From IMG/VR virus record IMGVR_UViG_3300012964_000034, positions 1-33,528 of that record: a DNA stretch of 33,528 nucleotides; one strand, written 5' to 3'. Of the stretch, positions 1 through 33,528 are shown in pieces. How positions within the stretch are numbered: the first letter of the stretch is position 1; each line of letters begins with the position of its first letter. The notes below the pieces were generated by a model. The model saw nothing but the letters and a program-made list of their open reading frames with translations, was not told where the DNA came from and did not search any database. This DNA is from a virus. The position numbers and the translations under genes are program-made.

Positions 1-455
1 GTCATACCCAAAAGTACGAGATTCGGATTTATTTCAAATTCTTTATTTAAAAAAGTTCGATAAGTCCCTTCTGATTTTTGAGGAATCAAATGAGCCTCGT
101 CAACGATAATTAAATCAAATACCCCGAGGTGAAGAGCTTTTTTGTAAACGCTTTGAATCCCTGCAAAGATAATTCTATTTTCAGTTTTCCGCGAATTTAG
201 CCCGGCTGAATAAATCCCAGCGTCAGCAAATGGAATGATATTAACCATCTCTTTGTAGTTCTGTTCAATCAACCTTTGATCGTGAGTGAGGCAGAGTACC
301 CTCGCCCCTTCATTATATGCAGGTTCTATTATTCCTACTTGCACATAGGATTTTCCGCCGCCTGTAGGAATGACAATCAAGCCTCGACGTCCACCGGATT
401 TAATATAATCCCATGTCGCCTCAAGTGCTTCGGTTTGATAGTAACGGGGTTTCAT
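1..455 (-). CDS. SF2 DEAD/DEAH-type helicase, N-terminal part (runs off the window)
   Basis: The minus strand from the ATG at 455 is open to the left edge, so the C-terminal part lies outside. The visible 151 residues carry a RYYQ entry motif near residue 4, a Walker A loop PTGGGKS (30-36), a GIQS motif Ic-like segment (99-102) and DEAH (119-122) preceded by a hydrophobic strand. These are the first motifs of RecA-like domain 1 of superfamily 2 helicases, which use ATP to unwind or translocate on nucleic acid. The ATG overlaps the stop of the upstream gene (ATGA), so it is translationally coupled. With the nuclease two genes upstream, a role in phage DNA replication or recombination is inferred. 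The family within SF2 cannot be named from this fragment. Confidence 0.9.
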   Translation of the reverse strand, partial: MKPRYYQTEALEATWDYIKSGGRRGLIVIPTGGGKSYVQVGIIEPAYNEGARVLCLTHDQRLIEQNYKEMVNIIPFADAGIYSAGLNSRKTENRIIFAGIQSVYKKALHLGVFDLIIVDEAHLIPQKSEGTYRTFLNKEFEINPNLVLLGM

Positions 456-664
456 ACTTTTGCAAACATCTTAACAGCCCGGCGTATTATCTCTACCTTC
501 CAGTCTTTTTTCGCAATAATTCCAAGCGCGACAGTATACCACGTTTTTTCGGCAGTTTCATTATCCATCGAAAATATTCTATCAGCTTCTTCAACTGTAT
601 ACTCACGACACAGCATCTGAGATAAATAATGTAATCTGTTTTGATAAATCATTTTTATTTCCAC
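452..664 (-). CDS. Small hypothetical protein between nuclease and helicase
   Basis: 70 residues from a GTG start at 664, or 66 from the ATG at 652. It overlaps the 3' end of the nuclease gene and its TGA overlaps the helicase ATG, so it is coupled on both sides. The sequence is charged and probably helical (EADRIFSMDNE, then a basic C-terminus EIIRRAVKMFAK). I recognise no family. The tight placement between nuclease and helicase argues that it is a real operon member. Confidence 0.7.
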   Translation of the reverse strand: MEIKMIYQNRLHYLSQMLCREYTVEEADRIFSMDNETAEKTWYTVALGIIAKKDWKVEIIRRAVKMFAKV

Positions 665-1587
665 CCATGTATTTTCACGCCATCAACTTTTTCGCCTCGG
701 AAACCTGATTCAACGATTGCCGATACTCCGAAATCTGAATTTATTTCATATTCTCCGCATGGCTCAATTGTATCCATATTATCACGAAATAGACATCCAA
801 ATTTTCCGGCTTTTAAAATTGTGCGTCGTGAACACGTTCCGCAATTTCTGAGCGGTGTCTGTCCATCATGGCATACTCCAAAATGCGAACAGAATTTGCA
901 TAAATAAAATTCACGTTTGTTCGAAATTCTATCAGGAATTTTCCCGTGAATAATCCCATGCGCTTTTTCGAGTATCCCGTCAATCGCTGTCAATGATCGT
1001 TCGGTGCGGACAGAAATGTAATCTCGTCCTCCGGGAGTAGAGACTGTCAGGAAATGCCTATCCAGATCAGAGGCGGCCATATAGCATTGAGCCTGAGTCC
1101 AGTATACAAAATCCCATTCTTTTAAGGCTTGTTTTTCTCCGAGTTCGATTCTGAGTTTTTTTAGTTTGTTAAACTTTTCTTCATTTACTGATTTGTGTTC
1201 CCAGATATGCCATTTTTCAGGAGCCTCTAAAATGCCTTTTATCACGCCATCGGCATGGCCTGAAAAGTGTCCGTCAAGAAATGAAAATGAAATTTGTTTA
1301 CCTGTGTTCGGGTCTACTGTGTGTAGTTCGATTCCGGGGAGTAGTCGAAGACGCTCTGCCATTTTGTCTTCTTGCGTAAAACCGTCCTGAATCTCGCGTA
1401 CTCCACGCGCTCCGATGAGCCGACGAGATGCAAGCCGGAACGTGTACCACAATTCTCGTTGGCACTCTTTCCCGATTGAGGACATGCCGACATAATTTCT
1501 TTTCGGAATTCCTGAGTTTTTTGCTTCTAGCTTTTTGTCAATCTCCGCCAGAGTCCTGTCGAAGACTGTATGATTTATTTCTGCCAT
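655..1587 (-). CDS. PD-(D/E)XK nuclease with Cas4/AddB-like cysteine pattern
   Basis: 310 residues. The nuclease signature is visible in order: GHADG (Asp113), then WEHKS (Glu130, Lys132) and a QAQ-type Gln at about 165, as in RecB/Cas4-family exonucleases that coordinate a metal at Asp, Glu and Lys. Cys43 near the N-terminus and Cys230, Cys233 and Cys239 in the C-terminal part (C-x2-C-x5-C) reproduce the spacing of the iron-sulphur staple of Cas4 and AddB; Cys249 and Cys252 follow. Family knowledge therefore suggests a 4Fe-4S single-strand or end-processing nuclease. It precedes the helicase in the same operon, so DNA end processing in phage replication or recombination is inferred. The start at 1587 follows a short non-coding gap. 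Confidence 0.85.
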   Translation of the reverse strand: MAEINHTVFDRTLAEIDKKLEAKNSGIPKRNYVGMSSIGKECQRELWYTFRLASRRLIGARGVREIQDGFTQEDKMAERLRLLPGIELHTVDPNTGKQISFSFLDGHFSGHADGVIKGILEAPEKWHIWEHKSVNEEKFNKLKKLRIELGEKQALKEWDFVYWTQAQCYMAASDLDRHFLTVSTPGGRDYISVRTERSLTAIDGILEKAHGIIHGKIPDRISNKREFYLCKFCSHFGVCHDGQTPLRNCGTCSRRTILKAGKFGCLFRDNMDTIEPCGEYEINSDFGVSAIVESGFRGEKVDGVKIHGWK

Positions 1588-1625
1588 AATTTACTTTATT
1601 ATCCTGATGAGTACCGTCAATAACT

Positions 1626-1645
1626 TTTTTAGAAAATTCTAAAAA
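1626..1645. other. AT-rich palindrome after the zinc-finger gene
   Basis: Nine-base arms TTTTTAGAA and TTCTAAAAA are separated by two bases, directly after the stop codon of the 1646-1909 gene on the minus strand. It could be a weak terminator or a protein-binding site in the only sizeable gap of this part of the operon. There is no clear U-tract beyond the stem itself, so the role is open. Confidence 0.25.
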
Positions 1646-1909
1646 TTAGATCCAAGGACGATTGAACGGATCATATTTCACGAGTAAAGGTTTCCCGCCA
1701 TTAATTTCAGGACGAGAAATTTTTTTCTTCTCTGGGACTTCAACTGGCTTTTCAACCACAGCCCACCGTTTCTCCCTTGCTCTTGTTACATTCATAGAGT
1801 TTCGGCACTTTTTACAGTAATAATCTAATCCGGATTTATTTTTTACATTTCTATAAAATAAATCAGTTGATTTTAATTCTTTACAATGACTGCATTTTTG
1901 AGTTTTCAT
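1646..1909 (-). CDS. Zinc-finger (HNH-like zinc ribbon) small protein
   Basis: The ATG at 1909 is chosen over an upstream in-frame one because AAAGGA lies just before it; this gives 87 residues. Two CxxC pairs are visible: KCSHCKE near the start and YCKKCR about 23 residues later, with the F/Y and GL residues typical of the short zinc ribbon found in phage HNH-associated proteins. The C-terminal half is basic and proline-rich and lacks an HNH catalytic motif. Probably a small DNA- or RNA-binding zinc protein. It overlaps the preceding gene by ATGA. Confidence 0.7.
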   Translation of the reverse strand: MKTQKCSHCKELKSTDLFYRNVKNKSGLDYYCKKCRNSMNVTRAREKRWAVVEKPVEVPEKKKISRPEINGGKPLLVKYDPFNRPWI

Positions 1910-2166
1910 TTTTTGTCCTTTTGATATGAGCATAGAACAAGATTTTTATTCCTGTCCGTCATAATATTATGCTCACATTTAAACGAGCAATGATTTTGAC
2001 CGATGATGACGTGTTCGAGTTTGCATGCTTTGTTTGCTGAGATGTCGATTTTGATTAATTTTGCTGTTTTCATATTTAAGCTATTCTGACAAAAAGCATA
2101 TTGCTCAACGGTTAAATAAGTGAGAATGCTTTCAGGCTCTTTCTTAAACTGTTCTCGTGGTTTCAT
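1906..2166 (-). CDS. Hypothetical protein with C-terminal cysteines
   Basis: 86 residues with overlapping start and stop on both sides (ATGA junctions). Cysteines and histidines cluster in the second half (CKLEH, HCSFKCEH, LCSY), which would fit a zinc site. No family recognised. It sits between a 113-residue hypothetical gene and the zinc-finger gene and is part of the same polycistron. Confidence 0.65.
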   Translation of the reverse strand: MKPREQFKKEPESILTYLTVEQYAFCQNSLNMKTAKLIKIDISANKACKLEHVIIGQNHCSFKCEHNIMTDRNKNLVLCSYQKDKK

Positions 2167-2504
2167 ATTTCTCCCGTCTCAGCATAACGATTAATTTTCC
2201 CTATCACTTTTGACCACAAGGCTTTTTCTGAAAAATGCTCTGGGTCTGGATCGAGAAGGGGGATGATTTCACATCTGCATGGGAATATTTCTGCTAGAAT
2301 TAAGAATGGTAATGTAAAATATAATGTATTCTTTTTCTCATTATAAACCCATTTCGTTTGATAACAACCGTAATTAAACTCACGGACATTTTCCATTTTA
2401 TCTATTTGATTAAAACTTAACGCCATACAAGTCATTTCTTTAATCGAAAATATAGACCGAATCATTTTAAAAAACTCTTCTCCATGTTCTGCGATACCAA
2501 TCAT
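2163..2504 (-). CDS. Hypothetical phage protein
   Basis: 113 residues from the ATG at 2504, chosen because GAGGTG lies about six bases upstream; the longer open frame begins inside the previous gene. The protein mixes hydrophobic and charged segments, with one short hydrophobic stretch (TLPFLILAEIF) too short to call a membrane helix with confidence. No family recognised. Coupled to the next gene by an ATGA overlap. Confidence 0.65.
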   Translation of the reverse strand: MIGIAEHGEEFFKMIRSIFSIKEMTCMALSFNQIDKMENVREFNYGCYQTKWVYNEKKNTLYFTLPFLILAEIFPCRCEIIPLLDPDPEHFSEKALWSKVIGKINRYAETGEI

Positions 2505-2671
2505 TTTTTCACCTCGACTTTCTTTCTCATTATCTTCCAAGCGATTACCAGGCGTTCAGAAAATTTTTCTGACATCATTTTATCAATTACACTCTGTTCA
2601 ATTTCAGAGTGCAATTCTTTTGCAAGTTTTCGTGTGACGTTTCTAAATTGCTTTATTCGTTTTTGGCTCAT
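2501..2671 (-). CDS. Small basic hypothetical protein (56 aa)
   Basis: Starts at the ATG at 2671 with AAGGA eight bases upstream and ends at a TGA overlapping the ATG of the following gene. The 56 residues are strongly basic and probably all helical, beginning MSQKRIKQFRNVTRKLAKEL. It fills what would otherwise be a gap in a gapless operon, and the SD plus overlap make it credible. Function unknown. Confidence 0.6.
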   Translation of the reverse strand: MSQKRIKQFRNVTRKLAKELHSEIEQSVIDKMMSEKFSERLVIAWKIMRKKVEVKK

Positions 2672-2725
2672 GGTATTTCCTTTTTTATTTTTCTACATTT
2701 CTCACAGACGAATGTAATTTGAGTT

Positions 2726-2962
2726 TCATTCTTTAGTCCTTTCCTCAATCATCGCTTCTGCAATGTCATAAGATAATTTAGCAACCTCACATTGAGCAAA
2801 TACTTTATTCTTTGGATTCGACAGTAAGCCAGTCAAAGCTTGCCCTGCGAAATAGTCAAGAAGCGACATCCCTTCATTGACATCCCATTTGAAAGGAACT
2901 CCGTTTCGTCTTTGGTAAATAATCTCAACCGGGAAAGCTCTCGGCCCTTTATTCCTTGCCAT
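2726..2962 (-). CDS. Small phage protein with DYFAGQALxGLL motif
   Basis: 78 residues; AGGAG precedes the ATG by ten bases. The middle segment SLLDYFAGQALTGLLS followed by a C-terminal helix YDIAEAMIEER matches a pattern I know from small uncharacterised proteins common in phage early regions. No biochemical role is established for them to my knowledge. The upstream gene's TAA overlaps its ATG (TAATG). Confidence 0.7.
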   Translation of the reverse strand: MARNKGPRAFPVEIIYQRRNGVPFKWDVNEGMSLLDYFAGQALTGLLSNPKNKVFAQCEVAKLSYDIAEAMIEERTKE

Positions 2963-3114
2963 TAAAATAACTCTCCTGTTTTTTCATCTTTCTTCCTTTT
3001 TGGTTTTTTCACCGCTGGTTTCATCGCCTCGCTTAATGCCCTCAAAAATTGAGGATCGAGAGCAAGACGACGAACTTCATTCCGCATTTCCTTTTTTATT
3101 TTTTCATAGTCCAT
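2962..3114 (-). CDS. Small basic hypothetical protein (50 aa)
   Basis: ATG at 3114, stop overlapping the next ATG as TAATG. It begins MDYEKIKKEMRNEVRRLALD and ends in a lysine-rich tail. Its start resembles the DYARLKKEMQQE segment near the C-terminus of the membrane protein encoded just upstream, so the two may share a short helical interaction motif or derive from one another. The SD is weak. Confidence 0.6.
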   Translation of the reverse strand: MDYEKIKKEMRNEVRRLALDPQFLRALSEAMKPAVKKPKRKKDEKTGELF

Positions 3115-3131
3115 TTCCGGTGACTCCGGAT

Positions 3132-3788
3132 TTAAGACAAAAAAGTTTCGTTCCTCGGGATCGGGAATGTTTGTTTAATCTTTTCAGGTTCAGGTTCCTG
3201 TTGCATTTCTTTTTTTAATCGTGCATAATCAACTTGAGGAGCTTCTGGAACAGGAATTGTAATTTTTCCGGATTCTGGCTTCACCACTTTAATTGGCACT
3301 TCATCCACCGCGAAAATTGAAAGTAATTTTGAACCTACGATTGAAATCAGAGTTAATGTAAATGAAAACATAAATATTGATATCCCCGCAACAATATCAA
3401 TAGTTTTCAGATCTTCAAATTTGAACATCGGATTTTTCAGCACAGCCGAGCATGAATAATAAATATTTCCATACATTTCAATGAATGCAAAAAAACCAAG
3501 GAACAAATTAAGAGTTTTAATTTTTCCGATTATTATTTTTTTACTCGATCCCTTCGGCAATTCGTCCGCTCGTTTTTCAAGGACTGTTATTCCGATTGCG
3601 GTAAGAATTAAAAATAAAGAAATTGAGCTGGCAATAATCATACCGGCCATCGACCATTCTGATTCAGACGAGCCTTGTTCTCGTACTTCATACGTGCTAA
3701 ACGCGGATGCCAAGTGCGACCAGATACCGATTAAAGTCAATATTGTTGCAATTGCTGTTCCCTTATAGAGCCATGATTTTTTTTTCAT
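3132..3788 (-). CDS. Membrane protein with four predicted TM helices
   Basis: 218 residues. Hydrophobic segments at about 10-30, 48-69, 90-112 and 130-158 suggest four membrane helices, followed by a proline-rich cytoplasmic tail with a DYARLKKEM helix. AAGGGG lies seven bases before the ATG. The ATG overlaps the stop of the HTH gene. Family not recognised. A membrane protein encoded next to a Cro/C1-type regulator might act in superinfection exclusion or sensing, but that is speculation. Confidence 0.7.
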   Translation of the reverse strand: MKKKSWLYKGTAIATILTLIGIWSHLASAFSTYEVREQGSSESEWSMAGMIIASSISLFLILTAIGITVLEKRADELPKGSSKKIIIGKIKTLNLFLGFFAFIEMYGNIYYSCSAVLKNPMFKFEDLKTIDIVAGISIFMFSFTLTLISIVGSKLLSIFAVDEVPIKVVKPESGKITIPVPEAPQVDYARLKKEMQQEPEPEKIKQTFPIPRNETFLS

Positions 3789-4039
3789 TTCAATCCCCTT
3801 TCTTCCTTGTACGCCTCAATATAATCAGCGTTCTCTAAAATTGCGTCTTGAACATTTACTGCAAAAAAATCTGCAATTTTTTTAATGATCATTACGTCCA
3901 GAATTCTATCTCCCTTAAAAAACGAGTAGATGTCTGTTTTTTTAATACCGATCAACTCGGCGGCATCCGATTTATTTTGAATGCCATGATTTGCCCGGAA
4001 ATATTCATCGAGCGCCTTTTTTACCAATTTTTTAGCCAT
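3785..4039 (-). CDS. Cro/C1-type helix-turn-helix regulator
   Basis: 84 residues with a lambda-repressor-like helix-turn-helix at about 22-43 (NKSDAAELIGIKKTDIYSFF) followed by the usual third and fourth helices (MIIKKIADFF). It lacks a cleavage or oligomerisation domain, so it is of Cro or small antitoxin-like size. AGGAG precedes the ATG. The likely role is DNA binding, possibly at the palindrome-rich control region around 5473-5801, but nothing in the sequence ties it to those sites. Confidence 0.8.
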   Translation of the reverse strand: MAKKLVKKALDEYFRANHGIQNKSDAAELIGIKKTDIYSFFKGDRILDVMIIKKIADFFAVNVQDAILENADYIEAYKEERGLK

Positions 4040-4193
4040 TGTTTTTTTTCTCCTGATTTAATCTTTCTTCCATCATCCGCTTAAATTCATCACGTACCGG
4101 ATGATTTTTATTTATCAATTTCCTTGATCTTTCGAACGCTTCGCGCTGTTTATCGCCAAGGGTGAAGTGTCCTGTTTCAATTTTTTTCAGCAT
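4032..4193 (-). CDS. Small charged hypothetical protein (53 aa)
   Basis: ATG at 4193 overlaps the TGA of the DUF7666-like gene; TAA lies inside the first codons of the HTH gene. The sequence (MLKKIETGHFTLGDKQREAF and so on) is helical and charged. Its end carries the AGGAG used by the HTH gene, so translation of the two is coupled. No family recognised. Confidence 0.55.
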   Translation of the reverse strand: MLKKIETGHFTLGDKQREAFERSRKLINKNHPVRDEFKRMMEERLNQEKKNNG

Positions 4194-4732
4194 ATATCCA
4201 TTGCGTCTTTGACCATTTTTTCAAGCATCTCATTGGCCGCAGACCTCGCCGCAGACTCCGCCGCAGACCACGCCGCAGACTCCGCCGCAGACTCCGCCGC
4301 AGACCACGCCGCAGACCTCGCCGCAGATCTTAAATCTTCTTTACCAGTTTTCAGCCATTTTAAAATTAAAGAATAGGAATCTTGACTACAATATGGTTTT
4401 ATTTTTTTGATATTAATTAATGCCTGTTTACGTGCGAATTCTCGCAAGATTTCTGTTCCATCAATAACGTGGATATATTTTCTATGCCTTGAAACAAGTT
4501 TGTCAGATTCTTGAATAATGTTTCCTGAATGCTCAGTACGTGCGATAATACAGGCGTCTAATCTTGCATATCCAAGCGCGTCAATAATCCGTTCAGATCC
4601 ATGAAGACCATTGTTGCAAATTACTATTTCACCTTTTACGGAATGTTTTTTGCTGACAGATATTTTTCGGTCATCTCCGTAATTTAATTTGCCTGTGCTA
4701 AAATGCCATGCAAGTACTGTTTTTTGTTTCAT
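4187..4732 (-). CDS. DUF7666-like phage protein with C-terminal AAxS tandem repeats
   Basis: 181 residues. The N-terminal part (LAWHFSTGKLNYGD, then CNNGLHGSERIIDALGYAR and a DKLVSRHRKY segment) resembles the DUF7666-type domain found in many phage accessory proteins. The C-terminal part contains eight four-residue repeats of the form S-A-A-W/E/R. Related phage proteins often end in alanine-rich repeats of variable length, so copy number may vary between isolates. No enzymatic motif seen. Function unknown. Confidence 0.7.
   Translation of the reverse strand: MKQKTVLAWHFSTGKLNYGDDRKISVSKKHSVKGEIVICNNGLHGSERIIDALGYARLDACIIARTEHSGNIIQESDKLVSRHRKYIHVIDGTEILREFARKQALINIKKIKPYCSQDSYSLILKWLKTGKEDLRSAARSAAWSAAESAAESAAWSAAESAARSAANEMLEKMVKDAMDIC
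4236..4331 (-). repeat. Eight tandem 12-bp repeats inside a coding region
   Basis: Units begin GCCGCAGA on the plus strand and differ mostly at the last three or four bases, which sets the variable residue of the encoded AAxS repeat. Array is exactly in frame (12 bp equals four codons), so gain or loss of units keeps the frame. The block is much more GC-rich than its surroundings. Confidence 0.95.
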
Positions 4733-4944
4733 TTGAATTTCCTCATATTGTTTTTTATTTTTAATTTGAGTGAGTCTTTTTTATGTTTACGATTATTTAT
4801 CTTTATTACTCCGCCAACATAAAAATTTTTATTTGGCAATTTATCAAAGTCAATAAAATTAACGGCTCCGGTTGTACTCCCCCCTCCAACCGTGACCGTG
4901 GGTTTTTTAGGCATAAAAAACTCTTTATCGTTATTAAAAATCAT
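4729..4944 (-). CDS. Small hypothetical protein with glycine loop
   Basis: 71 residues from the ATG at 4944, which has AGGTGG upstream; an internal ATG at 4914 is possible. It contains TVGGGSTTG, a flexible glycine/threonine loop, then a basic, lysine-rich C-terminus. The glycine run is not a good Walker A. No family recognised. Its stop overlaps the following ATG. Confidence 0.6.
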   Translation of the reverse strand: MIFNNDKEFFMPKKPTVTVGGGSTTGAVNFIDFDKLPNKNFYVGGVIKINNRKHKKDSLKLKIKNNMRKFK

Positions 4945-5108
4945 AATCCACCTTGTCCTTTTAAATTTTTTATAATTTCATTTTGGATCTTCATCATTTC
5001 TGATTGAAGATTAATAGTCTCTTTCAGATTTTCAATTCGATCTGATTGAATTTTAACCATAGCCTCAAGCGTCGAAACTTTCTCGTAAAGGTAATTTAAT
5101 AATTCCAT
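4941..5108 (-). CDS. Small coiled-coil protein (55 aa)
   Basis: ATG at 5108 follows AGGGTG by five bases, and its TGA overlaps the next ATG. The sequence (MELLNYLYEKVSTLEAMVKI and on) has a heptad pattern over about 45 residues and a short GQGG tail. It is the first gene after the terminator-like hairpin at 5121-5149. Function unknown. Confidence 0.6.
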   Translation of the reverse strand: MELLNYLYEKVSTLEAMVKIQSDRIENLKETINLQSEMMKIQNEIIKNLKGQGGL

Positions 5109-5120
5109 AATTCACCCTAT

Positions 5121-5149
5121 ATTTAAAAATTCCCCGGATTTCTCCGGGG
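5121..5149 (-). terminator. Terminator-like hairpin in the leader of the early operon
   Basis: Seven-base GC-rich arms CCCCGGA and TCCGGGG close a GAAA loop on the minus strand, followed by five U residues. It lies after the 78-residue gene at 5236-5472 and only just before the SD of the next gene, so as a terminator it would stop transcripts from the control region before the rest of the operon. It may be an attenuator or an antitermination target. Confidence 0.65.
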
Positions 5150-5235
5150 TAGAAAGGAGGAGAGTTCTTGAACTCATTGCGTATTGATGCCTGCATTAAT
5201 TAGGCAGTCAATCATTTTTTTGGAAAATTTTAGAA
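5150..5235. promoter_or_regulatory. Gap with palindromes between first and second early genes
   Basis: It holds a near-perfect palindrome GAGTTCTTGAACTC (5161-5174), a five-base stem TGCCT/AGGCA around an AT loop (5196-5214), a minus-strand TTGACT that could be a -35 box without a good -10, and on the plus strand a strong AAAGGAGG. These could be a secondary promoter, a nut-like site or an operator. No gene is convincing here. Confidence 0.3.
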
Positions 5236-5472
5236 TTATTCCCCCTCGATTTCTTTTTTTAATTTTTCAATCTCGACGGTCTTATAATAGACCAATTGCT
5301 TTTGATCATTTAATTCTTTTTTAAGTGTTTTCCATTCCCTGTATATTTTAATAATAAAGTTTCCAAGACCCATATTATTGTAATTTTTTTTCATTTCGGT
5401 TATCATTTCATTAAGATCATTTTCTACCGGAATTCCGTCTACCTGTTTTAAAAAACTGATTGTTTTATGCAT
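5236..5472 (-). CDS. Small coiled-coil protein, first gene of the early operon
   Basis: 78 residues. The C-terminal half (EWKTLKKELNDQKQLVYYKT then EIEKLKKEIEGE) is a clear coiled coil. The ATG at 5472 has no SD and is only a few bases downstream of possible promoter elements, so the message may be leaderless. It is transcribed from the palindrome-rich control region and is followed by a terminator-like hairpin. This position recalls regulators of delayed early transcription, but no such family signature is visible. Confidence 0.6.
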   Translation of the reverse strand: MHKTISFLKQVDGIPVENDLNEMITEMKKNYNNMGLGNFIIKIYREWKTLKKELNDQKQLVYYKTVEIEKLKKEIEGE

Positions 5473-5801
5473 AATACGTATGTACGTTTCAAGTATGTAT
5501 TGTCAACATATTTATTCAGTATGTAAATGCATTAAAAATAACATCAAACTTCATTAAAATTCATTTATTTATTTGAAACATACTTAGTACGTACGTACAT
5601 TAAAAATTACGAGTTTCTTCCTTTATAATAAAAATAAATATAATATAAAAAATATAATATATTATATTAATTTAGTTGTTTTTCATACATACATACGTAC
5701 ATTTCAGTCTTCATTTCAAATGGCATGTTTTTATGTTTTTAAATACTTCTAAGGCTTAATAATATAATATATGCCATTTGAAATGAAATTGAAACGTACG
5801 T
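5473..5801. promoter_or_regulatory. Divergent control region with ACGTAC operators and a long inverted repeat
   Basis: A very AT-rich 329-base gap between divergent transcription units. ACGTAC-type palindromes occur at about 5475-5498, 5574-5600, 5684-5706 and 5790-5815. A perfect 17-base inverted repeat (5710-5726 and 5771-5787, core CATTTCAAATGGCAT) is flanked outward by a second pair, 5691-5706 and 5790-5805, matching at 15 of 16 bases. A minus-strand TTGACA lies at 5501-5506. These look like cooperative operator sites for a dimeric repressor controlling both directions. No clear SD precedes either flanking start codon. Confidence 0.65.
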
Positions 5802-7151
5802 ATGTACATACGTAATAGTAAATTAAACTATAATATTCTTGACAATGCAAGCTCACTATCTACCAAAACTAAAATGTCACTTCTCTTCGCTGAAAAAGAT
5901 ATTAACCGTTCAAGTTTTGACGAAATGATGGTCGTTCAAAAACGATCAGGATTCAGAGCTTTTTTCCGGGAAGAATTAACCGATATAAATTTCCGTGTTT
6001 CCGTAAAAATAAATGGAGTCATTACAAATTTTACAAAAAATTCTTTGGCTATTGATTATGCGTGGGTTGAGAATGGGGAATTGTACATTAAAGCTCCTCC
6101 GAATGTTGGAGACATTACATATGTTCATACCAGAGAACATCCACAATTCCATCCAAATAATGGGAAGCGCTTAAGTACGTCATGTTTTTTTGATACATAT
6201 CCAGCTGGAGATCATGAGGTAGGATTTATTAACCCAGACGAAACCGATCTTAGGCTTTCGGATGCCATTACTCTTCGTTTTAATGCTGGTCAAATATCAG
6301 GTAGAATATTCTCAAATTTCGTTGAAAAAACATGGCCGGATGGGAGCGCTGTTGTTCCACCTCAAAAAATCGCTGGTTTAGGATGGACTCCGAATAAAGG
6401 TCATCTCATTGACATCCAAGCACAACTTCGGGATGTTGGAAATATTTATTATTTTGTCTCAGGGAAAACATCGGAAAAGCCAAAAGAAATATTGCGTTAT
6501 AATGGATTGAATAATCAGAACAATGTCACAGTCAGTAATGCGGCAATGCACGGAGGATACATCGTCAGGAATAACGGGACCCGAAGTCAAATGCGTGTGG
6601 GCTGTATTGATATTTCGAACGAAACTCAAGATGAAGAACTGCAAGCTCCGGTCACTTTGTCTAATTCGAGCGAGGTCACATGCACGACTGGATCAACAGT
6701 AATGCTACTATGCTATTTACCGTTTTCATATTTAGGAAAATTAAATACAAGAGATTGCCAGTATTATTCAGCATCAGTTTTTTCTGATAAACGATCAAGA
6801 TTCAAGATTTATCGTGCGCCTGATATTTCTTTATTTACAAAGACAGGCGGAATTCCTCTTGCCATTTCTGATTTTACTCAAGTACCTGGTTCATCAATAA
6901 TGTACATTGACAATTCTATTGATTTACCTTTACAGCCCGGAATTCGTGTGACAGGATTTAACAAAACTGGACTTTTACCTTTTGACGGAATAGGCTTTGC
7001 AGGATCAGGCCAAGAAAATTTACTTTTCCCTGCCCCTGATAGAATTCCTTTAAAATTTGTCCATGGTGAATTAATTGTTTACGAGGGGACGGGGAGAACA
7101 GCTTCTGCGAGTATGTCTATTGATTCAACACTGATCGGGGAGAGTATTTAA
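5802..7151 (+). CDS. Putative virion structural protein upstream of terminase
   Basis: 449 residues from the ATG at 5802, which lies inside an operator repeat and has no SD; an in-frame ATG at 5874 (MSLLFAEKD) is an alternative start. The protein is rich in beta-forming residues, Asn and Gly, with no catalytic motif, as in tail-associated or capsid-surface proteins. It is the first gene of the plus-strand operon and lies directly before the terminase genes. A receptor-binding or head-associated role is possible. Family not recognised. Confidence 0.6.
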   Translation: MYIRNSKLNYNILDNASSLSTKTKMSLLFAEKDINRSSFDEMMVVQKRSGFRAFFREELTDINFRVSVKINGVITNFTKNSLAIDYAWVENGELYIKAPPNVGDITYVHTREHPQFHPNNGKRLSTSCFFDTYPAGDHEVGFINPDETDLRLSDAITLRFNAGQISGRIFSNFVEKTWPDGSAVVPPQKIAGLGWTPNKGHLIDIQAQLRDVGNIYYFVSGKTSEKPKEILRYNGLNNQNNVTVSNAAMHGGYIVRNNGTRSQMRVGCIDISNETQDEELQAPVTLSNSSEVTCTTGSTVMLLCYLPFSYLGKLNTRDCQYYSASVFSDKRSRFKIYRAPDISLFTKTGGIPLAISDFTQVPGSSIMYIDNSIDLPLQPGIRVTGFNKTGLLPFDGIGFAGSGQENLLFPAPDRIPLKFVHGELIVYEGTGRTASASMSIDSTLIGESI

Positions 7152-7159
7152 TTTTTTTT

Positions 7160-7660
7160 ATGGCTGAAATTAATCCTAAGCATGAATTATTTATCAATGA
7201 GTATTTACAATCATTCAATGCTACAAAATCATATTTAAAAGTATATCCAAAATCAAGTGAACCCGCTGCCAGAAGGTCGGCTTCTGATCTCCTGACAAAT
7301 CCTGACATTAAGTCAGAAATAGAAGGACGAATAGATTTACTAAGGGAGCGCATCCCATCAGATATAATTCAACATTTAAAAAATTTAATATTTTTTAATC
7401 CTGCCGATCTTTTGGATGATGAAGGAAATATTGATCCAAAAAAATTTAAGGAAAATAAAATCCCAGGAATATTGTCTTCAATAACTGTTCAGGAAAATGA
7501 ATCAGAAAAAGGAAGCTCAAAAAAGATTTCATTTAAGCTTACTGACCAGAATAAAGCTATAGAATTAATGTCAAAGATTTTGAAGCTTTATGAAGACAAG
7601 ACAGAGCTTAATATAAATAAGCCGATCACAATCAACATGATCCCTGTAAAGCCTGAATAA
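7160..7660 (+). CDS. Terminase small subunit
   Basis: 166 residues. The N-terminal segment (ELFINEYLQSFNATKSYLKV, then AARRSASDLLTNPDI) is the helix-turn-helix pattern of the Terminase_2 small subunits, which recognise packaging-site DNA. The second half holds the oligomerisation region. Its TAA abuts the ATG of the large subunit, the usual arrangement. GGGGAGAG lies rather far upstream (about 15 bases), so initiation may depend on coupling with the preceding gene. Confidence 0.88.
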   Translation: MAEINPKHELFINEYLQSFNATKSYLKVYPKSSEPAARRSASDLLTNPDIKSEIEGRIDLLRERIPSDIIQHLKNLIFFNPADLLDDEGNIDPKKFKENKIPGILSSITVQENESEKGSSKKISFKLTDQNKAIELMSKILKLYEDKTELNINKPITINMIPVKPE

Positions 7661-8902
7661 ATGGATTTCCGATTTCCAGAAAAAGTTCAACCGCTATTTG
7701 ACCAAATCATACACCCTGAGTTACGTCTCCCTTATGCCGTCCTTGTCGGGGGGCGTGGTTCCGGAAAATCTGAATCAGTTGGTCGTTATTGCATAATCCG
7801 GGCCATGCAGTCACAGACTCTGATTCTCTGCGCTCGGGAATCTCAAAACTCTTTGACCGACTCAGTTCATGCGCTTTTATCAGACATAATCAAATCGCAT
7901 AATCTCGAACATATTTTTACGATTGAAAGAGATAAAATTTTCAACAAATTAAATGGATCAAAATTTATTTTCAAAGGGATGCGACAGGATGCCGGGCACT
8001 TGCGGTCTATGACAGGCGTGGACATTGTCTGGATCGAAGAGGCGCAATACATAGGCCGCGCTGGATTTACTAGCCTTGACGATACAATCAGGAAAGATGG
8101 TTCCCAGATCATCATGGTTTTAAACCCTCGTTATTCCGATGACCCAATTTATGCCGACTTTGTTTCCATCCCTCGAAATGACACACTCAAAATAAATATA
8201 AACATCATGGACAATAAATTCGCAACGGATGTTTCCCGCGCAAAGGCTCGGCGCATGATGGAAAATAATTATGATGAATACCTTCATGTTTATTGCGGAG
8301 AATTGAAAGAGGCCAGCGACGCTCTGATTTTCAAAGGTAAATACGAAGTCAGGGAATTTCCAGAGCCTCCTCGCGGAACTATTTTTTATCATGGCGCGGA
8401 TTGGGGATTTTCTCAAGACCCGAACGCGATTATCCGGGCATTCAAGGACGGTGAAAATCTCTGTGTCGATTATTCCGTTTTCGGATATCAAACAGAAATT
8501 GAAGAGCTCCCGAAATTATTTAATCAAATACCTGGGATCAAATATCATGAAGTCCGTGCCGACAATGCTAGACCTGAGACGATTAGTTTTATGCAGTCGA
8601 AAGGATTTAATGTTGTCCCTTGCGACAAAGGCAAAGGCAGCGTCGAGGATGGAATTGAGCGCCTTCGCGGATTCAATAAAATTGTCATTCATCCGCGCTG
8701 CGTTGATTTAATTGACGAGTTCAGGAATTATTCATACAAAATTGATCAGCATAGAATTGATCCAAAAACAGGCCGGGAGAAAATTACAACGGTAATTCGA
8801 GATGATTACAACCATGGAATCGACGCTCTCAGGTACGCGACAGAGGGGCTTGTACATGTTGACACCCTTTCAGAATTTGCCGAAGCGTTTAAAAATTATT
8901 GA
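7661..8902 (+). CDS. Terminase large subunit (ATPase/nuclease)
   Basis: 413 residues. ATPase motifs: Walker A GGRGSGKS (30-37) and Walker B DIVWIEEAQ (121-129). Nuclease domain begins at GADWGFSQDPN with Asp247, a second acidic site is in the DNARPET segment, and the late motif HGIDALRYATEG lies near the end. This is the PBSX/Terminase_3 architecture. It forms the motor that pumps DNA through the portal and cuts it. It directly follows the small subunit and precedes the portal by about 1.1 kb, a gap filled by a tRNA and an FkbM gene. Confidence 0.93.
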   Translation: MDFRFPEKVQPLFDQIIHPELRLPYAVLVGGRGSGKSESVGRYCIIRAMQSQTLILCARESQNSLTDSVHALLSDIIKSHNLEHIFTIERDKIFNKLNGSKFIFKGMRQDAGHLRSMTGVDIVWIEEAQYIGRAGFTSLDDTIRKDGSQIIMVLNPRYSDDPIYADFVSIPRNDTLKININIMDNKFATDVSRAKARRMMENNYDEYLHVYCGELKEASDALIFKGKYEVREFPEPPRGTIFYHGADWGFSQDPNAIIRAFKDGENLCVDYSVFGYQTEIEELPKLFNQIPGIKYHEVRADNARPETISFMQSKGFNVVPCDKGKGSVEDGIERLRGFNKIVIHPRCVDLIDEFRNYSYKIDQHRIDPKTGREKITTVIRDDYNHGIDALRYATEGLVHVDTLSEFAEAFKNY

Positions 8903-9065
8903 CAGGATACGGGGCTTTCAATATATTCGGCTCAGTTTTCTGTGTTTCCGGTTAAGCCTAAAAAATTAATTGAAAACAAAAAAGCGAAGATACTTACTTC
9001 CAAAAAACCAGTATCTTTACAGTTGGCCGCTTAAGGCTAAGCCCGGTAGCAATGCCGGGCAATAC
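8903..9065. other. Structured non-coding gap before the tRNA
   Basis: No gene seen. Two hairpins are visible: AAGATACT (8987-8994) pairing with AGTATCTT (9010-9017), inside a weaker AAGCG/CGCTT pairing, and GCCCGG (9041-9046) with CCGGGC (9055-9060). Neither is followed by a U-run. This may be a processing leader for the tRNA, a terminator remnant, or a decayed RNA gene. Confidence 0.35.
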
Positions 9066-9137
9066 ACCGCGTTAGAGCATTGGCAGCTTATCAGGCTCAT
9101 AACCTGATGGAAGGTGGTTCGATTCCATCACGCGGTA
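9066..9137 (+). tRNA. tRNA-Met (CAU anticodon)
   Basis: A full cloverleaf can be folded by eye: acceptor ACCGCGT with ACGCGGT, D-stem GAGC/GCTT with a GG-containing loop, anticodon stem TCAGG/CCTGA around CTCATAA, five-base variable loop, T-stem GGTGG/CCATC around TTCGATT, discriminator A. The 3' CCA is not encoded. The 5' pair A-T is normal for an elongator and not the C-A mismatch of initiator tRNA. A CAU anticodon could also be a tRNA-Ile2 whose C34 is modified to lysidine. Confidence 0.93.
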
Positions 9138-9148
9138 AACGAGGTACT

Positions 9149-9793
9149 ATGCACATCAAAGAAATGCACGGAATAAAAATGATTCAGGAGCATGACGCGA
9201 TATTCCAAGACGCGGAACGCACCGGGGGAGTATTCGAGCCTGTTTCGGTTGATTTTTGGTTGAAGCATTGTAAGCCGGGCCAGACCGCGCTCGATGTTGG
9301 AGCATATACCGGGCTTTTTACGTTTCTGGCAGCTAAGGCCGGATGCCATTCATACGGATTCGAACCAAACATGGCTGTCCGAGAACGCGCTCTCGAAAAC
9401 CTTGCCCTGAATAATCTTGACGCACAAATCATGCAGATTGCAATTTCAGACAAAAAAGGCGCACAAAACTTTTATTATTCTGTCCACGGGCTTTCCAGCG
9501 TTGGCAGTTTTACGCCGCATAATGACGCAAATTACTTTGTTTATGAAGTTGAAACAATGAGCCTTGATTACCATTTTATGCTTGATATGCCGATTTGTGC
9601 AATCAAAATTGATACAGAAGGATACGAAAAAGAAGTACTGATCGGAGCTGTAAACATTCTCAAAAAATGGAAACCGGCTTTGATCATCGAACTTAACACG
9701 ATGGAAGAAATCAAAGAGCATAGCGATTTTTTACGGCCTTTTGGGTATACGTATTTCGAGCGGGTTGATAATCGGAATTTGATTTGTGAGTAA
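9149..9793 (+). CDS. FkbM family methyltransferase
   Basis: 214 residues from the ATG at 9149, preceded by GAGGT; an earlier in-frame ATG would overlap the tRNA and is rejected. The SAM-binding motif I ALDVGAYTG lies at about 47-55, followed by GFEPN, AISDKKG, the SVGS segment and IKIDTEGYEKEVL, the characteristic order of FkbM domains. Such enzymes O-methylate sugars or small molecules. Placed between terminase and portal it is cargo rather than a virion gene. With the glycosyltransferase at 17425 it may modify a surface glycan or a virion glycan. The next start overlaps its end. Confidence 0.88.
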   Translation: MHIKEMHGIKMIQEHDAIFQDAERTGGVFEPVSVDFWLKHCKPGQTALDVGAYTGLFTFLAAKAGCHSYGFEPNMAVRERALENLALNNLDAQIMQIAISDKKGAQNFYYSVHGLSSVGSFTPHNDANYFVYEVETMSLDYHFMLDMPICAIKIDTEGYEKEVLIGAVNILKKWKPALIIELNTMEEIKEHSDFLRPFGYTYFERVDNRNLICE

Positions 9794-9986
9794 CGAGATG
9801 GGAAGTGTATGGACAGAATCAAAGCCTCATGATATAATATCAGATATCAACACAGCAGCTGAAAAAATGAAAAATTCTAAACGAAACCCATATTTCCCAT
9901 TCGGAAGTTATGATCAAAATAAAGACGTTGTTTATATGACGCAGGGAGAGTATAAACTTGCGAAGGAAATGGGGATAATTAAATAA
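9786..9986 (+). CDS. Small hypothetical protein upstream of portal
   Basis: 66 residues from a GTG overlapping the end of the FkbM gene, or 62 from the ATG at 9798. Its TAA overlaps the portal ATG (TAATG). It ends QGEYKLAKEMGIIK, a segment reminiscent of short phage proteins with a C-terminal helix. No family recognised. Coupling to the portal gene supports translation. Confidence 0.55.
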   Translation: MSNEMGSVWTESKPHDIISDINTAAEKMKNSKRNPYFPFGSYDQNKDVVYMTQGEYKLAKEMGIIK

Positions 9987-11404
9987 TGCTCTTCAAACGC
10001 AAACCAAAATCAAACGCCATCTCCATCCCAGAAATATCAGACATCGACAAAGCTTTAAATACGATCCAAAAAATTAACGGTATGTATAATGCCCAAATGG
10101 GAATAGGCGATTATCAGTCCGATCCAATCGAGTCCATGACCGTGATAGAAAATCCCATGTTCGGGACTTCCGCGCGTCTCATTAATCGTAACCTAGATTT
10201 AATGCAACGAATCATAGAGGGGCCAGTTAATGACTCCCTGAAAAATGGCTACGAAATCACGACAAATTTTGACGACATCGGGATTTCTGATTTGCTGAAT
10301 GAACATTGCGAGGATTTGAAATTTGAGGACGCTCTCAGACAATTCGGAATCAATACCAGGCTGTATTCAAAAGGCGGATTAATTTTTCCCGTACTCAGAG
10401 AATACGACGAATGCGAACCAAGCCAGCCATTAAATTTTTACAATCTCGAAAAAATTGAAGCTCTGAATGTGGTTTATGAGGAGCATATAACCTATACTGC
10501 ACAAAATTCAAATCCTCTTGTAAAAGATTACGGGAATATAAATAATCTCTGGCTCCTTGGGAAGCCGATTCACAAATCAAGATATTATTTACACGTCACA
10601 TCGTTTGACCCTTTTTTATATCGCGGAATTTCCATCCTTGACCGGGTGAAGCGTGCCGTGTACGGGATCAATATCGCGCAGTGGACTGTCACAGAATTAC
10701 TCAAACGATACCGAGTTTTGACATTTACCATGGACCCCAAAAATTTAATGCAGATGACAGTCGAACAGAAAAACAGTTCGACTTCTGTTCTTAACCTAAT
10801 AGCGAAATGGGCAACATCAAAGAGCGTAGTTCCTATTCCTGCCGGGGGTGAATTCTCGTATATTCAAAGCAGCCTGACCGATATTGACAAGGCGATTGAT
10901 ACGCTTTATGATTTTTTGGCCGCTGTGACAGAAATCCCTCAATCAAAAATCAGAGGATCCGCCCAGGGCGAACTCGCCAGCGCGGACGCGAATGAAAGGC
11001 AGTATCACGAAATGCTTGAATCAAAAATGCACAAGATGACATTCAAGCCAGCGATGCAATATTTATTCAAAATGATGATCCATGAACGTCGAGGAGAAAT
11101 TTTCAAGACGCTGTGGAAAAATAATATTGATCCCGATAGCGTTACAGTCGACATCAAGTTTAATCCTATTGCCAGCGTAAACCCCATGTCCGAGGCTCAG
11201 ATCAATTTGATTAAATCTCAAACGGATGCCACGGATATTCAAAGCGGTGTGAGAAGTGCGGATATGGCACGGAAAGAGCGATTCCCTGAAATGGCTCAGG
11301 AGGTTGTCCCGGAATCGGATTTTGATGCGCCTGAGCCAGTGCCGGATAATATTAACGCCATGGAAAAAATTCAGAGATTGAAGGCGAGCATCGGAATTAA
11401 TTAA
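9986..11404 (+). CDS. Portal protein (DUF1073-like)
   Basis: 472 residues, the normal size of a portal. The N-terminal part (NPMFGTSARLINRNLDLMQR), the central helices and the late segment GELASADANERQYHEMLES fit the DUF1073-type portal family of Mu-like and related phages. Twelve copies would form the vertex ring for DNA passage. It lies after terminase and before the Mu F-like gene, with a TAATG overlap at each end. Confidence 0.88.
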   Translation: MLFKRKPKSNAISIPEISDIDKALNTIQKINGMYNAQMGIGDYQSDPIESMTVIENPMFGTSARLINRNLDLMQRIIEGPVNDSLKNGYEITTNFDDIGISDLLNEHCEDLKFEDALRQFGINTRLYSKGGLIFPVLREYDECEPSQPLNFYNLEKIEALNVVYEEHITYTAQNSNPLVKDYGNINNLWLLGKPIHKSRYYLHVTSFDPFLYRGISILDRVKRAVYGINIAQWTVTELLKRYRVLTFTMDPKNLMQMTVEQKNSSTSVLNLIAKWATSKSVVPIPAGGEFSYIQSSLTDIDKAIDTLYDFLAAVTEIPQSKIRGSAQGELASADANERQYHEMLESKMHKMTFKPAMQYLFKMMIHERRGEIFKTLWKNNIDPDSVTVDIKFNPIASVNPMSEAQINLIKSQTDATDIQSGVRSADMARKERFPEMAQEVVPESDFDAPEPVPDNINAMEKIQRLKASIGIN

Positions 11405-12228
11405 TGATTAATGACCTCGAATCTCAATACACAAATCAGATTGAGATTTTAATCAATCAAATTAATAAAGCGTTCATTGCAGAGTTAAAAAAAACCATGT
11501 CCGAGGAGGGTGTGGACGATGCTATAATCAGGCAAGTCAAACTAAACGCATTCAAGGATATTTACGAAAAATTCAAAAAACTTTCGGATAAATTCAGGTC
11601 AGATTATTATTCAAATAAAGTCATAAAACAAATGGAGATCATTTTTGAAAACGCGGACAAGCGCGTTAAGAAAATGATTACAAAAACCTTCAAAGATTCA
11701 AAACGTGAAATTCCAGTATTGAAACTAAAAACACCATCCGAGGCTTTAAAAACTTCAGTGTCTGAAAATATTGACCTGATAAAAGGTATTGTAGACAAGC
11801 AGGTCACTGACTTGCAAGCGGCAGTTTTTAAATCTCTCCGGCGTGGATTTGATCCGGAAACAATCGAAACTGAAGTTTTGAAGCAGTGTGATAACGGACT
11901 TGAATACGCCAAGTTTGTTAGCCGGGATCAACTGGCAAAGGCTCATGCGGCAATCAATGAAGAACGCCAGCGATCCTCCGGGATAGACGGGTATATCTGG
12001 ATAGTCACGAATGACAGCAAGGCCAGAAAAAGTCATCGAGAACATCACAATAAGTTTTACACATGGGACAAACCACCGTTGATTAATTTTGCTCTGGATA
12101 ACCAGAAACGTGCGCCTGAGAATTTGCATCCAGGGGAAGACTACCAATGCAGATGTATAGGCTTGCCAGCGTTCAGTCCCGAGGATGCGGAAGTCCTGAG
12201 TAGTCGAATTAAGGCACGAACTTATTGA
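11404..12228 (+). CDS. Phage Mu F-like head morphogenesis protein
   Basis: 274 residues. The C-terminal part has the family pattern: RDQLAKAHAAINEERQR, then a DSKARKSHREHHNK segment, then HPGEDYQCRCIGLP, where the Cys, His and acidic residues are conserved in the Mu gpF/SPP1 gp7 domain. The protein is a minor head component associated with portal and DNA injection. The N-terminal 100 residues are charged and probably coiled. Its end converges on the reverse-strand gene at 12222. Confidence 0.85.
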   Translation: MINDLESQYTNQIEILINQINKAFIAELKKTMSEEGVDDAIIRQVKLNAFKDIYEKFKKLSDKFRSDYYSNKVIKQMEIIFENADKRVKKMITKTFKDSKREIPVLKLKTPSEALKTSVSENIDLIKGIVDKQVTDLQAAVFKSLRRGFDPETIETEVLKQCDNGLEYAKFVSRDQLAKAHAAINEERQRSSGIDGYIWIVTNDSKARKSHREHHNKFYTWDKPPLINFALDNQKRAPENLHPGEDYQCRCIGLPAFSPEDAEVLSSRIKARTY

Positions 12229-12407
12229 AGTCTTTCTTCACAAAATAATTGGAAAACTTTCAGGCTGATAAAAGCCTTGTATTTTGCGCCGTTCAGCATA
12301 AATTCGACATGTACGGCTTCCCCGGCACTGACCACTTTTAATTCAGTTCCTTCCGGGATCAGCTCACCGCCGGCGTCGTTGATTTGTGTTTTTGTGATTA
12401 CTATCAT
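12222..12407 (-). CDS. Small hypothetical protein, third gene of the reverse cluster
   Basis: 61 residues; AGGA precedes the ATG and the previous gene's TGA overlaps it. The sequence suggests a small beta-barrel (ITKTQINDAGGELIPEGTEL, VVSAGEAVHVEFMLNGAKYK), perhaps SH3-like. It is transcribed against the late operon and its end overlaps that of the Mu F-like gene by seven bases. Family not recognised. Confidence 0.65.
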   Translation of the reverse strand: MIVITKTQINDAGGELIPEGTELKVVSAGEAVHVEFMLNGAKYKAFISLKVFQLFCEERLQ

Positions 12408-12616
12408 TTACAGTGTCCTATTAATGTTATTATAACTCCTACAATTGTACCAAACCAGATTATTGCAAATCCACAGACTATTATTGGTGTTAAAATACTA
12501 AGATCAAACTTATCTTCTGCCCACGCGTTTACGAAAAAAATAGGGATAATCAAGACAATAACAAGTATCATCAACAACAATAAAGCCAAAATACTAAAAA
12601 TTATATTTTCAATCAT
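12404..12616 (-). CDS. Two-TM membrane protein of the reverse cluster
   Basis: 70 residues from the ATG at 12616, chosen because GGGAG lies upstream and the ATG overlaps the RHH gene's TGA; a start at 12634 would add six residues. Two strongly hydrophobic helices (ENIIFSILALLLLMILVIVL region and ILTPIIVCGFAIIWFG region) are separated by a short polar loop. Likely an inner membrane protein. A role in superinfection exclusion is possible from context but not shown. Confidence 0.65.
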   Translation of the reverse strand: MIENIIFSILALLLLMILVIVLIIPIFFVNAWAEDKFDLSILTPIIVCGFAIIWFGTIVGVIITLIGHCK

Positions 12617-12750
12617 TTCTGCAATTTCTCCCATTCACGATCAATCAGCATTTTAACCAAGCTGGAAAAACTGTGGCTATAAAATTTCATAAGATACTTT
12701 GCCCTTAAAATAGTTTCAGCGATTAAATAAACTGTTGTTTTTTTACTCAT
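12613..12750 (-). CDS. Ribbon-helix-helix (CopG-like) small regulator
   Basis: 45 residues: a short beta strand KKTTVYL, helix AETILRAKYLMKFY, turn, then a second helix FSSLVKMLIDREWEKLQ. This is the length and pattern of CopG/Arc-type DNA-binding proteins, which bind palindromes as dimers through the strand. The ATG lies only eight bases after a consensus -10 box, so the message is probably leaderless. It heads a three-gene reverse cluster and may control its own promoter, where an AAGT-N5-ACTT palindrome is seen. Confidence 0.72.
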   Translation of the reverse strand: MSKKTTVYLIAETILRAKYLMKFYSHSFSSLVKMLIDREWEKLQK

Positions 12751-12758
12751 GTATGGTA

Positions 12759-12787
12759 AAAGTATTTCACTTGTATTGCATTGTCAA
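12759..12787 (-). promoter_or_regulatory. Promoter for the reverse RHH cluster, with operator palindrome
   Basis: On the minus strand TTGACA (12787-12782) and TACTTT (12764-12759) are separated by 17 bases; the RHH start codon follows after eight bases. AAGT-ATTTC-ACTT (12760-12772) overlaps the -10 region and could be the RHH operator. On the other strand TTGTCA (12781-12786) with TAATAA 16 bases later may serve the downstream protease gene. Confidence 0.65.
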
Positions 12788-12833
12788 CACTTTTCCGCAT
12801 AATAATAAAAATCCGCTTGTTATCGTATCAACC

Positions 12834-13958
12834 GTGTCAATATGCCGCATATTGTTCAAACTCAATTCAAATATAAAAATTTCGGAATGGACGAAAACTC
12901 CAGAAGGATTCCTGAGAATCCCCGTTGTCGTTATCTCAGAGGAAGTTTTAGAATATCCAGAATTTGGGACTCAGGAATACGTTTCCGCTGATATTTACAG
13001 CCCTGAATTTTTAAAGCAGATCGAGGGGATGCCGTTCGTGCTGGAACACCCGACCGAAGCCGGAAGTCCTGTCGATGTAAATTCAGAAAATTATAAACGT
13101 TATATTAAAGGCGCATTATTCAACCCGGAGGCTCAACCGGATAAAAAACGAACCGTCGCCGAATTAATGGTCTACGACAAAGACACCGTTGAGGCTATCG
13201 AATCCGGGGACATCAACGAGCTTTCCGCAAAATATGATTCCGAGGACGTAAAAGAAAACGGTACTTTTGGCGGTAAAAAGTACAATGTGAAACAGACTAA
13301 TATGATACTGAACCACCTCGCCTTGACCGAGGCCGGGAGAGCTGGGGACAAGGTCAAGGTGTTAATTAGTAAACAAAATTCTATAAGGAGTAATACTATG
13401 GAAAAACCAGAAGAAGAAAAAGAAAAATCGAATGAACTTCCGCCTGAAAGCGAAGAGCATGAGGTTAAAGAGGAGTTGACTCTTGAAGGTCTGAGCCAGC
13501 AAATCAAGGCACTGACCGAGATTGTTACCGCGCTTGTCGACAGTAAGCCAGCGGCTGAAAAGGTCAATGAGGATACTGCCGGCGGAACAATAGACAAAGA
13601 CGAAATGATGAAAAAACAAAACTCATTGTCATTGACTGCCAAAGACGTGGAAAGCATAATTGCAGAAAACAATGAAATTATGCAAATGGGTAAAAGCGTT
13701 GTCGGAAACGATATTTACGCAATTTCTCAAAAGTGCAATTCCAGCGCGGACGCGATCATGCGGACAGTTCTCGTAAAATCAGGTGAATATACGGCTGATT
13801 CAGTCAAAAAACTCAATTCAATTGATTTGAAAGCTGAATATCGTTCTGTCACAAAATACGCCGCAAAACTGAATTCTGTAAAATCAAATTCTGTTTCAGA
13901 ATATCAGGAACAAAGTGGCAGTGATTTTTTTGCAGACGCAAAATTCATGGAGGTTTAA
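12834..13958 (+). CDS. DUF2213-type prohead protease fused to scaffold domain
   Basis: The open frame extends upstream to 12735, into the reverse RHH gene and its promoter; the likely start is GTG 12834 or TTG 12852, neither with an SD. The first 200 residues (SEWTKTPEGFLRIPVVV, MPFVLEHP, ELSAKYDSED, NHLALTEAGRAG) match the DUF2213 family of Mu-like head maturation proteases; His and Ser of these segments are candidate catalytic residues. The rest is acidic and coiled, as in scaffolds. It precedes the decoration and capsid genes, as expected. Confidence 0.78.
   Translation: MSICRILFKLNSNIKISEWTKTPEGFLRIPVVVISEEVLEYPEFGTQEYVSADIYSPEFLKQIEGMPFVLEHPTEAGSPVDVNSENYKRYIKGALFNPEAQPDKKRTVAELMVYDKDTVEAIESGDINELSAKYDSEDVKENGTFGGKKYNVKQTNMILNHLALTEAGRAGDKVKVLISKQNSIRSNTMEKPEEEKEKSNELPPESEEHEVKEELTLEGLSQQIKALTEIVTALVDSKPAAEKVNEDTAGGTIDKDEMMKKQNSLSLTAKDVESIIAENNEIMQMGKSVVGNDIYAISQKCNSSADAIMRTVLVKSGEYTADSVKKLNSIDLKAEYRSVTKYAAKLNSVKSNSVSEYQEQSGSDFFADAKFMEV
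13398..13958 (+). CDS. Nested in-frame scaffolding protein
   Basis: Inside the protease gene, an in-frame ATG at 13398 has AAGGAG seven bases upstream, the best SD of the region. The product would be 186 residues, beginning MEKPEEEKEKSNELP, acidic then coiled (GLSQQIKALTEIVTALV). Protease and scaffold encoded as nested genes is established for lambda C/Nu3 and several others; here it is inferred from the SD and domain boundary. Confidence 0.6.
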   Translation: MEKPEEEKEKSNELPPESEEHEVKEELTLEGLSQQIKALTEIVTALVDSKPAAEKVNEDTAGGTIDKDEMMKKQNSLSLTAKDVESIIAENNEIMQMGKSVVGNDIYAISQKCNSSADAIMRTVLVKSGEYTADSVKKLNSIDLKAEYRSVTKYAAKLNSVKSNSVSEYQEQSGSDFFADAKFMEV

Positions 13959-13961
13959 AAA

Positions 13962-14471
13962 ATGAGTGAAGTAAACACAAATCCATCGGTACTTTCGATT
14001 TTTCAAAAGTCCGATTTAAACGCCGGTATTTTCGGCCGTGTGGCTGCCGGGGCAAGAACAGAGAGACACGCACAATATCAAAATGTGTACTGGGGAACTT
14101 TTGCCGAATGGACAGCAAACGGTCTGATTCCTCCAACATATTCTACGACTGAGCTTCTTGGAGTTCAGGCAATTTCGAACGACGGAACACAGGCGAATAT
14201 TGCTCTGCAAATCGCGGGGGCTGGTTCTATCGGAACTGTCATGAAAGAGGGTTACGTTATTTGCCGAATGGATGTTGATAATAAGCCGGCGGTCGGTCAG
14301 GCTGTATCCGTAAACCTGAACACAGGGAAAATCGGTTATGTAACCGGGCTGACATCAGGCGGAGTTTTGAATATCGCTAAGGCTCTGGCTCGTGTCGTAG
14401 CCGTATATGATACGCATTGCGAGGTCGAGCTTGCTGGTAATACCGTACTTGCCTGTACTTACGTCGCATAA
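13962..14471 (+). CDS. Capsid decoration / structural cement-like protein
   Basis: 169 residues between scaffold and major capsid genes, with GGAGG seven bases before the ATG, implying high expression. The sequence is Gly, Ala and Val rich and beta-predicted (GKIGYVTGLTSGGVLNIAKA), and it contains the ARTERHAQYQNVYWG start found in cement proteins of this capsid type. Position and composition support a head decoration role. Confidence 0.7.
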   Translation: MSEVNTNPSVLSIFQKSDLNAGIFGRVAAGARTERHAQYQNVYWGTFAEWTANGLIPPTYSTTELLGVQAISNDGTQANIALQIAGAGSIGTVMKEGYVICRMDVDNKPAVGQAVSVNLNTGKIGYVTGLTSGGVLNIAKALARVVAVYDTHCEVELAGNTVLACTYVA

Positions 14472-14489
14472 AAAGGAGTATAAAACAAA

Positions 14490-15737
14490 ATGGAAATTAA
14501 AGAATACAAAGATCCACGATTTGAAGTGTTTATGAAAAACATGATGAGTCTTGGACACAAGATCAACTCTGTAATCAAAGAGCAGAACCTAGGGGCGATC
14601 CCTGGTAAAATCATTGATTTTAACAAAGTTAGCCAAGGCCATCACGTTGTAAAAAATAAACGGAACGGTCAATCAGTTGGAGTAAAATATAACTCCCTAA
14701 TCCCAAACGCTGAACTTTTTTCCCTCGCAATGGAAATTGTCCAGCCTGCCATCGAAGAGTTTGAGGCATCAAATATTTTTACAACTGACACCGGTTTTGC
14801 GCCGGGAGCGGAGGTTGTAGGTTTTGACAACCTGACAAGAACCGGAGAAGCCCGCTTGTCTGGCCGTGGTACTGAAAACGGTGATATCCCGAGAGCTGAT
14901 ATTTCTCTGGGTCGTAATACTCAGGTAATCGGTAAACTGGATACATACGTCAAAGTTACCATCGACGACATTCAGCGCGTGGCCGCTCGAAATAATGCTG
15001 GTCTTGCGCCTATGCTTGATTTAATGGCTGAAAAATTAAATACAGCACGTTGGGTCATCGGTCGTCAAAGAGAATTGATGATCTGGCAAGGTGGAATAAT
15101 TGAAAGTAAAAACATGGGTATTGCATCCCTGTTGTCCTATTTTTCCAGTACCGCCGCCGATTATAACGCTACTACACCGGCATTCGGTCGTGAGGCGGTT
15201 GTCGCAACCAAAGAAAGCGTGGTGACATGGGAAGCTAAACTTGGTCTTGCATCAGGTAAGGGCGGAATGTATATCATGGAAGATTTATCCGATCATGTAA
15301 ACTATGTCCAGAGACTTGGAACTTACAAAGTTTCTCACATAATTTTGACAAGATACTGGATGAACAAACTTTCTACAATTCCGTTTAGCCTTTATGATTC
15401 ACGTCCGATTATTCAGGTGGTCCGTGAAGCTCTGTCGGGTGTTGAATTTGTCGGGACAACCGCCCTTGAGGGAAGTACTGCTCGCGCAGCATATGGAAAT
15501 CCTGATATGACAAATCGTGCAGACGTGACAGCCTCCGTTACTGGCCAGAAATCCGGTTTTATCGCAATCGACGCAAGAAAACAAAACTTCGTGATCGCCG
15601 ATCCTGAGCCGATCAATTTTCTACCTGCGTTTGTTGATGCTGACGGATCAGTTAAGCAGGTTGCTCGTATGCAATCAGCCGGTATTTTGGCAAAGCACAA
15701 AAGTGCTATGTCAATGGGTATTGGAATAGACGCATAA
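14490..15737 (+). CDS. Major capsid protein (DUF2184-like, HK97 fold)
   Basis: 415 residues with a strong SD (AAGGAG). The segment FTTDTGFAPGAEVVGFDNLT, then DNLTRTGEARL and the LDTYVKVTIDDIQRVAARN region match DUF2184 encapsulin-like capsid proteins. The late part (PEPINFLPAFVDADGSVKQV) forms the P-domain strands. Preceded by the scaffold/protease and the decoration gene and followed by connectors. Confidence 0.88.
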   Translation: MEIKEYKDPRFEVFMKNMMSLGHKINSVIKEQNLGAIPGKIIDFNKVSQGHHVVKNKRNGQSVGVKYNSLIPNAELFSLAMEIVQPAIEEFEASNIFTTDTGFAPGAEVVGFDNLTRTGEARLSGRGTENGDIPRADISLGRNTQVIGKLDTYVKVTIDDIQRVAARNNAGLAPMLDLMAEKLNTARWVIGRQRELMIWQGGIIESKNMGIASLLSYFSSTAADYNATTPAFGREAVVATKESVVTWEAKLGLASGKGGMYIMEDLSDHVNYVQRLGTYKVSHIILTRYWMNKLSTIPFSLYDSRPIIQVVREALSGVEFVGTTALEGSTARAAYGNPDMTNRADVTASVTGQKSGFIAIDARKQNFVIADPEPINFLPAFVDADGSVKQVARMQSAGILAKHKSAMSMGIGIDA

Positions 15738-15743
15738 AACATT

Positions 15744-16070
15744 ATGGCGACGGCAATCGATATATTAAACGCGATGAGTCCGGTCACTTTAGACCAGACT
15801 CAGGCCGCTCAAATGGTCGATGTCGCCGCCACTATGGTGTCACTATACCCAACAATTCCGACCGCGCGTATCGAGCTTGCAAAGGCTCTGTACGCCGGCC
15901 ATTTACTCGCACAAACAGGGGTTCTCGCCCCTGTTTTATCTGAATCTTTCGATGGCGGGTCTGTATCGTTCCAAGCTCACAATCTTGGGGATAGAGACGG
16001 GGCATCGACATGGTTACAGGAATTTACAAAACTTGTTCCTGATTTTCACAGCCCCGGACTGGTACTATGA
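15744..16070 (+). CDS. Head-tail connector (DUF4054-like)
   Basis: 108 residues. The helical N-terminal part (TLDQTQAAQMVDVAATMVSL, then a helix LAKALYAGHLL) is the pattern of DUF4054/gp6-like adaptor proteins that sit below the portal. Immediately downstream of the capsid gene. The next gene's ATG overlaps its stop. Confidence 0.68.
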   Translation: MATAIDILNAMSPVTLDQTQAAQMVDVAATMVSLYPTIPTARIELAKALYAGHLLAQTGVLAPVLSESFDGGSVSFQAHNLGDRDGASTWLQEFTKLVPDFHSPGLVL

Positions 16071-16534
16071 AGCAAAAAGATCAAGGTTTTAAAGCACACC
16101 TCGCGGCAATTAAGCAAATTTCAACGCTTCGAATACAAGTCGGAGCGGTGGGAATGCACACAGCCGAACCTGGTCAAAAACAAATGTCGAATGCTGACAT
16201 TATGAGGATCCATGAAATTGGCGTACCCTCACGGAATATCCCTGCCCGTATGCCAGTCCGAAAAGGACTTCATGAAAATATTGCATATTTTTCAAGACTC
16301 ACTCAGAATTTATTGAAGAAAAATTTTAATAAAAACGGAATTGATATTCAGAAATTCGGACAGGGTATCGGAGTGGCGATGAAAAACGTCGTTCAGGCCA
16401 CAATCATGTCAAGGCTATCTCCGAAATTATCAGAAAAATACGAGGAGAGAAAAACAGCTCAAGGGTTTTCGGATATCCCTTTAATTAAAACTGGACAGCT
16501 CAAAAATTCTATCGACTACGGGATCAAACGATGA
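16067..16534 (+). CDS. Virion morphogenesis / tail completion protein
   Basis: 155 residues. It carries IMRIHEIGVPSRNIPARMPVR, the typical motif of HK97 gp10 and Mu gpG-like neck proteins (helix, then G, then I-P-A-R), and ends with a LIKTGQLKNSI segment that is also characteristic. These proteins help join head to tail. ATGA overlaps on both sides place it firmly in the connector block. Confidence 0.78.
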   Translation: MKQKDQGFKAHLAAIKQISTLRIQVGAVGMHTAEPGQKQMSNADIMRIHEIGVPSRNIPARMPVRKGLHENIAYFSRLTQNLLKKNFNKNGIDIQKFGQGIGVAMKNVVQATIMSRLSPKLSEKYEERKTAQGFSDIPLIKTGQLKNSIDYGIKR

Positions 16535-16887
16535 GTGTTCTGACAATGCGCCGGGCTTTCCAGCGCGCTCCACATACGGCGGTGAGTTGGGGCAAGAATA
16601 TAAAAACTTCTGCCTCCGGGGGGTTTGAGGAACGTCCTCAATATACATCCATTGCCTTGACCGGATACGTCACTACGCCTAAGCCAAACACTTATTATTA
16701 TAACAAAGCTGGAAGCCCGGTAACAATCAGTAATATGCTTTATTTTTTAGGTCAGGTAGATATCAACGAAGACGATCAAATGATTTACGACGGCCTGACA
16801 ACTCTTGTGAGAACAACGAATTATAAACGCGCAGGGGACTATACCGAGTGCGGGGTGGAAGCACAGAAGGGAGTTCAGAGTGTCTAA
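16531..16887 (+). CDS. Probable head-closure/neck protein
   Basis: 118 residues, beta-rich, in the position of a head-completion or stopper protein between the gp10-like gene and the neck terminator. No motif is decisive; the YVTTPKPNTYYYNKAGSPV stretch suggests a small beta-barrel. Start ATG overlaps the preceding stop and its own end overlaps the following start. Confidence 0.55.
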   Translation: MSVLTMRRAFQRAPHTAVSWGKNIKTSASGGFEERPQYTSIALTGYVTTPKPNTYYYNKAGSPVTISNMLYFLGQVDINEDDQMIYDGLTTLVRTTNYKRAGDYTECGVEAQKGVQSV

Positions 16888-17422
16888 TTTTGTTGTAGAA
16901 ACTACGTCTTCGACTCTCGACGAAATACATGCTCTTTATACTGCCGTCATCGGCAAAAAAATAACGAGAGGCGGACAAAATACAGTTCGAAATCCTAAAC
17001 CTTTCGCCATCTATGATCTTGTTTTTGAAGATAAATATCGTCGCCATCAAATTATGAGGGAGTACGATGACTACCTTGGCCATCCATCAGTATCATACAA
17101 ACAGCCGCACAGATATAGATTCCAATATACTCTAGTATTTGATTCGAATGATAAATCATGCGCTGCGATGATTCAGAATTTAAGTCGTTATATGGTACAG
17201 GATAATTTTAAGCTTGCAATGGATCGGCTCAATGTCGGGTTCCACATGGTTTCCGATATTACTGAGGTTTGCGTTCCAATCGAAGGTTTTACGGACAGAC
17301 AGTTTATATTCCAAATAGATTATTTTTGGGCTGACACATGGACTGACAGCACAGATAATGCCACTGCCGGTTTTATTGAGACGGTCAATAAAACTCAGGT
17401 TGCACCGCCAAGCGGAGGATAA
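16880..17422 (+). CDS. Neck/tail terminator-like protein (LIC_12616-like)
   Basis: 180 residues. The pattern (TVRNPKPFAIYDLVFED, then YRFQYTLVFDSNDKS and FIFQIDYFW) matches phage neck terminator proteins such as those named for Leptospira LIC_12616. These form the hexameric ring ending the tail tube. It is the last connector gene before the tail block. The match is from memory of the pattern, so moderate confidence. Confidence 0.66.
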   Translation: MSNFVVETTSSTLDEIHALYTAVIGKKITRGGQNTVRNPKPFAIYDLVFEDKYRRHQIMREYDDYLGHPSVSYKQPHRYRFQYTLVFDSNDKSCAAMIQNLSRYMVQDNFKLAMDRLNVGFHMVSDITEVCVPIEGFTDRQFIFQIDYFWADTWTDSTDNATAGFIETVNKTQVAPPSGG

Positions 17423-17424
17423 TA

Positions 17425-18108
17425 ATGGTCACATTTTTAACAGTATTAAAATCAAAAAAAGAATTGTCGGATTTCAGAACAGGATACTCAATCTATAAAC
17501 CAGAGCATGTTTACGCTCTGAAAAAACAAATTGAGAAATATTATCCTCACCCTCACCGGTTTATTTGCCTTACTGATTTCGAAGACATGAAATGTGAGTC
17601 GATAAAATTACTGCATAATTTCATAGGCTGGTGGTCAAAAATGGAATTGTTTCGTTCTGATATTCCGGGGGAACATTTTTTTTATTTCGATCTGGACACC
17701 GTCCTTGTCGGTGACATCTCATGTTATATTGACGCACAATACACACTCGCCGGGCTAGCGGAAGTTCAGGCTCCGGGACTTGTTTCAGGCCGACTCGGTT
17801 CCGGTGTTATGGCGTGGCGTGGCGATCATTCCCATATTTATAAAAAATTTATGGAGAATTCTGCGGCAATGATGGAAAAATACGCCGTTGGCGGGGATCA
17901 GCATATTATCAATGATATCGCCGTTGCCGGGTCAGGATTTAAGCCGATGCAAGAAATTGACTCAGGCTGTATCAACTACAAACACAATTTACCGGATAAA
18001 GAAAACCCTCCGGCCAATGCAAAAATAATTTATTATCATGGTGTCCCAAAGCCCTGGGAAACAAATCATAGATGGCAAATACCAGGAATTTATAAGGAGA
18101 TTAATTAA
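17425..18108 (+). CDS. Glycosyltransferase-like protein inserted before the tail sheath
   Basis: 227 residues. FFYFDLDTVLVGD contains a DxD (Asp89, Asp91) typical of nucleotide-sugar-dependent transferases, and YYHGVPKPWE near the end resembles the His-containing C-terminal motif of GT8-like enzymes. There is no membrane segment. It sits between the neck and sheath genes, which are usually adjacent, so it is an insertion (moron). Together with the FkbM gene it may modify a host glycan or a virion protein. Confidence 0.78.
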   Translation: MVTFLTVLKSKKELSDFRTGYSIYKPEHVYALKKQIEKYYPHPHRFICLTDFEDMKCESIKLLHNFIGWWSKMELFRSDIPGEHFFYFDLDTVLVGDISCYIDAQYTLAGLAEVQAPGLVSGRLGSGVMAWRGDHSHIYKKFMENSAAMMEKYAVGGDQHIINDIAVAGSGFKPMQEIDSGCINYKHNLPDKENPPANAKIIYYHGVPKPWETNHRWQIPGIYKEIN

Positions 18109-19485
18109 ATGGCATCAATTCAAGACGTAAACGGTTCGATTGCCTCGGGATTCGTCGCCACATCCAGAGTTGGTTTTGACGTTCCTCTTGTGATAGGACG
18201 AACAGGATCAAGGTCGATCCTTAGAGCTGGTTCCGGGACATCCGGGATGATTATTAAATCAAAAGTAAGACATGCGGTTTATAATGTAATTATCGTTGTA
18301 TCTGGCGGGTCGTATGTCTATGATTTGTATCTCGATACAATCACAATCACAGTCCCGACTACGGCAACGGTCAAATCACTCATCGCTGATTTTAACGTAA
18401 ACGGCGGAGCGGTTCTGGCGGTTGTTTCGATTGACGCATTGACGACAGGCTCCGGCGCGGTGTCTGCCCTTGCATCGACAACCATGGCGTATTTGACAGT
18501 CTATCAGAATATCGTCAATATTTCTCAGCTTCAATATTATTATGACACGACTGATACTGAGTATATCATTGTCAATAATATGCTCGGTGGCTCAGGTACT
18601 CATATCAATAACCTGTTTTTATGGGATTCGTTCGGAGTCCTTGCGGCTAATTTGGCGACTCAGATTATGCAATATGACACCGGGGATTGGTACGCGGCGT
18701 GTCTTGCATCGACTAATTCGACAGAAATCAGCGTTCTCACAAACTATTTCACCAACCAAAAAAGATTATTTTTTGCGGTTACGGACACCGTTGGCGATCT
18801 GGCAACAAATCAGGGTCGAGTCGTTTACATGGTTCATTCGGCAGCACAAAAGGACAAACATCCGGAGGCGTCATGGATGGCAAAGGGGCTGGTTCCAGCA
18901 CCGGGAGCGAGCGACTGGAAATTTATTAAGGATCTGAACGGTCAGACTATAAATTCCACATCTGATTTGACAGCACTTCTCGCGGTCAGGGCTGCAAACG
19001 GGAATTCATATACTCTGCAAAATGGCCTGAGTTATGTTAATGACTCAAGGGTCAATCAAGTTGGGGCTTCGAACTCCGCACCGGTTTATATTGATCAAAT
19101 CATGTTGCAGGACTGGATTATTCTCAACGCTTCTGCGGATTTGGTCGAACTGATGGCCTCTCTCGTCGCACAGGGGCGGAAACTGTCTTATGATAACGAC
19201 GGAATCCAAAAAGTCATATCAACTATTGCACGTCGTATCAGGACAGCCGGAGAAAACGGAGCATTGGCAAAGATCGAAAACGAAGAACAAGCCAGAGCAA
19301 GCTATGACGGGAAATACCGCTACAGCGTAACCGCACCAACTCGAGCACAGGTTGAAGCAACGGCACCTGGTGACATTGTGACCAGAATTTTAAACAATGT
19401 AACTTTCTGGTATATCCCATCAGGATCAATTCAGAAAATAGAATTTAGCGGACTCGAATTATTAACAGAGCCAGCTACAGCATAA
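18109..19485 (+). CDS. Contractile tail sheath protein (DUF3383-like)
   Basis: 458 residues with AAGGAG before the ATG, implying strong translation. The layout fits DUF3383 sheath proteins: an N-terminal linker strand, the middle insertion with LYWYDTTDTE-like features, the YFTNQKRLFFAVTDT segment and a C-terminal beta region used for interlocking subunits. Position immediately before the tube gene confirms a myovirus-type tail. Confidence 0.82.
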   Translation: MASIQDVNGSIASGFVATSRVGFDVPLVIGRTGSRSILRAGSGTSGMIIKSKVRHAVYNVIIVVSGGSYVYDLYLDTITITVPTTATVKSLIADFNVNGGAVLAVVSIDALTTGSGAVSALASTTMAYLTVYQNIVNISQLQYYYDTTDTEYIIVNNMLGGSGTHINNLFLWDSFGVLAANLATQIMQYDTGDWYAACLASTNSTEISVLTNYFTNQKRLFFAVTDTVGDLATNQGRVVYMVHSAAQKDKHPEASWMAKGLVPAPGASDWKFIKDLNGQTINSTSDLTALLAVRAANGNSYTLQNGLSYVNDSRVNQVGASNSAPVYIDQIMLQDWIILNASADLVELMASLVAQGRKLSYDNDGIQKVISTIARRIRTAGENGALAKIENEEQARASYDGKYRYSVTAPTRAQVEATAPGDIVTRILNNVTFWYIPSGSIQKIEFSGLELLTEPATA

Positions 19486-19495
19486 GGAGCAAATA

Positions 19496-19912
19496 ATGGC
19501 ATTCACCCCACGAGTATATTCAATCAATAATGTTCAGGCGGTTGTAAAAGGTATCCCGGCGCAAGGCGTCGCCGAGGATACCCCATTTGAAACCGAGAGA
19601 GAGGACGAAGCCGAATACAAGCTGAAAATAGGCGCCAAGGGAGAGGGAACTTTTGTTTACAATCCAAATAAGGCCGGTACGTTTATTATCAGGCTCAAAG
19701 AAAATGAGATAGAAACAAACAAGCAGTATCAAGATCTGAAAGATTCAGGAGCCATTTTCCAGGTGGAATTCGTTGGAATAAACGGATATACCGAGGGCGC
19801 ACGTGGTCAATATTGCATGATCGGGAAAGCCCCACGAAAGAAATTTTCAGTCAACGAAGAAATTCGAGAATGGAAATTTATCACGACTGAACTTGTTGAA
19901 ACGGATAAATAA
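19496..19912 (+). CDS. Tail tube protein (DUF3277-like)
   Basis: 138 residues, beta-rich. It begins with YSINNVQAVVKGIPAQGVAE, continues with a charged REDEAEYKLKIGAKGEGTFV strand-loop and has NKAGTFIIRLKENEIETN, the order typical of DUF3277 tube subunits. It follows the sheath gene, with GGAG before the start. Confidence 0.8.
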   Translation: MAFTPRVYSINNVQAVVKGIPAQGVAEDTPFETEREDEAEYKLKIGAKGEGTFVYNPNKAGTFIIRLKENEIETNKQYQDLKDSGAIFQVEFVGINGYTEGARGQYCMIGKAPRKKFSVNEEIREWKFITTELVETDK

Positions 19913-19915
19913 TCT

Positions 19916-20230
19916 ATGCAAGAACTGGAAAAAGAATTCAAATTTAAGCTCCGTGGGAAAATTGACGATTCGATTGCGTATCTTGATTTTGAGGACGGAC
20001 GAGTTTATAAATTTACTCAGCCGTCTTTTATGGACATCCACGAAATCAAAGTCAGCGATAATCCGGAACACAATATGTTCCTGACAGGCGTTGCAAGGCT
20101 GATCCCTGAAAATGATAAATCAGTCAGAATTGACGAGGCATACTGCAATCAACGTGCGAACTGGAAGGAGGCCGCCATGTGGTCACGGATCACGAGGCGG
20201 TTACTTCGGCTATATTTTGACGGAATATAG
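19916..20230 (+). CDS. Tail assembly chaperone, upstream frame
   Basis: 104 residues between tube and tape measure genes, the classic chaperone position. Sequence: GKIDDSIAYLDFEDGRVYKF then a helical C-terminus ending RRLLRLYFDGI. An overlapping frame continues for about 50 codons past its stop, suggesting a programmed frameshift as in lambda G/GT and Mu 41/42. Confidence 0.7.
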   Translation: MQELEKEFKFKLRGKIDDSIAYLDFEDGRVYKFTQPSFMDIHEIKVSDNPEHNMFLTGVARLIPENDKSVRIDEAYCNQRANWKEAAMWSRITRRLLRLYFDGI

Positions 20231-20378
20231 TCCTGTTTTTTACAAATATCTATCTGTTCATTGGCTGGATATGGTTCGGGGTGGATTTGTCACATATTCT
20301 GAATTGTGGCAAATCAATCTGAAACAATATTATAGGCTATGGGAATCATTAATAAATAGGGGGTTCTTTGATGGCTGA
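20112..20378 (+). CDS. Tail assembly chaperone, frameshift extension
   Basis: Open frame in the +1 (equivalently -2) phase relative to the upstream chaperone gene. It overlaps the end of that gene and continues with TEYSPVFYKYLSVHWLDMV and further helical sequence to a stop that overlaps the tape measure start. No SD or suitable start is seen, so it is probably expressed only as a frameshift fusion; the true coding part starts somewhere near 20190-20230. Mu uses a -2 shift at the same place. Confidence 0.6.
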   Translation: MINQSELTRHTAINVRTGRRPPCGHGSRGGYFGYILTEYSPVFYKYLSVHWLDMVRGGFVTYSELWQINLKQYYRLWESLINRGFFDG

Positions 20379-21801
20379 TTCTGCTCTACCACTTCAAACG
20401 ATTTTGGCCGAATATGGCGTCAAAGATCTAGCATCCGGGAATCTCAAGGCGATTGAAAAAGAAATTAACAAATCAATTAAGTCAATTATTCAGCTTGAAA
20501 AAGATGCACTGAAAGCAGAGAAAGGCTTGAATAGACTCGGAAAATCCGGAAAAGGTGTCGGAGGTGTTCCGGGGACTGTTCAGGGCGTGGCCGGCGCTGC
20601 CGGGGAAGCGGCTCAAAAACCAATCGGGATAACGTCGGGAGTAATTTCAGGTGGCGTCATGGCCGGGCTTGCGGCCATCCCTGTTCTTGGTGGATTACTC
20701 AGCGCACTAGGCGGATCAGTCGGGGAAGCCTCGGATAAATTTGTTTCAGGTGTTACATTACAGAAAAACTTGCTTAAAGATTTTTCAACTTTTGATAAAG
20801 CATTCGGAAAAACAGGAAATGAATTTATAAAAGGTCTGGATAAATCATTTTCCACATTGACCGAACAAAAACAGGTTTTCGGAGGTCTCGCCGGGCGAGG
20901 GGTAGAAAAAACCACACTCGAAAAAGGCGGGGGAGCGTTGGAACTTCTCGCCAAGGCTCAGGGGGTCGATTTAAAAGACGTTTTGACCGCAAGGCTAGAA
21001 ACCGGGAAGGGTCTCGAAAAGTCCGAAATCAGCTTGATCGAAGCCTATAAACCTTTGCTCGATAACATTTATACCTCCGATATCGCGTTTAAAATGATTT
21101 CGGATACAATCAATAATGCTAAGGGGCGCCTTGAAGAATCAGCAAAATCAAATAAAGTTGTAAGCTCCGGACTTCAAGCCACTGGCGTTGAGATTGCACA
21201 GGGCAAACAATCTCTTGCGCTTATGGCTGTCAGTCAGGAGAACTACGCAAAATCTCTGGATGCGTTCCGTCTTGACATCGACAAGCAACGATTGAATTTT
21301 AAAATCACATCGACTGCGGCAGGAGCCACGACAGGATTTGTCGGAGCATTACGGGAAGTCCAAGCAAAACAGGACAGAGAAGCCGACGAGTCTATGGCCT
21401 ATGCCAGACGGAAAAATAAATTTGAAAAAGAAAACCCAGGTGTCAGATATACCGGGAAAGCTCTTGGTGGAAATGTCAATAAGGGTCAAAACTTAATTGT
21501 CGGAGAAATAGGCCCAGAAATTTTTACACCCAATCAATCAGGCAGGATTATACCGAATAATAAGATAAATAAATTATCTCCAATAAATAATAATAATTTA
21601 GAAAATAAACCTGAAAAAATAATTCAGAATGAAAAAAATAAACCTGCGCCACAAAACAGCAATCAAGTTTCAATTTCCATGACAAATCATTTTGTCATTC
21701 AAGGCGGCAATACTCAGGACATCCAAAAACAGGTTGAAGACGCGCTGAATAATGTTGCTCGAAAAATTGCATACAATCAAGGGATGAATATTCCAGGATA
21801 A
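20371..21801 (+). CDS. Tail tape measure protein
   Basis: 476 residues from the ATG at 20371 (AGGGGG upstream). An N-terminal coiled segment with many Lys and Glu (KAIEKEINKSIKSIIQLEKD) is followed by a glycine/alanine-rich hydrophobic region (GVMAGLAAIPVLGGLLSALG), long helices, and the family motif GKALGGNVNKGQ...GEIGPEIFTP near 363-391. Its short length predicts a short tail by the known length rule. Confidence 0.85.
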   Translation: MADSALPLQTILAEYGVKDLASGNLKAIEKEINKSIKSIIQLEKDALKAEKGLNRLGKSGKGVGGVPGTVQGVAGAAGEAAQKPIGITSGVISGGVMAGLAAIPVLGGLLSALGGSVGEASDKFVSGVTLQKNLLKDFSTFDKAFGKTGNEFIKGLDKSFSTLTEQKQVFGGLAGRGVEKTTLEKGGGALELLAKAQGVDLKDVLTARLETGKGLEKSEISLIEAYKPLLDNIYTSDIAFKMISDTINNAKGRLEESAKSNKVVSSGLQATGVEIAQGKQSLALMAVSQENYAKSLDAFRLDIDKQRLNFKITSTAAGATTGFVGALREVQAKQDREADESMAYARRKNKFEKENPGVRYTGKALGGNVNKGQNLIVGEIGPEIFTPNQSGRIIPNNKINKLSPINNNNLENKPEKIIQNEKNKPAPQNSNQVSISMTNHFVIQGGNTQDIQKQVEDALNNVARKIAYNQGMNIPG

Positions 21802-21804
21802 ATT

Positions 21805-22533
21805 ATGGCAGTACTCGGTCAAATAGGTCAGGTCTCATCAGTTTTGGGCGACGCGCTGAAACTTGCAAATTCATTTACTCAGCGTCAAGTTTCGATAACT
21901 GAAAAACCTCCGATACCGGGTCTTAAATTTTCGATTCCTGTGATCGGTAAAAATACAGTAATTCTTGAAGTTGTCGATACCGAAGACATGACGATGTCCG
22001 TGAATATCACGGATAAACCGGTTGCAGACCTCGGAGCTGCGACGGACTATATTTCTCGGAATCCTCCAATTTTTACAATTCGCGGAATTATGTCACTTCG
22101 CAATTTGAATGTATTATCCGATCCGGTCGGATTCGCTTTGTCAAAAGCTGCGTCGGCAGCTCCGGAGGTCGCAAGTGCAATCAACGAGGCCGCAAAACTT
22201 GGAGGCCAGTTTTTTGACCTCGGGGGCGATGAGATTGACAATAAAATCAAGCAATTACATATTTGGATGAACTCAGGAATTTATGTTTATCCTCTTGGGG
22301 TACGGCTGAATATAAACAACTGGATTCAGGATCAAGATCAAATAAACTGGTTGATTCAGGACATCAGCCCGAATCATAGTTTAGATACCGGGGACGGACT
22401 CGGTTATGATTTAAAATTTAAAGGTATCATAGGAATAAATCCGGCGGCATCGACTACGCACGGCGGTATTTTGCAGCAAATTAAACAGGTTACGACATCA
22501 CTTGGCGGCCTGAATCCATTCGGAGGAATATGA
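21805..22533 (+). CDS. Baseplate / distal tail protein
   Basis: 242 residues after the tape measure gene. The domain around IFTIRGIMSLRNLNV and the KIKQLHIWMNSGIYVYPLGV segment suggests a hub or Dit-like baseplate protein. The C-terminus is Gly and Ser rich. No exact family named. The next gene starts four bases before its stop. Confidence 0.6.
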   Translation: MAVLGQIGQVSSVLGDALKLANSFTQRQVSITEKPPIPGLKFSIPVIGKNTVILEVVDTEDMTMSVNITDKPVADLGAATDYISRNPPIFTIRGIMSLRNLNVLSDPVGFALSKAASAAPEVASAINEAAKLGGQFFDLGGDEIDNKIKQLHIWMNSGIYVYPLGVRLNINNWIQDQDQINWLIQDISPNHSLDTGDGLGYDLKFKGIIGINPAASTTHGGILQQIKQVTTSLGGLNPFGGI

Positions 22534-22868
22534 TAAATCAGACTTTAACATATTTGAACGTCCAAGCCTCCGACTTCCCGGCAAATAAGTATTTTTCTAT
22601 TTCCGGAACAATGTATTTATTCAAATTCAAGAAAAATGATTCTGGTATTTATACGGTTGAGATTTGGGATCAAAAAGGACAGAATTTTTTATTTTCCAAT
22701 AAAATTATTTATGGGATGCCTTTTGTTGATTCGATCAATGGTCCATTTCAAAATAAAATTATACCTCTGAATATTGATGAATTGAATGGAGAATCATTGC
22801 TGGTTGATATTAATGATAGCACTCTTGGAAATCAAATAAAACTCTATACGGGGATTATCGAAGCATGA
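22530..22868 (+). CDS. Baseplate plug-like protein (Pam3 gp18-like)
   Basis: 112 residues, all beta-predicted, containing YTVEIWDQKGQNFLFSNKIIYGMPF followed by a late strand LYTGI. This is the pattern I associate with cyanophage Pam3 gp18-type baseplate plug proteins. Overlaps its neighbours on both sides. Confidence 0.62.
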   Translation: MINQTLTYLNVQASDFPANKYFSISGTMYLFKFKKNDSGIYTVEIWDQKGQNFLFSNKIIYGMPFVDSINGPFQNKIIPLNIDELNGESLLVDINDSTLGNQIKLYTGIIEA

Positions 22869-23854
22869 TATTTAGACAGGCAGTAATTTCCATTTATCCA
22901 GCAATTGCCGGAACGCCGGGAGAATACAAATTAATGCCTGATCTGGATATTGTTTTCAGGCAACCATATCACAATTTCGGATTGTCGTTCACGTTCAATT
23001 TTACAAAATCTTTTGCAGTATCCATGTCTATATGCAACATTACAATAAACAATCCGTCAAAAAATATGATTTCGATGATGCAATTCGACACAAAGACTTA
23101 TTACAATAGACCAAAAATTGAAATATGGGCTGGAGAATCTGAATATAAATTATTGAGTAACGATGCTCTGTCTGTTCAGGGATTAAAATCAAGTCCGGGA
23201 ATGTCGATGGTCTATACTGGATATCCTATATTTTTTGTAGAAAATAAATTTGTCGGCGGGAAATCTTTGTATATTCAGTTGTCTGACGTGAACCCTCCAG
23301 ACGCCTCACAAAGAATAACTAAAAATTTTAATTCAGGAATTACACTCATTGATCTATTAACTCAAATCAGCGCATACGCTCATGCGTCGTGGGATTTATC
23401 TCAAATATCATCAGATCCAACATTTTCAAGCGTTGTAATCCCTCACTCAGTTATTTATACTGCAAAAAATATTTACGCGCATGTTCTTCCGGAATTATCA
23501 CGACTCTATGGATTTGTTTACAACAGAATGGCCGATGGAAATTTATTATTTATTCCTGCCGACTACAGCGTACAGGGCGGAAATCGTGGAGAAATATCGA
23601 ACCTTAACGGGATGATAGAATATCCGACTCAAATAAACTGGGTTCATTGGAATGTAAAAACTTTCTATGGGCGGCCTTTTATTTTATATCCTCAAGAATG
23701 GGCAACATTCAGAGCGTCAAATTTGGACGGTGGATTCAAACAGGCAATGGTTGTCGATGCAACTCATAATTTCAATGATGATACAGCGGAAATTATTTAT
23801 AAAATTTCTCCAAACGGGGATGGTCCGATAACTAATCCAATCAAGGTAATGTAA
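22865..23854 (+). CDS. Baseplate hub protein
   Basis: 329 residues. Starts with a beta domain (DIVFRQPYHNFGLSFTFNF), then a segment of alternating Asn/Phe strands and a region IDLLTQISAYAHASWDLSQI typical of gp27-like hub second domains. It lies between plug and spike genes, as in compact myoviruses. Confidence 0.68.
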   Translation: MIFRQAVISIYPAIAGTPGEYKLMPDLDIVFRQPYHNFGLSFTFNFTKSFAVSMSICNITINNPSKNMISMMQFDTKTYYNRPKIEIWAGESEYKLLSNDALSVQGLKSSPGMSMVYTGYPIFFVENKFVGGKSLYIQLSDVNPPDASQRITKNFNSGITLIDLLTQISAYAHASWDLSQISSDPTFSSVVIPHSVIYTAKNIYAHVLPELSRLYGFVYNRMADGNLLFIPADYSVQGGNRGEISNLNGMIEYPTQINWVHWNVKTFYGRPFILYPQEWATFRASNLDGGFKQAMVVDATHNFNDDTAEIIYKISPNGDGPITNPIKVM

Positions 23855-24561
23855 TGGCAGATTTGTTCGAAAAAATAATATCCGAAATGATCATGAAATA
23901 CATGACACAAATTGAAGTGTCATTTGTTGCTCAGGTTGTCAGTTTTGATAAATCGGCGATGACGGCAGAAATTGCGCCTTTACTCAAAGCTGATACGCCG
24001 GGAGCAGTAGATCAGACGCATGTTGTCGCGAATATTAAGGATGTCAGGATCGAGCGTTCCCCTGGTATCCGGCCAATTTATGCCGCCGGAGATTTGGTCA
24101 AGGTTGTTTTATCTGCCTCCCCTCTGGATGAAGCAATCGAGAACAGTCGGCCAGTCAATATTTTAGGGCATAAATTCAGTCTATCTTTTTGCACAATAAC
24201 CGGGAAGGTAAAACCAAAAAAATTTACAGCTCCGAGTCATTACTCGAATGATGGTTTGATTTTGGGTGATGATCCTAATTTCTATATCAATTTTAAGTCT
24301 GATCAGGTATTTATTAAGGGCAAAACTGTTATTGATGGCGTTGAGGAAGTTAAGGGGAATACGAGAAGTTTGGTGACTCATGCGGAATTAAATACTGGAT
24401 TATCGAATTTTGCGGGGACTCCATTGACCGGGCTACAGGGGGAACTTGTTAAGATTGCTGCTGCTATAAACGCGATAGTTCCGGGGTCTTACGTCCCCTC
24501 CCCGCCAACTTTTGACATCTCTTCAGCAAAAACAGACAACATAAAAACAGGAGCCGGATAA
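23854..24561 (+). CDS. Baseplate spike (Gp138-like)
   Basis: 235 residues. The N-terminal region (SFVAQVVSFDKSAMTAEIAPLL then DVRIERSPGIRPIYAAGDLV) is an OB-fold of the Gp138/gpV type, followed by a repetitive beta portion (FYINFKSDQVFIKGKTVIDG) that should form the trimeric needle. It ends with a helical tail. It pierces the outer membrane in contraction. Confidence 0.78.
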   Translation: MADLFEKIISEMIMKYMTQIEVSFVAQVVSFDKSAMTAEIAPLLKADTPGAVDQTHVVANIKDVRIERSPGIRPIYAAGDLVKVVLSASPLDEAIENSRPVNILGHKFSLSFCTITGKVKPKKFTAPSHYSNDGLILGDDPNFYINFKSDQVFIKGKTVIDGVEEVKGNTRSLVTHAELNTGLSNFAGTPLTGLQGELVKIAAAINAIVPGSYVPSPPTFDISSAKTDNIKTGAG

Positions 24562-24911
24562 TGTACACGCCAAAAATTGAAAATGGAGATGTCGTCCTTG
24601 ATCAATCAGGAAGATCGACAAATTTAACCGGTGAAGTCGCGGCAAAACAAATCGTATTAGATGCCTCGCTAATGTGGAAAAATGAATGGTTTTTGAAACC
24701 GAATGATGGAGTTGATTGGCTGGCAGTCATGGAGAAGGGCCGAACAATTACCGAGATAATTCAGATCATTACATCCGGGATTGTAAAAAATCCATATATT
24801 ACAAAAGTTGTAGATTTGTCTTTATCGGTCGATAAGGTTGATAGAAAGGCTACTATAAAATATACTGTTCTGATTGACAGTCAGAATATAACAGGAGACA
24901 TAACTATATGA
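24561..24911 (+). CDS. Baseplate wedge protein (gp25/Mu gp46-like)
   Basis: 116 residues with a YTPKIENGDVVLD start, the conserved NDGVDWLAVM segment (loop GVDW) and a C-terminal strand pair. The size, sequence pattern and position before the J gene are typical of the W/gp25-like wedge protein. Confidence 0.75.
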   Translation: MYTPKIENGDVVLDQSGRSTNLTGEVAAKQIVLDASLMWKNEWFLKPNDGVDWLAVMEKGRTITEIIQIITSGIVKNPYITKVVDLSLSVDKVDRKATIKYTVLIDSQNITGDITI

Positions 24912-26125
24912 TTTCAGGCGTCACCTCAAACGGATTTGTTAGACCACCGATTGACGAAATTCAAACGTATATTGAAAGTCTGATTCTTGCCGTTGGCACT
25001 GATCCGTCCGGGAACAAACCTGATTTAGTGGCTCCTGAATTTTGGGGAATTATCTCCGGGATCGGAACAAAAATTTATGACAATCTGATTCAAGAGCAAG
25101 AGGATTCGTATTATGCGCAATTTATATCCACAGCCACAGGCGCAAATCTCGTCCGAGCTGCATACCCTACAATCAAATTGAGTGCCACAAAATCACAGGG
25201 TACGCTTACCATTACAGGCGGGACGGCAGGTGGGACAATTCCTCATTCAACAAATTTTGAAACAGAAGACGGGAGACAATATCAATTATTGACCGACATG
25301 ACGCTTGATGTTTATGGAGAAGGAACGGCGGCAGCTCAAAGCGTTCTTTCTGGTCTTTCTCAAAATGCCTCAATTGGTTCTGTTCGATTTATCCCGGTTC
25401 CCATATCCGGAATGCCATTATTGCAGGTCACAAATGCAGCGGCGTTTCTTGACGGTCGAGACATCGAGGCTGATCCTGATTTTAGAAGCAGAGCAATTGA
25501 AAATAATGCTCTTGAAAAAACATCCAGCCTACCGGCTATGAGATCAGCTCTTTTGCAGGTTCTTGATGTCACGGCAGTTTCGGCATACGAAAATTTAACA
25601 GAAGTTTTTGACGTTGATGGCGTCCCTCCCGGCGGAATTGTCATGACAGTAAAAGGCGGAACTGATTTGGCTGTTGCTACCTCGATTTATAATACAAAAC
25701 CGGCTGGGAATCCTTCATGGGGAACTGTGACGCAAAACGTAACTGATCCTACAAACGGCATCGTATATGCCATGAAATTTTCACGGGTTACGAATGTTCT
25801 TATTTATGTTTCGGCTGTCAAAACAATCGATGGAACATACAACGCGGCTGTGTCGGACGATGTGATCCGGCAGCAAATTTTAAGTTATATCGGGGGCGTA
25901 AATCCTTCGAGCGTTACCAGCCAAGGTGTCGACATCGGGGAGGACGTTTACGCATTCAAGGCCGCGTCGGCTTGTTTTGAGTTATCGAATCCGAATTTGA
26001 TTCCGGGGCTTTTGAAATTGGTAGTTCTGATCGGAACTACGACAGGAGATAGAACACACGAATCTGTCGTGATCAGCAGTACTCAGGAGGCATATACTGA
26101 TTTTGCCAGTATAGCATTGTCGTAA
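24908..26125 (+). CDS. Baseplate J-like protein
   Basis: 405 residues. Fits the Baseplate_J family: LVAPEFWGIISGIGTKIYDNL, ATGANLVRAA and GGTIPHSTNFETEDGRQYQ are the usual conserved blocks, followed by CDVTAVSAYEN-like wedge regions. It forms the periphery of the baseplate. Confidence 0.86.
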   Translation: MISGVTSNGFVRPPIDEIQTYIESLILAVGTDPSGNKPDLVAPEFWGIISGIGTKIYDNLIQEQEDSYYAQFISTATGANLVRAAYPTIKLSATKSQGTLTITGGTAGGTIPHSTNFETEDGRQYQLLTDMTLDVYGEGTAAAQSVLSGLSQNASIGSVRFIPVPISGMPLLQVTNAAAFLDGRDIEADPDFRSRAIENNALEKTSSLPAMRSALLQVLDVTAVSAYENLTEVFDVDGVPPGGIVMTVKGGTDLAVATSIYNTKPAGNPSWGTVTQNVTDPTNGIVYAMKFSRVTNVLIYVSAVKTIDGTYNAAVSDDVIRQQILSYIGGVNPSSVTSQGVDIGEDVYAFKAASACFELSNPNLIPGLLKLVVLIGTTTGDRTHESVVISSTQEAYTDFASIALS

Positions 26126-26127
26126 AT

Positions 26128-26694
26128 ATGGCCGCCTTAACATTACAAGATTTTCTGAACCTCATTCCGGGGATGTACTCTAAGGAGCCGACATCCAATG
26201 TGTATAAAGCAATATCTGTTTTATACACAATTTACAATGATCTTTATACGATATCAGAGCAAATCAGAAATTTAAAAGACATTACAACTATTTCAGGCGA
26301 AAATTTAAAACTCTGGGCTGCTGATTATGGGATTATTGACGGTGGATTAACTGATGAGGAATTGAGAATCAGACTACTGGCAAAAATATCGACAAAATAT
26401 AATGGTGTGACGATACCGGGAATAATTAGTACCCTGTCAAACTTTGTTGATCCTCTGTCTGATTTAATGCTGACAGAACGGTCAACCGATGCGCTCGGAA
26501 TTCTATGGAACGGAACTTATAATTGGGATGGTTCAAAAACATGGTCAGGAGCCGGGGCAATCAGATATAGGGCTTTCGATATTTCCCTTGATTTTACAAC
26601 AGGAATTTCAGACCCTGTTGTAGGGGCTGCGGTCGACAAAATGAAGGATTATTTAAAGCCAGCAGGAATACTTGCTACAATAGAATATTTTTAA
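26128..26694 (+). CDS. Baseplate wedge / tail protein I-like
   Basis: 188 residues after the J gene, in the position of Mu gp48 or P2 gpI. It contains LRIRLLAKISTKYNGVTIPG, the conserved helix of these proteins, and the WNGTYNWDGSKTW Trp-rich strand. It connects fibre to baseplate. Confidence 0.75.
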   Translation: MAALTLQDFLNLIPGMYSKEPTSNVYKAISVLYTIYNDLYTISEQIRNLKDITTISGENLKLWAADYGIIDGGLTDEELRIRLLAKISTKYNGVTIPGIISTLSNFVDPLSDLMLTERSTDALGILWNGTYNWDGSKTWSGAGAIRYRAFDISLDFTTGISDPVVGAAVDKMKDYLKPAGILATIEYF

Positions 26695-26705
26695 AAGGAA
26701 AAAAA

Positions 26706-28211
26706 ATGCCGGGAAGATTTATCACATACACAACGAAATTCAAAAACCTTATCTCGACGAGCGCGGTTTTGTACTCTGATCAAAACAGCGAGGTCAATCA
26801 GATATATCAAGACTTGAATGATATCGACGCGGGAGCGGCAAAGAAAGCCGGGGAAGCGGCTCAAAGCTTCTCCGCACTGAAATTTACTGGATCAAGCACA
26901 ACTGATGCGTCGAGTTCAACAGATACGGCAGCCGCATTTAGTACGGCAGGCGGAGGCGCATTCGCTAAAAAATTATATGTCGGAACAAACCTCAGTGTAG
27001 GAGGTACAATAAATGATCATACATTAAATACCACAATTGGATTATCCGGATTTGCAGCAACAATTCCAACCGAGATAACAGACTGGAACGCAGCATTTGA
27101 TAAAGTGAGTGTTTATACCGCATTATCAACTGCTACAAATGCGCCTTCTGCTAATTTATATGTTGGAATGACATATTTATACACAAACGCGAGTGCAGGA
27201 TCAGGATTCCAATTCGCAGGAAGATTAGGTAATAATACATATAAATTGCGAAGTTTTTTAACAGGATCAGCTCAACCTTGGGTTGAGATAGCACACACAA
27301 CTAAATCAAATCATTTTACCGGTCAGATTATGACAACGGACACAACGGTATCAACATCGACAACGACAGGCGCGTTGGTTGTCTCGGAGGGGGGGGCAGG
27401 GATTAAGGGTGCGTTGAATGTGGGGGGTGTATGCACAATTCAAGGAGCAACGGTTGGAGTTGGGGCAGGTGGGTCTGGGAATACATATTTTGGGATAAAT
27501 GTTGGAGCAAACATAACAACTGGCGGAAGTAATAGTATTTATGGTAGTAATGCGGGTTCGAACATAACATCCGGCGCGACTAATAGTATTTTTGGTGCGA
27601 CAGCTGGAGGATTTTTAACAACTGGCGGAGGTAATAGTATTTATGGTTCTAGTGCGGGTTATAATTTAACAACTGGCGGAGGTAACAGTATTTTTGGTTC
27701 GGGTGCGGGTTATAATTTAACAACTGGCATAAATAATTGTTTTTTTGGTCTTAGTGCGGGATTTTTGGTAACAACTGGTTCAAATTTAACAGTGATAGGT
27801 CCTTCCGCTGCGGCTTCATCCGCTACGGCGACAAATGAAGCTACATTCGGAAATTCATCAACAACAGTTTATCGTATGTATGCTGCATCATGGACAAACG
27901 TGTCAGATAAAAGGGATAAAAAAAATATTGAAACAATACCTATCGGGCTTGATTTTATTAATGATCTTAAACCTGTAAAATTCATTTGGAATATGCGAGA
28001 TAAATCTAAAATAGGGATTAAAGATTCTGGTTTCATTGCTCAGGATTTTAAAGAGATTACTAAAAAATATAATGCAGATTGGCTTGGTTTGGTGTATGAA
28101 TCTAACCCAAACAAATTAGAAATATCAGCAGGAAAATTGTTACCTGTTTTGGTTAGAGCAATACAGGAACTGACATCAAAGATTAAACAATTAGAATCTC
28201 AAATTAATTGA
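26706..28211 (+). CDS. Tail fibre with beta-repeat shaft and S74 intramolecular chaperone
   Basis: 501 residues. The N-terminal region attaches to the baseplate; a long middle region carries six 17-residue repeats with pattern N-x-I-[YF]-G-x-x-A-G-x-N-x-T-T-G-G-x (27480-27785), known from many phage and surface fibres. The C-terminus is a peptidase S74 chaperone: SDKRDKKNIE with Ser at about residue 400 as the autocleavage site, then LKPVKFIWN and GFIAQDF, and ends in a helix ELTSKIKQLESQI. Trimerises, folds the shaft and cleaves itself off. Confidence 0.88.
   Translation: MPGRFITYTTKFKNLISTSAVLYSDQNSEVNQIYQDLNDIDAGAAKKAGEAAQSFSALKFTGSSTTDASSSTDTAAAFSTAGGGAFAKKLYVGTNLSVGGTINDHTLNTTIGLSGFAATIPTEITDWNAAFDKVSVYTALSTATNAPSANLYVGMTYLYTNASAGSGFQFAGRLGNNTYKLRSFLTGSAQPWVEIAHTTKSNHFTGQIMTTDTTVSTSTTTGALVVSEGGAGIKGALNVGGVCTIQGATVGVGAGGSGNTYFGINVGANITTGGSNSIYGSNAGSNITSGATNSIFGATAGGFLTTGGGNSIYGSSAGYNLTTGGGNSIFGSGAGYNLTTGINNCFFGLSAGFLVTTGSNLTVIGPSAAASSATATNEATFGNSSTTVYRMYAASWTNVSDKRDKKNIETIPIGLDFINDLKPVKFIWNMRDKSKIGIKDSGFIAQDFKEITKKYNADWLGLVYESNPNKLEISAGKLLPVLVRAIQELTSKIKQLESQIN
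27480..27785 (+). repeat. Six 51-bp tandem repeats in the tail fibre gene
   Basis: Each unit encodes 17 residues like NSIYGSSAGYNLTTGGG. Two neighbouring units are almost identical (near 27630 and 27681), the others diverged, which suggests recent duplication or recombination. A partial seventh unit follows. In-frame copy change could alter fibre length. Confidence 0.9.
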
Positions 28212-28240
28212 CAAACTACAAACAATATAAAAAATCAACC

Positions 28241-28429
28241 ATGTCCTCAAAAAACGAATTAGAAAATCCCTTTTCGAAAGAATCCCTCGAAAAACGTGTA
28301 CAGGAACTGAGAGCCGAAGAACAAAAGGCGGTCAATTTCCTGACCAATACTGAGCGCGAATTGCATCAGATTCGCGGGGCGTTGATACTATTGCAAGAGC
28401 AGTTACAAACCTTTAACAAAAATGGATAA
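28241..28429 (+). CDS. Small coiled-coil protein after tail fibre
   Basis: 62 residues from the ATG at 28241 (MSSKNELENPFSKESLEKRV and so on), without a clear SD. The protein is helical with a coiled-coil appearance (QELRAEEQKAVNFLTNTERE). The next gene's ATG overlaps its end. It might be a lysis regulator or a fibre-associated helper; the family is not recognised. Confidence 0.5.
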   Translation: MSSKNELENPFSKESLEKRVQELRAEEQKAVNFLTNTERELHQIRGALILLQEQLQTFNKNG

Positions 28430-28706
28430 GATTGTAGAAATTTCAATCATCAGCGTCATCATCCCTGCGATTCCATTTTTGTTTTATTCGGTTTATCGCT
28501 CGCGTCAAGTCCCTGCGATATGGAAACGCCTTGATGCCCTCTCGAAAGAGAAAGCCGAAGACATCGACATGAAAATGCTGGACGGTAGACTCCGAAAAGT
28601 TGAAATAGATTTCGCTGAAAAAATGGGTAGATTCTCCGGGATGCTTGATAGGTTCGAATCAATTGAAAAGAGAATCGAAGAAATCATAAAGGATAAAAAG
28701 AAATGA
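28422..28706 (+). CDS. One-TM coiled-coil protein, possible holin-like
   Basis: 94 residues: an N-terminal membrane helix (IVEISIISVIIPAIPFLFY) followed by a coiled-coil tail (FESIEKRIEEIIKDKKK). Located in the cluster leading to the M23 peptidase. Holins and spanin-like proteins have this shape, but with one TM helix and a long tail it is not diagnostic. Confidence 0.6.
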   Translation: MDKIVEISIISVIIPAIPFLFYSVYRSRQVPAIWKRLDALSKEKAEDIDMKMLDGRLRKVEIDFAEKMGRFSGMLDRFESIEKRIEEIIKDKKK

Positions 28707-28906
28707 AACCAAAATCAAAAACAGAATCAATTCTGGAGGATATTCTCCGGGGGAACAATTTCAAAAAAGTTATTTTAATACTTCTCGTCATCGCCCTCGT
28801 TTCGATCCCGGCGGCAATAGCCTATCGAGTTGCTTTTTCTCCAATTGAGTATAAAGGGAAAGGCATTGATTTAAAAGTCCAGTCTATGGCGCCTAAAATT
28901 AAATAA
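28703..28906 (+). CDS. Small one-TM protein in lysis-like cluster
   Basis: 67 residues: charged N-terminus, hydrophobic helix VILILLVIALVSIPAAIAYR, then a short periplasmic tail. Overlaps neighbours at both ends. A holin or antiholin role is conceivable. No family recognised. Confidence 0.6.
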   Translation: MKPKSKTESILEDILRGNNFKKVILILLVIALVSIPAAIAYRVAFSPIEYKGKGIDLKVQSMAPKIK

Positions 28907-29094
28907 TGTTTCTTGCAACATATACATATTGCCGTAAAGACCCCGCTGCTAGTGGCGGTAAAATTTGCAAAACTATAACTCGCCCAATGATGACCGAGTC
29001 TGCTGAATATGCCAAAAAGTTGATCATCGAAGAACATGCAAAGTCCGGCCAAACAATTTCAGGCGAGATTGAATTAATAAGTGGTTTACCATGA
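28906..29094 (+). CDS. Small hypothetical protein
   Basis: 62 residues, start overlapping the previous stop (TAATG) and end overlapping the next ATG. No membrane segment. Sequence begins MFLATYTYCRKDPAASGGK. Nothing in it identifies a function. Confidence 0.5.
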   Translation: MFLATYTYCRKDPAASGGKICKTITRPMMTESAEYAKKLIIEEHAKSGQTISGEIELISGLP

Positions 29095-29579
29095 AAAAGT
29101 TTTTAAAATTTGAGGATTCATTTTCTTGGCTTCTGATTATGTGGATATTGTTTATTATTTTTGCATCATTGACAACGTGCAAGTCTGCAACCGTCCGAAC
29201 GCCAGAAAAGCAGGTCGAAGAAAATAATGCAGCTATCGAGTTGAATGATGAGGCGTCCGAGGTTGTTAAAAATTCTGATTTGCCGAAAAAGGATAAACGG
29301 AAGATATTTTCGGCACTTGCAACGAGTGAGAAAGTTATAAATCAATCAACTGAGACAATCAATGATTGCATAAAATTTAAGAGTCAAGCGATTGCAAAAA
29401 ATCACGCATATCAAGAGACGATTAAAAAACAAGGTCGAGGGATATTTTATTTAATTTTGATAATTATTGCACTGTGTCTGCCGTGGATTTATAAGTTGAT
29501 AATCAAAATTAATCCGTCATTGAATTTAGCAAATAAAATGAATGAGTTAATACAGAAGGCCCCGTGGAACAAAAATTAA
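29091..29579 (+). CDS. Membrane protein with TM at both ends, spanin-like
   Basis: 162 residues. N-terminal hydrophobic segment (SWLLIMWILFIIFASLTTC) ends in a cysteine that could be a lipobox-like site (LTTC is a poor match). A long helical middle (KQVEENNAAIELNDEASEVV) is followed by a second TM helix GIFYLILIIIALCLPWIY. In a lysis cluster this could span the envelope or anchor the endolysin. Not a standard spanin. Confidence 0.6.
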   Translation: MKKFLKFEDSFSWLLIMWILFIIFASLTTCKSATVRTPEKQVEENNAAIELNDEASEVVKNSDLPKKDKRKIFSALATSEKVINQSTETINDCIKFKSQAIAKNHAYQETIKKQGRGIFYLILIIIALCLPWIYKLIIKINPSLNLANKMNELIQKAPWNKN

Positions 29580-29746
29580 ACGAAGGCCAGACATGTTATC
29601 AATCTGATTTACTATGCCCGAAGTGTCATGAAAGATTAAACGGATCAGGGCGTAAATTATGGTGTATTAATTCATCATGTTTAGATAACAGAATAATTAA
29701 AACAGAAAACAAGATCATTAACTATGGAACAAAACCTAAAACTTAA
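29564..29746 (+). CDS. Small zinc-ribbon protein
   Basis: 60 residues from a GTG start preceded by AGAAGG. It contains CYQSDLLCPKCHERL and a CINSSC motif, giving four cysteines in two CxxC-like pairs (CPKC, and C-x4-C), as in zinc ribbons. Starts inside the previous gene and ends inside the M23 gene start region. Confidence 0.5.
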   Translation: MEQKLNEGQTCYQSDLLCPKCHERLNGSGRKLWCINSSCLDNRIIKTENKIINYGTKPKT

Positions 29747-30230
29747 ACCAGAATTCGCAAGCCCTGTTGATTTTATACCTCTCGAATCGCCTCACATATC
29801 CTCATATTATGGCCCTCGTATTTTAAACGGTAAACCTGATTTTCATGATGGAATCGACTTTGCGAATAAATCTCATAATTGCAATGATCGCCTAAATCCT
29901 ATCGGGACCGACGTTTACGCAATATGTGACGGGGTTATTTGTTATGACTATGACACGTACAATGATATTTTCAGGTTTGATCCACAGCATCGAATTGACT
30001 CTGCCGGGAATATGATTGTATTGGATATTATTTATAACGGATTATTATTTCATGTTCGATATTTACACTTGGTTGATAATTGCGTCAAGAACAGACAGGC
30101 AGTCAAAAAAGGTGAAAGGCTCGGTCGATATGGAGATGTCGGATATTCCTTCGGACCACATACTCACATGGATTGGTCTGTGTCAGACTGGTCACAGAAG
30201 ATTGATTTTACACCGATAATGTTTGTATGA
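29724..30230 (+). CDS. M23-family metallopeptidase (endolysin-like)
   Basis: 168 residues. Zinc motifs are visible: FHDGIDF (His41, Asp45), a YLH segment (His115) and GPHTHMDW (His146, His148), the H-x3-D...H-x-H layout of LytM/M23 peptidases that cut peptidoglycan cross-bridges. No signal peptide is seen, so export would depend on the holin-type partners or it acts from the cytoplasm late. It is the last phage gene before the cassette array. Confidence 0.85.
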   Translation: MEQNLKLKPEFASPVDFIPLESPHISSYYGPRILNGKPDFHDGIDFANKSHNCNDRLNPIGTDVYAICDGVICYDYDTYNDIFRFDPQHRIDSAGNMIVLDIIYNGLLFHVRYLHLVDNCVKNRQAVKKGERLGRYGDVGYSFGPHTHMDWSVSDWSQKIDFTPIMFV

Positions 30231-30237
30231 CGCTTTT

Positions 30238-30309
30238 TGTAATAAACACGTATTCGCATTAACTCACTGTAGTGAGAATAAGCGCCGTACATGTATTAAT
30301 AGTTGTCAG
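30238..30309. repeat. Long imperfect hairpin at the phage-array junction (degenerate terminal attC or terminator)
   Basis: Arms of about 25 bases, around a short CTCACT/AGTGAG stem near 30262-30275, pair imperfectly (for instance CACGTA with TACATG, CGCATT with AATAAGCG). The right side ends in the box GTTGTCAG (30302-30309), matching the cassette end at 30518-30525. It is either the last, decayed attC-like site or the late-operon terminator with an appended box. No good U-run on either side. Confidence 0.5.
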
Positions 30310-30324
30310 AAATGGCGCAATAGA

Positions 30325-30681
30325 TCATCCTTCTGGCTTTATATTTATTAATTCTTGGCATAAAATATTTATTAATGCTTCGCTTTTCGTCAATGGGTAA
30401 TCTAATGCAGTTCGCGGATGCTTTCTATTGCACGATATTCTGTTATACCCTATTCCACGCAAATCAATATAATAACGATCGCTATCCTCTGTTATTTTTA
30501 TTCGAATTGCGCCACATCTGACAACAGCGTGTATCTGCTCCTCGCTGCGCTCGTCGGGTTTCGGCGATAATTTTTCTTCCCAATGTTGATGCAAAATATC
30601 ATCTGCGCTACACCCCGTACATGCAGTTCCAAAAAACATTTGATTCCCATCATGCTTGCAATTCCTACAATCTTTTTCCAT
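30325..30681 (-). CDS. Cassette 1 gene: zinc-ribbon protein read through a recombination box
   Basis: 118 residues from the ATG at 30681 with AAAGGAG upstream. The N-terminus CRNCKH, then GTACTGCS, is a four-cysteine zinc ribbon; the C-terminus (IRIKITEDSDRYYIDLRGIG and on) looks like a separate alpha/beta domain. The box at 30518-30525 lies inside the coding region and encodes the AVVR junction, so the gene begins outside the cassette that contains its second half. It may be an in-frame fusion created by recombination, or a native gene of an enlarged cassette. Function unknown. Confidence 0.65.
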   Translation of the reverse strand: MEKDCRNCKHDGNQMFFGTACTGCSADDILHQHWEEKLSPKPDERSEEQIHAVVRCGAIRIKITEDSDRYYIDLRGIGYNRISCNRKHPRTALDYPLTKSEALINILCQELINIKPEG

Positions 30682-30836
30682 ATATTCTCCTTTTATTTTT
30701 TACTTATCGCCTCAACCAAATTTTTTAAACCTCGCCCTTATCCGCTTTGACTCGCATAGATAAGAGATTTATTTTCATGCTCGCAAATCGGGGTCTCGGT
30801 TTAAAAAACTTCAAGATACCCGCAAACGTTATGTGC
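30518..30836 (-). repeat. Enlarged attC-like site containing a gene start
   Basis: Box CTGACAAC (30518-30525) with AGCG after it and the box GTTATGTGC (30828-30836) preceded by GCAAAC look like the two halves of a normal site, and GTGTATCT pairs with AGATACCC. Instead of about 40 bases, some 300 lie between, including the SD and first half of the cassette 1 gene and an AAATTTTTTAAACC/GGTTTAAAAAACTT stem. This stretch (30682-30827) holds no other gene. Confidence 0.5.
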
Positions 30837-30981
30837 CAGTTCGCCCGGTTTTTCGTTCATAATGTTTTTGAATAATTATCTCAATTAAATTACTCAGAGT
30901 ACGTTTTTCTTTTTTGGCATCGACGCGGAGTTTCTTTTTTAGCTCCGCGTCGATTCTGGCCGATAAATTTGTTTTAGCCAT
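30829..30981 (-). CDS. Cassette 2 second gene: ribbon-helix-helix protein (50 aa)
   Basis: Starts at ATG 30981, overlapping the previous stop by eight bases. MAKTNLSARIDAELKKKLRV followed by DAKKEKRTLSNLIEIIIQKH is a clear ribbon-helix-helix pattern: a strand with alternating residues, a basic helix, a turn, a second helix. It is of antitoxin or CopG size. The TAA stop lies within the recombination box itself, a common feature of integron cassettes. It may bind the two ATGTATACAT palindromes in its own promoter. Confidence 0.72.
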   Translation of the reverse strand: MAKTNLSARIDAELKKKLRVDAKKEKRTLSNLIEIIIQKHYERKTGRTGT

Positions 30982-31432
30982 TACCAGCCCCCAACATTTT
31001 CGGCATTTTACCCGTTTCGGCCATCGTTGTTAATTGCGGTAATATATGATCTGATAATTGTTTCCCGTCTGGCATAACCACGAAAGCCATAAATTCCTTT
31101 TCAAGTGTCGATATACCAGTTTCAACGGCTTCAAGCTTTGCTTTAACAGATAAAACTAAGGCTCTCCATCTTTGTCGCACGGCCTGTTCATGCGCCGCAT
31201 CTATCTGACCTTGTTTTCTGATCCGGCCAGTATCAGATTTCCTAAAATCAGCCTTATCCGGTATCGGGACTGTTATCTGAATCATAAGCCGTTTGTATTC
31301 AAACATTAAATGTGCGGCTCCACGGTCTTCCATTGTCCCGAATCTATCAGCACCGTATTTTCGTAAAATGCTGGTTACTTCTTGTTGTGATTTTTCGACG
31401 CTTACAGTCGTATTATTCGCGTATCTTGCCAT
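30974..31432 (-). CDS. Cassette 2 first gene: phage-type hypothetical protein
   Basis: 152 residues. It begins with MARYANNTTVSVEKSQQEV and has an RQRWRALVLSVKAKLEAVE helix and EFMAFVVMPDG strand, a pattern I recall from uncharacterised proteins in phages and mobile elements. No enzymatic motif. The ATG lies seven bases after a consensus -10, so probably leaderless. Coupled with the RHH gene; a toxin-antitoxin pair cannot be claimed, as this protein does not resemble a known toxin. Confidence 0.72.
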   Translation of the reverse strand: MARYANNTTVSVEKSQQEVTSILRKYGADRFGTMEDRGAAHLMFEYKRLMIQITVPIPDKADFRKSDTGRIRKQGQIDAAHEQAVRQRWRALVLSVKAKLEAVETGISTLEKEFMAFVVMPDGKQLSDHILPQLTTMAETGKMPKMLGAGNG

Positions 31433-31467
31433 GTATACATATTAGTACGATGTATACATATTGTCAA
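31431..31467 (-). promoter_or_regulatory. Promoter of cassette 2 with two identical operator palindromes
   Basis: TTGACA (31467-31462) and TAATAT (31444-31439) are spaced by 17 bases on the minus strand, close to consensus. ATGTATACAT is repeated at 31431-31440 and 31450-31459, centre-to-centre 19 bases, one copy in the spacer and one overlapping the start codon and -10 edge. This would suit repression by the RHH dimer encoded downstream. Confidence 0.75.
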
Positions 31468-31498
31468 TAATTAATTAATACTTTAGAGGGGCGAACCA

Positions 31499-31580
31499 GC
31501 ACATAACAGCGGGTAACCGGCTACACTTCGTTTCGCCTACATTGCCTACGGCAACGTCAGTTACCCGCAAACGTTGTCAG
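31499..31580 (-). repeat. attC-like site between cassettes 2 and 3
   Basis: Boxes GCACATAAC (31499-31507) and GTTGTCAG (31573-31580). Inner arms GGGTAAC and GTTACCC pair, and the middle holds a further stem. Shares AACAGCG and GCAAACGTT with other sites. 82 bases. Confidence 0.8.
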
Positions 31581-31594
31581 AAAGAAGCGGTGTA

Positions 31595-31741
31595 CTATCT
31601 TGTGGCATAGTAAAATATTATCATTATTATTACATTCATCGCTATTCTAAATAATGCTTCATTTTTAGTCTTATCTCTAAAATAAGAAATAATCAATGTT
31701 GTAATAACCCACCCTAAATAGTAATTAATAAAGTCATTCAT
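31595..31741 (-). CDS. Cassette 3 gene: small membrane protein (48 aa)
   Basis: ATG at 31741 with AGGAG nine bases upstream; stop 14 bases before the recombination box. The sequence begins MNDFINYYLGWVITTLIISY and contains a second hydrophobic stretch (IAMNVIIMIIFYYA), so one or two membrane helices are likely. It is the only open frame of a cassette that otherwise would be empty. No family recognised. Confidence 0.65.
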   Translation of the reverse strand: MNDFINYYLGWVITTLIISYFRDKTKNEALFRIAMNVIIMIIFYYATR

Positions 31742-31782
31742 TTTAATTTTCTCCTAAGTTTATTTATCCGAACCGCTTCCAT

Positions 31783-31837
31783 CTGACAACAGCGCGTAAA
31801 CGCAATTAAAACCGCGTCTACGCGCAAACGTTAGTTG
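31783..31837 (-). repeat. attC-like site between cassettes 3 and 4
   Basis: Boxes CTGACAAC (31783-31790) and GTTAGTTG (31830-31837). Inner arms GCGTAAACGC and GCGTCTACGC pair with one mismatch; short terminal loop. 55 bases, the most compact site here. Confidence 0.82.
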
Positions 31838-31851
31838 AAAAATGACGTGTA

Positions 31852-32064
31852 TTATTCGTCATTATTTTTAAATGTTGCGTAACCACCATCATATTTATTG
31901 CCAGAGACATTAATCTCCCAACCACGACCATTTTTTGATACTAAATATTTTTCACCATTACCACGATCAGTATACTCAATAGAATCAGCCCCGATGAAAT
32001 CACCGAAACCTTGTAACATTATCCTGTGGTTCTCAGAACCTGGGTTTATTACTTTGCAAGACAT
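31852..32064 (-). CDS. Cassette 4 gene: small hypothetical protein (70 aa)
   Basis: AAGGAG six bases before the ATG; the 14-base string from SD to ATG is identical to that of the cassette 1 gene. Beta-rich and polar (SKNGRGWEINVSGNKYDGGY), with no membrane segment. Stop 14 bases from the box. Family not recognised. Confidence 0.68.
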   Translation of the reverse strand: MSCKVINPGSENHRIMLQGFGDFIGADSIEYTDRGNGEKYLVSKNGRGWEINVSGNKYDGGYATFKNNDE

Positions 32065-32107
32065 ATATTCTCCTTATGTTTTTTAAATTTATTCAAACGT
32101 CATCCAT

Positions 32108-32192
32108 CAACTAACAAGTTTTAACCGGCTTCGTTTCACTTCGCCCAAATTTTTTGAGTACAAAAAACTTCGGTTAAAACTGACGTTATCAG
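32108..32192 (-). repeat. attC-like site between cassettes 4 and 5
   Basis: Boxes CAACTAAC (32108-32115) and GTTATCAG (32185-32192). Inner arms GTTTTAACCG and CGGTTAAAAC pair perfectly; a further TTTTTTG/CAAAAAA stem forms the tip. Spacers differ from those of the AGCG/GCAAAC sites. Confidence 0.8.
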
Positions 32193-32217
32193 AAACGGCT
32201 GGCAGATTTGTCGTCTG

Positions 32218-32367
32218 CTACCATATAATTAATTTATGTACCATCGGATATTGTGGAAAACTTTTGCCTATAATTATCCATCGCATCCAATAATAAATAA
32301 GCTCCATCGGTAGCACTATAAATAATGCAGGCAAAAAACATATAGTTTTTGTTAATCTTTTTAACAT
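32218..32367 (-). CDS. Cassette 5 gene: small membrane protein (49 aa)
   Basis: ATG at 32367 with AGGAG five bases upstream. It begins MLKRLTKTICFLPALFIVLP and continues with an aromatic hydrophobic stretch (MELIYYWMRWIIIG), so it is probably membrane-embedded. Stop 25 bases from the box. It is the only gene in this cassette. No family recognised. Confidence 0.62.
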   Translation of the reverse strand: MLKRLTKTICFLPALFIVLPMELIYYWMRWIIIGKSFPQYPMVHKLIIW

Positions 32368-32432
32368 AATATCTCCTAAACTTTATTTAACTAAATATAT
32401 TAGTCCATGTAACTCTTCCAAGCCAGCCGCAT

Positions 32433-32531
32433 CTGACAACAGAGATTATGAGCTGCGCCGGAATACCGGCTTGGCCTTCGGCACAGTTTTTTGAAATACA
32501 AAAAACCGTCTCATAATCTCAACGTTGTGCG
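32433..32531 (-). repeat. attC-like site between cassettes 5 and 6
   Basis: Boxes CTGACAAC (32433-32440) and GTTGTGCG (32524-32531). Inner arms GAGATTATGAG and CTCATAATCTC pair perfectly; the tip carries TTTTTTG/CAAAAAA and CCGG hairpins. 99 bases, the longest regular site. Confidence 0.82.
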
Positions 32532-32581
32532 GACATTGATAATGGTTAATCGCTATCCGCATGGCTCGTCATCGTGACTCG

Positions 32582-33130
32582 CTATTCCCTCGCATACTGC
32601 GAAAATTCTACTCCACGTTCACAAAATGCAGATACCATTGAACAAACTAATCCGAATGACATTCCAGAATGGCCTTGTTTTTTTATCTCACATTTTGCAT
32701 CTTCGAGTGTTCCATCATTATTCAGGATATTGATAATATCAAGACATGCTTTTAATTCGAATCCTTGATATAAATCATCTAATCTTATTGGCACAACGCT
32801 TGCCCATTTTTCTCGGTATTTTTCATCAAGAATTTTATTTCCTTTTGTAATCCACTCTTGAGTTAACTCAGGGACTCTGTCTTTATGCTCTTGTTGTTTT
32901 CTTTTATATTCTTCTTGTTCTTTTCTACGGGCTTCATCAAATTCTGATTTCGATTTCCCTGTTATTTTAAGATAAGCGCTGTTAATATCATCTTTATCAG
33001 AATAAAGAGTTTTGCCGTTAAAATCACCACAAGCTAAAAAACCTTTCTTTCGGTATTCCATTAGATCGTTCATAGCAGTATCAATTGTATTACCAGCATA
33101 AAACTCAATTTTTAAATAATTATCTTCCAT
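32582..33130 (-). CDS. Cassette 6 gene: charged coiled-coil protein (182 aa)
   Basis: AAAGGAG precedes the ATG. The N-terminus (FYAGNTIDTAMNDLMEYRKK then GDFNGKTLYSD) is a small alpha/beta domain; the middle (DEARRKEQEEYKRKQQEHKD) is a highly charged coiled coil; the C-terminus is helical with several cysteines and GLVCSMV. No catalytic motif. It is the largest cassette gene. Function unknown. Confidence 0.75.
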   Translation of the reverse strand: MEDNYLKIEFYAGNTIDTAMNDLMEYRKKGFLACGDFNGKTLYSDKDDINSAYLKITGKSKSEFDEARRKEQEEYKRKQQEHKDRVPELTQEWITKGNKILDEKYREKWASVVPIRLDDLYQGFELKACLDIINILNNDGTLEDAKCEIKKQGHSGMSFGLVCSMVSAFCERGVEFSQYARE

Positions 33131-33202
33131 TTGTAATCTCCTTTTTTATAAGTCATGTTTCGTCCGGCATCGTGCCGAACTCATGCTCCGAATTATCAAC
33201 GT

Positions 33203-33259
33203 CGCACAACAGCGGGCGAAACGCCATTGGAAACGGCGTCTGCCCACAAACGTTGTGCG
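33203..33259 (-). repeat. attC-like site between cassettes 6 and 7
   Basis: Boxes CGCACAAC (33203-33210) and GTTGTGCG (33252-33259) pair perfectly. Inner arms GGGCGAAACGCC and GGCGTCTGCCC pair with one extra base on one side, the kind of extrahelical base known to orient attC recombination. 57 bases. Confidence 0.85.
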
Positions 33260-33273
33260 AAACAATCGACAGA

Positions 33274-33468
33274 TCATTCGTGAGCGCATATAAGTATCCC
33301 ATATTTATAACCATACGCATCAAGTATTTTCGGTTTATTGCCTTTTTCTCTACAATCGTTTGCGAATTTAATTTTATCATTGTAGTTTTGTTTATTTAAT
33401 TCACTTATTTGCCAGAATATCGCAAACAACACGATTGTAATAATTACTCCTATTTTAATTATATTCAT
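33274..33468 (-). CDS. Cassette 7 gene: small protein with N-terminal TM (64 aa)
   Basis: GAGGGAG precedes the ATG. N-terminal hydrophobic helix IIKIGVIITIVLFAIFW, then a polar region with two cysteines (DCREKGNKP and ILICAHE) that may pair outside the cytoplasm. Stop 14 bases from the box. Could be an anchored periplasmic peptide. No family recognised. Confidence 0.66.
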   Translation of the reverse strand: MNIIKIGVIITIVLFAIFWQISELNKQNYNDKIKFANDCREKGNKPKILDAYGYKYGILICAHE

Positions 33469-33506
33469 TTTTTACTCCCTCTTATATTATTCCAAGTCGA
33501 TTCCAT

Positions 33507-33528
33507 CGCACAACAGCGGATGGGCTGA
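33507..33528 (-). repeat. attC-like site, truncated by the window edge
   Basis: Box CGCACAAC (33507-33514) followed by AGCGGAT, the same left part as the other sites. The right half is outside, so the array continues past the window. Confidence 0.75.

Follow-up and report, generated by a model that had tools for sequence, protein, structure and literature searches.

An integrase-less cassette array on a tailed phage, and relatives in Patescibacteria that point to an integron-like system whose recombinase lacks the I2 domain

How a run of integron-like cassettes comes to stand directly behind the late genes of a phage, and what might move such cassettes where no integrase gene accompanies them, are the questions raised by the window analysed here, an IMG/VR record of 33,528 bases that is classed as linear and was taken whole. 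The window encodes a terminase, portal, head protease, major head protein, tail sheath, baseplate and M23 endolysin, and is therefore a tailed phage with a contractile tail. Its last late gene (29724-30230, plus strand) specifies an M23 peptidase and probable endolysin (PF01551, E 1e-11). The cassette array forms the right end of the contig, which stops inside the array, so that a recombinase could lie beyond the contig end. An Rfam scan of the window at gathering thresholds returned nothing except one tRNA, and a search of IMG/VR for baseplate and endolysin relatives that would reveal the empty site found none.

The cassettes lie head to tail from 30302 to 33514; a GTT box opens each, and its complement, ending in AAC, closes it. 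All seven units described in the original prediction were located as claimed, every array gene is indeed on the minus strand, and Shine-Dalgarno sequences precede most of these genes. The boxes at the two ends of a unit match each other exactly except in cassette 5, as had been observed at the outset, and the reported spacers of 55-99 nt including boxes were confirmed, with inner spacers of 39-83 nt and an enlarged one of 302 nt after unit 1. Cassette 1 (30302-30525; boxes GTTGTCAG and CTGACAAC, plus outer helix) looks like a fusion or a decayed cassette, because its 118-aa gene (30681-30325) reads through the right arm at 30506-30525, and is probably fused through a decayed attC; the enlarged spacer (30526-30827) has attC-like hairpin arms at 30718-30731 and 30798-30811. 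Cassette 2 (30828-31507; box GTTATGTG) holds two genes, one for a 50-aa ribbon-helix-helix protein of the CopG/Arc type (30829-30981; PF01402, E 2e-5, over the cut-off) and one for a 152-aa protein (30974-31432) assigned to phrog_17260, of unknown function, with ~43% identity to mycobacteriophage proteins. Single genes occupy cassette 3 (31573-31790; box GTTGTCAG; 48 aa, 31595-31741), cassette 4 (31830-32115; box GTTAGTTG; 70 aa, 31852-32064), cassette 5 (32185-32440; boxes GTTATCAG and GTTGTCAG, one mismatch; 49 aa, 32218-32367), cassette 6 (32524-33210; box GTTGTGCG; 182 aa, 32582-33130, 51% to Lysinibacillus plasmid proteins) and cassette 7 (33252-33514; box GTTGTGCG; 64 aa, 33274-33468), the attC of which is cut by the contig end. 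The inner attC hairpins of cassettes 2 to 6 fall at 31508-31572, 31791-31829, 32116-32184, 32441-32523 and 33211-33251, respectively. A search for defence functions among the cassette genes gave one weak match (E 0.004) and otherwise none.

Complementarity between a cassette's own ends is longer than first noted: 9 nt are followed by a mismatch of 2-3 nt and then by ~8 nt more, with a one-base shift required in cassette 6 for the extended arms to pair. Arm pairs with at least 15 of 19 matches occur six times in the array and nowhere else in the window, and at a mean of 0.05 in 300 shuffles. The mismatch bases are AA (or CA) on the arm adjoining CGCAAAC/GTT and TG (sometimes AG or CG) on the arm adjoining AAC/AGCG; in a circularised cassette they face each other as T.T and G.T on the bottom strand, as opposed to A.A and C.A on the top strand. 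Folding favours the bottom strand over the top in 46 of 47 sites, including five of five in the window; in the folded form an outer helix is followed by a single mismatch, then by an R helix with ten base pairs, a bulge of three bases (TTN) and finally the L helix. This strand preference is of the attC type, with an outer helix added. The window sites also display the features of canonical attC sites, namely R''/R' boxes, own-end complementarity and a foldable bottom strand, and their boxes fit the GTTRRRY consensus only in part.

The outer helix with its conserved 2-nt mismatch, which is present in the window, is the defining mark of a family of Patescibacteria (CPR) type. The arrangement of 9 nt, 2 mismatched and 8 more recurs in the viral and CPR loci that a short attC/box pattern picked out; among the CPR loci there are 34 raw pairs matching at six or more of the eight outer positions, a few of these being unrelated palindromes. 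No such pair was present in 20 gammaproteobacterial IntI loci, most of them array-poor, and the same detector, applied to 82 unrelated viral loci, gave no pairs matching at seven or eight outer positions. Most of the gammaproteobacterial loci held few attC sites to serve as a positive control, and they were replaced by direct measurements on a class 1 array and one chromosomal array. In all five canonical cassettes whose ends are known, pairing extends for 8-12 nt and no further, with outer matches at chance level, although the aadA16 boundary was not cleanly located; the literature gives 9-11 nt for canonical complementarity (PMC2727003).

Where the full anatomy occurs in cellular genomes was addressed by running a box-and-flank pattern over 84,980 genomes, which gave 16 stretches; an earlier pattern search had returned 105 hits, most of them chance. 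Cassettes with a full outer helix are present in eight of these (L127, L130, L131, L133, L134, L137, L139 and L142). Seven of the eight records carry titles that name Patescibacteria groups (Peribacteraceae, Kerfeldbacteria, Falkowbacteria, Microgenomatus, Parcubacteria and others); the remaining one, L139, is titled 'bacterium' only and has both recombinase types as in the Patescibacteria records. Some units are repeated or shared up to precise borders: in L142 one unit is tandemly duplicated with exact 664-nt borders, and different CPR genomes have cassettes in common up to the box borders. Genes in CPR arrays usually start just inside the AA arm (38 of 44 when ORFs were called by a crude rule), and one array has normal integron cargo, with genes for a methyltransferase, a NUDIX protein, a hydrolase and a RibD-like protein.

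A tyrosine recombinase of ~270 residues, with conserved catalytic residues, adjoins the arrays in these genomes. Against the integron integrase model it scores 211-229 bits (cut-off 265) in two pieces, skipping profile positions 179-236; a chromosomal Xer from this phylum reaches 119 bits. The closest solved structure is the Vibrio cholerae integrase 2a3v, again with residues 182-240 unmatched. An AlphaFold2 model of the recombinase, computed with two sequences, was set aside at a mean pLDDT of 52. The GxGLR and HxLRH motifs stand 93 residues apart in 21/21 Patescibacteria proteins versus 135 in 15/15 gammaproteobacterial IntI, and the CPR protein is thus 42 residues shorter exactly at the position of the I2 domain. 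In a tree, the CPR array recombinases form one group that adjoins IntI and is separate from the sampled chromosomal Xer, with support of 95/83 including the divergent sequence L164 and 98/98 without it. The recombinase is encoded in 54 of 380 CPR genomes, and none of the 380 has a canonical IntI (TIGR02249) above the cut-off; Chloroflexi, tried as a further source, contributed one genome of 151.

Neither an intI gene to the right of the array, which the original prediction had proposed looking for, nor a cis-encoded I2-less recombinase of IntI/Xer type occurs in the contig. Tyrosine recombinases are also lacking from 13 of the 14 viral records that contain such arrays, the exception having one of 386 residues and phage type. 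What the search did bring to light is the recombinase beside the CPR arrays, which is related to IntI and non-canonical in that it is without the I2 region. With two or more attC sites and no intI, the window falls within the definition of a phage CALIN, and the array could be a fragment of a canonical IntI-type integron captured by the phage, as described for virulent phages. Phage-borne attC clusters without an integrase are known and are functional with IntI1 (PMC9892861), and the boxes and hairpins of the window are attC-like. We nevertheless regard this origin as unlikely, since the outer helix with its conserved mismatch is missing from the five canonical cassettes and occurs in CPR arrays that adjoin an I2-less recombinase, and since many of the boxes (GTTGTNNG) lie outside GTTRRRY.

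At least six other contigs with phage hallmark or replication genes carry such arrays (L027, L051, L076, L108, L114 and L031), and an attC of L051 is 84% identical over 104 bases to the attC of a Parcubacteria cassette. L076 is a second myophage with almost no protein similarity to the window (baseplate 34% over 143 residues). One of its attC sites matches the attC after window cassette 4 at 93% identity across 85 nt, a stretch that takes in the arm ends. Because this identity links phages of different backbone, it supports the 'mobile pool' of cassettes that had been suggested, and the idea that integron-like cassettes are carried by a phage is supported by the same anatomy, seen in Patescibacteria next to an attI-like site and a recombinase related to IntI, and again in other contigs that carry phage hallmarks. 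In both the window and L076, the array begins right after the late operon and the clear genes all start at the TG arm, opposite to the Patescibacteria arrays. The cassette genes of L076 therefore run with the early operon, and those of the window would do so if its genome is circularly permuted. Scans specific for GTTGTCAG found no further phage with this gene polarity.

CPR arrays are headed by a conserved attI-like site (TTCGTATAAAAACGA/GTT), located 64-156 bp from the recombinase start, with the consensus ATTCGTATAAAAACGA/GTTATGTGAAAT across 23 loci; in cassettes that begin there, the AA arm always comes first. When the 16 bases before GTT were scored by leave-one-out, 22 of the 23 sites exceeded 8.8 bits, as compared with 7 of 24,840 background GTT sites above 8, a result favoured by the choice of the 23 sites for their likeness to the consensus. 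A strict pattern matched 21 places in the 380 genomes, versus 3 for a reversed control, and 10 of the 18 genomes matched belong to the 54 with the recombinase. The corresponding leading-edge region of the window, from the last late gene to the first GTT box (30231-30301, plus strand), has TTCGCATTAACTC-N16-GCGC-N16-GTT in common with L076, the TTCGCATTAACTC and GCGC elements standing at identical distances from the GTT box in both. Upstream of GTT, the two leading edges are identical at 30 of 60 nt, a level reached by 0 of 24,715 random GTT sites. The window leading edge scores poorly against the CPR attI profile and weakly against other phage leading edges in ungapped comparison, with 7-11% of background sites scoring as high. 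Several phage arrays have a leading-edge site of their own, such as ATTGCGGATAAATGTA/GTT in L076 and GTTTCGTATAAATGAA/GTT in L027, and a scan of IMG/VR for the leading-edge motif returned L076 and one contig without cassettes.

These comparisons bear on two further explanations. An assembly or binning chimera, in which a bacterial array was joined in silico to phage late genes, would suit a linear contig that terminates in the array, and is very improbable given that L076, on another backbone, likewise has its array after the late genes, with the same leading-edge motif and the near-identical attC, and that further contigs with terminase, portal or tail genes bear such arrays. Slighter still is the prospect that there are no recombination sites here and that independent inverted repeats, such as MITE-like termini or transcription terminators, surround small genes: 19-nt inverted repeats do bound each unit and hairpins do lie between genes, but the repeats are private to each unit and not common to units, GTT/AAC polarity is constant, the mismatch is strand-asymmetric, and CPR arrays are headed by an attI-like site and recombinase and show the exact-border duplication and shared cassettes.

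The interpretation we favour, and consider probable, is that the window ends in an integrase-less integron array on a tailed phage, belonging to a family with full platforms in CPR chromosomes and presumably served by a recombinase in trans. Such a platform combines a tyrosine recombinase of IntI/Xer type that lacks the additional domain I2 with an attI-like site and with cassettes whose attC hairpins run from outer helix through T.T mismatch, R helix and 3-nt bulge to L helix. The host cell, putatively a CPR bacterium, would provide the I2-less recombinase, which would recognise the folded bottom strand and exchange strands at a predicted G/TT cut point. Cassettes would be gained and lost at the leading edge just past the late operon (30302), and the reversed cassette genes may be expressed by read-through from the early operon. 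We give an even chance to this full mechanistic picture, with recombinase in trans and insertion at the leading edge. On the phage host, a terminase search of the 380 CPR genomes gave two distant matches, at 27-37% identity, and no close relatives. Counted against the main reading were the orientation of the window genes relative to attC, opposite to that in CPR arrays, the contig end inside the array, the weak window leading-edge scores, the lack of close terminase kin in CPR and the small canonical control set.

The I2 domain defines integron integrases and, in PMC9668308, which cites Messier and Roy 2001, is stated to be necessary for recombination; its origin has been called a chicken-egg paradox (PMC4792948). 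The CPR relatives of the window array point to a previously unreported integron-like system with a recombinase that is without this supposedly essential domain. In a literature search outside subscription papers and preprints, we found no account of integrons in Patescibacteria, and searches that require an IntI-specific domain, such as the IntegronFinder integrase profile (PMC9668308), would be expected to miss the CPR array recombinases. The outer helix with its mismatch, together with the bulge, may replace the features of canonical sites that I2 reads. The odds seem to us balanced on the wider proposal that Patescibacteria have a working integron lineage whose recombinase never had, or has lost, I2 and reads the strand from the outer-helix T.T and the 3-nt bulge, and which phages exploit through a landing site of their own and a private pool of reversed cassettes. 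If true, the I2-less lineage would offer a living intermediate for the chicken-and-egg question of how I2 and attC arose, and the combination of attC-like hairpins, attI-like site and I2-less recombinase makes the question of I2 origin directly testable. Phage arrays may also offer a route for cassettes between uncultured hosts.

Canonical integrons (class 1, Vibrio, Treponema) resemble the system described here in cassette logic, GTT/AAC boxes, a bottom-strand hairpin with extrahelical bases and, for the CPR platforms, an attI-like site and adjoining tyrosine recombinase at the head of the array; they differ in the 42 residues that the CPR enzyme lacks at I2, in the extra outer helix with its T.T mismatch and in boxes that here are often GTTGTNNG. 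The chromosomal integrons of Treponema (PMC3607928), compared by description only, likewise lie in chromosomes outside the Proteobacteria and vary in attC length, whereas they have an intI gene and two-stem attC sites with R and L boxes. The phage CALINs of Qi et al. 2023 (PMC9892861) are also integrase-less attC arrays in phage genomes; in contrast to them, the window has a different attC type, a leading-edge site and an attC common to two phage backbones, and reversed gene polarity. Like XerA, XerC and XerD, the CPR array recombinase is without I2, and it best fits NF040815 XerA_Arch; unlike them, it groups with IntI, apart from the sampled chromosomal Xer, and serves multi-cassette arrays. 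The phage side of the system would be comparable to Xer-exploiting phages such as CTXphi, which depend on a recombinase of the host.

In the window array, whose genes lie on the minus strand, mini-ORFs of 4-14 codons begin at five TG arms, the cassette ends with TG at the 2-nt mismatch, each of which has the sequence GTTNNNNGATG. On that strand of cassettes 3 (31573-31790) and 7 (33252-33514), the mini-ORF stop codon shares bases with the cassette gene's start codon (ATGA), an arrangement of the sequence that suggests translational coupling between the two. Within 30302-30827, a cassette arm, PDERSEEQIHAVV, sits in the middle of the unit 1 gene, and the reading frame continues across it, as if two ORFs had become fused after decay of an attC hairpin site. 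Cassette 2 carries a gene for a 152-aa phrog_17260 protein, also present in mycobacteriophage and Leptospira phage records, which overlaps a ribbon-helix-helix protein gene; the two (together 30829-31432) possibly form a toxin-antitoxin-like or regulator pair. Elsewhere in the window, a tRNA-Met (CAT) gene (9066-9137) lies between the terminase and portal genes.

Among Patescibacteria, one Parcubacteria cassette is tandemly duplicated (L142, 138-1529; 664 nt, 87% identity), with borders that coincide exactly with boxes. At a Kerfeldbacteria locus (L168, 11100-12966), the tyrosine recombinase gene is interrupted, and the array and its attI-like site are still present.

DUF551 proteins are cassette cargo common to two different phages (L266, 9562-9918; L027, 1965-2360). 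A cassette of the latter phage also encodes an N6/N4 DNA methyltransferase (PF01555; 674-1450), which resembles methyltransferases reported from other phage cassettes.
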